A stretch of DNA of 64,000 bases from Utricularia gibba (taxonomy: Eukaryota > Streptophyta > Magnoliopsida > Lamiales > Lentibulariaceae): assembly GCA_002189035.1 (NCBI GenBank), contig CM007990.1, positions 186,001-250,000 of the forward strand. The letters are read 5' to 3'. The notes beneath the pieces are model-generated. The model was not told the DNA's origin. It was given only the letters and a program-made list of their open reading frames with translations, and did no database searches. This document shows, one piece after another, positions 1 through 64,000 of this stretch. Both the position numbers and the translations under genes were made by a program. Numbering within the stretch: the first letter of the stretch is position 1; every line of letters begins with the position of its first letter.

Positions 1-91
1 TCAAACGCAAAACGGTTAGAGGACTGACTTCCCTTACTCCGGTGAACTCCAATTCTATTTTGATTCACAAACCCACTGGTTTTCTCAACAG

Positions 92-375
92 GTTACAACG
101 TTTGGTCTCCCTTCTTATACGCGAATAACGTGCCGATCGCGCCCTTCAACGGGCTGCAGCTCACTTCGGATCAAAACGCCGGCAGGGTGCCGATGGTGAT
201 CAATCTGAACACGCGCGTACGGTGGCGCGTGGGGCTCTTCATCTCCGGGAGATATCACTTCCACGTGACGTGCCCCACCACCATCCCAATCGGCAACCCC
301 GGCGGCTATGGAGTCCTCGTGCAAGGGAACGCCATCAAGTACCATCTCTCACAGAGCTGCAAAGTGGATGTCTGA
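92..375 (+). CDS. NDR1/HIN1-like (LEA_2) protein, 3' exon only
   Basis: This is the last exon of a gene that starts before the window. A good acceptor (ttttctcaacag) ends at 91, and the frame then runs open from VWSPFLYANNVPIAPFNG to TGA at 373-375. The C-terminal pattern (RVRWRVGLFISGRYHFHV, then VLVQGNAIKYHLSQSCKVDV) is the characteristic end of NDR1/HIN1-like proteins. These are membrane-anchored LEA_2-fold proteins linked to defence and stress. Most family members have no intron, so the acceptor is somewhat unusual. The frame is also open back to position 64, so an unspliced start further upstream is possible. The N-terminal membrane segment is not visible here. Confidence 0.75.
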
Positions 376-1961
376 AACACAAAACTACAGTAACTGCCAA
401 TTTATTTTACCTTTTTTTTTTTAAAAAAAAATGTTGTCTTCTACACAAAATTACAAACGATGTAACATTCCAGCATATGTGAAATCATATCTGATGGTTA
501 ATTCCAGATGAATTTCAATTTCCGCTACTAATTCTTCTGAAGAACACTCAAGAGTCCGATTTCTCACACCTTTTGCAGAAAAGGGCAAGATCAGTTCTCC
601 TCTTCTTCAAGAAGCCAACCCATTTGACTTAACATCGTGCCAACTCCTTTTTCAGTTCCCCTCGTTTCAAAAATTACTTCTTTACACGTGTTTAAAAATT
701 GGTGAACTCAGAAGTCCCCAAATAGGATTCTTCTTTCCGAAATATAAAATCAGAAAAAGCCGTACCAGTTCAATTCAAAATAGGGTGATGTTTAGCCATC
801 ACGACGCAATGCCATGTGATCAATCCCAATCAGCTTTTCTTCTCCTTTAAATAACAAAGATTCCCAACATAAAACCATTCTACCCATACAATAACAAGAA
901 TACGAATCATAAGGATAAGATGCCGAGATGGGTGTGGCGCAGCACGAAGAAGCTCAAGTAGCAAGCAAGCAACCGAGATGGGTGCCGAGGGCCACGTTAG
1001 TAGATGCTGATAATGTAAACGTATAGGCGACATAATGGAATGGGGGCGCATAATTATCCACCCTACGGCGGTAACCCTTAATTAACCTGATCGCATTTTT
1101 TTATCTTCTGGGCGATCTGAGGAACTGGAGCCCTCCCCTCCTGGACTGGAGACACCAGAACGAGCACTGAGCAGTGTGGTTGGTATTTGGGAGAACTTCG
1201 TTTTCGATAAATGTGTGGGGGTCGGTCTATTTGTTGTGTTATCGGGGAGGTTCGGTCGTCCTTTTCAATTGTCCATCGCCTCCAGATCTTCCATGGCTCC
1301 ATATCCTTGAAAGGACAAGGCAATTCCAAACACGTCGAGGAGAGGAGCGCTCATGTCTACACCCTACCCTCCTCCAATTGCTTGCTTTTCCATTCTATGT
1401 TGACTATGGCGATGCAAGATCTACAGCTATGATGGCAAGAAAGTAGCACCTTTTTTTTTTTTTTCTAACATCACGAGAAAACCTAGCTATGGTCCGAAAG
1501 AGAATCTCTCTTATCTGGGGAATTGGCTGACAACTGTGGGCCGGGATGGGCTCACTCGGTCTTGTCCAATTCACGGCACTAGAGATAAGCCCAGTTTGGA
1601 AATGGGCCCGAGTCCAGACGCGCAAAGGGGATTTACTTTTTGGTGTGCATTCCCGATTTTAGCCTCGGAAATGGGTAGGTAGATGAACGAACAGGATGCT
1701 GTTTCCGCATTCATCACCGCTGGCCACTTAACGAGAATTGATTGCGGCATTTGTCCGTTGCATTGTATTTTTCGTTCCGTGAGAACCGCAGGCGTCCCCA
1801 CGTCCGCCGCGACGGCTCAGAGAACGCGCCGTGGGGATCGGAAGACCGTATCGAATTTCAAAAAAAGTATTTTTCCCACGGCGGAGAACGTGAAACAATA
1901 ATGTCCAGCAAAAGAAGGCTGACGAGAGTAGAATGGGAATCGTTAAAAGTAGGAACAAGAA
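376..1961. other. Intergenic, 3' ends of two convergent NHL genes
   Basis: No gene is supported here. Poly-T/poly-A runs at 410-430 and 1451-1465 are low complexity. The short open frames on both strands have no recognisable domain, no consistent splice sites and no coding-like composition. Confidence 0.5.
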
Positions 1962-2687
1962 TCAACGCCAAACGAAATTGCACCTTTGCGATCGGAACGC
2001 AGCGGGGGCGGTGGTATTGGAAGTGAAGGGAATGTCCAAATTGCAGTCAATCCTCGGCCTAAAGCTCATGGATCTCACAATCCAGAATCTCAATCTGGAT
2101 CTGATTCGAAGCTGTACATCAATGCCGAAAACCCCGGAGTTCCTATCGCTGTCGTAGTTCGATAAACCGTCGCCTCCGAGAAGAAGGGTTGTTTGACCGG
2201 CGAATCGAGCAGTCACGTTGTTAATTGCACGCTGGCCCTGGTAGAACGGCGGTATTTCCGCGGTGGCAAACCTCTGACCTTGGTAAAAGGCGTCGGCGTC
2301 GATCTGGTCGTAGTAGATGCCGATACGGCTGTTGGTGTTCTGAATGGTGAGATTGAGAACCAAATTGTACTGGAGAGTATTATTGTTGCTGAGATTGAAA
2401 CCGGTGAGCGCCGCGTCGGAGGTGGTGAATCTCACGGCGTTTGGTCGAAATATCAGCCACAAGACAAAGATGACGATGCCGACTAGAACGAGGACCGTGC
2501 AGAGGATTTGGAAGATGCAGGTGCATATTAGGTTGGCAATGCAGCTGCAGCAGCAAGTGAAGGGATTACAGCAGCACCCGTCTCCTCCTCGGCTTCTCCC
2601 TGGACGATAATAAGTCGCCTGCGGCGGAGGCACCGCCGGCCCGAAGTAACCGCCGTTCAGATAAGATTGTTGCTTTATTTCTCCCAT
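1962..2687 (-). CDS. NDR1/HIN1-like (LEA_2) protein, complete
   Basis: A single-exon gene of 241 residues. The start was chosen at MGEIKQQSYLNGGYFGP (2687). An in-frame ATG eight codons upstream (2711) exists, but family members usually begin close to this YFGP/YYGP motif. Layout: proline/glycine-rich cytosolic N-terminus (about 1-37); cysteine cluster (CCCNPFTCCCSC, about 38-49) likely for acylation or membrane proximity; one hydrophobic membrane segment (about 60-82); LEA_2 domain (about 95-230) with several N-glycosylation sequons. Family members such as NDR1 and NHL10 sit at the plasma membrane and act in pathogen and wound responses. It converges with the partial NHL gene at 92-375 but is clearly divergent from it, so the pair is not a recent tandem copy. 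Confidence 0.85.
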   Translation of the reverse strand: MGEIKQQSYLNGGYFGPAVPPPQATYYRPGRSRGGDGCCCNPFTCCCSCIANLICTCIFQILCTVLVLVGIVIFVLWLIFRPNAVRFTTSDAALTGFNLSNNNTLQYNLVLNLTIQNTNSRIGIYYDQIDADAFYQGQRFATAEIPPFYQGQRAINNVTARFAGQTTLLLGGDGLSNYDSDRNSGVFGIDVQLRIRSRLRFWIVRSMSFRPRIDCNLDIPFTSNTTAPAAFRSQRCNFVWR

Positions 2688-4638
2688 CACCAAATTGAAG
2701 CAACGGAACAATAATCAGTGTTCGGAATTTAAAATGAGGTATACGTTATGCGGATCTCCCATACGACGACGTTTAGAGGAGAACTGTCGCATTTTGTATT
2801 CTGGGCTCCACTTGTAAACGCAAGCCCAACAACACCGACTAGATGAAGTAAATAACATTTACCCCTCGCCGGCGCCGTCGAAACACTAGGAGTGGTGTAC
2901 GGCGTAGTATCCGTACTTTCGCCGTCGTCTCCCACAAGTGTACCTACCTTTTGTCAATTTGAAACAATCTTTCAGTCTAAGCGCACTCGCGGCTGTTTCT
3001 GTCAGAAGACACCGCTGCTTCTCCGCTCATCGTGAAGCATCAACTTCAATGACAACCGCTTCCAATTATTTCCGATTGGAATTCGCGCATCGATGAGGTT
3101 AATTTCGTCGCGGTGAGCGCGATCCCGAAGCGCCGCCGCCACTCATTCTGTTGTGCTCAGCTGCAACAGGGTGATTCTTTTCTCCCGATGGTAAAGTGGA
3201 CTTACTTTTTCTGTAGTTCGTAATATCTAATGGATGGAACATTAACCAGCTTTCACCTCTTCTCTTACCCAATGCAGCTTCGAGACTATGATTTCTGATA
3301 CGTATTTTTGTACAAGTAAAATCGTTATCACAGAGAGCCCGCTGCAACAGTTACCTCAGGTAAACGTCAAATGTACATTCTGCATTTATAACAGATTCAA
3401 TTTCGAATTCGAACGTTGTGGCGGTTTAACAGGCCCAAGAATGTTGGGTGGTTGTAGTTCATCCACCCATCCCAGGAGGCCCATTACCACCACCACGACG
3501 ACCCTTGCTCTTGGTTCTTCCTCCAAAAGAAAGGACACACAGTGCTTGTCATTCGGGGTTATGATTCTGCCCACTGCTTTTCGTTTTCACATGACTTGAA
3601 CTAAACGACGTTGCAAATAATGGATGCGATGCCATAGATGGAGGAGGGGGAGGAATACTCAGAAAGCAATGAATACGGAAAAAGGCAAAGGCGTTTTAAA
3701 GGCGGAGGAGGGATTAAAGTTGTCTTTTCGTTTTGCAGTCCACGAACGAGTGTCAAAAGAGCAGCTTTTTCTCGCCCAAAGGGCGCCCACTTTCCACCAC
3801 CTCCTGCATCTTTGCATCATCCACTCGCAGGCAGGTTTCCATTTCATTCCACTCCTCCACACCCAGGCCAGGTGGTTTGGTTAGGTTAGTTTTCCCAGCA
3901 TCCTAAACCTCGTCTCCACAGCCATCCATAGCTGTGTCCAGGGATCGGAGATCATCCTCCCACCCGCTCATTAGTCGCCAGGATTGATTACGACGCTAAT
4001 CCTGGTGTAATAAAGTGGGAAAGCGCACAGCCTCCATTCCATTCCACCGGGATGATGCATGCTTTTGGAGATTGTTGGACTATCAATCATCAACCCACAA
4101 TCAATTACCACCGGCTTTTCGACATAATACTTACTATAAAGTAGTCACGGCATTAAGTACAGTTCCTTTGTTTAAAGAGATCATCCCAGGACCTGCCACG
4201 TCCTCCAACACCAATCTTAAACGAACCAACCGGATTGTTTCTAAATTTAGAATGTTCCAGTCTATGAATTTGATCATAACGCATATTAGAGGATGGAAAT
4301 TTTTCTAATTGGTCTGATTTTTGAATTCATTTTAGTATACAGCTTCCGTGATTGATTATCGGATAAGAATGGGGCTGTGATGAACCAAAACATGCATTTA
4401 GAGATATGGTATCATTGTTCCACTTTCAAGATATGGGTCTGGAAAAGTTATTCCATCTCTCAAAAGCCGCGCTTTCTTTTAATTTCAGATAAAAACGGGG
4501 ATTTTCGCCCGATCGGAGGGCCGTTTTCGAAGGACTAACAACTGTTTCGGACAATTTGATCGATGATTTGCAAGGGAAATCACACCAACTAAGAAGCGCT
4601 TTACAGGATTGGTTAAAGCGGAAATGTTTCTACATGTC
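2688..4638. other. Intergenic
   Basis: No supported gene. A minus-strand open stretch at 2729-2935 (GDDGESTDTTPYTTPSVSTA) has exon-like composition and a GT after it. There is no room for downstream exons before the NHL gene, so I do not call it. Confidence 0.45.
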
Positions 4639-6284
4639 CTAGAGTTTAAACACCGGGCCCTGGTCAAGACTTCCACGTATCCCCAGTTCTGCATCACCGC
4701 CCTGGATCTCGAGAGTTTCGTCGTCTAAACGAGCGTTTAAGTCCAGTTCAACATGAGATGATACGGATCCGTTTTCGAGCCTCTTTGTCCTCCGCGAGCA
4801 GGCGGTTTCCGGTGATCCATTGTCAACGGCACTCTTCGGTGACGTTTCCATTACTTCGCTGGAGGAAACAGAGTTGATGGATGTGAAAATGTTGCATTCC
4901 CAACGCTGATTAGTATTCTGTTTGTCGGTGGAAAAGTGGAAAGAATTTGATGAAGCGGAAGGGAATGTCGGGCCAAAAGAAAACGTTTCAGGCTCGGCTG
5001 GGAATTTCGTCGACCACTTGGTGGTGTCCTCATCCTCTGCACCTACTACAGAAGCTTCCAAGTCTTCGCCTCTGGATATTAAAAAAAACAGACCAATGAA
5101 AATGAGGATGAAAAGCAGTGAAATTGTTGATTTTGATGCATGATCCAACATACCCAGAATGTGAAATGAGACTCAGACCCAAACTATTAGCAGGAACAGT
5201 TACTGGGTGAAGTCCCCATATTGATTCGAGCGAGCGGCAGCCGTTTTTGCATCTCATGTAAGTTTGAAACGTAGCGATTCCCATTAGCCAAAATCGCCCA
5301 ATTTCTCCGACATCCGAGACCAATCTCCCGATCTCCATAATCATGTACTCTACACAGCTTCTGTAGTAATCATTTTCTCGCTCTATGTTTACAGTGTAAT
5401 GGCTGATCCAATTCAAATCTCCCAAGTATAAAACGACCCCTTTTCCGGCGAGACCCTGAACCAAGTTACTCAATTCCATCATTTTCCGGCGACCCAAGTC
5501 GCCATCGAGATCGCAGAAGGAATGCAGAGGAGGGATGGTTACGAATTTCACGTTTCTGAAATCTTCAACTACTTCTTCCATATCAACCAAATTCATCAGC
5601 TCCTTGATTGTAGCTTCCAGCTTTGAAATGCATTCTCCTACTATGACGAAACTCCGTCTTCTTCTGTTGGTGATCAGTGCCTCAATAATGGAGTACACAT
5701 CGTGTCTCCTAATTGCGGAACAGGGATTGTTGAGTTTGACATCTTGCTTTCATTTGATTTCTGGGAACTCATCTCCAAAGAAACCGCCTTTTCAACATTC
5801 GATTTGATTCGGGAGCTGCAGAAGCCAGCTTCCTTCATAACTCTGCTGACACTGGGATCATCCAGTATGGACACGATCAGCTGCTCGAGTTCGATTTTCG
5901 ATACACTCAACTGCTTCTGACTCTCAACCGCTCCGCGGCGGTGGTGAGCTTGAGCCCTTTTGAAAGCTGCAGCGAGAGCGTTCGAGGGTGACGGGTAACA
6001 TCGCCGGCCGATGACCGCGTCGGCCGTGGAGGAGGACGAAGAGGGGAGGCGGTTAAGAGCAACGCTGAAACAGAGCTCGAGAGCCTTGCACTGAAGAGGA
6101 TGTGAATTGGATTGCAAGCAGGCTGCTCGAAGTACCCCGGCTGCCTCCGACAGCATGGTGGTGGCGACGTGGAGGGGGTCACCTGTGCATGCCCTCGCCT
6201 CCGCGCGAGATCCACCGCCTGTTTCACCACCGCGGCAGCCTCCCCGCGGAGAGATTGATGTCCCCCATAACCTCGTGGTTTCAT
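4639..6284 (-). pseudogene. SMXL/D53-like (SMAX1-LIKE) gene, frame-broken and lacking the central ATPase
   Basis: SMXL proteins are Clp/HSP101-related repressors removed during karrikin or strigolactone signalling. Exon 1 (6284-5154) begins with a Clp-N repeat: [19 protein letters not shown], then in another frame [20 protein letters not shown] and [22 protein letters not shown]1 region follows (RSFVIVGE, KGVVLYLGDLNWI, IGRFWLMGIATFQTYMRC, IWGLHPVTVPA). A clean intron (5153-5072) leads to a C-terminal exon (5071-4639) with an EAR-like LDLN. Two -1 breaks occur: one at the G5 run 6174-6178, where one more base restores [12 protein letters not shown], and one near 5695-5706. In functional homologues several hundred residues, including the D2 Walker motifs, lie between GLHPVTVPA and the EAR tail. 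Here the intron bridges that gap. It is either a decayed paralogue or a short-form gene with consensus errors. Confidence 0.75.
5072..5153 (-). other. Intron of the SMXL-like gene
   Basis: Donor GG|GTATGTT and acceptor TATCCAG| keep the frame (SHSG-GEDLEA). The splice signals are intact even though the exon before it has frame breaks. Confidence 0.6.
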
Positions 6285-7330
6285 ATTCCCACCTTCCGTT
6301 GCCCGCTCCCCTCCTGCAACTCTATATTTAAGTGGGATCTCATTCCTCCCAAGTCCACCCCTTCCTCAACATGAATTCATTAGAAAATACAGTCAAAACC
6401 CACTCACAAACAACATCACTTTGCCTGACACTCACATTAAACTACAATTTTGTTTTTTAAAACTCAACAATACCCTGTTTATTGGAATTGTTGTGCATAT
6501 AATTTTTCCTTCGCAGTGAGCTTAACAGAAATTGGAAAAATTCCATGGCAAAAAGCAAGAGAAAGGGAGAATATTCCCAGAGAATCTTAGGGTTAGCGTC
6601 TGCAAGTGGATATGTACGTAAAGGCGCAGAGTTCTTTTCATGGAGTCCGACTGGAGTAACATAACACCGTGTTTCAAGAATACCGTTTCCAAAAACAGGA
6701 GAAGGTGGAATCCATGTTGTCACATTTCAGCACCGCCAAAGGCAACTCGCCTTTACTCCGTTTCACTATTGCTCTTTGACCCCCCCGCACACTTGTTAAA
6801 TTACATTATCCCCTCCTATCTTTTGTTTTTAATGCAAATCATGCCTATCTTCTTTCGTAGTGGGACAACACCATCCCTTCCCCAAACTTTTTGGTTATTT
6901 GATTTAATGCCGCATCTTTTTGATATTCAAGTTATGTGGAGTGGGATGTGCTATTGGAAAAGGGAGACACAGCATACTGCTTTTACAGGGAGCCAAATAT
7001 CGCAGTATTCGAGGCGTTCCAAAGGCATAAACTTTGCATGCATGAGACATGGAACGTGCTTTCGCTGCTTAGAGAATGGTACTTGAAAGCTTTATCAAAA
7101 AATGGCTAACTTTCTCCTACAAAAGGCGTTCATCTTGAGGGTGGGCTTCATGATTCTCTCTCAGTGGGGTTAGAGGTTGGGCCGGGGTTCTATTGGGTTG
7201 CTAGAGGCCCAATAGTTATAAGGCGAGAATACCGTCGATTCCTAGTTCACATTTGGCCCGGATCGAAGGGCACGGGCGGTTTAAACTCACGGAAAGCGAC
7301 GGAATATCGGAGACAGCTAAGACGAAAAAC
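6285..7330. other. Intergenic; promoter side of two divergent genes
   Basis: This is the upstream region shared by the minus-strand SMXL-like gene and the plus-strand Expp1-like gene. A TATA-like tctatatttaag lies at 6321-6332 in front of the SMXL start (plus-strand reading). I see no further coding signal. Confidence 0.4.
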
Positions 7331-8523
7331 ATGGCGATTCCGGGGTTGTGGATTGCGTTGCTGGTAGCATTTTCCGGCGTATTGTCCATCGGCGGATCGC
7401 GCAGCAGCGACACAAATACCGTCTTCTCCCCGTGTTCGGACGCCGTCGTGCAGAGGTCCGATGGGTTCACATTCGGTATCGCTTTCTCAGCGATGGGCTC
7501 TTTTTTATGGAACAACTCACTACATCTGTCTCCGTGCGACCGCCGCCTGTCGCTCTCTTCCGGCGGCTCGCAGATCTCTGTTTTCCGCCCTAGGATGGAT
7601 GAAATCTCGCTGCTTACTGTCAACACCTCCAGTTTCCAACCGGTAACATACTTTTTAGATTTGTAAATGGTTGGTTCTCCTCCTGATTAGGCTTACTAGG
7701 TTAGTTTGGGAATGGGGATTAATTTAACTTGCTAGGGAGGTGCCGGGGATTAATTTAACTTGCTAGGGAGATGCCTATTGCATAATTTTGCTGACTGTTT
7801 TGAAGGCTACAGGAATGATGCATCTACCGCATTTAGTTATACTCTTTTTCAAACTGACAATGGAAAATACTGACCTGCAGCATAATTCACCCTCTCTAGG
7901 AGACTTATAGTAGCACTATGACTTGGATCTGATTGGGCTAACTTTGTTAAGTTGAATCCCTGTGCCTGTGATTCTTCAGGTGTGCATTTTATGCTTCAAT
8001 GGTTTTTTGTTAACTGCAGGATTCTGTGGGTGGCTACATGGTAGCATTTGCGGGACGAAGATACGCTGCAAGATCAGCTCCTGCATTTGTTGCAAACGCT
8101 ACATTTACTGTTACCAGTTTCACCCTTGTGAGAACCAACCACAACCTGATGCAACAATCTTCACCATAAGAGTTCACTTTTATGGCTAAAATGGTGCTTG
8201 TTTTGTGCAAGGTTCTTGATTTTAGGAAGGGCAGACTCCAAAACTTGTTCTTCAAACGAGATGGCTGTGCATCCTGCTCTGGTAGATCCAACTTTGTTTG
8301 TCTCAACAACCAAGATTGTGCCATCAGAACCACCAACTGCCGCAACCGAGGTGGGTCCGTAGATTGCAGCATCGGCATTCAGCTGACATTTTCTGGCACT
8401 GATAGGCACCAGAGAGTTCTCAATTCTTGGTACGAGGTTCAAAATCTGCGGCAGTATTCTCTCTTTGGCCTCTATTCCAATCTCAGAGACTCTCTTACTA
8501 GCCAATATAACAGATTCTTTTGA
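7331..8523 (+). CDS. Expp1-like conserved plant secreted protein
   Basis: Three exons, 7331-7642, 8020-8127 and 8212-8523, join in phase 0 to give about 243 residues. Residues 1-23 form a signal peptide (MAIPGLWIALLVAFSGVLS). The C-terminal third has a cysteine-rich block (RDGCASCSGRSNFVCLNNQD, then CAIRTTNCRNRGGSVDC) and ends WYEVQNLRQYSLFGLYSNLR...YNRFF. I recognise this tail from the plant-wide family annotated as Expp1 or expressed protein (Arabidopsis At3g44150 type). Its biochemical function is not known to me. Intron 1 contains a short tandem duplication (ggggattaatttaacttg at about 7716 and 7748). It converges with the WVD2-like gene. Confidence 0.8.
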
Positions 8524-8784
8524 TGTGTTTTTTCGAACCCTGTTCATTGAGTGTGTTTGTACCGAGAAGTTCAACGTTTGTGTGTAATTTTCCCCTCTAT
8601 GTATGTGTGTTGATTGAATCTCATTGCCATTAAGCCTCAATGACGTGCCGTCATGTGATGGTCAAAGATAGAAAAGAATGATTTCATGACAGAGAAAGTG
8701 AATCGTCTTATGAAACACATTTGTATGCAAACGCAAAGAAAACCACCATACACTCATTCATTCACACAACTGATACGCCAGACT

Positions 8785-10151
8785 TCAAACTTGAGCAAAG
8801 TTTTCACCCAGAATTAACTCACTTGGGTGTGAATCGATGTCACCAGAACCAGCTTTCTTCTCCCCTTTCTGCTCGCCCTTAGCATCGTCCGCGCAAAGAT
8901 TCGTCCCTGCCAGGAGCTCCGCGTTTGCTTCGGTTATCAATGGGGGAGTTTTCTTTACTTCTGCTTCATCGGTTTCCACCCTTCTTGCACGATCACGAGG
9001 TTTCGAGAGTTTCTTTGGAGCTGCCGAGAGATCATTGTTTCCTGGCGTGCCACTGGGCACGAGAGATGTTCCTTTCTGCTTTCCAAGCTTAGGAGACTTG
9101 GGGCGCGTAGTGGGGATCTGGAGAATAATGCAACGAACTTACAACGAAGTAGCCAAATAAAACAGATTATAGCAAGTCAAGGTCAGTGGTTGCCTTCTTC
9201 AATTCAGGTTTCGGAGGAGGTTCCTTGTAGAAATTTGGCAAAGGGGTGGCCTTGAACTTCAAGCTCTTTCTCAGACGCTTTATGTCAGCCTCTTGATTCT
9301 CCTGTAAGAAAATAGAACAAACCATTGAGACGATGAACCAATGACAAACTATGCCCCGAGCTAGTTGTTTTGGCATTAGATTTCCAAACACAGTGAACAA
9401 AAACTCAAATCACAAATCACCAGCATACAGAACATGCACTCTATCTTTAAGGAAGAACCTTAGATTTCGCTTGTAGATTGGTCTTTTCGGCTTCTTGCGC
9501 TTGTATTTTCTCCTCAATCTTTGAAAAGAACTGATACGAAAAGCACCCACTTACCATCTATAACCAGTAAAATAACAAGATGGCCCGACAAGGAGAATTT
9601 AGATGCATGACTACCTGTTTTCGTCGTTCAGCTCGCTCTTCCAACCTGAAAAAGAAGTGTGAAACATTGCTCCTCTGCTGCTGAGAAGAAAGAGCTTTGC
9701 CCCTGAAAATCCATGTACGTAGACCCATCAAGAGATCAAGTAGGTTTAAAAGGATCAAGAACTAAGAACTAGAATTTATTTCAGTACATTGTGACGCCAT
9801 GACCCCCTTTTCCTCAATTCCCATTTCACCATTTCTGGCCAAACGTGGTATGTTTGAACCCCTAGATGAAGTAGTCACGACAGTCTTATCTTTTGCACCA
9901 TTTTTCGGAGATTCCCTGATCTTAGATGTACAGTTTATCTTTTCACTGCGTTTAAATCCAGCTGACAGTTCGGAATCAGACTGATTCTTAGCAGATTTTC
10001 CATAACTTTTAGCCTCGTTTGCCTCCGACGCATCGACGGCGGTGAGGGCCTTGATCTCCTTCTTCAAGTCTTCCGACGAAAATTGAGAGCCATTGTTCTC
10101 AAAGACAACACGCTTTTCATCTTCAATAGAAGGCCCATTTTCAGATTCCAT
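8785..10151 (-). CDS. WVD2-like protein with TPX2 domain (microtubule binding)
   Basis: Five exons on the minus strand: 10151-about 9788, 9702-9615, 9530-9459, 9301-9194, 9117-8785. The core is the plant TPX2/WVD2 domain: [52 protein letters not shown], then [27 protein letters not shown]2-like proteins bundle cortical microtubules and affect anisotropic growth. The last intron (9193-9118) begins with GC, and using it gives exactly [14 protein letters not shown]. The exon 1/exon 2 junction is uncertain: the only good donor (9787) leaves the frame one base short, which could be another lost base in exon 1. The acidic N-terminus is low complexity. A 5'-UTR intron acceptor (tatctttacag) lies just before the ATG. 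Confidence 0.85.
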
Positions 10152-11038
10152 TGCTGCGAAATGCAGTTGCCCTGTAAAGATAAGAAAACCGGAGATTTTC
10201 ATCAGAGTGCCGCCGATCAAAGAAAACTAAGCCCAGATCCATTTCCCAGAACTAAAGAAAGATCAACTGAGAGATAGAGAGATCGCAATCTCCCATTTAA
10301 ACTCCACTGAAATGAAAATAAACCCAAAACCAAACCTCCGCCAACTTTATAGATCACCCCAAGAGGTAGAAATCCCAGTAATCAAACAGGATCAGAAAAC
10401 ACATCTCGCCCACCCCCTAACAAATCAGATTTACCAGTAGAAATGAATCTGCAAACAAGGAATCAATCAACGAATCTGAATGGCGCATTTATCTTCCTCC
10501 CCCCCGTTGAGCAGTTTTCCCAAATCCTCCCCGCCGACGGCCGTCAATGAGCCAATGACACATCAGTGATACCCCACTTACATATATGAGGTGGCTCTTC
10601 CAAAAAAAAGAAAAGAAAAACAAATTATTATGACTTTGCACGCATACTGAGATGAGGTGTCCTGTTCGTGATTGCCTGCCCTGACGGTTCAAGATGCCAT
10701 TAACAGAACTAGGAGCGGTTATGGGGTTGCGCGCTCGGAGTAGTCGTGATCGTCGGCGCAGTCCGTCCGGTCCTATACAACGATGCTGACGACCGGGCCC
10801 ACGCGTCAGCTTCCCTAACCTACCACCGTGAGCTGTCCACATCAGCGGTGGAGCCGGCAAGCTGGTGGCTTGAGCGAAGTGCATATACTAAGGACCGGTC
10901 TTGTATTGCCCGTGTCGTGTGTCATGCCCGCGTTGTATTTATATTAATCAATTTATTTATTCACCATCATTCGCATACACACGTCATCTTTCTATACTGT
11001 GCATTGCTGATGTTCTTATTCCCCTTCCTTCCGGTCAT
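10152..11038. other. Intergenic (5' UTR of WVD2-like gene and its promoter)
   Basis: Contains the likely 5' UTR and UTR intron of the WVD2-like gene. I see no additional gene. Confidence 0.4.
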
Positions 11039-11772
11039 CTACGTCGTCGTCTTCTTCGGTAGCCTCACGATCAGAACAGGGCACTTGGCGTGGTGCACGC
11101 AGTAATCACTCACGCTTCCCAGAAACGCCCTGCGCTTCCAAGAAAAAGTAACCATCAGAAGCATTCACACGACAACTGCTTACACAAATTCGACAGCTCG
11201 CCTCTTGATCTGCCCTAGCCCGCGGCTGCCCACGACCAGGAGATTGATTTTCATCTCTTCCACGGCGGAGCAAATCTTGTCCTTCGGGTCGCCCTCGAGA
11301 ATAAGGGTCTTCGCGTTCACCTGCGTCCATCGACAAGGCCAAAACCATAGGTTCATATATATAAACAGCTGATTGAAAAAAAATAAGAAGAAATTTTAGA
11401 GCATACCGATTTCTCCTTGCAGAGATCGTATGCACGGGAGAGTATTCTAGCGGCGTTCTCTTCTTGAGCCTTACTCGCAGATTCAACCACTGGATTCACG
11501 ATTCATACTACTGAGTAATTCTGTATAATTTACATGATCAATCCCAGACCTTAGATTTTTCAGTTACCGTGTCCGCTGGGGAAAGCGTAACGAGGCATGG
11601 GCTCCATTACATGGACGACGGTCAAAATTTGTGAAGGGCGTTTGATGATCGTATCCAGAGTCCACTGGAGAGAGCTGAAGCTGTCGTCACTGTCGTCGAT
11701 CGCCACCATCACGTGCATCGGCTTCTCTTCTTCGGCTGCCGCCGGTTCTTTGCCGGGAACCTCCGTCTCCAT
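11039..11772 (-). CDS. Universal stress protein A-like (USP), ATP-binding type
   Basis: Four exons, 11772-11568, 11489-11407, 11320-11202 and 11129-11039, total 498 bases, giving 165 residues, the usual USP length. It shows the Usp fold start (HVMVAIDDSDDSFSSLQWTL), VVHVMEPMP, and the ATP-binding G-2x-G-9x-G-S motif (GSRGLGQIKRAFLGSVSDYC). It ends HHAKCPVLIVRLPKK. These small cytosolic proteins respond to drought, hypoxia and other stresses. The last intron fits the family only if it is read as a GC-AG intron (11201-11130, AAGAG|GCGAGC). A GT donor seven codons later would also keep the frame but would insert RRAVEFV into the ATP-binding loop. Confidence 0.88.
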
Positions 11773-12419
11773 CGCTACTGTCTGTGTAGAAAGACGACGC
11801 TGTTACAAACGGCGACGAGCTCAGGGTAATGACCTGATTTTTATCGTCATACGTAGAAATGGATTGCTGTTACTGCATGCACGCCACGTGCACCGACGCA
11901 CGCAACCGTTGTCTATCTTCTGAAGCCTTACGATAAAACTTGTCTACGAATGTACGAGTCACTCGTACAACATTTTTTAAAGTAAATATAAAAATTTGCA
12001 TCAATTTTTAGAAATATACTTTAGTATAAAGTCGTCTATTTTATTTTATATTCCAACGATAAATAATACATTTATTTTATTTGACAGGTGCACGTGAACC
12101 AAACATGTAAAATGGGGTGGGATGGTGCTCAACTGATAAGACGCAATTGCCCTTGCTTACTAAACTGAGATTTCACCTTTGAGAGGACAAAAATGGAAAA
12201 TGAATTCGAGAAAGAATTGCAAAATAAGTTTTTGAATCATATTTTTACATCGGCGAGTTCGCAGTTTCCCGCCCATCCTCTTCTCCAGATTTGGGCGACT
12301 GTCACTCGTTTCTTGATTTTCGTCTCAGATTAGTTTTTTTCGTAAAATCCTGAATCCGATTTGAACGGTTTCGTTTTGTAGTGATGCGGTAGAAATTTAG
12401 TTGCAGATGCATCCGCGAC

Positions 12420-12660
12420 TTCTTTATTCATTCGGCGATCTCTGGATCTGGTTTTTAGGTGGTGTCGTAGAAATTTAGGTTGTAATTTCGTTTTTTTCGT
12501 CATAGATGAGTTCTTATTCATGCGGCGATCTGTGGATCTGGTTTACGGATGGTATCTTTGCAATTAATTTCGCTATTTTCGTTATAGATGCAATCCGTGA
12601 GTTGTTATTCATATGGTGATATCCGGATCTGGTTTACGAATGATGTCGTAGGAATATCGC
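12420..12660. repeat. Degenerate tandem repeat, about 90-base period
   Basis: Three recognisable copies of a unit containing ttattcat(n)ggcgatct(n)tggatctggttt begin near 12421, 12512 and 12602. A fainter gatctggt copy lies near 12778. Copies differ by substitutions and small indels, so the duplication is old. Confidence 0.6.
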
Positions 12661-13896
12661 TTTGCAATTTTACTATTTTATTTGTTTTTCGTAGATAAGG
12701 CGTTAGAAATTTGTGTTCGTGATCAGTATTTTTTTTTCTTCTGCTGAATTTTTGCGACCAGTTCCGAGGAGTCTCTTGATCTGGTATGTCGATGATTTCG
12801 TGTTAGGTTATTCAGTGAATCCGATATTTTCTAGAGGAGTACTTTTTCGCAGATGCATTTTGTGATTTAGGTTAGTGATTATTAATTTTGTTTTAAAACT
12901 ATTTATGATCAATTCAGGTAGCAGTCCATTGAGTTTCACTGCCTATGAAATTTCAGGCGGATTGGAGTAGAGAGTAGAAAATTAAAATTTTCGTTCATGG
13001 GAGTCCTCGTGGTCATGCTCATACCCTAACTGAAGTTCTAGAGGTAGGATCCAAGAATATTGTGCGGGTTCATTAGAAGTCGTGGATAATTTTTGCAATC
13101 ATAAATTTCTCTCTGGTGGGATTAAACTTCAATTTGTAGGCAGACTATTTGAATCCATTAGTATTGTCATCCCACATCAAGTGTGTGATGGTTCTTGATC
13201 ATTTGTTGCATGAAGTATTATTTGTGTCAATTCTTGTGAAAGGCATTGGCTAATGTTCTTGGTGTTGCTACCCCTTGCATGCGGCAATCTGGAGGAGTAC
13301 CTGAGGGATCATCTTGTTGATGCCAGCCTAGTATTTCGATCAGTTAGCGCTTCGAAGAAAGTTCGTCTTATAAATCTTGCATTTTTATGTTCGCCTCTTC
13401 TCATCATCATCACTGTTCTTTTTCCATCCTCTTCTCAATGTTTCTGGTCTAGCCAGCAATGAATCCTCTCATTTTCAGTGTGCATTCCCTCGCTGTTTGA
13501 TTACTTCCATAGTTTGGAGTGCAAACCAGTAGGTAGGGTAGATAGGATAGCTTTCCATTTCTGGAGATCCACTTGTTAATGTGGAAGCATTTGGTACAGT
13601 TATTTACGCCTGGAAACTCATGTGCATTGAGTAAAAGACGGTATCTCCTTTAGATTTCATACTTCCAAAAAGGTAAGTAGTCTATGGATCTAGTAGTTAT
13701 ATGTGATGGATCTGGATCTACTTTGTTAGTAATGTTGTTGAATGGTTCTATGTTTCTTGAAGGGGAATGTACGCGATAACGGTTTGGTTTCATAGGGCAA
13801 TACCTTTATGGGCATTTCCTTGGTCATCATTATCTTGCTTGCGGTATTTCCATTGAAAAATAAAATCTTTCTTGCGATATAGTTTCTTAACTTAAA

Positions 13897-14190
13897 TATT
13901 GGTTATGTATTCTTTTACATGTCTCCATCTCTTTCAGTTGTTTGTATTGGAAGAATATTTATCGATGCAAGTAAACCAATATGTATTCCTAATCCATATG
14001 TATTAGAAGTATCCATATATTGGTTATATATTCTTGCAATCTCTTTTACAGGGTCACATATATATGACCAATATATGGTTATATATACATATATAATACA
14101 TAAGAATATTCTTGTAATATGTATTCCATATATTGGTTATATATCCATAAGGCATCAATTGGTTATATATTCTTTTACAGGGTCACATAG
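13897..14190. repeat. Direct repeats of a TATA-rich segment
   Basis: The segment attggttatatattctt...cttttacagggtcacata occurs at about 14019-14060 and 14156-14190. A related copy lies at about 13897-13920 (attggttatgtattctttta). The last copy runs straight into the hairpin region that follows. Confidence 0.6.
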
Positions 14191-14394
14191 CATTGCGGTG
14201 GGACTTGTGTGGCCCATTGATGTCTTATGGGCCACACAAGACATATGGGCTATAAGACTCAACTGCCCAAATGCTATGTGACAAAGATGTATCCATGACT
14301 CAACTGCCCAGATGTATCCATATAAGACCAAATGCTGTCACATTTGGTCTTATTACGACTTCTGGGCTATAATACGGCCCAAATGTGACAGCAT
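14182..14394. repeat. Nested inverted repeats (hairpin-forming region)
   Basis: Four perfect inverted pairs can be read directly. gtcacatagcatt (14182-14194) pairs with 14270-14282. Inside it cttgtgtggccca (14204-14216) pairs with 14228-14240, with an 11-base loop. taagaccaaatg (14323-14334) pairs with 14341-14352, with a 6-base loop. A 16-base arm (14332-14347) pairs with 14379-14394. The last two are mutually exclusive folds. This suits a MITE-like element or a small-RNA hairpin locus. Confidence 0.7.
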
Positions 14395-15958
14395 ACGGAC
14401 TTTTGTATTGATGATATGATCACGGCCCAACTCAACTTTTATGGACTTTTGTGTTGACAAAGAGAACTTTTACGTAATTTTAGTAGATGATCCTAATTTT
14501 GGAGAAATACGTGTTCTATTGTTCATAAGGCGAACACAGAATTCAATGGACAATAGAACTCCATTACCAACTTCCGTCAAAACCCTCTTTAAAAGATTGT
14601 ATGAAACTATTCGAGTAAGTTCAGCGCAAGGATTCTCATATTAAACTATTGTATGAAACGTTCATTTAAAAATAACGGAGATGAACTTTATGCCAGTTGT
14701 TAATCTAAAAATTACTAACCTTGGAGAACCGTCAGGGCTCGATTTGCGTTAGCGTTACAGAAAAAGAAGGATTAGACAAATGGTTTTTCATGTAATTCTG
14801 ATTCCTCTACAAACAAGACGGCGTCAATATTCAAAATAACAAAATATATGATCTAATTAAGCTTTTATTCAGATCTGTAAAACATACATTTCTTATCCAT
14901 ATATTGACATTCAATTTCGAATTGAACTTAAAACTAATAACTCCACACAATGGTGAACTCGCTCATTAAAAAGTAACAAAAGATCGCAATCGACCCATTT
15001 TTACTGAGCTAAAGGATATATTGACATTCACATGCACCCTCCCCACAGTTCAAAATAGTAAAACCTCAAATTTAAAATCTACTGCTACTCGAACTATTTC
15101 ATCAAAGGGCACACCTAACTCGGAGACAGGGCGTGGTGTAGCAAAAATAAGAAAACAAAAACCATTGCAATAGAGACTTACCCATACTTCTTCCTGGTTA
15201 TAACTTCCACAACTGCGAACAATGTTGAATATGTAAGTCTTAATTGAAGGTAGGCACGACGAAGAATATCATCAAGCGGCATTCATAATAGCGTACCTTC
15301 AGCTTTGTACCTATGCAAGTTTTTTGCTGAAAATGTATGATTCCTGCACACGTTTTATAACAAGTATAGATTATAACCGACAGAGATTGCATGTGCAACG
15401 CTGTTGCATCTGGTCGGCATATCTTGCTTTCTCCCTTCATATTGGTGGCTTATTACAGGAATCTAGGCATCGAGCTATCTAAAGCGGTGCCAGCCACTCC
15501 AATTCAAAGGTCTGAACAAAACCGAAATTCGACTGCTGCACTACATTAGAAAACAATAATAATGATTAGAACAATTTCAAGTCCAAAACAATTGACTCAT
15601 TACGGAGGACGAATATATTGAGAGTACATGGCAGCGTGCTTAGGAGCTTTTTTACATAAAACAACAAAGATTTTAACGCTTATCATTTTTCTATTCAGTA
15701 CAATGCATGATTCCAATGATTAAGCTTAAAAAACCGCATAAAACTTCAATTGGAAAATCATAATCAGATGAATTTCCCGGCGTTATCATTGGATTTTACG
15801 AATCAAACTATTTGATCTAATTCAAGGATTTGAAAATGGAAAAAAGAAAATTCAACTGTTGTAGAACACGTGGAGAAACAAAAACAATGATTATGAAAAC
15901 CTTGATTCTGAGAAACACGCCGAACAACCTCATTAATCCTACACAACAGGATAAGTAG

Positions 15959-16165
15959 GCTCTAAATACCTTGTAGAACTTCAGATCTGACTTATCATAA
16001 TCCATCGAACATTTCGTGCCATCGCGAGACACCTTGGAATAAATTTGAAACGAGATCAAAATATTCGCTCGAGATATCACTATTCAAAAAAATGCATGAA
16101 TGTCGAAAGCGGAATCTGAATACCTCATAAAACTTCAGATCTGACAGATCGTAATCAATCGAAGT
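15959..16165 (-). repeat. Pair of exon-like direct repeats, about 155 bases apart
   Basis: On the minus strand two copies of a unit reading GATTA(C/T)GAT...TCAGATCTGAAGTT(C/T)TA(C/T) each end at a donor-like AAG|GTATTTAG or GAG|GTATTCAG. One copy is preceded by an acceptor-like ttattccaag. Translations are similar (YDKSDLKFYK and YDLSDLKFYE). This resembles a duplicated small exon of an unidentified gene. Confidence 0.4.
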
Positions 16166-16863
16166 GATAAGGTAAAGACACACTTTACATTATGCAGAAA
16201 CACAGACCTCGCCATTCCGCATCAGTCTGGAACCGGTAATTCTCGATTCCGATTGAAGCACCGGGGCGGTATACCATCAGAAGTCTTAGCCGCCTTATTC
16301 GAGGGAGGCAAACCTGAAGGCGATTTGAAAATTGAAATGTAAAATGAAACCTCCGTTTGGGCGGGACAGGTATTTATAATTTATAAATTAAAAGCAAATT
16401 TTAATTAATATTCATGCAAATTATGATGAATGTTTCATTGAGTACGACGTCGTACACCTTGAACTGGTAGCATCATGACATGCAACACAGACAAATGGTT
16501 TAGGGGTTACCGAAAGTTCAGAAACCATTTCATTCCCGAGACGCCGACGACCCATCGGAAGCCGATCTCCTCTACCAGCAGTTTCCAATTGCTGCGCTGC
16601 AATATGACCTCCGAATCGGAGCCGGAGGAATGAAGAACTTCACCCCACATTACGTCGCCGTTAACCTTCACTTGTGAGTACTGTAATTGTACCGCCGGCG
16701 CCGATCATTTCTAAGTCGTTTGCCGTTCCGTCGGGAGAACGTCGATGGAAAGAGCTGTCGATCTGAAGCTTAGCGCAATCCAAGCCGTGTGTTCTTCTAG
16801 CTACTCCGATCCTGGGTATGTTACTTATAAAGATGCACCAATTCCCCAGATCTGGCCACCGAA

Positions 16864-17304
16864 ATGGCGTCCTCCGATCAGATCCCCGTCATAGAGGTGG
16901 ACTCCTCTCTCTCAATTCGTCAAGTTGAAACTTCTTTTTTTTCACCCAATCTCGTCGAGGCATGGGAGCACGTGAGAGCGGAGAATGCGAGGTACTGCGG
17001 GTGGATTCCGGTAGTGGCCGATTACTACGAACTCACAGTTCTCAGATATACAGAACTGGTACAGTTTGGCCACTGTGCTTCAGGAGGCGGATATTCCGAA
17101 GATGAAGAAAGTGCTTGGAACAATGGCGTCGGATGCCGAGGAATGGATTCTGATGATTTTATTTCACTTGTGTATGAGTTTTGGCTGAGAAGAAGCCGTA
17201 CTCCAGTGTTGTTTTTTGTTTATCCGAAACCCCAGGCTCTAATTGATCACAACGAAAAATCCACTGAATCTACTCTACTTGTTCTCCAACAATATGCTAC
17301 CTGA
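16864..17304 (+). CDS. Hypothetical ORF, 146 codons
   Basis: An open frame with a reasonable ATG context (ccaccgaaATGGCG) and a TATA-like ttataaag about 35 bases upstream. It starts MASSDQIPVIEVDSS and has a mixed, non-repetitive composition with an acidic middle. I recognise no family. It converges with the RRP6-like gene, which ends 15 bases away on the other strand. It may be a truncated gene or a chance frame. Confidence 0.25.
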   Translation: MASSDQIPVIEVDSSLSIRQVETSFFSPNLVEAWEHVRAENARYCGWIPVVADYYELTVLRYTELVQFGHCASGGGYSEDEESAWNNGVGCRGMDSDDFISLVYEFWLRRSRTPVLFFVYPKPQALIDHNEKSTESTLLVLQQYAT

Positions 17305-17318
17305 ATCACGCTGGAGGT

Positions 17319-20300
17319 TCACCGGAAAGTTGCACTCCGGTTTCCGGATGCCGGAAAAGCCTGGCGCCTCCTACCCTGTGATGGTTCATCAGTTTGCGAT
17401 TGACCACGAGGCTGCGAGATTTTGTTCCCAACTTTTTTCCTGATGTTACCATGGCCATCTTCCTTGCGGTTTTCCCCAAACTTCACCTGGCTTCTAGCAG
17501 CTTCATAGTCGAATGGTTTAACCGGCAAGGGCGAGGGGCTCTTCGAGGATTGAGGCGCAACCGATTCTGGACTTTCACCACGGTCTGGTGAGGCTAAACA
17601 CCTTTCGAAGCTGGACGAGAGCTCATCCAGGGACATCGACTCTTCGTCTACCTCTGCAGGGTCTGAAGTCGATCCAACTTTGATTGTTTCAGGCGGTTTT
17701 GATTCATCTTGAGAGGTGGCAGCAGCTGGAGAGGGCTCGTCTTCTGAATCATCTAAAGTAATGATATCCTCCCGAGGCAAACCCCTTGCCGAATCACTTT
17801 CTGATGCAGTGTCCTGTGTCTTGGGAGGAGATTCTGCAGGTTTGGTTTCCGGTTGACTGCCGCCAGAAAATGTATGAAACGGTAGACTCACGCAAGATTT
17901 TATTTGTTCCAATTTGTTTTCCTGGAAGTTGCATGAGAAAACCAGTAAAGAGTTGAAAATCAATTCCTACTGAACAGCCCCGACAACACAGGAAAACACA
18001 GGCAGTATACAATATAATGTGCTTGAAACTTACACTTCGGGCAGGTTCAAGTCTCCTCTTAACAGAATTTCCAAGCATTGCACCAAGCCCTCCTCCTGGC
18101 TTCTTCAGTATCTGGACGGACACCTCAGGCTAGAAGCAGTAATAAGGGGTTAATTGCAATATATTCGGCAATTAAAGTACAAGAAAAGAGAATCTAGCTC
18201 ACCAATTTGTGAGTATTGGAGTCATTACGATCTGCATGAGCAGATGATGTTGCAACCCGAACAGAAATAGGCCGACCATTTGTGCTATCTTTGTCCCTTG
18301 CTGCATCTTCGGATTTGGGATTTGCACTCAGAACAGCTGAAGCACTTGTATTAGCTTCGATTTTTGCTACAGCAGGATCTTCAGAAGGTGACGCTTCTGG
18401 TTCTTCGCTAGTGAAGGCTTTCACTTCTCTCGACTGTACACATGGTAGTATATGTATTAGAATTTACAAGTCAACTTGAGAAAAAAAAAAACATAAAAGA
18501 TCAGAGAAAATGCAGGATAAAGTTGTGATCATCGCTCAAAGGATTGGAAGCATCAAAGAGTTTACATATCAGATGCACACTACAAGAATCTTCTAATAGT
18601 GAAACCAGGTGTTGTCAAAGAGAACAAAGCAAAATCAACAAGAGCAAACAACCAAAGATCCATCAATCTGAAGCTCACCATTTCCAGCTTCCGTTCTTTA
18701 AGATACTTAACACCCTCCTCAAACTGAGAGGAATTTTGGACAGAGTGCCTGACTATACTCACAACAGTACCAAGATTCTTCTCGATGTACGGGAGCTTGG
18801 ACTTCAAAATCCGGCGCAGCTGATTCGTAGTGAGAGGCATCTGTTTAGCTTTATCAAGAAATAACAGCCCCCTGAGTCAACATGTACTTGCAAAATAGGA
18901 GAACCCGGAGGGGAACATAATTACCAGAAGGTTTGACCTACCAATTTCCAAGAGCGTCCTGTTGGGTAAAATATAACCAGTGCTCTCATCTTCTGCACGA
19001 GCAACAGAATCTCTCCACTGACTGAGACCCTGGACAACATTCACAAATTTTTGATAAAGATGCAGGTTGGTTTTTTTTTAAGAACAATGAGAAATTAAAA
19101 AAAAGCGAATAAATCATCAATTTCTTAGAGAATTCAAGCTGACTCATGTGAGAGATATCTGAGAAGAAAAACAGGTAAAGGGTGCTACGAAGAAACTTAC
19201 GGATACAACCGCAAGCTGCTGTGCGTTAAGCTCAGCCTCATGCAACCTGTTCAATATGAACAAAAGTGGCCTTCATACAATAAAGATGACATATAAATCA
19301 CCACATTGCTGGGGAAGAGTTTATAATACCCATAAATGTAGAGGTATGACGTATCTGTAAGAAGCTCTTTTTCATAGAGTGGCACGCATAAATCATAACT
19401 GCGTTTATAGACCTGCCAATAGGAAAACCAACTTCAGCTAGATTTGAACACTGTCAGTGGTTTGGTACAACAATCTTCCCATCCTACACTAATATTTTCT
19501 CAACCATCTGTAGCAATACATTTTTAGGTTTCTATTTAATAGAGAGGACTCCAGAAATCGAAATGAAATGAGGAATATCCATGATCTTACATCAACAAGA
19601 GGAGGATCAGAACTTTCAGGGTCAGCAGGTGCCGCAAGTAGCTTCATCCTCATAATATCATAGATATACAACAAATAGTGTGTGTCTTCCCTAGCATATC
19701 TGAGAAAATATTACTAATTAAGTACAATTGCAACCACAACAACCAAACGCTTTCAAACAATCATTTAATAATGATTAGATTGAACGACAAATAAACACTC
19801 AGTTAAAATAGAAATAGAGAATAGTTTATAAGAATTCACACCATAAAAAAGTGGCAAAAAAGATTGTAATTACTTCAACATCTCTTCAGGGAGTGGCCTA
19901 ATTCTCCAGTCCGCATTCTGGTATCTGTAGCAGATAAGTATCCCGTTAAAAAAAAAGTGGTCTAACCACTAGATTGTTTTAGTTTTCCCATTTTGATTTT
20001 TCTTAAATTTTATGAAACTAAACCATTCACTCTTTGTTCGCAGAGGAAAATGTGCAAAAAAAAAAAAAAGAGAATATGGCGTAAACTAAGAAAGATCTTA
20101 CTCTTTGTTTGCAGCAACTCCACAAAACTGATTCAAGAGATACTCCAAGCTGTGTCTCTCCAACTTCAGCACCCTGGAAGCCTATAAAAAATAAGAATCA
20201 ATCATATAATATAGGGAGCTAAAACTTGATTCTTTTTTTCCTTCTCACAATCTTTCTGCACTTAAACTGGTGGCATTCGTAGGTATAAATCATTCAACTT

Positions 20301-21937
20301 TGAAGACAAATAGGTGATAAACATTATTAATCCGTGTTCCACGTTTGAACATAGATGAAGGCAGCATTTAGAAAGATAAAAAAAAGAAGAACACTCTTGC
20401 TAGTAGCCAAATGCAAGATTCAGCAGTGTACCAGCCAAAAAAGAAAAAAGATATTGATCTTCTATGCATAACAGAACATTTGAATGGTTCCAGGTAATTA
20501 CGGGGAAAAAACGAAATAAGCATCCCCCAAAAGGAAATATAAATTTCTTAGAGGGTAAAGTATCAACCATCACATATATATGTTCATTTCAAGTACCTGC
20601 CCTGTGTCGAACATATTGCAAACATATATTCCAAAATCCCGCTGAAGCCATAAGATGTCATGATTTGCTCCATGTAGTACCTAAAATTAAACAATATATA
20701 TATCAAGCAAGAAAAGAAAATGAATAACAAATTGAACATTCACCAGCACGCGTACCTTTCTTTTTGTTGGATCTTTAAAAACCTCCCTAAGATGAGGACC
20801 AATATGAACACGCAATTTCAAAGTATCTATGACAAAATCTTCAGATCTAGTGGATATTTGCATCAGGCAAGTTATCCCTTGAAATGACCTGTACTGGTTG
20901 TGTTCCAAATCAACCTAGAAAAAAATAAAATAAAACAGCTCTGAAGAGCGATCCTGAAAAAATGCAGAGCAAAACAGCAAGATGAAAAACTTGACCAGAG
21001 TATTACCGCAAATTCATCAACATCACGCAACTTAATGGCCAGCTGCTTCAAATCCTTCACCTCTTCCACAAACTTAAAAGGTGTAACCTCAACGGGCAGG
21101 GGTTCTACAGGCTCAATGCTGTCAAACTTATCAACGAAGTCTATAAAAGAGTACTTCTCCTACATATGCAGCGGAATTCGATCACCAAGGGGAATGGGAC
21201 CAAAAAGAACGAAATTTGAATTGAGTGGCACAAGGACTAACCAAAGGATGTAAAAACCTAGATGTGTCTTCGCTTTTCTGCAACCAGACATGATCAAATG
21301 GCTGATTTGCGTTATTCACAATAATCTTGTATTCATCCTGTGGGCGTGGAATCGAAGGTACATGAAATGGAACCTTAGGCTTCAACTTCGCTGCCATTTT
21401 CACACTGTTTCCACCCTCTATGTTCCTATCACAACCGTGGGAAGATTTTTTACTCTTCTTACCGGTAACTACCCGGAATCCATTTTCTGCTTCATCGTCT
21501 TCGTCAACTCTCATATTCCTAACACCAGTCCTCTCTTCTTCATCCCTGCGCGCGTTGAACTCATCCAGTGATATATCAAACCTTTCAAAAATTTCATCAT
21601 TGATATTCACCAGCCAATCTAACCCCACATCGTCGTCCAACTCGACGTCCCTTTCACTTGGGAAAGGAATATGCTTCCCAAACAGTTTCTCCGATTTCCC
21701 GACTTTTTCCAGCAAATATTTCGACGTTTTATCGATTTCCTCAACCGGATTCCTGAATTCTCGAAAGTTATTGTAGAAATGGAAGTCCTTTTCTGACGGT
21801 ATGCCTCGGGATGAGCCTGACAGTTTCGCCACTGAAGTTCGCAAACCACCGCTTTTGGTGAGGCTTCTCAAAACGTCGCGTTTCACAGAAACCTCGTCAT
21901 CCGCCTCATCGATTTCCATCACTCCTTCTGTGGGCAT
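17319..21937 (-). CDS. RRP6L2: RRP6-like exosome 3'-5' exoribonuclease (EXOSC10 homologue)
   Basis: Fourteen exons fit with unbroken frame: 21937-21242, 21159-21007, 20914-20756, 20680-20597, 20181-20102, 19924-19874, 19699-19591, 19412-19330, 19246-19201, 19029-18942, 18848-18679, 18433-18203, 18129-18034, 17921-17319. About 880 residues (882 from the ATG at 21919, the MEIDE start, or six more from 21937). N-terminal signature [20 protein letters not shown]. DEDDy nuclease motifs: Exo [15 protein letters not shown], Exo [17 protein letters not shown], Exo [17 protein letters not shown]. An HRDC domain follows ([38 protein letters not shown]), then a charged tail. It trims and degrades nuclear RNAs with the exosome. 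Length and motif order match plant RRP6L2. Confidence 0.92.
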
Positions 21938-22481
21938 TCGCAAAAACGAACTAGGGTTTAAGAGGTCTCCACGCCCCCACCCAGAAGCTGCCGATTTTGT
22001 TTGCAATCAAACAATTTCAGAATTGTGCACAAGAGGAATATCAAAAAGAGTTGGGGGTCGCAATGCAAATACGAATCCCTTCAATTCCGGAGCCTTGATG
22101 AACTTCTACAAGTCGTCGACAACACATTTTACCATTTTAGGCATTACATTGGGCGACGCAATGAATTTCCGAACTCATTCCCCGATTCTTCGTCCCTAGG
22201 CCCATGCTCGAATTCAATGTCGTCAAGACCCTGACACGTGTCCAAGTATATGGGCCAAAACAGACCCTCTATGAGTGGGCCGGCCCATATTCTATGCGTC
22301 CAGCCCAAAATATCAAATCTCGGATAAAAATCAACTAAAGTGATGCAAATTTCGACGATGAACTCAAAAATTGTATAACAAAAACAAGCCCTAAAGCTCA
22401 GGAGCACCAGCTGACCCTTCATCTCCTCCTCCTCCTCACGAAGACACTACATTACTGGCCCAGGCCCAAAATCCTCTTATT

Positions 22482-23940
22482 TCAGTCATCAGGTGAACTG
22501 GGCGTCCTAACGAATCGTCCCTACAAAGCAGAGCAGAGCAGATTAGAATGGGGAGTTGGGTTAGAATGAGAGAGAGGCTGTGGAGGTGGGGGGTTACCTT
22601 CACTCTGGGCCGTTGATCTGCGTTCACCTTTCGAACTTCATATCTAATCTTTTTGGAAAAAAGACGTGTCCGACGCTTTTCCTTGTATCGCTGGACACTT
22701 GCTTCCCGCATCCCGCTATTCTCGGAGAAGAGGTCTATTTGGGCTAACCTTGCCTGCATGTTATTCAGATTATTTTCTTAGTCCCGGTTTGGTTGGTGCC
22801 AAGTGCTAACGCCCCCATGCCCGGAAAAAAGTTTCGTTTTTCTTCAAAAAGTCAGACTTTAACAGTACGGTGAAAAAACATGGTGACAAGATGGTATTCA
22901 ATATTAATAACTTGAACGAGTAAAACACGTGGGGTGCAGAGATGTACATACGTGGACATCGTTTCCGGCGGATTCCGCACCCGGAGAGTCGCCGGGAAAC
23001 GGCGAGGCTTTATCTGACCACTCCCTTAAAACGTCGTCGTAGTTCAATTTCAGAATCAATCCCGGTTCATGCGGAGGCAGAGGATCTTCGGAAACCTCTG
23101 TTTTCGTATCCAGATTTCCCTTCCCCCTTTGCAGTTCGAGGTTTTCGCTTCAGCCGTGTTCTTCTTATTCTTCTTCTTCTTCTTTTCACAAGGAACCTTA
23201 CTCGTATTGGGAGTCACATCGATGAAGCTCAGGCAAGGGTAACTGGCCCAATTCGCGGTGTCCGCACTTCTAAGTGCTCTGACTGGAGTGGGGAATCCGT
23301 ATTCGAATCCGAGGCCAATTGGGTAGCCGTAGCAGAAGTTGTTATTCTGGGGGCTGTTATTGGCAGTCGCGATGTCGTCTGCTTCGCTGTCTAGTGTTAT
23401 ATTTCCCATGATGCTGTCGATTCCTTCACCAATTTCCCCATCCAGAATAGATTCTGCATCGAAATCCTCCCGATATTCATCGCAGACTTCAGAGGAATCT
23501 CCCCGGGAATTGATTTCTCCGGGGCTAAAACACGGTTTTTCCAATGAATTGAATCCATTTGGATCTTGAGGCAAATGGGAGATTTCAACAAGAGGGGAAT
23601 GAAGCAAAGAGATGAGCAGTTCTTGGGGCTCGAAGAGAATGGTATTGCCGTTGCTGGTTTTCTTTCCGGTGGCTTTAACCAAGTGCCTGGTTTGGAAAAT
23701 TTTAGGATAGGCAGTGGAGAGAAGCGCCGCCGCCTCGTTATATGTCTGATTGGGGCGTTTCCGAGGAGTACGAGGCTTTCTAGTGGAGATTGTAAGAGGT
23801 GAATTGGTGGACTCCGACAGAGTCGATGATGGAGAAGAAGAACTCGAAATCCAAGAAGTAGACGGAGATTTAATCACCTCAAGTCCCAATGAGTCCAAAC
23901 TGTACGCTCTTCCTCCCCCACTACTCAACAAGGAAGACAT
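22482..23940 (-). CDS. CIA2-like CCT-domain transcription factor, one apparent frame break
   Basis: Three exons: 23940-22952, 22753-22598, 22520-22482. The N-terminus has the CIA2 hallmark ([30 protein letters not shown]). The C-terminus has [14 protein letters not shown] and a CCT motif ([20 protein letters not shown], then [14 protein letters not shown]), ending [15 protein letters not shown]2/CIL proteins promote expression of chloroplast translocon and plastid ribosomal protein genes in leaves. Exon 1 is 989 bases, one short of a codon multiple. The frame reads to a lysine-rich [14 protein letters not shown] tract, then must move -1 to read [18 protein letters not shown]. One added base at the four-T run 23142-23145 (plus strand) restores it. 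As written, translation stops early. Confidence 0.88.
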
Positions 23941-26115
23941 TGTTGCAGCTTCAATCTCTCCCAATTCTCCAAAACCTCAATAAACCCCTTCAAAACCCAG
24001 TACCCGGAATGACATCAGCTACAGCTAAACCCACAAAACAAGTGAGGCTTTTCACGGCAACAAGACAGCAAGTTGAATCTCCGGAACAGAGAGAAATGAG
24101 GAAATGCAGGAGTAAGAGAGAAAAGATGAGGATTTGAGAGAAGATTAGTACAGAGAGCAACCCTGCAACCATTCGTTTCCATCCATCATGTTCCCGTATT
24201 TAAAATGAACCAAAAACGATGCAGCCGGATCTGGTGCGAAGGTGGAAGAGACAGCCTTCAGCTTCTCTTCGTCAAAGGACCCACCGCCTTCATGAGCAAT
24301 TACCCATTTTACCCCACACCAACAATCCCCTTTTTTTTTCTACTGAATTTTCGAAAATCAATTATTCCATCACACTTCCCACGTACACTATTATCCTGTT
24401 CAATAACGCTAAACGAGTACTCGCCCTCGAGCAAAAGCATCTGAATTTGTACCAAAAAGCAATTTTATTTAATATTTATTTCTCAATATAATATTTCCAA
24501 GGGTGAAAAAAGACGGGAGGGTAAAAAGGTAACCTAATCCGAAAGGCAGTTGCATGGATTTCCCGATAGGGCTTACTGGTTCCCCCTCTACGCGCGTCTG
24601 GGAAAAGCGTCCCCTTATCCGCTGACATGTCAGCATCCCATTGGTCGCTGGGATTTCAGCAGCTGCTCCCCCATTGGTTGCCGGAGATATTAAATGGCAC
24701 CGGAGTGGGCGTCGCGAGGATAAAATTTTAATTTCATTTTTCAAAAGGATTAAAATAAATATTTTGGCAACTTGTGAGGACTTCTGCGGCTCCGAGGTAT
24801 CAAACGTCGACGGTTTTGGGTTCATGGGATTGTGATGACGAATAAAGAAGAGCACCAATCACATTCTCCCAAACCCTAATTTCCATTTATTAATTTGAAC
24901 AAGTGAGCACCACGCACCCTAGTGGCCCTGAATTTAAAACATATAGGAGCTATTAATTTCAGGCTCACTTTATATGAGTATTTTAAGGTATCTTTTCAGA
25001 AGATATTTCCAGAAATATCCTACCCTTATCCTCCAATTGAAATTTACCACTCATATATGAATTTCAAAATTACCAAAAAAAATAAAAACTAAATAATGCA
25101 TCTCTAAATAAAAATCCTGCATCCTTAGATTTTTTTTATTTTTTAATTTCCAAGATGTGTGATTGAATGTAGAGTTAGATCTTGGCCACAAACGTTGCTG
25201 TCCCAGGATGCTGTTGTGGGCGGCCTTATCCCTCTCTCGGACAACTTATGGCCTTTGATTTCATTTAGATAGAATCAAGGGCAGAGACGGTCAATTTCAG
25301 GCGTGGGGCATCTTTGTCCTTTCGTTTTCAAAAACCCATTTCGAATTTATATAAATTTATGGATATTTTAATATAGTTTTAATATATTCTGTTGGTTAAA
25401 AAAATCTTATTTATTGTAATTTAAAAAAAAAAGTAGATTTAGATAGTGGGAAAATAGTTTTATTTAAATATAATATTCAACTTTAATATTCCAAGACCAG
25501 TTTGCAAATTGCAAGGATCAGGCCATCAGGACTAGAATGTAATAGTGCATTCATTACTGCTGGGCCGTGGAAACTCCATAAGGTGGTTCTCGGCCTAAAT
25601 GCTATGGGCTTATTTTTCAAAAGTTGGGAATTATAATAACGGGCCAATAATGTGCGTATTTGTCGGGCCGAGCCTAGGGTTGAATTGGACACCCACCTGC
25701 CATGTGCTCGATAAAATTCCTCACTAGGTGTATGGTGTTCGCTCTTTTGTGGATGGACTTTGCCTGGCTAATAACTTGCACTCTGAACTATCATTCCGAT
25801 CCCATATGCACAGTTTCAAGAAACCATGTTGGAATAACCGGGAAATGGAAACCGTTTCATGAGGCACTGGTACATGACACTGTTCTATCCGTTATCTATG
25901 TAGGACCCGATTTTATCTGTTTGCTTTGGTGTCTTCTCTCTGCAACTACAGTGCTCCCTCGTGACTGGGGAAGAACAATAATTCAGTTTGTGGGGGCACA
26001 AGAAATATGATTCAGAAGAAAGAGGAGTACAGTGCTAAGGGGTGCAGAAGTAAAGATGAAAGCATCTTCAAAGACTGAGGCCGTGGTTCAATAACAATCT
26101 CCAAAACAAGGCAAC
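23941..26115. other. Intergenic
   Basis: Promoter and 5' UTR of the CIA2-like gene, then AT-rich sequence with no recognisable gene. A plus-strand open frame at 25702-26010 is not similar to anything I know and has no supporting signals. Confidence 0.45.
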
Positions 26116-27186
26116 TCACTCGTCCCTCTTCCCATCGTTCGCTGCCGCTACAGCGGCCTCTATCTTCATCCTTATGTTTTCAGTTTCTTCCTCATCACCC
26201 TACAACATACCCGCATGATTTGACTGTAAATAATTGCACAAAGTTTATAATGGGGCCTTTTGGGATCCCACCAGCAGTCAGATTACCTTTCGTGAAGCAT
26301 ATGTCAAAGTTGATTAAAGTACCTCGATAAAGACAGTCTTGATAAGCTTCCCGGAGGATGCAATTATACTGTCGGTGATGACTCTAAGCTTCAATGATTC
26401 AAATATCTCACACAGTTGAACAATTGTCTCCCTTCCTTCACTGCATGTCATGCTCACAATGATCGTCCCCTGGCCCATGCTCGTCACCCTCAGCTGTCAC
26501 GATGGTAAAAAAAAAAGGATTTTCACCAAATTGTACAGCACCGATATGGAGTAAAGTCCCGTGAAAAAACCTCGAGGAGTTCAATGGGGGAAAGGGTGAT
26601 CTTGCAGTGTTTTTATTCGAGCTGAACGAAGCCCCTTCACGATGAACAGTAATACCGTTGGAATGGTGTCTTCCGGATTCCAACTCCTTGATCTCATCTT
26701 GAATCCTCTTCTCCTCCACTTGGAGTGACTGAATGTAACTGATAGCATCTTTGATGATCGAGGCCTTGTCCATCTGAATCATGATCAAGAATCAAAGCCA
26801 TGTGAATCAAGGGATCAGTTTATGTAAACTCTCCACCTTTGTTATGTTCGGAACCACTGATCTGAGTGCATAGAGCCGCTCGTTAAGCTTCTTCCTCCTG
26901 TTTCTCTCAGAGACAATGTTCTTGGATTCCAGGAGTGACTGCGCTCCATCAGGGGAGCTCGTATCCTCGTAGTTGTAAGAACAGTGTTGCTCTTCTAAGC
27001 TCGAATCATTGCACCCCGACAAGGGATCATCGAAGTAGCTGCAAGAAGTATTTCTGTCAAAAAAAACCGGCAGCCAGAGGAGGAAGACAGAGAACTACCC
27101 CTGCCTGAGTACCTGTCGAACTCCTCGTACTCATGGAACATGTTGTTTTCCCAGTAAGTATTGTAGACATCTTCATTGGAGTCCAT
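26116..27186 (-). CDS. bHLH35-like basic helix-loop-helix factor, one apparent frame break
   Basis: Five exons: 27186-27113, 27038-26837, 26773-26571, 26493-26323, 26199-26116, about 244 residues when one lost base is allowed. The N-terminal [14 protein letters not shown] is typical of the bHLH35 group. Basic region and helix 1 are [20 protein letters not shown] and [10 protein letters not shown]; helix 2 is [18 protein letters not shown]. The C-terminal ACT-like part is [20 protein letters not shown]. In exon 3 the frame runs to SSFSSNKN, but SPIELLE before the next exon is only in the -1 frame. Adding one base to the T5 run 26610-26614 (plus strand) gives [16 protein letters not shown]. The family regulates stress and development. 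The exact target is unknown. Confidence 0.88.
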
Positions 27187-27841
27187 TGTAGAGGAGGAGG
27201 AGGAAAAAGAGGCTCTTTGTTGGGAAGGCTGAGATGGTCGGTCAGTTGCCTCACGTGCTTCTTATTATGCGGATTGCTTAGTGCGGTTTTTTTTTTTCAA
27301 CTCTTTTACGTAAATTATCGGAACCAGACAGACAGACATAGTGGGTCCCGGACTGCAACACAAAACTGTCAATTATTGGACTCGTTGGAAAGATCCGAAC
27401 CGTCCACGAAGAACCATTCTCATCCAGATACCGTGCAATACCTTTAACATCACTTTTTTGAGGTTTAAACAAAATACAAAATAAAAAAGGTGGCCGATTT
27501 TCCACCACGCCCAACTCATTCCCATGATTCACAGTAAGAGCGTTTTTAATACTTGGCGTGATTTATTTAATTTTGATAATTTATTTAAAAAAATAAAGGA
27601 GCTAAAAACATAGTTAATCATCAAACTTTAACTATAGTATATGTGAATAATTAATATAAAAATTAATCATGAAGCTTCGAATGCCTGGCAATGAAATCAG
27701 GAAACATAGATATCATCGGGTAACGTTCCAAAAGAAGTTGAGAAACTCCATGGCAGATAACCCAGAAACAAAAAATGGACAAAAAAGGGGAAAGGGGAGC
27801 ATGCGGCTGGAATGCCTTGAAACATCAGATCCAATGGAGCT
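27187..27841. other. Intergenic
   Basis: Promoter of the bHLH gene on one side and the 3' flank of RPL7 on the other. No gene seen. Confidence 0.4.
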
Positions 27842-29126
<1,285 letters not shown>

Positions 29127-30193
29127 CTGATGACACAAAACAACGTTACCATCTACCCAAACTAAAGACAAAACCAGAGTTCGGCGAGAGATTTACGTAA
29201 TCATGAGTTTGTAAATGATTCAGTAACATGCATCCTCCAGAAGAATAAATAAAAGCGCATATTATAAGCAAACAATATGATTCACCACGAGATCAAATAT
29301 GAAATACAGCTAATCTAGGTATCCAGAATTCGAACTACAAAAAAAAAAAAAAAACAAGCGAATTTCTCCTTGAAATAGCATACTCAAACAATGCTAAAAA
29401 AATTAATGCATTGACAGCCAACAGACGCATACGAAATGAATAAAACAAGAAACACAACTAATCCAGATGCCCAAAACCTAATACAAACCAAAACCGATTT
29501 CTCCCTTTCGACTAGCATCACCAGACTAAAGTAATACAACATAAATGAATCAACAGTCACAGAAAGCAAATGACATTATCGACCGCAGATCTTCAAATCC
29601 ATGAATACATCAGCAAAACAGAAGTAAGAATCCTACCTGAAAAGGCGAACGAGAGTCCAAGCAAAATTCGGCGGCAGAGGCTTTAAACCCTACTTCAGTT
29701 TAATACCCCCGACGTAACAATAAAGCTGGGTGTCACATATTGGCCCGAATATGATCTTAGTATATGGGCCGCTATTTTCTTTGGAAGCCCACTTCTTTTT
29801 TTTAAATAAAATTTATAATTACGGTAACAAACAGCGCGTGAACTCTCTCCCAAAGCCGAGAGTAGAGAACCCTTCTGTATCAAATGGATCTCTTCTTCGT
29901 CTTCAATGTTGCATGGCCCAACATTTTTGTTGGTGGTAGCGTTTGCGCAACTCCATTTGAGCCCAGGACTCCGACACGCAGAGGGACACGTGACCGTTGT
30001 CCACTTCCCCATAATTCTACATTTAGCAGGCTACCGTATCCTGCATCTGTTATGGGCTGCGGTATCGTTACTTCAACAGAATTTCTACTTCTCGTGATTA
30101 CACGTTGAAAAACGATTCATTATTCATGGGTATGCTGCTCTGCTCGGCAGTCCAAGTTTCGGAATGAATGATGGCAAAAAGGGTGGAAGCAAA
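29127..30193. other. RPL7 5' UTR intron and promoter, then spacer
   Basis: The stretch 29127-29640 is likely the leader intron of RPL7 (rc reading ends in tcatcag before the ATG). Beyond it I see no gene. Short open frames near 29.7-30.1 kb have no support. Confidence 0.45.
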
Positions 30194-32844
30194 TCACATC
30201 TCAGAGAGAAGATTGCTGATCTTTCTTAGCTCCTTCAAGGCGGTTAAGGCTGTAACCTGTCCCTTCCCGACAAGTCCATGTTTTGCAATGTTTTCTAGCA
30301 AACCTGTCTGTCCACGGTTGTCCATCTGAAACGCACCCTCGATCACCTGTTATATACCAACAAAGCACTATGGTTAGGCAGGTGAAGAATGGATGCAACT
30401 CCTGCTATTGGATTCTGTATCAAACCTGAATGTTTTCTAGCATAGATTGACCGAGATTCTTCAAGCTGATGATCGAGTTCGGGTCCATATTTCCCACTTT
30501 GTTCCTAGCAGTGGAGGCATCAGTTTCATTAGCATCGTTGCTTTTGCTTGTTCTCTGACAGGTTCCCTCTTCGAGCTTTCGACCAAAACTCCGGAACCAA
30601 TGGAATTTACTTGGGGTTTCCACTCGGGTTTTTGTCTCAGGTTCTGAATCAAGGTCGTCAGCTAGGACACATTTTGAAGAGGCAGCATCAGGAAGATCTG
30701 ACATAGGAAGAGGAAAAGAAGATGGCAATTCTGGATTCGAGGTCTCATTATCTTCGACATATGAGTTTGATGCAATGCTGCTTCCATCTGATTCATTCTC
30801 AATCAAACCATGAATAGGTGTAATGAAATTCATAGAGTCGGAGGAATCTACTTCACTTGCAGAAGCGTTTGAGGTTCTCGCAGCAAGCTTAACATCGGGC
30901 ACTTTGTCTTCTTCTTCACCTAAAGTAAGTTGCTTTTCCAAATCGTTCAGTAAGCTCCTCCTAACAGAGGACACTCGTATTTTTTTGCTTTCATCTCTTT
31001 TGGACGGCGAGGGATCAGATGCAGTTCTCAACAAACCTTTGATGCGGTTTGCAAAACTTCGCTCTCCTGCAATGCTCTTCCTTTCTTTTTCTTCTTCCTT
31101 GTGCAAATCTCTCCACTTCTTTTCCCAATAACTGTTCAGAGGAGTTCTTGGAGAAGTTGAATCTGGAGAAGAAGTGGTATGAGCTTGTGAAAAATTGGCA
31201 TTGATCGCCACAGAAAGTAATGAGTTAGCCTTCTCCAGAAGTTTCTCAAGCTTTACATCTTCTGGATAATTCAATAGCTTCTGAAGAGAAGTAGTTGCAA
31301 TCTCAGATGCAAGCAACGATGACCTCAAGTTCACTATCATGGAAACCGCAAAGGCACAAATGAATGCTCCTCTGCCTGACTCCAAAACCTCAAAGCTGGA
31401 CTCTGGATCATTGATGGGGTTTTCCTTGTTGCATTTCGCATTTTCATGTGCAAATATTTCATCCCAGATGATCAAAAGATCTTCCAAAAGAAATTCACGG
31501 CCAAATAATACCCGGAGCCAGCGAAGTGCAAAATACTGAGGCTCAACTCCAAGTTCAACCAGATGGCTGTGAAGAGATGAATCCGTAATAGAAAGCAAGT
31601 GGTATATGGCACGAGAGGCTCCAATAACAGGAGACACCCCATTGCGCAGGATTGAAGGATTGAAAAACTCTGCCATGGCAACAGAACCACCAGCTCCACT
31701 CATAAGAGCATCAAACATGGAATATGCATCATGCTCCATGAACTTTTCTGATAAAACAACACCAAGTTCGCCTTCAGCTCCGTAGGCATCACCTAACAGA
31801 ACTACGGTTTGTATCTCAGGATCGAGTTCACTGAGACTTGCATGGTCAGCAGAACCATTTCCAAATCCAATCCCATCTTCAGAGAACTTCTTGAAATCAA
31901 ATTTGTAAGAAAAATCGTCTTCATGGTATGAAAATCCATCAAACTTGTCAGCAAAATGGTTTTCATATGCTTTCCTCACTTCTGATAAGCGTTTTGCATC
32001 CACGTGAAGAACATATAACAAAGGAGCCAAAAGCTCATGCATTCCTGTGAACATAAGATGACAATTTTTTTAGGTAAAGTGAGTGGCAAAAGAAACGAAA
32101 ATAGGGCGAAGAACCTGTCATAATTTCTTAAGACACCAACGCAAAAAATATTCATATGCAGGATAACTCTGTTCCATATTTCTAAAGTAACCCACCTTGC
32201 CTGTAGCCATGTTCTGAGTGTGTAAGACACCAGAGCAGCAAAATTCTCCTTAACATCCCTTGGCATCCACTGGCTTGAAAATAGTTTCCTCTTTCAGGAT
32301 ATAGCCGTGATAGATCTTGATCAAGCATTCTCTCCAGTTCCGCATTTTGGAAGAAGCGTCCCCACATGCTATCTGCGTGGCATACATCAGAGATGAACAA
32401 TCGCATCAGACATCGCAGAACTTGTAAAGTTCACTAAATGATGAAACGAAACCATACCGGGATTCTGGGACAAAGGATTGTCGATGACAGGACCATTTGA
32501 ACTGATTTCTTCTTTAGAAACATGAGGGTCTATAAGAAGCCTTCTCCTTAAAGTTGCATATCTGTATGCAAATAAAAGACAACATCAGCATAAGAAGGCC
32601 TGCAAAAGAATACAAGACACAATGCCCTGCGAAGAAGGGAAGGGAAAATTGGAAATGGTGACATATACCTTCTGCGAGAATCTGCTGTTACCCTGCGGAG
32701 ATCATCAATTGATGCCGAAGGAGAAGACGGCAAAATTCCCAAACCCATACGCCACCTGACACCTCTAAGATTTCCATAGCGACGCGACTCATCGGAGCAA
32801 TATGCCGTCCCAAGATTCGAAGCTTCTGGAATTCCTACCGGCAT
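30194..32844 (-). CDS. TBC-domain Rab GTPase-activating protein (TBC1D5-like)
   Basis: Five exons, 32844-32669, 32561-32458, 32372-32196, 32044-30426, 30346-30194, give 742 residues with intact frame. TBC features: RGVRWRMGLGILPSS, RRRLLIDP, NPLSQNPDSMWGRFFQNAEL, the arginine-finger motif MLDQDLSRLYPE (IxxDxxR), LRRILLLWCL and the glutamine-finger motif GYRQGMHELLAPLLYVLHVD (YxQ). The rest of the TBC fold (YFALRWLRVLFGREF, LLIIWDEIFAH) is in the long exon. A serine-rich linker and a short conserved C-terminal helix (TALTALKELRKISNLLSEM) follow. It should speed GTP hydrolysis by Rab GTPases in endosomal or vacuolar traffic. The substrate Rab is unknown. Confidence 0.93.
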
Positions 32845-35800
32845 GTATTACAATTTCTTCTTCTCTTCGTTTCTCGGCTCTCACCCCACAAATCAACCCG
32901 AAATTCTCACAGAATCAAACACAAGGCTCCCTGCGCAATCTTATTCAAAGGCGCACCCTTTCCAATTGCCCAGAGCCCTTACCTACCTTCCCGCAACAAA
33001 CGGAGCACACCCAATATCTATGTGATTCAATCGCCGAAGAAGGCCGATATTTGGAGCCCAGGAATCACAATTGCAAGTAAAACCCGTGAATCTACTCAGG
33101 AATAACAAGTCAAATAGAAACGAAAACGGAAAACCCAATAATCATAGCCATAAACACAAGGTTTAAGACGCAGGAAACAGAAAAATGGGTAGCCGTAATT
33201 CCATGATACAAATCGAACTCCGGAAATCCTTGAAGCAATGAGAGCCGTGGACGGTGAGAAAAGAGTCTCACGAATGATTCCCACATGCCCAAATAGATGC
33301 TTTTAGTTGACAAGCCAACGAAAGCCGGCACTAACGCAGAAGATCAGAATTTTGTTTTTCCTTGTAAAACAAACCGACGAATGGGAACCGTGTCAACTTC
33401 CAGTTGAATAAAAACTTCGACCCAAACTCCAACCCCTCATTGGGCTGCAGTCTTTTCGCATTAGGCACGCTGTCCACTCTCCGTTTCTCTTAAATAATTG
33501 GCTTTCTAATTTTATTACCAATTTCTAAGGTTCTTGCATCCTTTTCACTTTCGGTCCTATTGTTTATGATGCACAAGCCACAGGAATTTCGGTTTCTTCA
33601 CCAACACTTCAGAAGGGCTACTACACCCTTCTAAGGTCCTCCAACTTCAATTCCATGACACCCTTAATTCCCTTCTGGTCAAATTACACAACTTGGGGTG
33701 AAGGCTTTCCTGTCCGTAGGGGCGGGCAAACGGCTATTATTTCAAGCATATCCACAGTGAGGTGGAGATGGCGTGGCGTTGTACTCCTCTCACTGCCAAA
33801 GTCGTCATGCTGGCACCATTTAATAACACTAATATTTCCTTTTTATTTTTTCAAAACAACCATTGGAACTTGTCCGAAGGGGCCACTGTAATAATAACAT
33901 GCAATAAAACTACGTTATCAAATAAATGGAGATCTACACTGAAAATGGCCTTTAATAATCGCTCCACCAACACGTACACGTCATCGTTTATGGTGATTAG
34001 TGGTGGTCACGTTAATCACTTTCCGCCATATAATAAATTATTATAAAACTGCCGAGTGTTCATCGACCCAACAAGAAGGCGCCACCTGGAAATCACTCTC
34101 CGCCTTGGAACTACTACATGCTTGGGGGGCGTGCGTTTCTATTCAAGTCCTAAACCCTAAAATAATCATGATCAAGATCATAATTAATCGAGAATTAGAG
34201 GGCCTAAGCAGAACCCATCCCATTGCCTCTGTGACGCACGGCACAGCGGGCATGATGGATATTCGGCTTGGGGTAATGCTGCTGCTATTGAGTAGATAGA
34301 TGGAGGGCATTGGCGCTAATGGCTGGGATTATGAGCTGTGGATAGGGACGAGGACGCTGAATTATTAGGTAGTGGACCGCCCTGGACCCTGACGCGCATC
34401 CAGTCACGACCCTGACCGAGCCTAATTTCCGTTAAAACTTAGTAAATGCACGCCCCTTTCTCCCCCCCCCCCCCCCCGGTTCCCTTAATAAGCATGGGTC
34501 CGTGTTGCACCCCACTCGGGCTCGGGTATTGGCTGGATGGACTTCATCCATCCTTGCTATACTCTCTAGAGATTAATAGATTTAGTAAGATGATCATGTA
34601 AATCTTGTATGATTAATTTTCTTAATTATGATGAAGTTTTCATTAATATGACTTTCAAAGTTAAACATACATGTTTTAAAATAGATTATAATGTAAATTT
34701 CTTAACTTAGTATGTATGATAGAACGTACGAATGATCATTTTTTCTAATTCATCTACTGTAAAATAATCTTAGTGTATGGGATCTTTTGAAAAACTTGTA
34801 ACAAAAAATGAGTGAAATATAAAACATAAAGATTTGAGAATCCAAAGTGGAAAATATTTTTCGCCGTTCGTTTGAGGTTGCGAATCCGCGTTTCTTGATT
34901 GGGGGGGTTGTTTCAAGTGTGTGTGTCTAGAATTAATTAGGCACATGTGAGCACGACATGATGCCACATACATGTCCGAGACTGAATCACATGTGCGAAT
35001 TGGGAAGGGAACAAGCATGGGAACGAGGCCGGCCCACCAGAGACGAGAGATGCATGAATCATTGCGCCGAGTCCGCCGAATCTTAAATGACGGTGTCGCC
35101 GCACTCAACTCCCCTCCTACATTATTTTGTGCGAGTTCTGTAGCTGGGAACCGCAACGGGGAAGCAGCAGCAGCAGCAGCACCAATTATTCCCAACTCCT
35201 TCAATCTGTGTAAGAATATCATGGATGCCCTGCCCTGCCCAGCCCATCCCAGCTGTCCATCTCCCCCATACCCCCTCCAGCTATCGTGCGCCACTTGCGG
35301 CATTTTTTCACCTACTTATCTGTCCAGTATCCTACGCGGCTTCCTTGTTTTTATTTTTTAAATATTATTATTATTCAAAGCAATAAAGAAGAACACGGGG
35401 CGGTGGGTCCCAGCTCCAATAGAAATATGACTTATAGCCTAAAATTCGAAATATAAATTTTTTTTGTGGATTTAATTAGAAGTAATATTTAAGGTCATTG
35501 ATTTATGTAAATTTAATCTAATGTCATGTCAACACAAAACCATTAATTTATTCTGAAGTGGGGGGGATTCTAGAAACGTGCCTAATTTAAAGTGTAGGGT
35601 TTGACGATGACATGTTTGACTTTCAATTTTTGAATTTGCATTATTGTGACCATTTTGGCCTATTTTAAAGTTTGAATGTTCACTACTCTTACCAGGATGT
35701 TAAGACACACACAATACGGAATTAGTAATAACATCCAAGGTTAAAAAACCGTAATAAAGCGTGGGTGTAAAAATAAATTATAAAAATCAAAAGTTGCAGG

Positions 35801-36112
35801 CTTGGAGCCAAGCCCGTGGGTGGCTCGGCTGCAAACTGCATTTCCATGCAAATGCTTGAATTTACAGCGAAGAAATTTAAAAGAGCTGGTTAGCCATGAG
35901 CTGGATCCCACTGGCTGGCTGGCTGGCTTCTCTCTCTTTTCCCTTGTACGGTAAAACCCACACCCGACTGCGCTATACGCGCCGCTTCGCGTCTTCTTCT
36001 TCAATTTCTCGTCCTCCAGGCGCATAAATACGATCTCCGTCTACTCGCCTTTCGCATTCCTTCAATCTCGGCAACCCTAAATCTCCGGATTCAACTACAT
36101 TGTTCTTGCGCG
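32845..36112. other. Intergenic, about 3.3 kb
   Basis: No supported gene. A 16-base C run with flanking Cs lies near 34460-34479. The region is otherwise AT-rich with scattered microsatellite-like runs (cagcagcag near 35165-35180, attatt near 35367). A TATA-like cataaata (about 36023) precedes the XTH gene. Confidence 0.45.
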
Positions 36113-37118
36113 ATGAAGTTGGTGATTTTGAGGTTTTTTCTCTTACTAGTTCTCGCTCACGCCTCTAATTTCCAGAGAGACTTCGAAATTACATGGGGAC
36201 ACGGCAATGCTAGAGTTCTCGACTCCGGGAACCTTGTCAGTCTTTCGCTGGACAGAATTACGGGATCTGGTTTTGAATCGAAGAACGAGTTTCTCTACGG
36301 GAAGATTGATATTCAGATGAAGCTTGTTCCAGGGAATTCTGCAGGAACCGTCGCGGCTATTTACGTGCGTTCATTTTCAAATCTGGGTTTTTCCTTGTTT
36401 CGTTTATTTTCAACTGATTTCTCCACCCCCCTCCTGCTGCAGTTTTCATCTTTGGGAGCGACTCACGACGAGATCGATCTTGAATTCCTCGGTAATCTCA
36501 CTGGGCAGCCTTACACTCTTCACACAAATGTGTTTACACAAGGCAGAGGTGGTAGAGAACAGCAGTTTTATCTCTGGTTTGATCCAACGAAAGACTTCCA
36601 CACATACTCCATTCTCTGGAATCCCCAAATGATCAAGTGAGTACCACATGAATCCACCGTTCTGTTTCCTTGTATTCAAAGAGTGCGTGAAGGAACAAGC
36701 TCGATTTCGAAATGCCCGTCTGATGAATGTGCTTGAAAACAGGTTCATGGTAGATGGCGTACCAGTTAGACAGTACAAGAACTTGAAATCGTTGGGGATA
36801 CCGTATCCAACGAATCAACCAATGAGGATTTACGGCAGTATATGGAATGCAGATAGCTGGGCAACCAGAGGAGGACTGGTGAAGACGAATTGGAGTCATG
36901 CTCCATTCACTGCTTCATTCAGAAACTTCCATACATTGTCTTGTCTAGGCACTAAGTCCAGTGATTGCTCTCTTACAAACTCGTGGTTTTCCGAGTCGTT
37001 GGACAGTACAGAGGAGCAGAGGATGAAGTCGGTGCGGCAGAAGTACATGGTTTACGATTACTGTAGTGATTCCAAGCGATTTACAAGAGGGTTTCCTGGT
37101 GAATGCACAATGGCTTGA
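36113..37118 (+). CDS. Xyloglucan endotransglucosylase/hydrolase (XTH, GH16)
   Basis: Three exons, 36113-36364, 36443-36636 and 36743-37118, join to 273 residues. Residues 1-17 are a signal peptide ([17 protein letters not shown]). The catalytic motif is [11 protein letters not shown], with the nucleophile and acid/base glutamates in DEIDLE. It is followed at once by the usual N-glycosylation sequon NLT. The family acceptor-site residues and [20 protein letters not shown] are present, and the C-terminal XET region has paired cysteines ([20 protein letters not shown]...GEC). The enzyme cuts and rejoins xyloglucan in the cell wall during growth. It is slightly shorter than many XTHs. The common phenylalanine of DEIDFEFLG is leucine here, a known natural variant. 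Confidence 0.95.
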
Positions 37119-37601
37119 TTACTGATTTTTTCATTTTGATTCATAGTTCAATGCAGATACAGTTTCTTAGCAGAACATTTCAAACTGGTAACCAACTTAC
37201 AGAACAGAAAAGGCCTCAGCAAACATGTTCAGAAAATGGAAATCCTCCATTAACAGCATGATTGATTACCAACTTGAAAAAACCTGGGAACGCAGCGTAT
37301 TTCAAAAGGCCGAAATTCCCATAGTGATATGGTCGTTTGTTTCGATCTACTTTGCTATCCACATCCTCTTTGAGACCTGATGCTTGGCTCAATGCTCGCC
37401 ATCCCATTGATCCATAGAAGTGGGGTAGGCTGAAGGAACCATCTTGCATTAACTAATCCAAATATGATTCTTAGGATTCTTCAACACCCAAACCTAAGCT
37501 CCAACACAAACAATTCACCTCATATTTCCTCTTAAGATGCGCGACATGAATCTAAACAGAGTACAGAAAGCATCATAGTTCCAATATTCTCATTTTCCAG
37601 A
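37119..37601. other. Spacer between XTH and the orphan exon
   Basis: 3' UTR of the XTH gene, then a minus-strand open stretch (37216-37449; LPHFYGSMGWRALSQASG) that has exon-like composition but no family I recognise. It could be 3' UTR of the minus-strand exon that follows. Confidence 0.3.
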
Positions 37602-37866
37602 TCAAAAGACAGGTGCTGTATGATGATCATCATCATCTTGAAGGAGTTCCAGCATAATGAATCCAGTAGAACCCGCCAGTAATGCAGTTCCTCGAACCAT
37701 GGGGCAAATAGCATCTACACCTTGCCATTCACAGTCCTCCCCATCCTTCAACCTGAGCACCTGCCAACTCAGGTGTGAATCTGAACTCCAATCAAACAAA
37801 TTGCCCTGGGCCACACGGGAATCACAAGCATAAAGCCCACGGATTTCACTTTCTATGCAAGAATAT
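37602..37866 (-). CDS. Unidentified 3'-terminal exon
   Basis: The minus strand reads an acceptor (cttcacgcag) at 37867 and then an 87-residue open frame with protein-like composition: SEIRGLYACDSRVAQGNLFD, WQVLRLKDGEDCEWQGVDAI and VRGTALLAGSTGFIMLELLQ, ending in an acidic/His tail before TGA. It looks like a real conserved exon, but I do not recognise the family. I cannot find credible upstream exons between 37.9 and 38.9 kb before the ASR gene. It may be an orphan fragment. Confidence 0.4.
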
Positions 37867-38885
37867 CTGCGTGAAGATCAGAACCCTCCACAGAAAAAAA
37901 AAAAATCGGCATCCTTGCTAAGGCCTATTAAAAAATAACTATTCTTGTCCTGGCATTGACCCCCAGTCGTGTAAAAGCACCACAACCCTTCACTAAAAGG
38001 TAACTCGGATTTCTCAAGCATGCTCTTTATGCAGTGAAACGAAGCTCGGATCCACAATTATTTGAATCCATTTTTTAGCAACGCCATTTAAACTTACTCC
38101 ACCGGAAGCAAGCCATGGAAGGACATCGATGAGGAAGCCCGCCGACCTCCCCCACACCCACGAAATGAAGAGGCGGCACAAAGGGATTAACTCAGATTTC
38201 TCTCAACTCCCCAGTCCCCCCTCAAAAAGCCTCATATTTCACGAGTTGCCCACCCCATTCCAAAAATAAGCAGAAGAAGCAATATTCGATGGAAGTCGTC
38301 TTCATTGAAACGTTGGTATGTCACGCCGTGGTGGCAGATGCTCTCGATGTTCTTCCTCATCCCAACTCTGCGCCACTCGATGGTAACCAGGTAGATATTT
38401 TCTAGTCGTATTCGTATTATATAGAGAAATATTTTAAAACTAATTTTATTATTTAAACATGATTGATTTTTATTTTAAAAAAAGTAAAAAATAATTTTAA
38501 GAAATTGAAAAACTTCAAATTTAATATTTTCAAAATTATTTATCGAAAATATTTTCTCAGAATATATACTAAAGAGAACGATAGTCATGTTACGGTATAC
38601 TTAGTAAAAGTCAATGATCGGGAAGTAGATAGCGTGAGCTACCCTACCTTTACTAAATTATAAAACACGAAAATATCATGCCATTAGTTTATTTAATAAT
38701 AATCGAAATAATGCTCGAAAGCGTAGGATAGATGAGCGACTTGTCAGCACATCTGAGCCGTCCAATATCACCAATCATCGATTCTTCCTCCACTTGGTCC
38801 GAATACACCTTGTCCGAAGGCATCCTCTATATAGTACCTCCCTCGCCATTACCGGAGTGCAGGCACCACTAAGACAAATCTCGCC
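37867..38885. other. Intergenic; AT-rich, ASR promoter
   Basis: AT-rich sequence from 38.4 to 38.7 kb. A TATA box (ctatatag) lies near 38826-38833, about 55 bases before the ASR ATG. I see no gene. Confidence 0.45.
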
Positions 38886-39576
38886 ATGTCGGAGGAGCGC
38901 CACCACCACCACCACCACCACCGTAGAGAGGAGGAATACGGCGGCTACTCGGAAACCCCCTACAACGCCTACGGTGGTGGTTACGCTCCCAACGGTTACG
39001 GCTACCAGACCTACCCCATGCCCACCGGCGGAGGTTACGACTCCGGCGTCTATCAGCGTGCAGGTGTTATTTATTTGAAAGATATGAATCGAAGTAGAAC
39101 GTGCATAAACGGCTGTATTAACCGTGATTGTAAGTAACATCAGGGGACAACCCGGATTATCCAATCGGCTTTCAAGCCCCCGCCGTCTTTCAACCCAGCG
39201 GCTACGCCGTCGAGCAGCAGCGTTATGAGGAGTACGAGAGGGAGAGGAAGGAGCATAAGCACAAGGAGCATCAGGGAGAGCTCGGCGCCTTAGCTGCAGG
39301 AGCTTTCGCCTTGGTGAGGGATTTTGGAGACGTTCTGGTTACTGTACACCCAAGTTGATTGCTCTTTTTTTTCTTATTCGGTGTGCGCAGTACGAGAGGC
39401 ACGAAGAGAAGAAGGATCCTGAGCACGCACGCAGGCACAAGATCGAGGAGGGCCTCGCGGAGGCCGCCGCCGCGGGAGCCGGCGGCTACGCCTTGTACGA
39501 GCATCACGAGAGCAACAAGTACAAGAACGAGGAAGAGTACGGTGAGGGAAGGAAGCACCACCACCGTTTCTTCTAG
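38886..39576 (+). CDS. ASR protein (ABA/WDS domain, abscisic acid-stress-ripening)
   Basis: Three exons, 38886-39063, 39144-39313 and 39391-39576, give 177 residues in one frame. The N-terminus is a zinc-binding-type histidine tract ([16 protein letters not shown]). A Gly/Tyr-rich spacer follows, then the ABA/WDS domain ([50 protein letters not shown]) and a His-rich end (GRKHHHRFF). ASR proteins are small, hydrophilic and partly disordered. They act as Zn-dependent DNA-binding factors and as chaperone-like protectants under drought and salt. The Tyr/Gly-rich insertion between the His tract and the domain makes it longer than the smallest ASRs. Confidence 0.93.
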
Positions 39577-39884
39577 TGTGATCATGCGCCCCTTAAGTAT
39601 ACTACTACCTGTGTGGTCTGTGTCGGTACTACTAACAGAGAAGAATAAGGAACAATCTCCTAATCCCATCGGGTTAAGGTTGATTGATCCTAATTACCAT
39701 GTAATTGTCTTCTTAATCATGCTATGAATATTAAGTGCCGTGTGCTAAAGGCTATAGAACCCGTGCGAGCCATCATTTTTTACTTTTCGGACAATTTTAA
39801 TTTGAAATATATAACCGTAAAATTAAAATTTAATTCATTCAATCAAAACGTATCTTAGTTAGGTAATTATTACAGGTAATCAGT

Positions 39885-42703
39885 TTATCTTCCGTTGAGA
39901 GCTGACAACTGCGCAAACATCGCCGTGCCGGAATGTTCGTCAATATCTCTACTTCCCACCGGGAAATTACTGGTGTCGCTTACGAGCGGAGTCGTCGCGG
40001 GACTTGGAGCAGCTGCTGGAGGCGCTTGATTCTCCATCTCTGTCTTTCCTTGAGCCGAATTCTCCTGAAGATGCAAAGCAGACTCCAAATGCCACAGCAC
40101 ATCGCCCATCGAGGGACGATCAACGCCGTACTCGGCCAGACATTTCTCCGCCGCCTCGGCGAACTTGTTCATCGACTCGCCGTCGATGTGGCCGACGAGA
40201 GTTGGATCGATGATCTTATCAAGAAGCCCCTTTCTCTTCCACTGCATTGCCCATTCAGCTAAGTTTACCTGCTCCCTAGGTAACGCGGGATTTATTGCCG
40301 GCCGAGCGCATAACGCTTCGAGCAAAACGACTCCGAATGAGTAGACATCGGATTTCTCAGTCAACTGCTGCTTCCGGAAATACTCAGGGTCGAGATAACC
40401 GAAGCTTCCTTTCACGGCGGTGCTGACATATGCTTGACCGGTGACACCGTCCTTCGACAGGCCGAAATCCGCCATTTTGGCGACGAAGTTCTCGTCGAGC
40501 AAAATGTTGGTTGTTTTCACATCACGATGGATGATTCCCTGCGTCGTGCCGGTGTGGAGATAGTGGAGGCCGCGGGCGGAGCCGATGCAGATCTCCAGAC
40601 GCTGTTTCCATGACAGAGTGGGCAGATTCTTGCCGTATAGATGGTCACGGAATGGGCCGTTGGCCATGTACTCGTACACGAGGATCATTTCCTCGTTCTC
40701 TTCGCAGTAGCCGATCAAAGAGACGAGGTGACGATGGCGGAGCTTGGAGAGCATCTGAATCTCCGTCTGAAACTCGTTGATCCCCTGTTCTGATTGGGGG
40801 TTACCTCTCTTCACGGCAATTTTCAGGCCGTCGTCTATCTCAGCGAGGTACACATTTCCAAAACCACCGACACCTATGATACCGGCAGAATCCCAGTTCT
40901 TGGTGGCTTCTTGAAGTTCTGCAAGTGAAAAGTATCTGCCTAATCCCATCGTAGAAGAGAAAAATTGACTCTTTTTTGAGCCTAAAGAACTTTTGCTGTT
41001 GGAAATGTAGCTTGAATCTCCGGAGTGAATAGGTAGCAGCCATTTTTGCTTTTATTCCAATCATCAGGGCGTTTCTTCCACTTGACAGCCATAGCACCCA
41101 ATCCAATAAAAGCTCCAAACATCATAGCAAAACCAACGGCGGCGACGGTTCCTTTGACGGCCCCATTGCCTCCGGCCCGTTCGCCGTTGATTCCGAAAAT
41201 TGTTCATCTTCAGCACCTCAATGCCATTGAGAATTGCGTTTTTTGTCCCCGCATTCTCGTTCGTTGGACCAACTTGTACCGTTAATGGATCAAGGGTAGA
41301 AACCATGGTGGTGTTCGCAATGAAATCGGCGAAGTAGGCGGCGTTCAAACCGCCGGCGACCGTCGTTAGATCCAAGCCGGAAATCACCGTTATGCCATTG
41401 ATGTAAACATTGAAGTAAAGATCATTGGGTGACTTGCTCACGATATCAGCGAAGTGCAACCGGATAAGGTATTGGAATGAAGAATCTATCTTCATTTGCC
41501 AGGTGATATTGAAACTAGGGGCCTGTAATTGATACACAGATTCACAAGATTGCAGGGTGTATCTTAGAAAATGTTGATATCATTTTGCTAACCTCAACGT
41601 TGGCGTTGGCCATCACCGTTATGCCATTGATGTAAACATTGAAGTGGCTCACGATGGCGAAGTGCAACCGGATAAGGTATTGGAATGAAGAATCTATCTT
41701 CATTTGCCAGGTGATATTGAAACTAGGGGCCTGTAATTGATACACAGATTCACAAGATTGCAGGGTGTATCTTAGAAAATGTTGATATCATTTTGCTAAC
41801 CTCAACGTTGGCGTTGGCCATCTGCGTGGCGGTGGCGTAAACGCGCGGTGGTGCAATCAACGGCGACTCACCCTCCGGATAAGTGATTACATTTGTCTCG
41901 ACGGAGGCGGGGCTACCCATGGCCTTGGGTTGAAGGTAACTGTCATCAGTATCCCAATGTCTCCCCAAGGTGTCATTTTGCGCAGTGAGAATCGGGCCAC
42001 CGGCGTTAAGCCGGTAAACCGTCTCGTACGCGATTTTTGAGATCCCGGTGATGCTCGCTTTCGGAAAAACAGCGGTGGCGGCGTCGTTGATCAGTATATC
42101 CGGAGCCGAAACGAACTCGATGCCGTTAACGAACGCCATGCTTCCCGACGCCGGCTGGAAGATAAGTGAAAACCTCTCCGTCGTACAATCGACGAGAAAC
42201 TCCCTAAATGTCGTCGTTTCATTGGCAGGGGTCTGAAATTCGTGGATCAACACGAGACCGTTGTTCGTGACCACCCTGAAAGCGGCGGATTTCAGATCCC
42301 TGTCATTGCTCTGAATCGCTGCGAAATGTAACCGGACCCAGTGGTACCCGGGTCGGGTCACGGGGAAAGAGTACGTCGCGTCTCTCTCGAACACCCTAGC
42401 CGAATCGTATACCTTCGATGGAAAACTTGGATCCGGATTCGGATCCACGACTTGGATTAGAGGGCCATCGTAGGCTAGGTATTTGCTGGAATCATGATCT
42501 CCGATGAAAGCTCGCCCACCGGGAGCGGGAACCCCGGCGGAATTCCCGCAGTCGAGGAGAATGTTGTCCGGCGGTGTGAATGAATCCGATTTCGCCGGCG
42601 CGTTGATTCTGGAAGAGTGGATGGAAATGGGAGACGTGAACAGAACCAGGAGGATAGCTGCAAGCGGCGCAGGTCCCCGCCGCCGTAGAGGCGCATCGTC
42701 CAT
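39885..42703 (-). CDS. CrRLK1L receptor kinase (BUPS-like, malectin-like ectodomain), with exon duplication and two frame breaks
   Basis: Exon 1 (42703-41801) has a signal region, then a malectin-like domain ([51 protein letters not shown]). A duplicated 46-codon exon (41730-41593) and exon 3 (from 41522) carry [14 protein letters not shown]...[18 protein letters not shown] and [14 protein letters not shown] membrane segment ([20 protein letters not shown]) precedes the kinase: [15 protein letters not shown] lysine, [62 protein letters not shown] and the tail match the pollen-tube BUPS1/2 subgroup. Frame breaks: near the T4/A4 run 41196-41199 and near 40996-41002. Each is repaired by a one- or two-base change. 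Both lie between ectodomain and kinase, so as written no full receptor is made. Confidence 0.88.
41383..41820. repeat. Tandem duplication inside the receptor kinase gene
   Basis: A block at 41383-41612 (230 bases) is repeated at 41612-41820 (209 bases). It covers part of an exon, the whole 71-base intron and the end of the previous exon. Copies are nearly identical except for a 21-base loss in the second copy near 41646, which removes seven codons in frame. Both introns keep GAG|GTTAGC and ATTACAG|. Confidence 0.9.
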
Positions 42704-43041
42704 GACTCCGATGACCCCTCCCGGTAATGAAGAGTATATTAATATTAACTCTGGTTTTGTTGTGTTTCCGAATCGAGTATTATTGCCCTGTGGGGGAAAA
42801 GGACTGCTTTAGGTGAAATTATGTTAGCCTTTCCTTGTTTGTCGGGGGGAATTCGTTGCGATCATGTTTAAATTTAGTAAATAAATAAAAGTATTTCACG
42901 TAAAAATAATATTTAAAAATAACAGAGAAGCGGGTTAGACCCGACCCGTAATACGTGTTCGCTATATGTCTTGGAGAAATTGGGGAGGACGAAGCCGGGA
43001 AATAAAGTTTGGGGTCGCAGAGAAAGCTTGAGGAATCAGCA
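42704..43041. promoter_or_regulatory. Divergent promoter region, receptor kinase / RPT4
   Basis: Only 338 bases separate the two divergent start codons. The stretch is AT-rich in the middle (about 42850-42925), with no other reading frame of note. It must hold the promoters and leaders of both genes. Confidence 0.5.
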
Positions 43042-45354
<2,313 letters not shown>

Positions 45355-46273
45355 GAGCTCTAAAGTCTGCTGCGCCTCGCGCTCCTCCCTCTTTCATCAT
45401 CGTGATATTTTCCACTGCATATCACTGTGGAATGTTAAGCTCATATAGATTTCTCATTTCGAGTTCTTCGCCTGAAATTGACGTCTCGCCATCGATTTAT
45501 TCCGCCAAACTGTTCAAATAGATTTTTTATATCATGCCGACGTTATCCCTGATGATGGTCGCCGGAATCGCAGCGACGCCCACTACGTCGGTGGGGGCTA
45601 AACACAGGCGCCATGGGGGTCAAATTTGTATTTTGAAATAGAAAGACGATTTTGCCCCCATCTGTACGACGTCGTTGAGGCGTAGTGTAGCCTTGTGTCT
45701 TCTCGTCTCGTCTCGTCGGTCGTCTCATTTTGAGAATTCTCCTCTCAACTCTGATTCTCGTCAACAACAGGTAAATCAATATTTTCAGATATTCTACCTG
45801 CGATCATCACCACTTTTTGTTAATTTGAATTCAGATTCTTTCTTATGTGATGTGTTTGGATTTATCGATTTGGAGGAATTGCTGTTTCCAGATCTGGTTC
45901 TGGTCGTCGTTGCTTGTCTCTTTCTCTCTCTTTTTTTCGCCGGTTTCTTTTTTTCTTGGAGTGTCTAATACTGCGGCAAGTTGGGCAATTGTGGATGGCT
46001 GAATGCCGAGTGATGCGTTGTGGCTTTAGTAGTGAAGATTGATTTGCTAGGGCTTTTGTTGTGCGGTCATTTTTGCATCGTGATATTCATGATTATTGCA
46101 TTTGGAGGTTTGCCTTCATTTACATTTAACTGGTTTGCGATTTGTTTGATGATGAAATTGTGGTTCACATTGGAGTTCTTTTAGGTTGTATGTACTGACT
46201 TTGGAAACAGCAGAAGAAGCTTCCACCAACTGTGCTTCTTCCGAGTTCGTTGGTACTTTCATCCAAATTGATA
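45355..46273. other. RPT4 3' UTR and RER1 promoter/leader
   Basis: No separate gene is seen. The plus strand from about 45.7 to 46.2 kb (caacaacag|gtaaatc ... gaaacag) looks like a 5'-UTR exon and leader intron of the RER1 gene. Confidence 0.45.
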
Positions 46274-47015
46274 ATGGAGGGGGGTGGAGGTGATGACCAT
46301 GCTGCGGCTGCTGCAGTTCTGCATCAACGGGGGCAGGAAGTCTCTAAGCTCTTCCAGTATTACCTGGATAAATCGACCCCGCATGCTCTCTATCGGTGGA
46401 TTGGGAGTTTTGTTTTAGTGCTGATCTATGCTTTAAGGGTCTATTATATCCAAGGATTTTACATAGTCACCTACGGGCTGGGGATCTATATTCTAAACCT
46501 GCTTATAGGATTTCTATCGCCTCTTGTTGACCCGGAACTTGAACCATCCGATGGCCCTCTGCTGCCAACAAAGGATTCTGATGAGTTCAAGCCATTCATC
46601 CGCCGTCTCCCTGAATTCAAATTTTGGTAATACTATTGTCTGTTTTGCATCTTTTTCATTTGTCGGCCTTCTGATGATACCCCTTTTTTTTTTTTCCCTC
46701 CTAGGTATGCCATTACAAAGGCTTTCTGCATAGCATTTGTGATGACATTCTTTTCCATGTTTGATGTTCCTGTATTTTGGCCTATCTTATTGTTCTACTG
46801 GTTTGTGCTCTTTGTACTCACAATGAAGCGCCAGATCATGCACATGATCAAGTACAAATATATCCCACTTAACCTTGGGAAGCAGGTATTTTTAACTGAT
46901 AACTCATGCTTTGATATGTTTTCCTTCCCTTCCCAGATAAAAAAATTCCACGTTTTCCTTCCAATAGACCTACAAAGGGAAAAAACCTGCTGCTAGTAGT
47001 CCGCGAGCTGACTGA
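46274..47015 (+). CDS. RER1: RER1 protein, ER retrieval receptor
   Basis: Three exons, 46274-46626, 46705-46885, 46968-47015, give 193 residues in one frame. It shows the RER1 signature: [100 protein letters not shown]. Four hydrophobic membrane segments are visible. The C-terminal tail ([14 protein letters not shown]) carries lysines for coat binding. RER1 returns ER membrane proteins from the cis-Golgi. The ATG at 46274 (MEGGGGDD) was chosen; an upstream in-frame ATG at 46232 falls in what looks like leader sequence. Confidence 0.95.
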
Positions 47016-47640
47016 GGTATCACTTTTTGTTTGCTCTGCAAACGGAAGAACGAGTTCAGCGGCGAGTCTGAACGTGAACACGACATGGAAAGCAAGTATG
47101 AAATCCCTTGAAACACTATTACTTCTTAGTGTACTACACAAGCATTAGTATTCCTCAGTTTGGGAAAGTCGGTATGCTTGATTCTGTTTTAGATGGATGG
47201 ATGGATGGAATGTCAAGCCTTTGTGATATGATTCATCAATCTGTTTCGAACTCTGCATGGATTCTGAATAGCATGTGAAATATTCATATCACAGCTTTTG
47301 GTGACTGGTTGAGTCGGCCACTTTGTACCTCAATAATGAAGGGATTTCTTAGTTAATCAGTCAAAAAAGACCTCTGAAAACCAAGAGGGGGTGCAAAAGA
47401 CATAAGATTAAGATATGAAGGACCAATAGGTAGGTAACCAAAAGACGAGCTGGCCGCATTACATGTCCTCACACGGTGTAGAGCATCTATTTTTCCCTCC
47501 GGCCGGCTCGATGCTCCCCCTGTCTCTTGAAGCCCTTCACTCCTGTAGCGGACGAAGTAGCATTCAGCTTTGTAGTTGAATGCTACAGTGGGAGATGATG
47601 AACATGGATCGAGGTTATAGAAATGTGGAAAACCGTACTC
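47016..47640. other. Convergent spacer RER1 / RADIALIS-like
   Basis: 3' UTRs of two converging genes. A short (atgg)n run lies at about 47192-47208. Nothing else seen. Confidence 0.4.
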
Positions 47641-47922
47641 TTACCTCATCATGTTCTCATTTTTGGCAGCTACCGGCGGCGAAGGAGCCTCCTTTTCAGC
47701 TGTGGTTTTGTATTTGGGAAAAGGCACACCTCCTCTCTCAATGCACAGCACATCTTCAACAAGTACTTGATAATGCTTCTTCACTTCATCCTCAGTCCGT
47801 CCAATGGCTTTTGCCACCTTCATCCACCGGTCCGGGGTGTCCTGGTCGTAGACAGCCAAGGCCTCTTCGAAGTCCTTGTTCGCCTTGGCTGTCCATCCCA
47901 GAAGCATTGAAGTGGTAGCCAT
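47641..47922 (-). CDS. RADIALIS-like single-repeat MYB (SANT) protein
   Basis: A single open frame of 93 residues. The SANT/MYB repeat spans about residues 9-62: [60 protein letters not shown]. The three regularly spaced aromatic residues of the fold (W10, W33 area, Y52 area) are present. RADIALIS-like proteins are small nuclear proteins that compete with larger MYBs such as DIV-interacting factors in floral and seedling development. Many homologues have VGGKT where this has IGRT, one residue shorter. No frame problem. Confidence 0.93.
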
Positions 47923-48853
47923 TTGAACTCAGAGAGCACAGGTGCAAATGATGAAGGGGAGGAGGCTTTTGTAGAGGGTGTTGGCCTGTTCAAAGATAAC
48001 GCCAAGTTGTAGTAATGTGCATGTGTTGGGGAATGCTGTTGCAGGAATCCCTAGGCATTGATCATACAAAGGGTGGGGTATTAGGAAATGGCCAAACAAG
48101 CTAAGAACATGTATGCAACTGTGGTACTTTTTCACCAGGGGAATAAATCCTCCCGAGACTATCGCCATCCTATCTTGGCTGTACAAAGCGAGCACTGAGA
48201 ATCCAGCATTTGGTCTTCTTTGAAGGCCTAGAAATCATCGCAGTTCAGTCCCTTGAGGGGATTGAGTGCAGAGGGTGCCTCTAAGGTAGATCCTTACCAA
48301 TTAAACAAGAGTTGGAATCGATGAGTGTACAGAAACCGAGCACGAGTCAAGCATGACAGCCGGAGAACAGTTATGGAGACTGGCATCTTATCCTTCTAAA
48401 TTCAGCTAAATTTGGTACAGCAGTTCACGAGGAATCATATCTCAGCTTCCTTATCTCATTTTTCCATCTTACATTTCACCTTGAATCTGGTTTTGGGTGA
48501 TTCCTTCACCCTCTTTCTCATTTCTCCTTATGGAGAACGGGAATAGACACATACAGGCCCACATATTAATCAGGCGCAAGTTGTGGCATGGATAACTCAA
48601 GTGATAAGGTTTGAAGCTTGAGGTGAATGAGATTCATGATGCAACTGATGTGCCTATAGTGAAGAGATAATATCCATAATGCAACATTGGTTCCAACTGT
48701 CGGGTACAACCAGAAAGGCCAAGGATTCTTGCAACGTTCCTTATTGAGCATATCCCTTGCCATCGGGCAAATATGCAGACAGTTTACCTAAAACAAGAGA
48801 TCTACACCTTGCTTATTCAACAAGGGTACCTGGAGGAAGGGCAGGCAAATAGC
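47923..48853. other. Intergenic
   Basis: Promoter of the RADIALIS-like gene and 3' flank of NDUFS8. A segment near 48583-48605 (gcatggataactcaagtgat) resembles the start of some plant SINE or tRNA-like repeats, as does 12127-12150, but neither folds as a tRNA. Confidence 0.4.
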
Positions 48854-50668
<1,815 letters not shown>

Positions 50669-51048
50669 CGTTCCCGGTTTATGGCCCCTTCCGCGAGTAC
50701 TCTCCTGAATGCGGACACGAGCACCTGTCTGTTCTCTCACCGCATAGAATTGTTTTCATTTTCTATTTGTGATTCCTGAATTGGGCCAAACCAATAGTAT
50801 ACCATCCACCAGTACACGAAAGGGGCCAATTTAATGGGCCTTATCGACAGGCCCAATATCATGACAACAAAGCAACGGAGGCCTTATTGATAAACAAATA
50901 TTTTGGGCCTTCCTTTGCACAAAGGCCCGATGTACTTTTAGAATACAACGGATCTCATGTCTCCGACATTTTCTCTGCATTTCCGACGGAAATTTTACAG
51001 GTGGGAAGCACCTAGAACGGACGTTTGTTTTGGGGAGACATCGCAACA
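50669..51048. promoter_or_regulatory. Divergent promoter region, NDUFS8 / CAP
   Basis: 380 bases separate divergent start codons. It contains several gggcc(t/c)/ggcccaat boxes (about 50775, 50824, 50850, 50907), like the TCP-site II elements (GGCCCA) found before many plant mitochondrial and housekeeping genes. Confidence 0.5.
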
Positions 51049-53557
51049 ATGAATGAGAGCTTGATAAGGAGGTTGGAATCTGCGGTGGCGTGCCTGGAAG
51101 CGCTTTCCGCGGGAAATGTCATTCGAGAGTTGAACGCGGCTTATGTCCCCGGAGGTACTGCGTCGTCGGATCCTTCGATCTTGGCGTATGAATATCTCAT
51201 CTCAGAGCGTGTCGGGAAAGTTTTGAGGGCCGGGGAGAAGATCGGAGGTCAGGTTTTTGATATCTCGAGGATTATTCAGGAAGCATTTGGCCTGCAGAAG
51301 GAGCTTCTCGTAAACATCAAGCAAACTCAGGTTAGTCTCGTTGTGATGTGATTTACATGTACAGAAAGGAGTTTTGGGTGGGGATTTTTCATTTTTATGG
51401 CGACAACTATTGCCTGGTGAGCATTTCCGCGTTGTATCTTTTGATGCTTCATTTATAAGAATTAAGGAAACATGTGCTTACGGGTTACTGCTGAAACTTT
51501 ACTCCATTTGGATGATTTGAAGTTGCGTGATTTTTGTGAGATGTGGACTTGATTGTTATCCGATGCATTGTTAACCTCACTGAAGCCATTTCTAACTTGC
51601 AGAAACCTGACATGAGTGGATTACTTGACGTTCTTAAGCCGTTGAATGATGTGATCACGAAAGCATCAGCGTTGTCTGAGGGAAGGCGATCTCAGTTTTT
51701 CAACCACTTGAAGACCGGTGCTGACAGTCTGGCAGCTCTGGCATGGGTTGCTTATACCGGAAAAGACTCTGGTAAGAAAAAAAAGACATATTGTTCTTAT
51801 GTTTTCCTGTTTCTCATTCTTTGTTCCTTCCTTTTTTCATGAACAATAATTCCCTTGTTAGGTATGAGCATGCCAATCTCACATGTTGAAGAGAGTTGGC
51901 AAATGGCTGAATTTTACTTTAACAAGGTAATCCCGTCCTGAATTTTCCCGCAGCTTTTGTTATCATGTACTCTTCAGTATGCATGAAGGTTTTTAAATCT
52001 CTTTCGAGATATGTTTTTCGCCATTGCATAAGGTTTATAAACAGCTTTAAATGTAATTTGATGGCATCAACATCTGCTCTGGTGTGATTTTATGACTTAT
52101 TTACGAGGTACTCATCGAGTACAGAAACAAAGATGAAAATCATGTTGAATGGGCAAAAGCTGTGAAGGAGTTATATATCCCAGGCTTGCGAGATTACGTG
52201 AAGAACCACTATCCGCTAGGTCCAGTATGGAGTACCGCTGCAAAGGCGTGTGCACCTTCCTTTACAAAAGCTCCTGTTACACGTGGTCCAGTTCCTCCTC
52301 CCCTCCTCCTGCTTCGCTTTTCAGCTCTGAAACAGCACAGCCCTCCTCATCTCGCCCAAAAGAGGGAATGGCTGCTGTTTTCCATGAAATTAATTCTGGA
52401 AAGGCAGTTACATCAGGTAATTTTATTACTCCTGATCTCAGTATGCTCACTGTAATTCATATTTTGGTTTCCTAAAAGGTCTGAAAAAGGTCACCGATGA
52501 TATGAAAACCAAGAACCGGGCAGACAGGTATAGTGTGGTTAGTGCTTCTGACAAAAGGGCCGATGCTTCTGCGACTGCCTTCTCCAAAGAAGGGCCTCCA
52601 AAGCTAGATCTTCAGATGGGTCGCAAGGTTAGGGAAAATTACTCTTTAACATGGTCCTCTTATTTGTTTCCCTTGTGGCGTAAGCCCAGTGTAAGTTTCT
52701 AAATGGTATTCAGATGGGTGGTGGAGAATCAAGTTGGACGTAATGATCTGCTCATTGATGATTGTGATGCAAAGCAGTCAGTATACGTATATGGGTGTAA
52801 AAATTCTGTTTTGCAGATTCAAGGTAATTTTTCTGACCCTAACCACTAATCTTAATGTAAGTTGATTTCGTCTTCAAAGACCTCACTTCACAATATCCAT
52901 GCAGGAAAAGTGAACAACATTACTATTGACAAGTGCACAAAGATGGGTGTGGTATTCAAGGTAAGCTATCAAATTTCTCTTACATATATCTAGCTGTTAT
53001 GTGAATCACTGAGCCCATCCGTAGAAACTGCAACTTGTGTCTTTCTAATCTATTCCGGAATTCGGAATCCAGGATGTTGTGGCAGCTTGTGAGATAGTCA
53101 ATTGCAACTCCGTGGAGGTTCAATGTCAGGTAATCCACACAGTGCTCCGATCTGAGCCACCGAACATAAAAACCAGAAAACTGAAATGGAGTTTTCAGCG
53201 AGTCCTTTTCCTCCCTGTCAGGGATCTGCACCTACAGTCTCTGTCGACAATACCTCAGGTTGTCAGTTGTACTTGAGTAAAGATTCTCCTGAAGCTTCTC
53301 TAGCCACAGCAAAATCAAGTGAAGTCAATGTTCTGGTACCCGCATCTGACTCAGAGGGTGATTGGGTATGTGCTCCGTACATTTCTTCCCTCTGCTGTTT
53401 CTTTCTCCCACAGCTCATAAATCCCCACCCACTCTGCTTCACCATTCACTCCCGAAAACTTCTCCTGCAGGGAGAGCATGCATTGCCTCAGCAATATGCT
53501 CATGTCTACAAAGATGGCATGTTTGTGACAGCTCCCGTCTCTCACTCCGGCGGCTAA
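51049..53557 (+). CDS. CAP1: Adenylyl cyclase-associated protein (CAP), actin regulator, with frame breaks
   Basis: Ten exons: 51049-51330, 51603-51771, 51862-51926, 52108-52416, 52479-52627, 52715-52823, 52905-52960, 53073-53129, 53222-53365, 53471-53557. With one base restored the total is 476 codons, the length of plant CAP1. Features: N-terminal helical domain (LIRRLESAVACLEALSAG; AFGLQKELLVNIKQTQ), VLIEYRNKDENHVEWAKAVK, a proline stretch (PPPASLFSS), EGMAAVFHEINSGKAVTSG, LKKVTDDMKTKNRADR, and the beta-helical CARP domain to VTAPVSHSGG. Plant CAP recharges actin monomers with ATP. Two oddities: one C missing from the run 52300-52303 in the proline stretch, and an extra A at 52714 between the acceptor and TGG that must be ignored to join GRK-WVVEN. 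Confidence 0.92.
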
Positions 53558-54147
53558 CCCAGCCACCTGATTCTCCCCCATGCTTTCACAGATAAAAACA
53601 TATTCCCTGAACATGCTTTTTGAAAGCAGGAGTTCAAGGTTGCTAGCCCAAAGGAGTTATTTTTACCTGGATGGGGTATTCAGTTGTTTAATCTGTATAT
53701 CATTATTTTACTGGGAGTCACTGCAGTATGCGCAAGCACTCCGCCGCACCTTCCGGATCGGTCGGTCGGAACCCCAGATTGATTTGTCAGCATGGGCTCC
53801 GTCCTCCGTCCTCCGCCTCCAACATTCATACATTTATTTCAAATAATTTATTCAAAATAAATATTCGTATTATCTTAAATAATCAAATACATTGGGTGTT
53901 TATTCGATAGTTAATATAATGCAAATTATATCTACCTCCACTAAAAACAATCATTTTTGTAAATTTATCTGATATTTCTTCAATTTAAATGCTACAAAAT
54001 GCAATCAAAACATCTTTACTGCATTGCCAACTTTGGAGAACATTAATTGTAGATGCTCTTTTATATCATGGAAAAGGTACGATTTAATTTACATTAAATA
54101 TAAAAAAGAAATCAAAACAGTAAATATAATTAATAATGTGAAAAAAC

Positions 54148-54329
54148 CCTGGGGTCCTCCTGGCGGCTAAGTTTGCTGGACTTACCTGGACACCGTAGCG
54201 TGTCAGATTCAAAATAAATAATGCAGTAAATAGAAGGAATAATGTTATTCTATTCGTACTAAATGACTTTTTCTATCCCGATCATAAAAGCTCTGGGTCC
54301 TCCGGGCTGCCAAGTTTGGTGGATTTACA
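54148..54329. repeat. Diverged direct repeat, about 142 bases apart
   Basis: ctggggtcctcctggcggct...agtttgctggacttac (54148-54187) recurs as ctctgggtcctccgggctgc...agtttggtggatttac (54290-54329), with about six differences over 38 bases. It lies in the promoter of GRP gene A. Confidence 0.6.
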
Positions 54330-54454
54330 CGGCAATGTGGGAGGGGAGGGAATTCCGGGGGTGGACTTGGAGAAGACTGGATCCAATAACATAAATGACT
54401 GAGATGAGTACATTTTGGAGAGCAGCCGCCAACCCACTAGCGGGTTTTTGCGTG

Positions 54455-54460
54455 TATAAA
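54455..54460 (+). promoter_or_regulatory. TATA box, GRP gene A
   Basis: TATAAA in gtgtataaaatgcgctgc, 63 bases before the ATG. The following aaatgc(g/a)ctgc context is shared with gene B. Confidence 0.65.
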
Positions 54461-54522
54461 ATGCGCTGCATTTTGGAGGTGATTCTCCGCACAGAGAGCG
54501 AGAGCGAGAGCAAGAAAGGGAG

Positions 54523-55570
54523 ATGATGGCTCCCGTTCCGAGGTTCATTCTCTTTGCTACCTTCGTTTTAGGTGCTGCTGCTTTCCTGCAAGTAAGCGGG
54601 AGGGAAATGCCGGTGTCTGTGGACTCGGGAGATGAAGGTTAGTCGCCATCTTCTTCTTCTTCTTCTCTTTTTGTTGCTGAGAGTAGACAACCCTGGAGAT
54701 CATTTTGTTCATGGTTATGTGTGGGTGTCCTTTTTCAGCAAAGCATTTTAAGGAAGGAACGGTTAACGATGGTAAGTGGTTCTTTCCATGGCATCATCCC
54801 TGGTTTCACGGAGCAAACGGCGCTGGAGGAAATGGCGGCGGTGGTCTAGGAGGAGGAAATGGCGATGGTGGTCAGGGAGGAGGAAATGGCGATGGTGGTC
54901 AGGGAGGAAATGGCGATGGTGGTCAGGGAGGAGGATTGGGCGGCGGTGGCCAGGGAGGTGGAAATGGCGGCGTTGGCCCGGGAGGAGGATACGGCGGCGG
55001 TGGTCAGGGAGGAGGAAGTGGCGGCGATGGTCAGGGAGGAGGATTGGGCGGCGGTGGTCAGGGAGGTGGAAATGGCGGCGTTGGCCCGGGAGGAGGATAC
55101 GGCGGCGGTGGTCAGGGAGGAGGAAGTGGCGGCGATGGTCAGGGAGGAGGATTGGGCGGCGGTGGTCAGGGAGGTGGAAATGGCGGCGTTGGCCCGGGAG
55201 GAGGATACGGCGGCGGTGGTCAGGGAGGAGGAAGTGGCGGCGATGGTCAGGAGGAGGATTGGGCGGCGGTGGCAGGGAGGAGGATTGGGCGGCGGTGGCC
55301 AGGGAGGAGGATGGAGCTCGGCGGCGGTGGCCAGGGAGGAGGACTCGGCGGCGGTGGCCAGGAGGAGGAGGAGGAGGACTCGGCGGCGGTGGCCAGGGAG
55401 GAGGACTCGGCGGCGGTGGCCAGGGAGGAGGACTCGGCGGCGGTATTCTGGGGAGGACACGGCGGTGGTATTCTGGGGGAGGACACGGCGGTGGTATTCT
55501 GGGAGGAGGACACGGCGTTGGTGGTCTGGGTGGGGGATTCGGCGGCGGTAGCGTGGGTGGAGGATACTGA
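54523..55570 (+). CDS. Secreted glycine-rich protein, GRP array gene A, frame-broken in its repeat
   Basis: Exon 1 (54523-54637) encodes a signal peptide (MMAPVPRFILFATFVLGAAA) and REMPVSVDSGDEG. An ATG lies at 54523 and another directly after it at 54526; the second fits the paralogues better (MAPVPRF, MASFPRV, MGSIPRR). The phase-1 intron ends at 54738. Exon 2 begins AKHFKEGTVNDGKWFFPWHH and then becomes Gly-Gly-Gln/Asp repeats. The end, in another frame, is GGGFGGGSVGGGY before TGA at 55568-55570, matching the GGPGGGY end of gene B. Several small indels between about 55245 and 55375 change frame (into EEDWAAVAGRR and similar). Wall-associated or apoplastic GRPs are the likely class. The function is unknown. 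Confidence 0.8.
54925..55260 (+). repeat. 108-base minisatellite inside GRP gene A
   Basis: Three near-identical 108-base (36-codon) units can be aligned on the attggg landmark at 54935, 55043 and 55151. A fourth, decayed unit lies one base short at 55258. Each unit contains gtggaaatggcggcgttgg and gatacggcggcggtggtcag. Because the period is a multiple of three and lacks stops on every frame, it yields long spurious open frames on both strands. Confidence 0.9.
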
Positions 55571-56261
55571 AGCTTCAAGCGACCGAACAGAAAACTCCTC
55601 GAAGTATAATAAATCCGCTTGCGCCAATGTAAACATGGTTTCCGTAAGTCTCGTCACCTTGTACTCGTCACATGCCTGGTGCATGTTCATGTTTTTATTC
55701 TAATGTTTTCGAATAAATTTAAGGTTGGTTGTATCTTTCATTCCTATGCAATGCCTCACTGATTCTCCAGGTACACACATTGCAAGTCCCGTCTGTTATA
55801 AATATGGTCAATACCTCTTACCTGTGTGATCAAAATTTTGATTGAGTGTGTGAGATAGAATGTGAAAATGAGATCCCACAGTAATCACATGATTGATTTT
55901 CACCTTCATTCATTCACTTGGTCCCTCAAAGTATGCGTTGCGTGATCAGGTGACTGACCCAAGCTATCGAGGCATCCATCCATCCCCACCCAACCCAACA
56001 TAACTGGGCTCTTCATATCACAGAAGCCTGCCTGCCTGCCTGCCCGCCTCAGATCTGATCTGATCTGATACAATTTGGAGTTAATTTTTATTGATACCCA
56101 TGCCTCAGATCTCATCTGGTGTTTGTTGTTCCCGAGGGTTGAACTTGTCATGGTGTCAAAGCATGTTTTTTGTGGATGACAGGGAGTCGGAGAAGAAGAC
56201 TTAGACTTGTTCCAAGGACGAGTAGAGAGACAGACATATCTTGAACAAACAACCACCCGAC

Positions 56262-56282
56262 GGCCCTACTCCACATTAACTC
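56262..56282 (+). promoter_or_regulatory. Shared upstream box, GRP gene B
   Basis: ggccctactccacattaact(c) preceded by caaacaaccacc. The same box, with small changes, stands before genes C, D and E at a similar distance from TATA. Confidence 0.6.
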
Positions 56283-56301
56283 ACCCGCCACCTTCTCCTT
56301 C

Positions 56302-56307
56302 TATAAA
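56302..56307 (+). promoter_or_regulatory. TATA box, GRP gene B
   Basis: TATAAA within ccttctataaaatgcactgc, 52 bases before the ATG. Confidence 0.65.
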
Positions 56308-56353
56308 ATGCACTGCGCTCAGCAGGCGATTCACAACACACAAGACAAGGAAG

Positions 56354-56715
56354 ATGGCTTCCAGGTCCATTCTCTTCACCACCTTGGTCTTAGCTGCTGC
56401 TCTCCTCCTTGCCTCTTCCCTTGCCGCCGCCAGGGAAGTCCCGCAGTCTCTCGACACCGCAGAGCAACGTCAGTTATCTTCTCCTTCTTCTTCTTATTGC
56501 ACGAACTAGAAAACCCTAGATATTATGTCCATGTTTGTGTGCGTTTTTCAGCAAAGCAGTTCCAGCAAGGAACGGTTAACGATGGCAAGTGGTTCTTTTT
56601 CCCATGGTGGCATCATCAATGGAATCCTTGGTCAAACGGAGGATACGGCGGTGGAGGGTATGACGGAGGGTACGGCGGCGGTGGTTACGGCGGTGGCCCC
56701 GGAGGAGGATACTGA
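56354..56715 (+). CDS. Secreted glycine-rich protein, GRP array gene B
   Basis: Exons 56354-56468 and 56552-56715 give 92 residues with no frame break. The signal peptide is MASRSILFTTLVLAAALLLA, ending near SSLAAA|REVPQ. Exon 1 is 115 bases, the same as gene A. Exon 2 starts PKQFQQGTVNDGKWFFFPWW, then HHQWNPWSNGG, then Gly/Tyr repeats (GGYDGGYGGGGYGGGPGGGY). The intron is phase 1 with CAAC|GTCAGT and TTTTTCAG|. The aromatic and His/Trp-rich stretch before the glycine tail is shared with gene A (FFPWHHPWFHG), so A and B are the closest pair. Confidence 0.88.
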
Positions 56716-58408
56716 ACCCCAAAAGCGATGCATCTACTTCTACACCTGGGAACTACTACAGTAATCCGCAATACACCTGCGGTACATAATAAATGTGTTT
56801 GCGACTGTGTAAAACTTTGTGTCCGTACCTGTCTTCTCCATGTGGCTTCTTTCATGCAATGAATGTAGTATATATTACAACATGTGTTTCACAACCCATA
56901 CCACCAAATATCGGGTCGGATCCCTAACCATTTAGATTTCAACCCGAAATTAAAACATAAAACAAGAGAATAATCTTTTTTTTTTTTTGCATATTTTATT
57001 TATCACCCTTTGAACTTCCCATCAGTGGTGTAGTGAATAATTCGATAACAAAAGTGAAGAAAACGGTATTATCTAGTTGATCATAACATATAATTATAAA
57101 ATTAACTTCCCCAATATATTTAGTATATAATACCTATATTTTTTACCATATCTCAACACACACTCACATGGTGTAGAGTGGTATCATTTGACGCTATGCA
57201 ATAAAAAAAAATCTTGTTTCATGTACTACTAAAATTTTTTATTAACGCTATAAATTTAGATTATTATTAATTTAATATCACTAAAGAAAATAAAAATATT
57301 AATACAAAATCGTCAAGGACACATCACAATCTGCCTACCAATGATTTGTTCCTCAACTTTGATGCGGTTCGGGCCTCCGGGTTGATGGGTAGCATGTATT
57401 CTTTAGTTATATAATATGTGAGCCACGGTATTTAAAAAATCATGATTAAATTATGTTGCGCTATGAACTATTAATCGTAAAGCTAGGTTAAAGTCGACAT
57501 AATCACGATTGAATTGTTTTGGAATACAAGGTCTTTGTGTATTTTTATTTTTTTAGTGATTTAAAATAATGGGTATCCATGGGTAGTCCCCGAGTACCAA
57601 GTCAAACTTACGTCCCCGGATAGACACACTCCAAACCCTAACAAAAAAAAAAAAAAAATCAAGTTGGGTAATCCCCAGGTACCAAGTCAAACTCAGCAGC
57701 TCTGTGATCTGTTTTTGTTGTGAGGTTGAGCGTTGGTTTTGTGATGGGGAGGTTCATTTATCTGCTAACTGTTGAATCATTGACACGGGAAGACCTGGAG
57801 AGGGAGGCTGGGTCAAGCCAATCGAAGCATGACAGGGACCGCCCACCATGCGATCGATCATAAAGCTTCCAGTTGGCTCAGATCGCTGTAATGCAAATCT
57901 GGTGCCACTCCCCGATTCCCATCTGATCTCCCCAGTTTTTCCAAAATGCACACACAGTATATGCTGATGATATGAGGTAGCCTCAAGGCCTCTCGAATGA
58001 GGGAATGCTCGGCATCTTGACCTCAGGGAGGAATGATCAGGAACAAGTCAAACCCTCAAAAAAAGAAATGCAACTTGAGATAAAGAGATATCAGAAGTCA
58101 AATTGACGTAGACTTGGAAGATAATGAGAACCATGTGATGGAACTTAAACAATGATCTTCTTCTAAGAGTCGTTTGCTCTGATCATGATTCAGGCGTGTA
58201 GTTTAAGAACTACTCTCCGCATCAGGACTTTGTCAATACCAGCAGTAAATATCATCCCACATCGTATTCGTAAAGATAAATAGTTGGTTCGATGAAAACT
58301 TATATGAATTCATGATGATGTATAAACAGGGTTTCCATTCCAATGTGTTAAGCAGCTATTTGACAACTTAAAAGTTTGATAATAAATGCAACAAACAACC
58401 AGTCGAGG

Positions 58409-58425
58409 GGCCTACGCATTAACTC
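58409..58425 (+). promoter_or_regulatory. Shared upstream box, GRP gene C
   Basis: ggcctacgcattaactc preceded by acaaacaaccagtcga, closely like the box before gene B. Confidence 0.6.
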
Positions 58426-58460
58426 TTAGCTGTGGAGGCGTGTCGAGCTCCATCTCCTTC

Positions 58461-58466
58461 TATAAA
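58461..58466 (+). promoter_or_regulatory. TATA box, GRP gene C
   Basis: TATAAA within ctccttctataaatagtgg, 46 bases before the ATG. Confidence 0.65.
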
Positions 58467-58506
58467 TAGTGGCGGATTCTGCAAGTCATCCTCACACAGC
58501 AAGAAA

Positions 58507-58971
58507 ATGGGTTCCATTCCAAGGCGCTTCTTGTTCACCACCTTTGCCTTGGCCGCTTTCCTCCTCGCCCTTTCGCAAGCCACCGCCAGGGATCTTCCGC
58601 AGCAGACTCTCGACCCGGCAGTGGAATGTAAGTCACACCCTTTTTCTCTCTCTCTAACCCTATAGAGTTTGCTCATACTTGCGTGTGTCTGTTGTTCAGC
58701 TAAGCATTCTAAGGAAGGAACGGTCAGTGATGCTAAGTGGTACGGTGGCGGCGGAGGCTTCGGCGGTGGATATGGAGGAGGCTACGGCAGCGGATATGGA
58801 GGAGGCTACGGCAGCGGATATGGAGGAGGTTACGGAAGCGGAGGAGGATTCGGTGGAGGAGGGGGGTACGGTGGAGGAGGTGGCTACGGAAGCGGAGGAG
58901 GATTTGGCGGAGGAGGAGGATACGGCGGTGGGGGTGGATACGGTGGCGGATACGGCGGAGGAGGATGGTGA
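58507..58971 (+). CDS. Secreted glycine-rich protein, GRP array gene C
   Basis: Exons 58507-58627 and 58700-58971 join to 130 residues, frame intact. The signal peptide is MGSIPRRFLFTTFALAAFLL, with cleavage near ATA|RDLPQ. Exon 2 starts SKHSKEGTVSDAKWYGGGGG and continues as repeats of GGYGSGYGG and GGGFGGGGGYGG, ending GGYGGGGW. About two thirds of the mature protein is glycine, with regular Tyr and Ser. Such proteins may be cross-linked through tyrosine in cell walls, but that is an inference. Phase-1 intron with GAAT|GTAAGT and TTGTTCAG|. Confidence 0.88.
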
Positions 58972-59369
58972 AACTAAGAGCGGCCCTCCCTCCTAACCAG
59001 AAGAGAAACCCTCGTCATGCGTGTGCTATATAATAGAATAAGGATGATTGCACCAATGTACAACTCTGCTTGCGTCCATGGAGTCACTCCTCGTTTCATG
59101 CAATGCCATCCATAATTCATTCACCTTCAACACTGAACACACTTATCAAAGCACAACCGCGAGCACAGAGGAAACCCATTTCGACTGTAAAACATGCTAA
59201 TTCACTCCACTTAGAAATCTAACACGGCATACCAACCCCATCTATCACCTCATTCGGCTTGATTCATTATCTCTAATCATCTACTCTAATCTTTTATAAT
59301 ATAATATAAGTTTATTATATATTTGCATTCTACTTATGTTCATCTGACCCACCGTACTCTTAATTTCAA

Positions 59370-59371
<2 letters not shown>

Positions 59372-59410
<39 letters not shown>

Positions 59411-59469
59411 AGCTTCAAATTCCCAAGGACAAAAGGATCATTAGGCCACGCTTTCACGGTTCCTATAAG
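59372..59469 (-). pseudogene. Degraded 25S rRNA gene fragment
   Basis: The plus strand reads caagccagttatccctgtgg, then taacttttctgacacctcta, gcttcaaattcc, and finally ttaggccacgctttcacggt. This is the reverse complement of a highly conserved stretch in the 3' part of plant cytosolic 25S rRNA. There are several differences (for example ccaaggacaaaaggatcatt where the intact gene has ccgaaggtctaaaggatcg), and similarity fades after ggttc. It is an inserted, decayed copy about 100 bases long. Confidence 0.85.
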
Positions 59470-60963
59470 AATTTGAACCGGAAATTGATACATAGAACGT
59501 GTAAACTATATGTCTCTCCATGGAGGCGATATATATGTTATGGGAGTACCCAACTCAAAGTTATGCATTTTGTTCTAAAATAAACAAATTGTAAATCATG
59601 AGAAACAATCAAGCAATGAAAGTATCCGACCCATGAATGTGTACAAATGTTTAAACATCTAGCGATGTTTCTCTAAAAATACTTTTCGAAATATTTCTCA
59701 TAAAACATAAATTAGATCTCTATAACTTCTTAAAAATAACAAACACTTCTAAGTTTTTGTTCTTTTTTAAACCAAAAGTCACTTGATAACAAAACTAATG
59801 CATTTTTCAAAAAAACATATAAATTTCACCAATTTTAGTGATTTCCACTAAAAATAATAATAAAATTATGGAACCCGTTTTTGCAGATGAATGTATCCGA
59901 CACATGGATTAGTGTGAACGTTTGACATCTTAACCTAAACGGCAAAGATTGGAACAAGTCAAAGCTAAAAAAACGACAATAATGATGAAGATGGGGCCAA
60001 AGTATTAATTAACAAAACTGATTAATGTGATTGCCTGCACAAATCTACAACTCCATGTACAAATGTGTTTTGGAACCCATTTTTTTTTATATAGTCATGT
60101 ATTTAAACTGGGTCTGTTTTATAATTATTTTTTAAATTATTATTTAATCGAATTGAAATCATTTTTTGCATTCATCATGAATTCAAATTGAATCGGGTTT
60201 AACTTCAGGTTGAACGTCTCCATCCAACATGAAGATATACATGAACATTAGTCAACATGACGTTGACCCCATTTCCACAAAATAAAAAATGAAGAGTGGG
60301 GCAGCACCTCTACTTATCCGGTGCTAAACCAAGTCAATTACGAAGAGTTCTTCCTTGACACTATTATCCCTAACATTTAAATATAATCATTTGTCTTTAT
60401 ACAGTTGACTCATTCGGACAGGAGCTTGGGTTTAGTTCGAATAATGAATTTTGAAATTTTAGGAAATCGAATCGAATAGAATTTCGACGGGGAAATTCAT
60501 CAAAGTTTGTATACGTTAAAAGGGTGATAAGTGAACCAAATCCAATAGTGAATTTTTTTAAAATATGGTAAAATCAAAACCAAAATTTCGAAACCAAAAA
60601 ATCGATCCGATTCCGTAATCTCACCGTGTTAGGTACCAAGTCACGCTTAGCGACTAGGTCAAATTTAAAAAAACAAGGCTTCATTTTTATATGGCAAGTA
60701 TTTGGGCAAAGGAAAAAAAAAATGAATATGATGCAAAGATACGTACAATGCATCGTCCCCATGAGTGCTGTGGCGTGTTGTTTGAAAGAGATTTCTTTTT
60801 TTATATTTGTCATTAAATAAATCAATAAAAAATGTATACATAACCCTAGAAATCCGATTTTTTAATTGAAATAAGAAAGACATTTTCAACAAAGAAGGTG
60901 TCAAAGTGAGTGAGTCATCTTGGTTGTTTACGTGATTATCACTTCAGCGAGCAACTAATCCAT

Positions 60964-60978
60964 GGGCTACTCTTAACT
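60964..60978 (+). promoter_or_regulatory. Shared upstream box, GRP gene D
   Basis: gggctactcttaact preceded by gcaactaatccat. It is nearly the same as the box before gene E (ctaatccatggccctactcc). Confidence 0.55.
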
Positions 60979-60996
60979 GACTCTGCTAATGTTTTC

Positions 60997-61002
60997 TATA
61001 AA
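60997..61002 (+). promoter_or_regulatory. TATA box, GRP gene D
   Basis: TATAAA within ttttctataaataccaacg, 61 bases before the ATG. Confidence 0.65.
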
Positions 61003-61057
61003 TACCAACGCATTTTGGAAGGAACACACACACAAAGCCATCATAGGATCAAGAACA

Positions 61058-61489
61058 ATGGGTTCCTTTCCAAGGTTGGCTCTTTTCGCCGGCTTGCTTG
61101 TGTTTGCGCTCCTCCTCGTCTCTTCCCACGCTGTGGGGAGAGATCTAGAAGAGAAACCCGACTTCGTTGGCTCAAGTAAGCTCACTTGTTCTTGTTTTTG
61201 TGTGTGTGTGTGTAGTGGACTCACAATAAAGCCCTAGCTAGAGATTTCGTTCGTGCATGAATGCATCCTTGTTGTCTGGTTTCAGCCAAGCCTACTGAAG
61301 CAGGAGGGGTCGGCGAGTCTCAATGGGTGGTTATGGCGGCTACGGTGGTTGGGGAGGACGTGGCTGGGGTGGAGGATATGGCGGTTGGGGAGGACGTGGC
61401 TGGGTGGAGGATATGGTGGCTGGGGACGCCGCTGGGGAGGTGGCGGTTATGGTGGCTGGGGACACGGCGGATGGGGTGGTTGGAATTGA
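61058..61489 (+). CDS. Secreted glycine/tryptophan-rich protein, GRP array gene D, two apparent frame breaks
   Basis: Exon 1 (61058-61175): signal peptide MGSFPRLALFAGLLVFALLL, then VSSHAVGRDLEEKPDFVGS. Phase-1 intron (TCAA|GTAAGC, GGTTTCAG|). Exon 2 (61286-61489) starts TKPTEAGGVGESQW, the counterpart of the KW linker, and should continue GGYGGYGGWGGRGWGGGYGG. Two G runs are one base short (61325-61327 and 61402-61404). Restoring both gives 107 residues ending GGWGHGGWGGWN with TGA at 61487-61489. An identical ggctggggtggagg context earlier in the gene has the full G run, which supports loss at the second site. As written the frame is broken and runs VVMAATVVGEDVAG. Confidence 0.8.
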
Positions 61490-62636
61490 GGACACCGAGC
61501 CTGGGAACTGAAGAAACTCTGCTGAAACCGCCTCTCATCACTTAAGAATCCTAGAAAAATAAAGATGATTGGCGTAAAACTTGTCTGGTATGCCTGTCTG
61601 TGTGTGTCTATGTAATCTTTTCTAGTTCTATGTGATACTACTCTCTGTGCGTCACCAATAGACACAAAGCTCGATGCGAATCGCGATACACCTGCTGCTT
61701 ACACCGATTTACACACAAATCGTTGAAGATTACAAAAAGGGCTGATAATCCCTGCAAGTTAAGTTGACGTCGACCTTGAGAGACTTATCTGGAACATGAC
61801 TCCTCTGTGTATAGTCATGCCAAGTAGATAACTACCAGGTCCAACACTCTGTCAATTTCTGGCATCCAGGTGCTTGAGTGATCGATTACTAGAAAACAGC
61901 TTAGAGCAGAAGGCACGTATTTCCGCATATTTCACAAATTCCGATCCGATCTTAATCTGATCATCATGGTTTCTTTCAAAACCCTAAAACGAGCAAGGCT
62001 TGGTGGAGGCGCAGGAAACCCTAGTGAATGAAAGAGGTTTATTACTGGAGGGTCATTCAGTCGTTGACAGTAGACACATCGGGTAACCATGCTCTTTGGA
62101 GAAGGTGTTGGACTCTCGGTGATTAAATGGCGAAATCCTCAATGATTATTGTTGGAGAAACCTTGTGTGGTTATAAGAGAATCATGTTGAAGTTGAAAGT
62201 TATTGTAGCTCCCTAACTTGAAACTAAGATTTGAGTTTGTAGTTCCTAACTAGGAACCTAAAAGTTTGGATCTTGAGCTTGAGACACAAGAGCAGTCTTT
62301 GTATTCAAAAAAACTGCTTTACAAAGCTGTAACCACCAAGAATATATAGATAGATTTGAGTTGCAACTGTTGTAAAAGTTGATGTTGTATTATCAGATTT
62401 GCAATGGGCATCAATTAAGGTTGGGCTTGTGCTTGGGTGGGCTTTTCAACATGGTTTTATGGGAGCCTTGTGCACCTTGTAGGTCCAGTTGGGTTCTTTC
62501 CCAAGTTTCAGGGTCTTCCAAATCCACTTCAGCAAATATGCACGGTTTGGTCAAATGTTCAATGATTTTCTTATCATCTTTTAAAATAAGTATTCGATGG
62601 ATCGAGCGATCATACATGAAACTCAAATATATAATA

Positions 62637-63155
62637 AACATGTATCATGTTAGAAAAAATTAGATTTAACCAATTAATTATAACCTACAATTTTTTATAT
62701 ATTTTACATATCACTTTCAAATCCTGATGTATTATTATTTGTTCTAATAAATACTCGCCTTCAAATCGAACTTATTTGTGATCTGGTTAAGATTTATTTT
62801 TTTGATGATTATAGATAATGTTTAGGTTATAAGTTGGATTTAATTGTTTGTCACCTAAACATAATGCATCTCTTTATTTTTTTTATTTTTAACCAAAGCT
62901 TGGACCAATACGAAACCCGTCTTGATCACCCAAGTCATGACATAAGGCAAACGTTTTGGTATCATGTTAAAATTAAGGATCTAATGGATTGTATGAGTAT
63001 ACGTGAAGTTATTGTATACGATAAAACATGAATTATATTTGAAAAAATTAGATACAACCAATTAATTATAATTCTTAATTTTTTATATAAATGATTGTGT
63101 CACTTTCAAATTAATATGTGCTATTATTTATTCTAATCAATTCAACCGTGGCATG
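62637..63155. repeat. Diverged direct repeat of about 120 bases, 390 bases apart
   Basis: The stretches 62655-62765 and 63040-63145 share a(a/g)aaaaattagat(t/a)(t/c)aaccaattaattata, then aattttttatata and cactttcaaat, then tattatttgttctaata / tattatttattctaatc. They may be remnants of a terminal-repeat element, but no coding part is left between them. Confidence 0.6.
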
Positions 63156-63262
63156 CGGAGATGTATGAAGGAAATATAATTTTTCCGATCGATAGGAGTT
63201 ACAGAATGTGTGGATTATCTTCGTTGGGAGACAATTATCAGCTCAACTAACTCCTAATCCAT

Positions 63263-63280
63263 GGCCCTACTCCTTAACTC
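63263..63280 (+). promoter_or_regulatory. Shared upstream box, GRP gene E
   Basis: ggccctactccttaactc preceded by ctcctaatccat. Confidence 0.6.
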
Positions 63281-63393
63281 CAATTATGCATGCAAACAAA
63301 TAGAGATCACTCACTCAATAGTTTTTTCCTTCTACAAATACCAAGCCTTAGTGGAGCTGCACTCCCACAAAATATTCTACAGAAGGAAGAAGA

Positions 63394-63751
63394 ATGGCTT
63401 CCTTCCCCAGGGTTGCTCTCCTCGCGCTCTTCGCCCTCCTCCTAGCCTCTTCCCTCGCTGCTGCCAGGGATCTCCCGGAGAATCCCAACGCCGTCGACGC
63501 ATGTAAGTCACCCTTCCGCTTTTATCGTGAAACTCTAAAAACTTTGCTCATGCCTCCTCCTTGTCTGCATGCTTTCAGCCAAACCCAGTGAAGCAGGAAA
63601 GGTTGATGACGCCAAGTGGTACGGCTACCATTGGGATATCCTCGTTACGGGTACGGCTACCATTGGATATCCCCATTACGGGTACGGCTACTATTCGGGA
63701 TATCCCCATTACGGGGGCGGCTGGTACGGCGGACACCCTGGCTGGCATTGA
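63394..63751 (+). CDS. Secreted Gly/Tyr/His-rich protein, GRP array gene E
   Basis: Exons 63394-63502 and 63579-63751 give an open frame of 93 residues. The signal peptide is MASFPRVALLALFALLLASS, cleaved near LAAA|RDLPE. Exon 2 begins SKPSEAGKVDDAKWYGYHW. It continues as GYPHYGYGYY, SGYPHYGGGWYGG and ends HPGWH. A ten-residue piece (DILVTGTATI) is out of style. It lies between two shortened G runs (63633-63635, 63665-63666), which together lose three bases. If both are restored the piece reads as more GYPRYGYGYHW repeat. So the written frame is open, but the middle may be wrong. The upstream element is ttctacaaataccaag, a weaker TATA (63333) than in the paralogues. Confidence 0.85.
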
Positions 63752-64000
63752 GGACCCCCCGGACTCCGACTCCCCCGACGGAAGGATATCTCCTGTCACC
63801 GCGCATCATCCCCATGTATCCGGAGTGCAATAAAGATGCTTGCGTCAATCTGGTGTTGTGTGTGTCCCTGTGTAATCTCCCTGGTCTGCTTTCATATGAA
63901 AAAAATGGTTTGTGTCGTGTTTCAATGCTTCCTCAACCAAACACGGCATGCATAGGATTGCAACTTAGGCCCCAATAATGCAGAATCTTGACACACACGT
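63752..64000. other. 3' flank of GRP gene E
   Basis: Contains aataaa (63829) as a likely polyadenylation signal followed by a gcgtcaatctggtgt region similar to the 3' flanks of genes A and B. The window ends here, and the array may continue. Confidence 0.4.

Follow-up and report, generated by a model that had tools for sequence, protein, structure and literature searches.

A tandem array of glycine-rich protein genes in Utricularia gibba: gene plan, stepwise duplication and divergence of the tails

In a 64,000-nucleotide window of the Utricularia gibba genome (contig C2, positions 186,001-250,000, in an assembly of 100.09 Mb and 516 contigs), a sequence-only reading described five genes on the + strand at window positions 54,523-63,751, each with a signal-peptide exon, a short linker and a glycine-rich tail, the tails being of different chemistries. 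The locus raises the question of how such an array arose, how far the tails have evolved apart from the rest of the gene, and what the proteins may be for. The reading to which we give a probability of roughly 0.78 is that the glycine-rich protein (GRP) family expanded locally to form the array, which encodes secreted, cross-linkable proteins of the wall or surface and grew by duplication in steps. A local expansion of secreted GRP genes is a recognised kind of cluster and not a new type of system. A literature search on Utricularia and arrays of glycine-rich or PF07172 genes turned up no paper that describes it directly.

Gene plan and family membership

When the genes were re-modelled from sequence, all five were recovered, but the array holds nine. 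Extension of the window, a check that had been proposed with the original five, adds B', C', D' and E' within the next 10 kb (65,587-71,960 in window-extended coordinates) with the order B-C-D-E kept. On the + strand, exons 1 and 2 lie at 54523-54637 and 54739-55570 in gene A, 56354-56468 and 56552-56715 in B, 58507-58627 and 58700-58971 in C, 61058-61175 and 61286-61489 in D, and 63394-63502 and 63579-63751 in E. The lengths of exon 1 (115, 115, 121, 118 and 109 bases in A to E) and of the GT-AG introns, all in phase 1 (101, 83, 72, 110 and 76 bases), agree with the earlier description, as do the ends of the linkers: TVNDGKW in A and B, TVSDAKW in C, GESQW in D and KVDDAKW in E. The linkers of all five genes are alike far beyond shuffles, and in all nine a putative signal peptide can be read by eye, hydrophobic and with small residues ahead of R-D/E. 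All genes of the two blocks but E have TATAAA 46-68 bases upstream of the start codon (at 54455, 56302, 58461 and 60997 in A to D); at about 63333 the promoter of E has TACAAATA in place of the TATAAATA of E' and D.

In gene A the linker is followed by a His/Trp stretch and then by a tail with periods of 27 and 108 bases, that is, 9 and 36 residues, so the 36-residue repeat reported earlier is real. A stretch rich in Trp, His and Pro, which the earlier description does not mention, is found right after the linker in both B and A (56,592-56,640 and 54,780-54,815; KWFFPWHHPWFHG and KWFFFPWWHHQWNPW). It is also present in B' (FFHPWWHHPWNPWFH), where 4 of 17 residues differ from B. An Rfam scan of the window found nothing.

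The array genes belong to the plant secreted GRP family (Pfam GRP, PF07172; gathering cut-off 30 bits), class I/V. The cut-off is passed by B (51 bits), B' (60.2) and C' (35.7), while C at 28.7 bits falls slightly below it and E and E' score 24.7 and 25.9; members under the cut-off are probably of the same family, judging by their paralogy. The array genes resemble PF07172 proteins in the conserved ARDL/ARE-type end of the putative signal peptide, the short linker and the Gly-rich tail, and differ from them in the TVxDxKW linker of A, B and C, in the Trp/His-rich stretch that follows it in A and B, and in that A and one gene of the homeologous locus discussed below (H1) are beneath detection, neither giving a PF07172 match in the Pfam profile search.

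Class I GRPs consist of a signal peptide and (GGX)n, and the absence of a Cys-rich end from the array members places them in class I/V of the published scheme (PMC5852109). B, B', C and C' have, in frame, a GGX or GGX/GXGX tail with no further domain; the Gly-rich tails of D, D', A and E are only partly in frame. The mature proteins of B, B', C, C' and E, as far as they are in frame, contain no cysteine, and no Pfam match to an oleosin domain, as in class III GRPs, was obtained. The likeness to class I/V proteins of the bean PvGRP1.8 type lies in a putative signal peptide with (GGX)n or mixed GGX/GXGX repeats behind it and no extra domain, localisation of the array proteins in the wall being presumed. 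With class II GRPs (AtGRP3, dodder CrGRP) they share small size, a high glycine content and putative secretion; however, none has the Cys-rich C-terminus of that class, and binding to WAK1 of the AtGRP3 type is therefore not expected.

The plan is not confined to the array. Two other GRP loci in the genome match PF07172 at 45.4 and 42.8 bits, and PF07172-like exons are present on contigs C508, C505, C402, C1, C213 and C375, such counts of distant relatives being lower bounds. In several of the other loci a signal exon and a phase-1 intron likewise precede a linker whose last residue is aromatic (ENAQY, QTDQW, SKQY) and a Gly-rich tail, and the exon/intron/linker module is therefore the normal architecture of the family. 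Further clusters with this gene plan were seen on C508 (at 295,958, 297,388 and 298,938), C402, C505 and C1. Elsewhere in the genome, COX1 on contig C515 has two adjacent cysteines (LLLLCCSALVEV), a change which published work describes in Utricularia and in some Genlisea (PMC3141634).

Duplication in steps

Gene birth by duplication, as first proposed, is borne out by a colinear copy of most of the array and by a homeologous locus with two genes against nine. The repeated block measures 8-9 kb and runs from the 3' untranslated region of A through E to a C-terminal fragment of HSP70. Its first copy extends on the + strand from 55571 to the end of the window at 64000 and on to about 64580, and the second, colinear copy lies directly downstream at 64581-72720 (C2:250581-258720), without gene A save for its 3' end. 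The aligned copies have 6,790 identical and 752 different bases, a divergence of 10.0%. The second block was also considered as an allele or haplotig, an origin which we dismiss because of the divergence of about 10% and the colinear placement on a single contig.

A tract of 477 bases (63739-64215), which begins in the final codons of E and reaches into the HSP70 fragment, is identical between the copies, and such identity amid about 10% divergence points to recent gene conversion or unequal exchange. Each copy of the block is closed by an HSP70 fragment ending in PKIEEVD (about 64,200-64,424 and 72,330-72,541, window-extended), which is apparently a piece of pseudogene carried along by the block duplication. 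Between D and E there is also a direct repeat of 189 bases (62,566-62,752 and 62,954-63,141) with 72% identity, and the stretch around it is missing from the second block copy.

At the homeologous locus (C451:1,815,001-1,841,000), the left flank, with the gene for cyclase-associated protein that lies at 50942-53593 (+ strand) in the window, matches at 76-80%, and the right flank at 71-79%. Two GRP genes built like those of the array lie between these conserved flanks: H1, with linker NVGDAKF and a collagen-like GAPGAP tail, and H2, with linker GTVRDAKW and a Gly frame that breaks early in the tail. A tree built from exon 1 and the linker separates {A,B,C,H2} from {D,E,H1,other clusters}, although the alignment is short and the inner forks are mostly unresolved. 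Together, tree and homeologous locus indicate that two or more kinds of member were already present in the array when the region was duplicated, and that the array has since grown on C2 or shrunk on C451. We envisage that a single-gene duplication, giving the split between A/B/C and D/E, came first, before a larger-scale and probably whole-genome duplication, and that the block from the 3' end of A to E would have been duplicated in tandem later, with occasional conversion between the copies.

Reading frames of the glycine-rich tails

The frame is open from the linker through the stop in B, B', C and C'. The GGWGGRGW tail first ascribed to D, in contrast, is out of the linker frame, and the spliced frame reads QWVVMAATVV; the Gly frame of D shifts by one base where linker and tail meet and once more within the tail, with its stop at 61489, and the linker frame continues to 61545. 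Two alternative acceptors for D were considered, and neither convinces: use of an AG five bases downstream leads straight to a stop, and that of one 32 bases downstream would lose the linker. D' is broken at the junction in the same place as D. In A the Gly frame, whose stop at 55570 is common to A and B, is lost beyond about 55,247. In E, two internal breaks, in repeat units of 31-33 bases, cancel each other, and E' goes out of frame close to its end. The breaks in these five genes and in one homeolog are single-base losses, mostly in runs of G. As such losses change the frame, the Gly-rich tails in the assembly are not readable at face value, and the broken Gly frames of A, D, D', E, E' and H2 could mean that not all copies are functional.

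Errors in the long-read consensus and real decay are both possible causes. An early single-molecule assembly may have gone wrong in the consensus of G-rich repeats, all nine genes being intact; we hold this to be a serious possibility, at a little under even odds. The breaks are confined to the tails, mostly with one G missing per run, and exon 1 and the linkers are free of them; other glycine-rich genes (L006, L022, L024) have similar breaks, and a PacBio genome was used in published U. gibba work (PMC8333044). Against this, C keeps G runs of 5 and 6 unbroken, and D and D' are broken at one shared place, although D' retains nine other GGGG runs. A shared break is expected if it is older than the block duplication, and real one-base deletions might have left an array that is mostly decaying, with only B, B', C and C' working and A, D, D', E and E' as pseudogenes. 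This we find rather doubtful, although the total lack of breaks in the former four genes, the altered TATA box of E and the HSP70 genes of the assembly, open over 585-650 aa, so that indels do not abound in ordinary genes, are all consistent with it. Exon 1 and the linker in D/D' and E/E' are without frame breaks or stops and have few protein changes, the Gly-frame stops remain homologous in all copies, and some other GRP genes of the genome also shift frame in G-rich tails, which suggests a cause in the sequencing. On balance the shared break of D and D' leans toward real loss, and the restriction to tails leans toward error in the other genes.

If the junction shift in D and D' is real and the genes are expressed, it could have switched the tail by overprinting from a Gly/Trp-rich to an unrelated composition, the tail of D' in the linker frame being rich in E, D, A, V and M. 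This seems very unlikely to us; if true, it would mean a new tail chemistry acquired in one step behind a kept secretion module.

Selection, tail change and probable function

The block copies provide a measure of selection. In exon 1 plus linker, pooled, 13 of 157 synonymous and 13 of 470 non-synonymous sites differ (pS 0.083, pN 0.028; Fisher p 0.005), showing that purifying selection acts on this part of the genes. The conserved module proposed earlier is not specific to the array, being common to other GRP loci of the genome. The introns of B (56,469-56,551), C (58,628-58,699), D (61,176-61,285) and E (63,503-63,578) have 11 differences in 339 bases, a lower rate than that of the synonymous sites (p 0.02) and of the flanks, which could be explained by conversion or by a function of the introns.

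The tails, described as different in chemistry, are not unrelated, as their ends are homologous: GGATACTGA in A, B, B' and C' (with GGATGGTGA in C), and a GW[N/H] stop in D and E. Rapid tail change holds at the level of DNA for two of the pairs, with the reservation that alignment of repeats inflates the counts: C and C' differ at 37 of 225 positions in the tail and 4 of 234 in the rest of the gene (p 1e-8), and D and D' at 21 of 162 and 11 of 267 (p 0.001). The excess is less clear in E/E' (p 0.02) and lacking in B/B' (p 0.6), which differ by an in-frame length change of 33 bases. The suggestion that tails run free finds no support where frames are intact, for the C/C' differences fall at codon positions 1, 2 and 3 in the numbers 4, 5 and 28 (p 3e-7); in this pair the repeat DNA churns and the protein is kept, which is at odds with a tail running free. 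In the Gly frame of D/D' the corresponding numbers are 6, 4 and 12 (p 0.09), which is suggestive only. The tails probably evolve chiefly as repeat units are gained, lost or exchanged, their overall composition being kept.

Family membership and composition make a secreted wall or surface protein the most likely product. After removal of the signal peptide, judged by eye, at a site of the A-x-A/R-[D/E] type, the mature protein would have a short acidic/basic linker closed by an aromatic residue, and its Gly/Tyr/Trp(/His)-rich tail would be deposited in the cell wall or on an extracellular surface, where the aromatic residues would be available for cross-linking. In dodder, localisation in the wall has been shown for the class II protein CrGRP (PMC8096328). 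The other proposal, that the linker is a processing site from which tail peptides are released as signals, seems hardly credible: conservation of the linker between paralogues is the sole point for it within the array, and the 21-residue GRP-derived epitope that is recognised in dodder sits in a Cys-rich C-terminus which the array genes lack (PMC8096328). No sign of release was found at the linker, which has no dibasic site and differs from the linkers of other GRPs in the genome, and tail length and repeat number vary, unlike those of known peptide hormones.

The secreted wall or surface protein family remains our reading, and the array is real, ordinary in kind and moderately useful as a case study. 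In the oleosin-GRP pollen-coat cluster of Brassicaceae, tandem genes likewise join a conserved module to fast-changing glycine-rich repeats; the resemblance is one of likeness and not of membership, since the module there is an oleosin domain, which is absent from the array. With nine paralogues in about 18 kb, four pairs of block copies of the same age and one homeologous locus, the array of U. gibba is a compact case in which the change of low-complexity secreted tails may be measured relative to signal exon, intron and linker.
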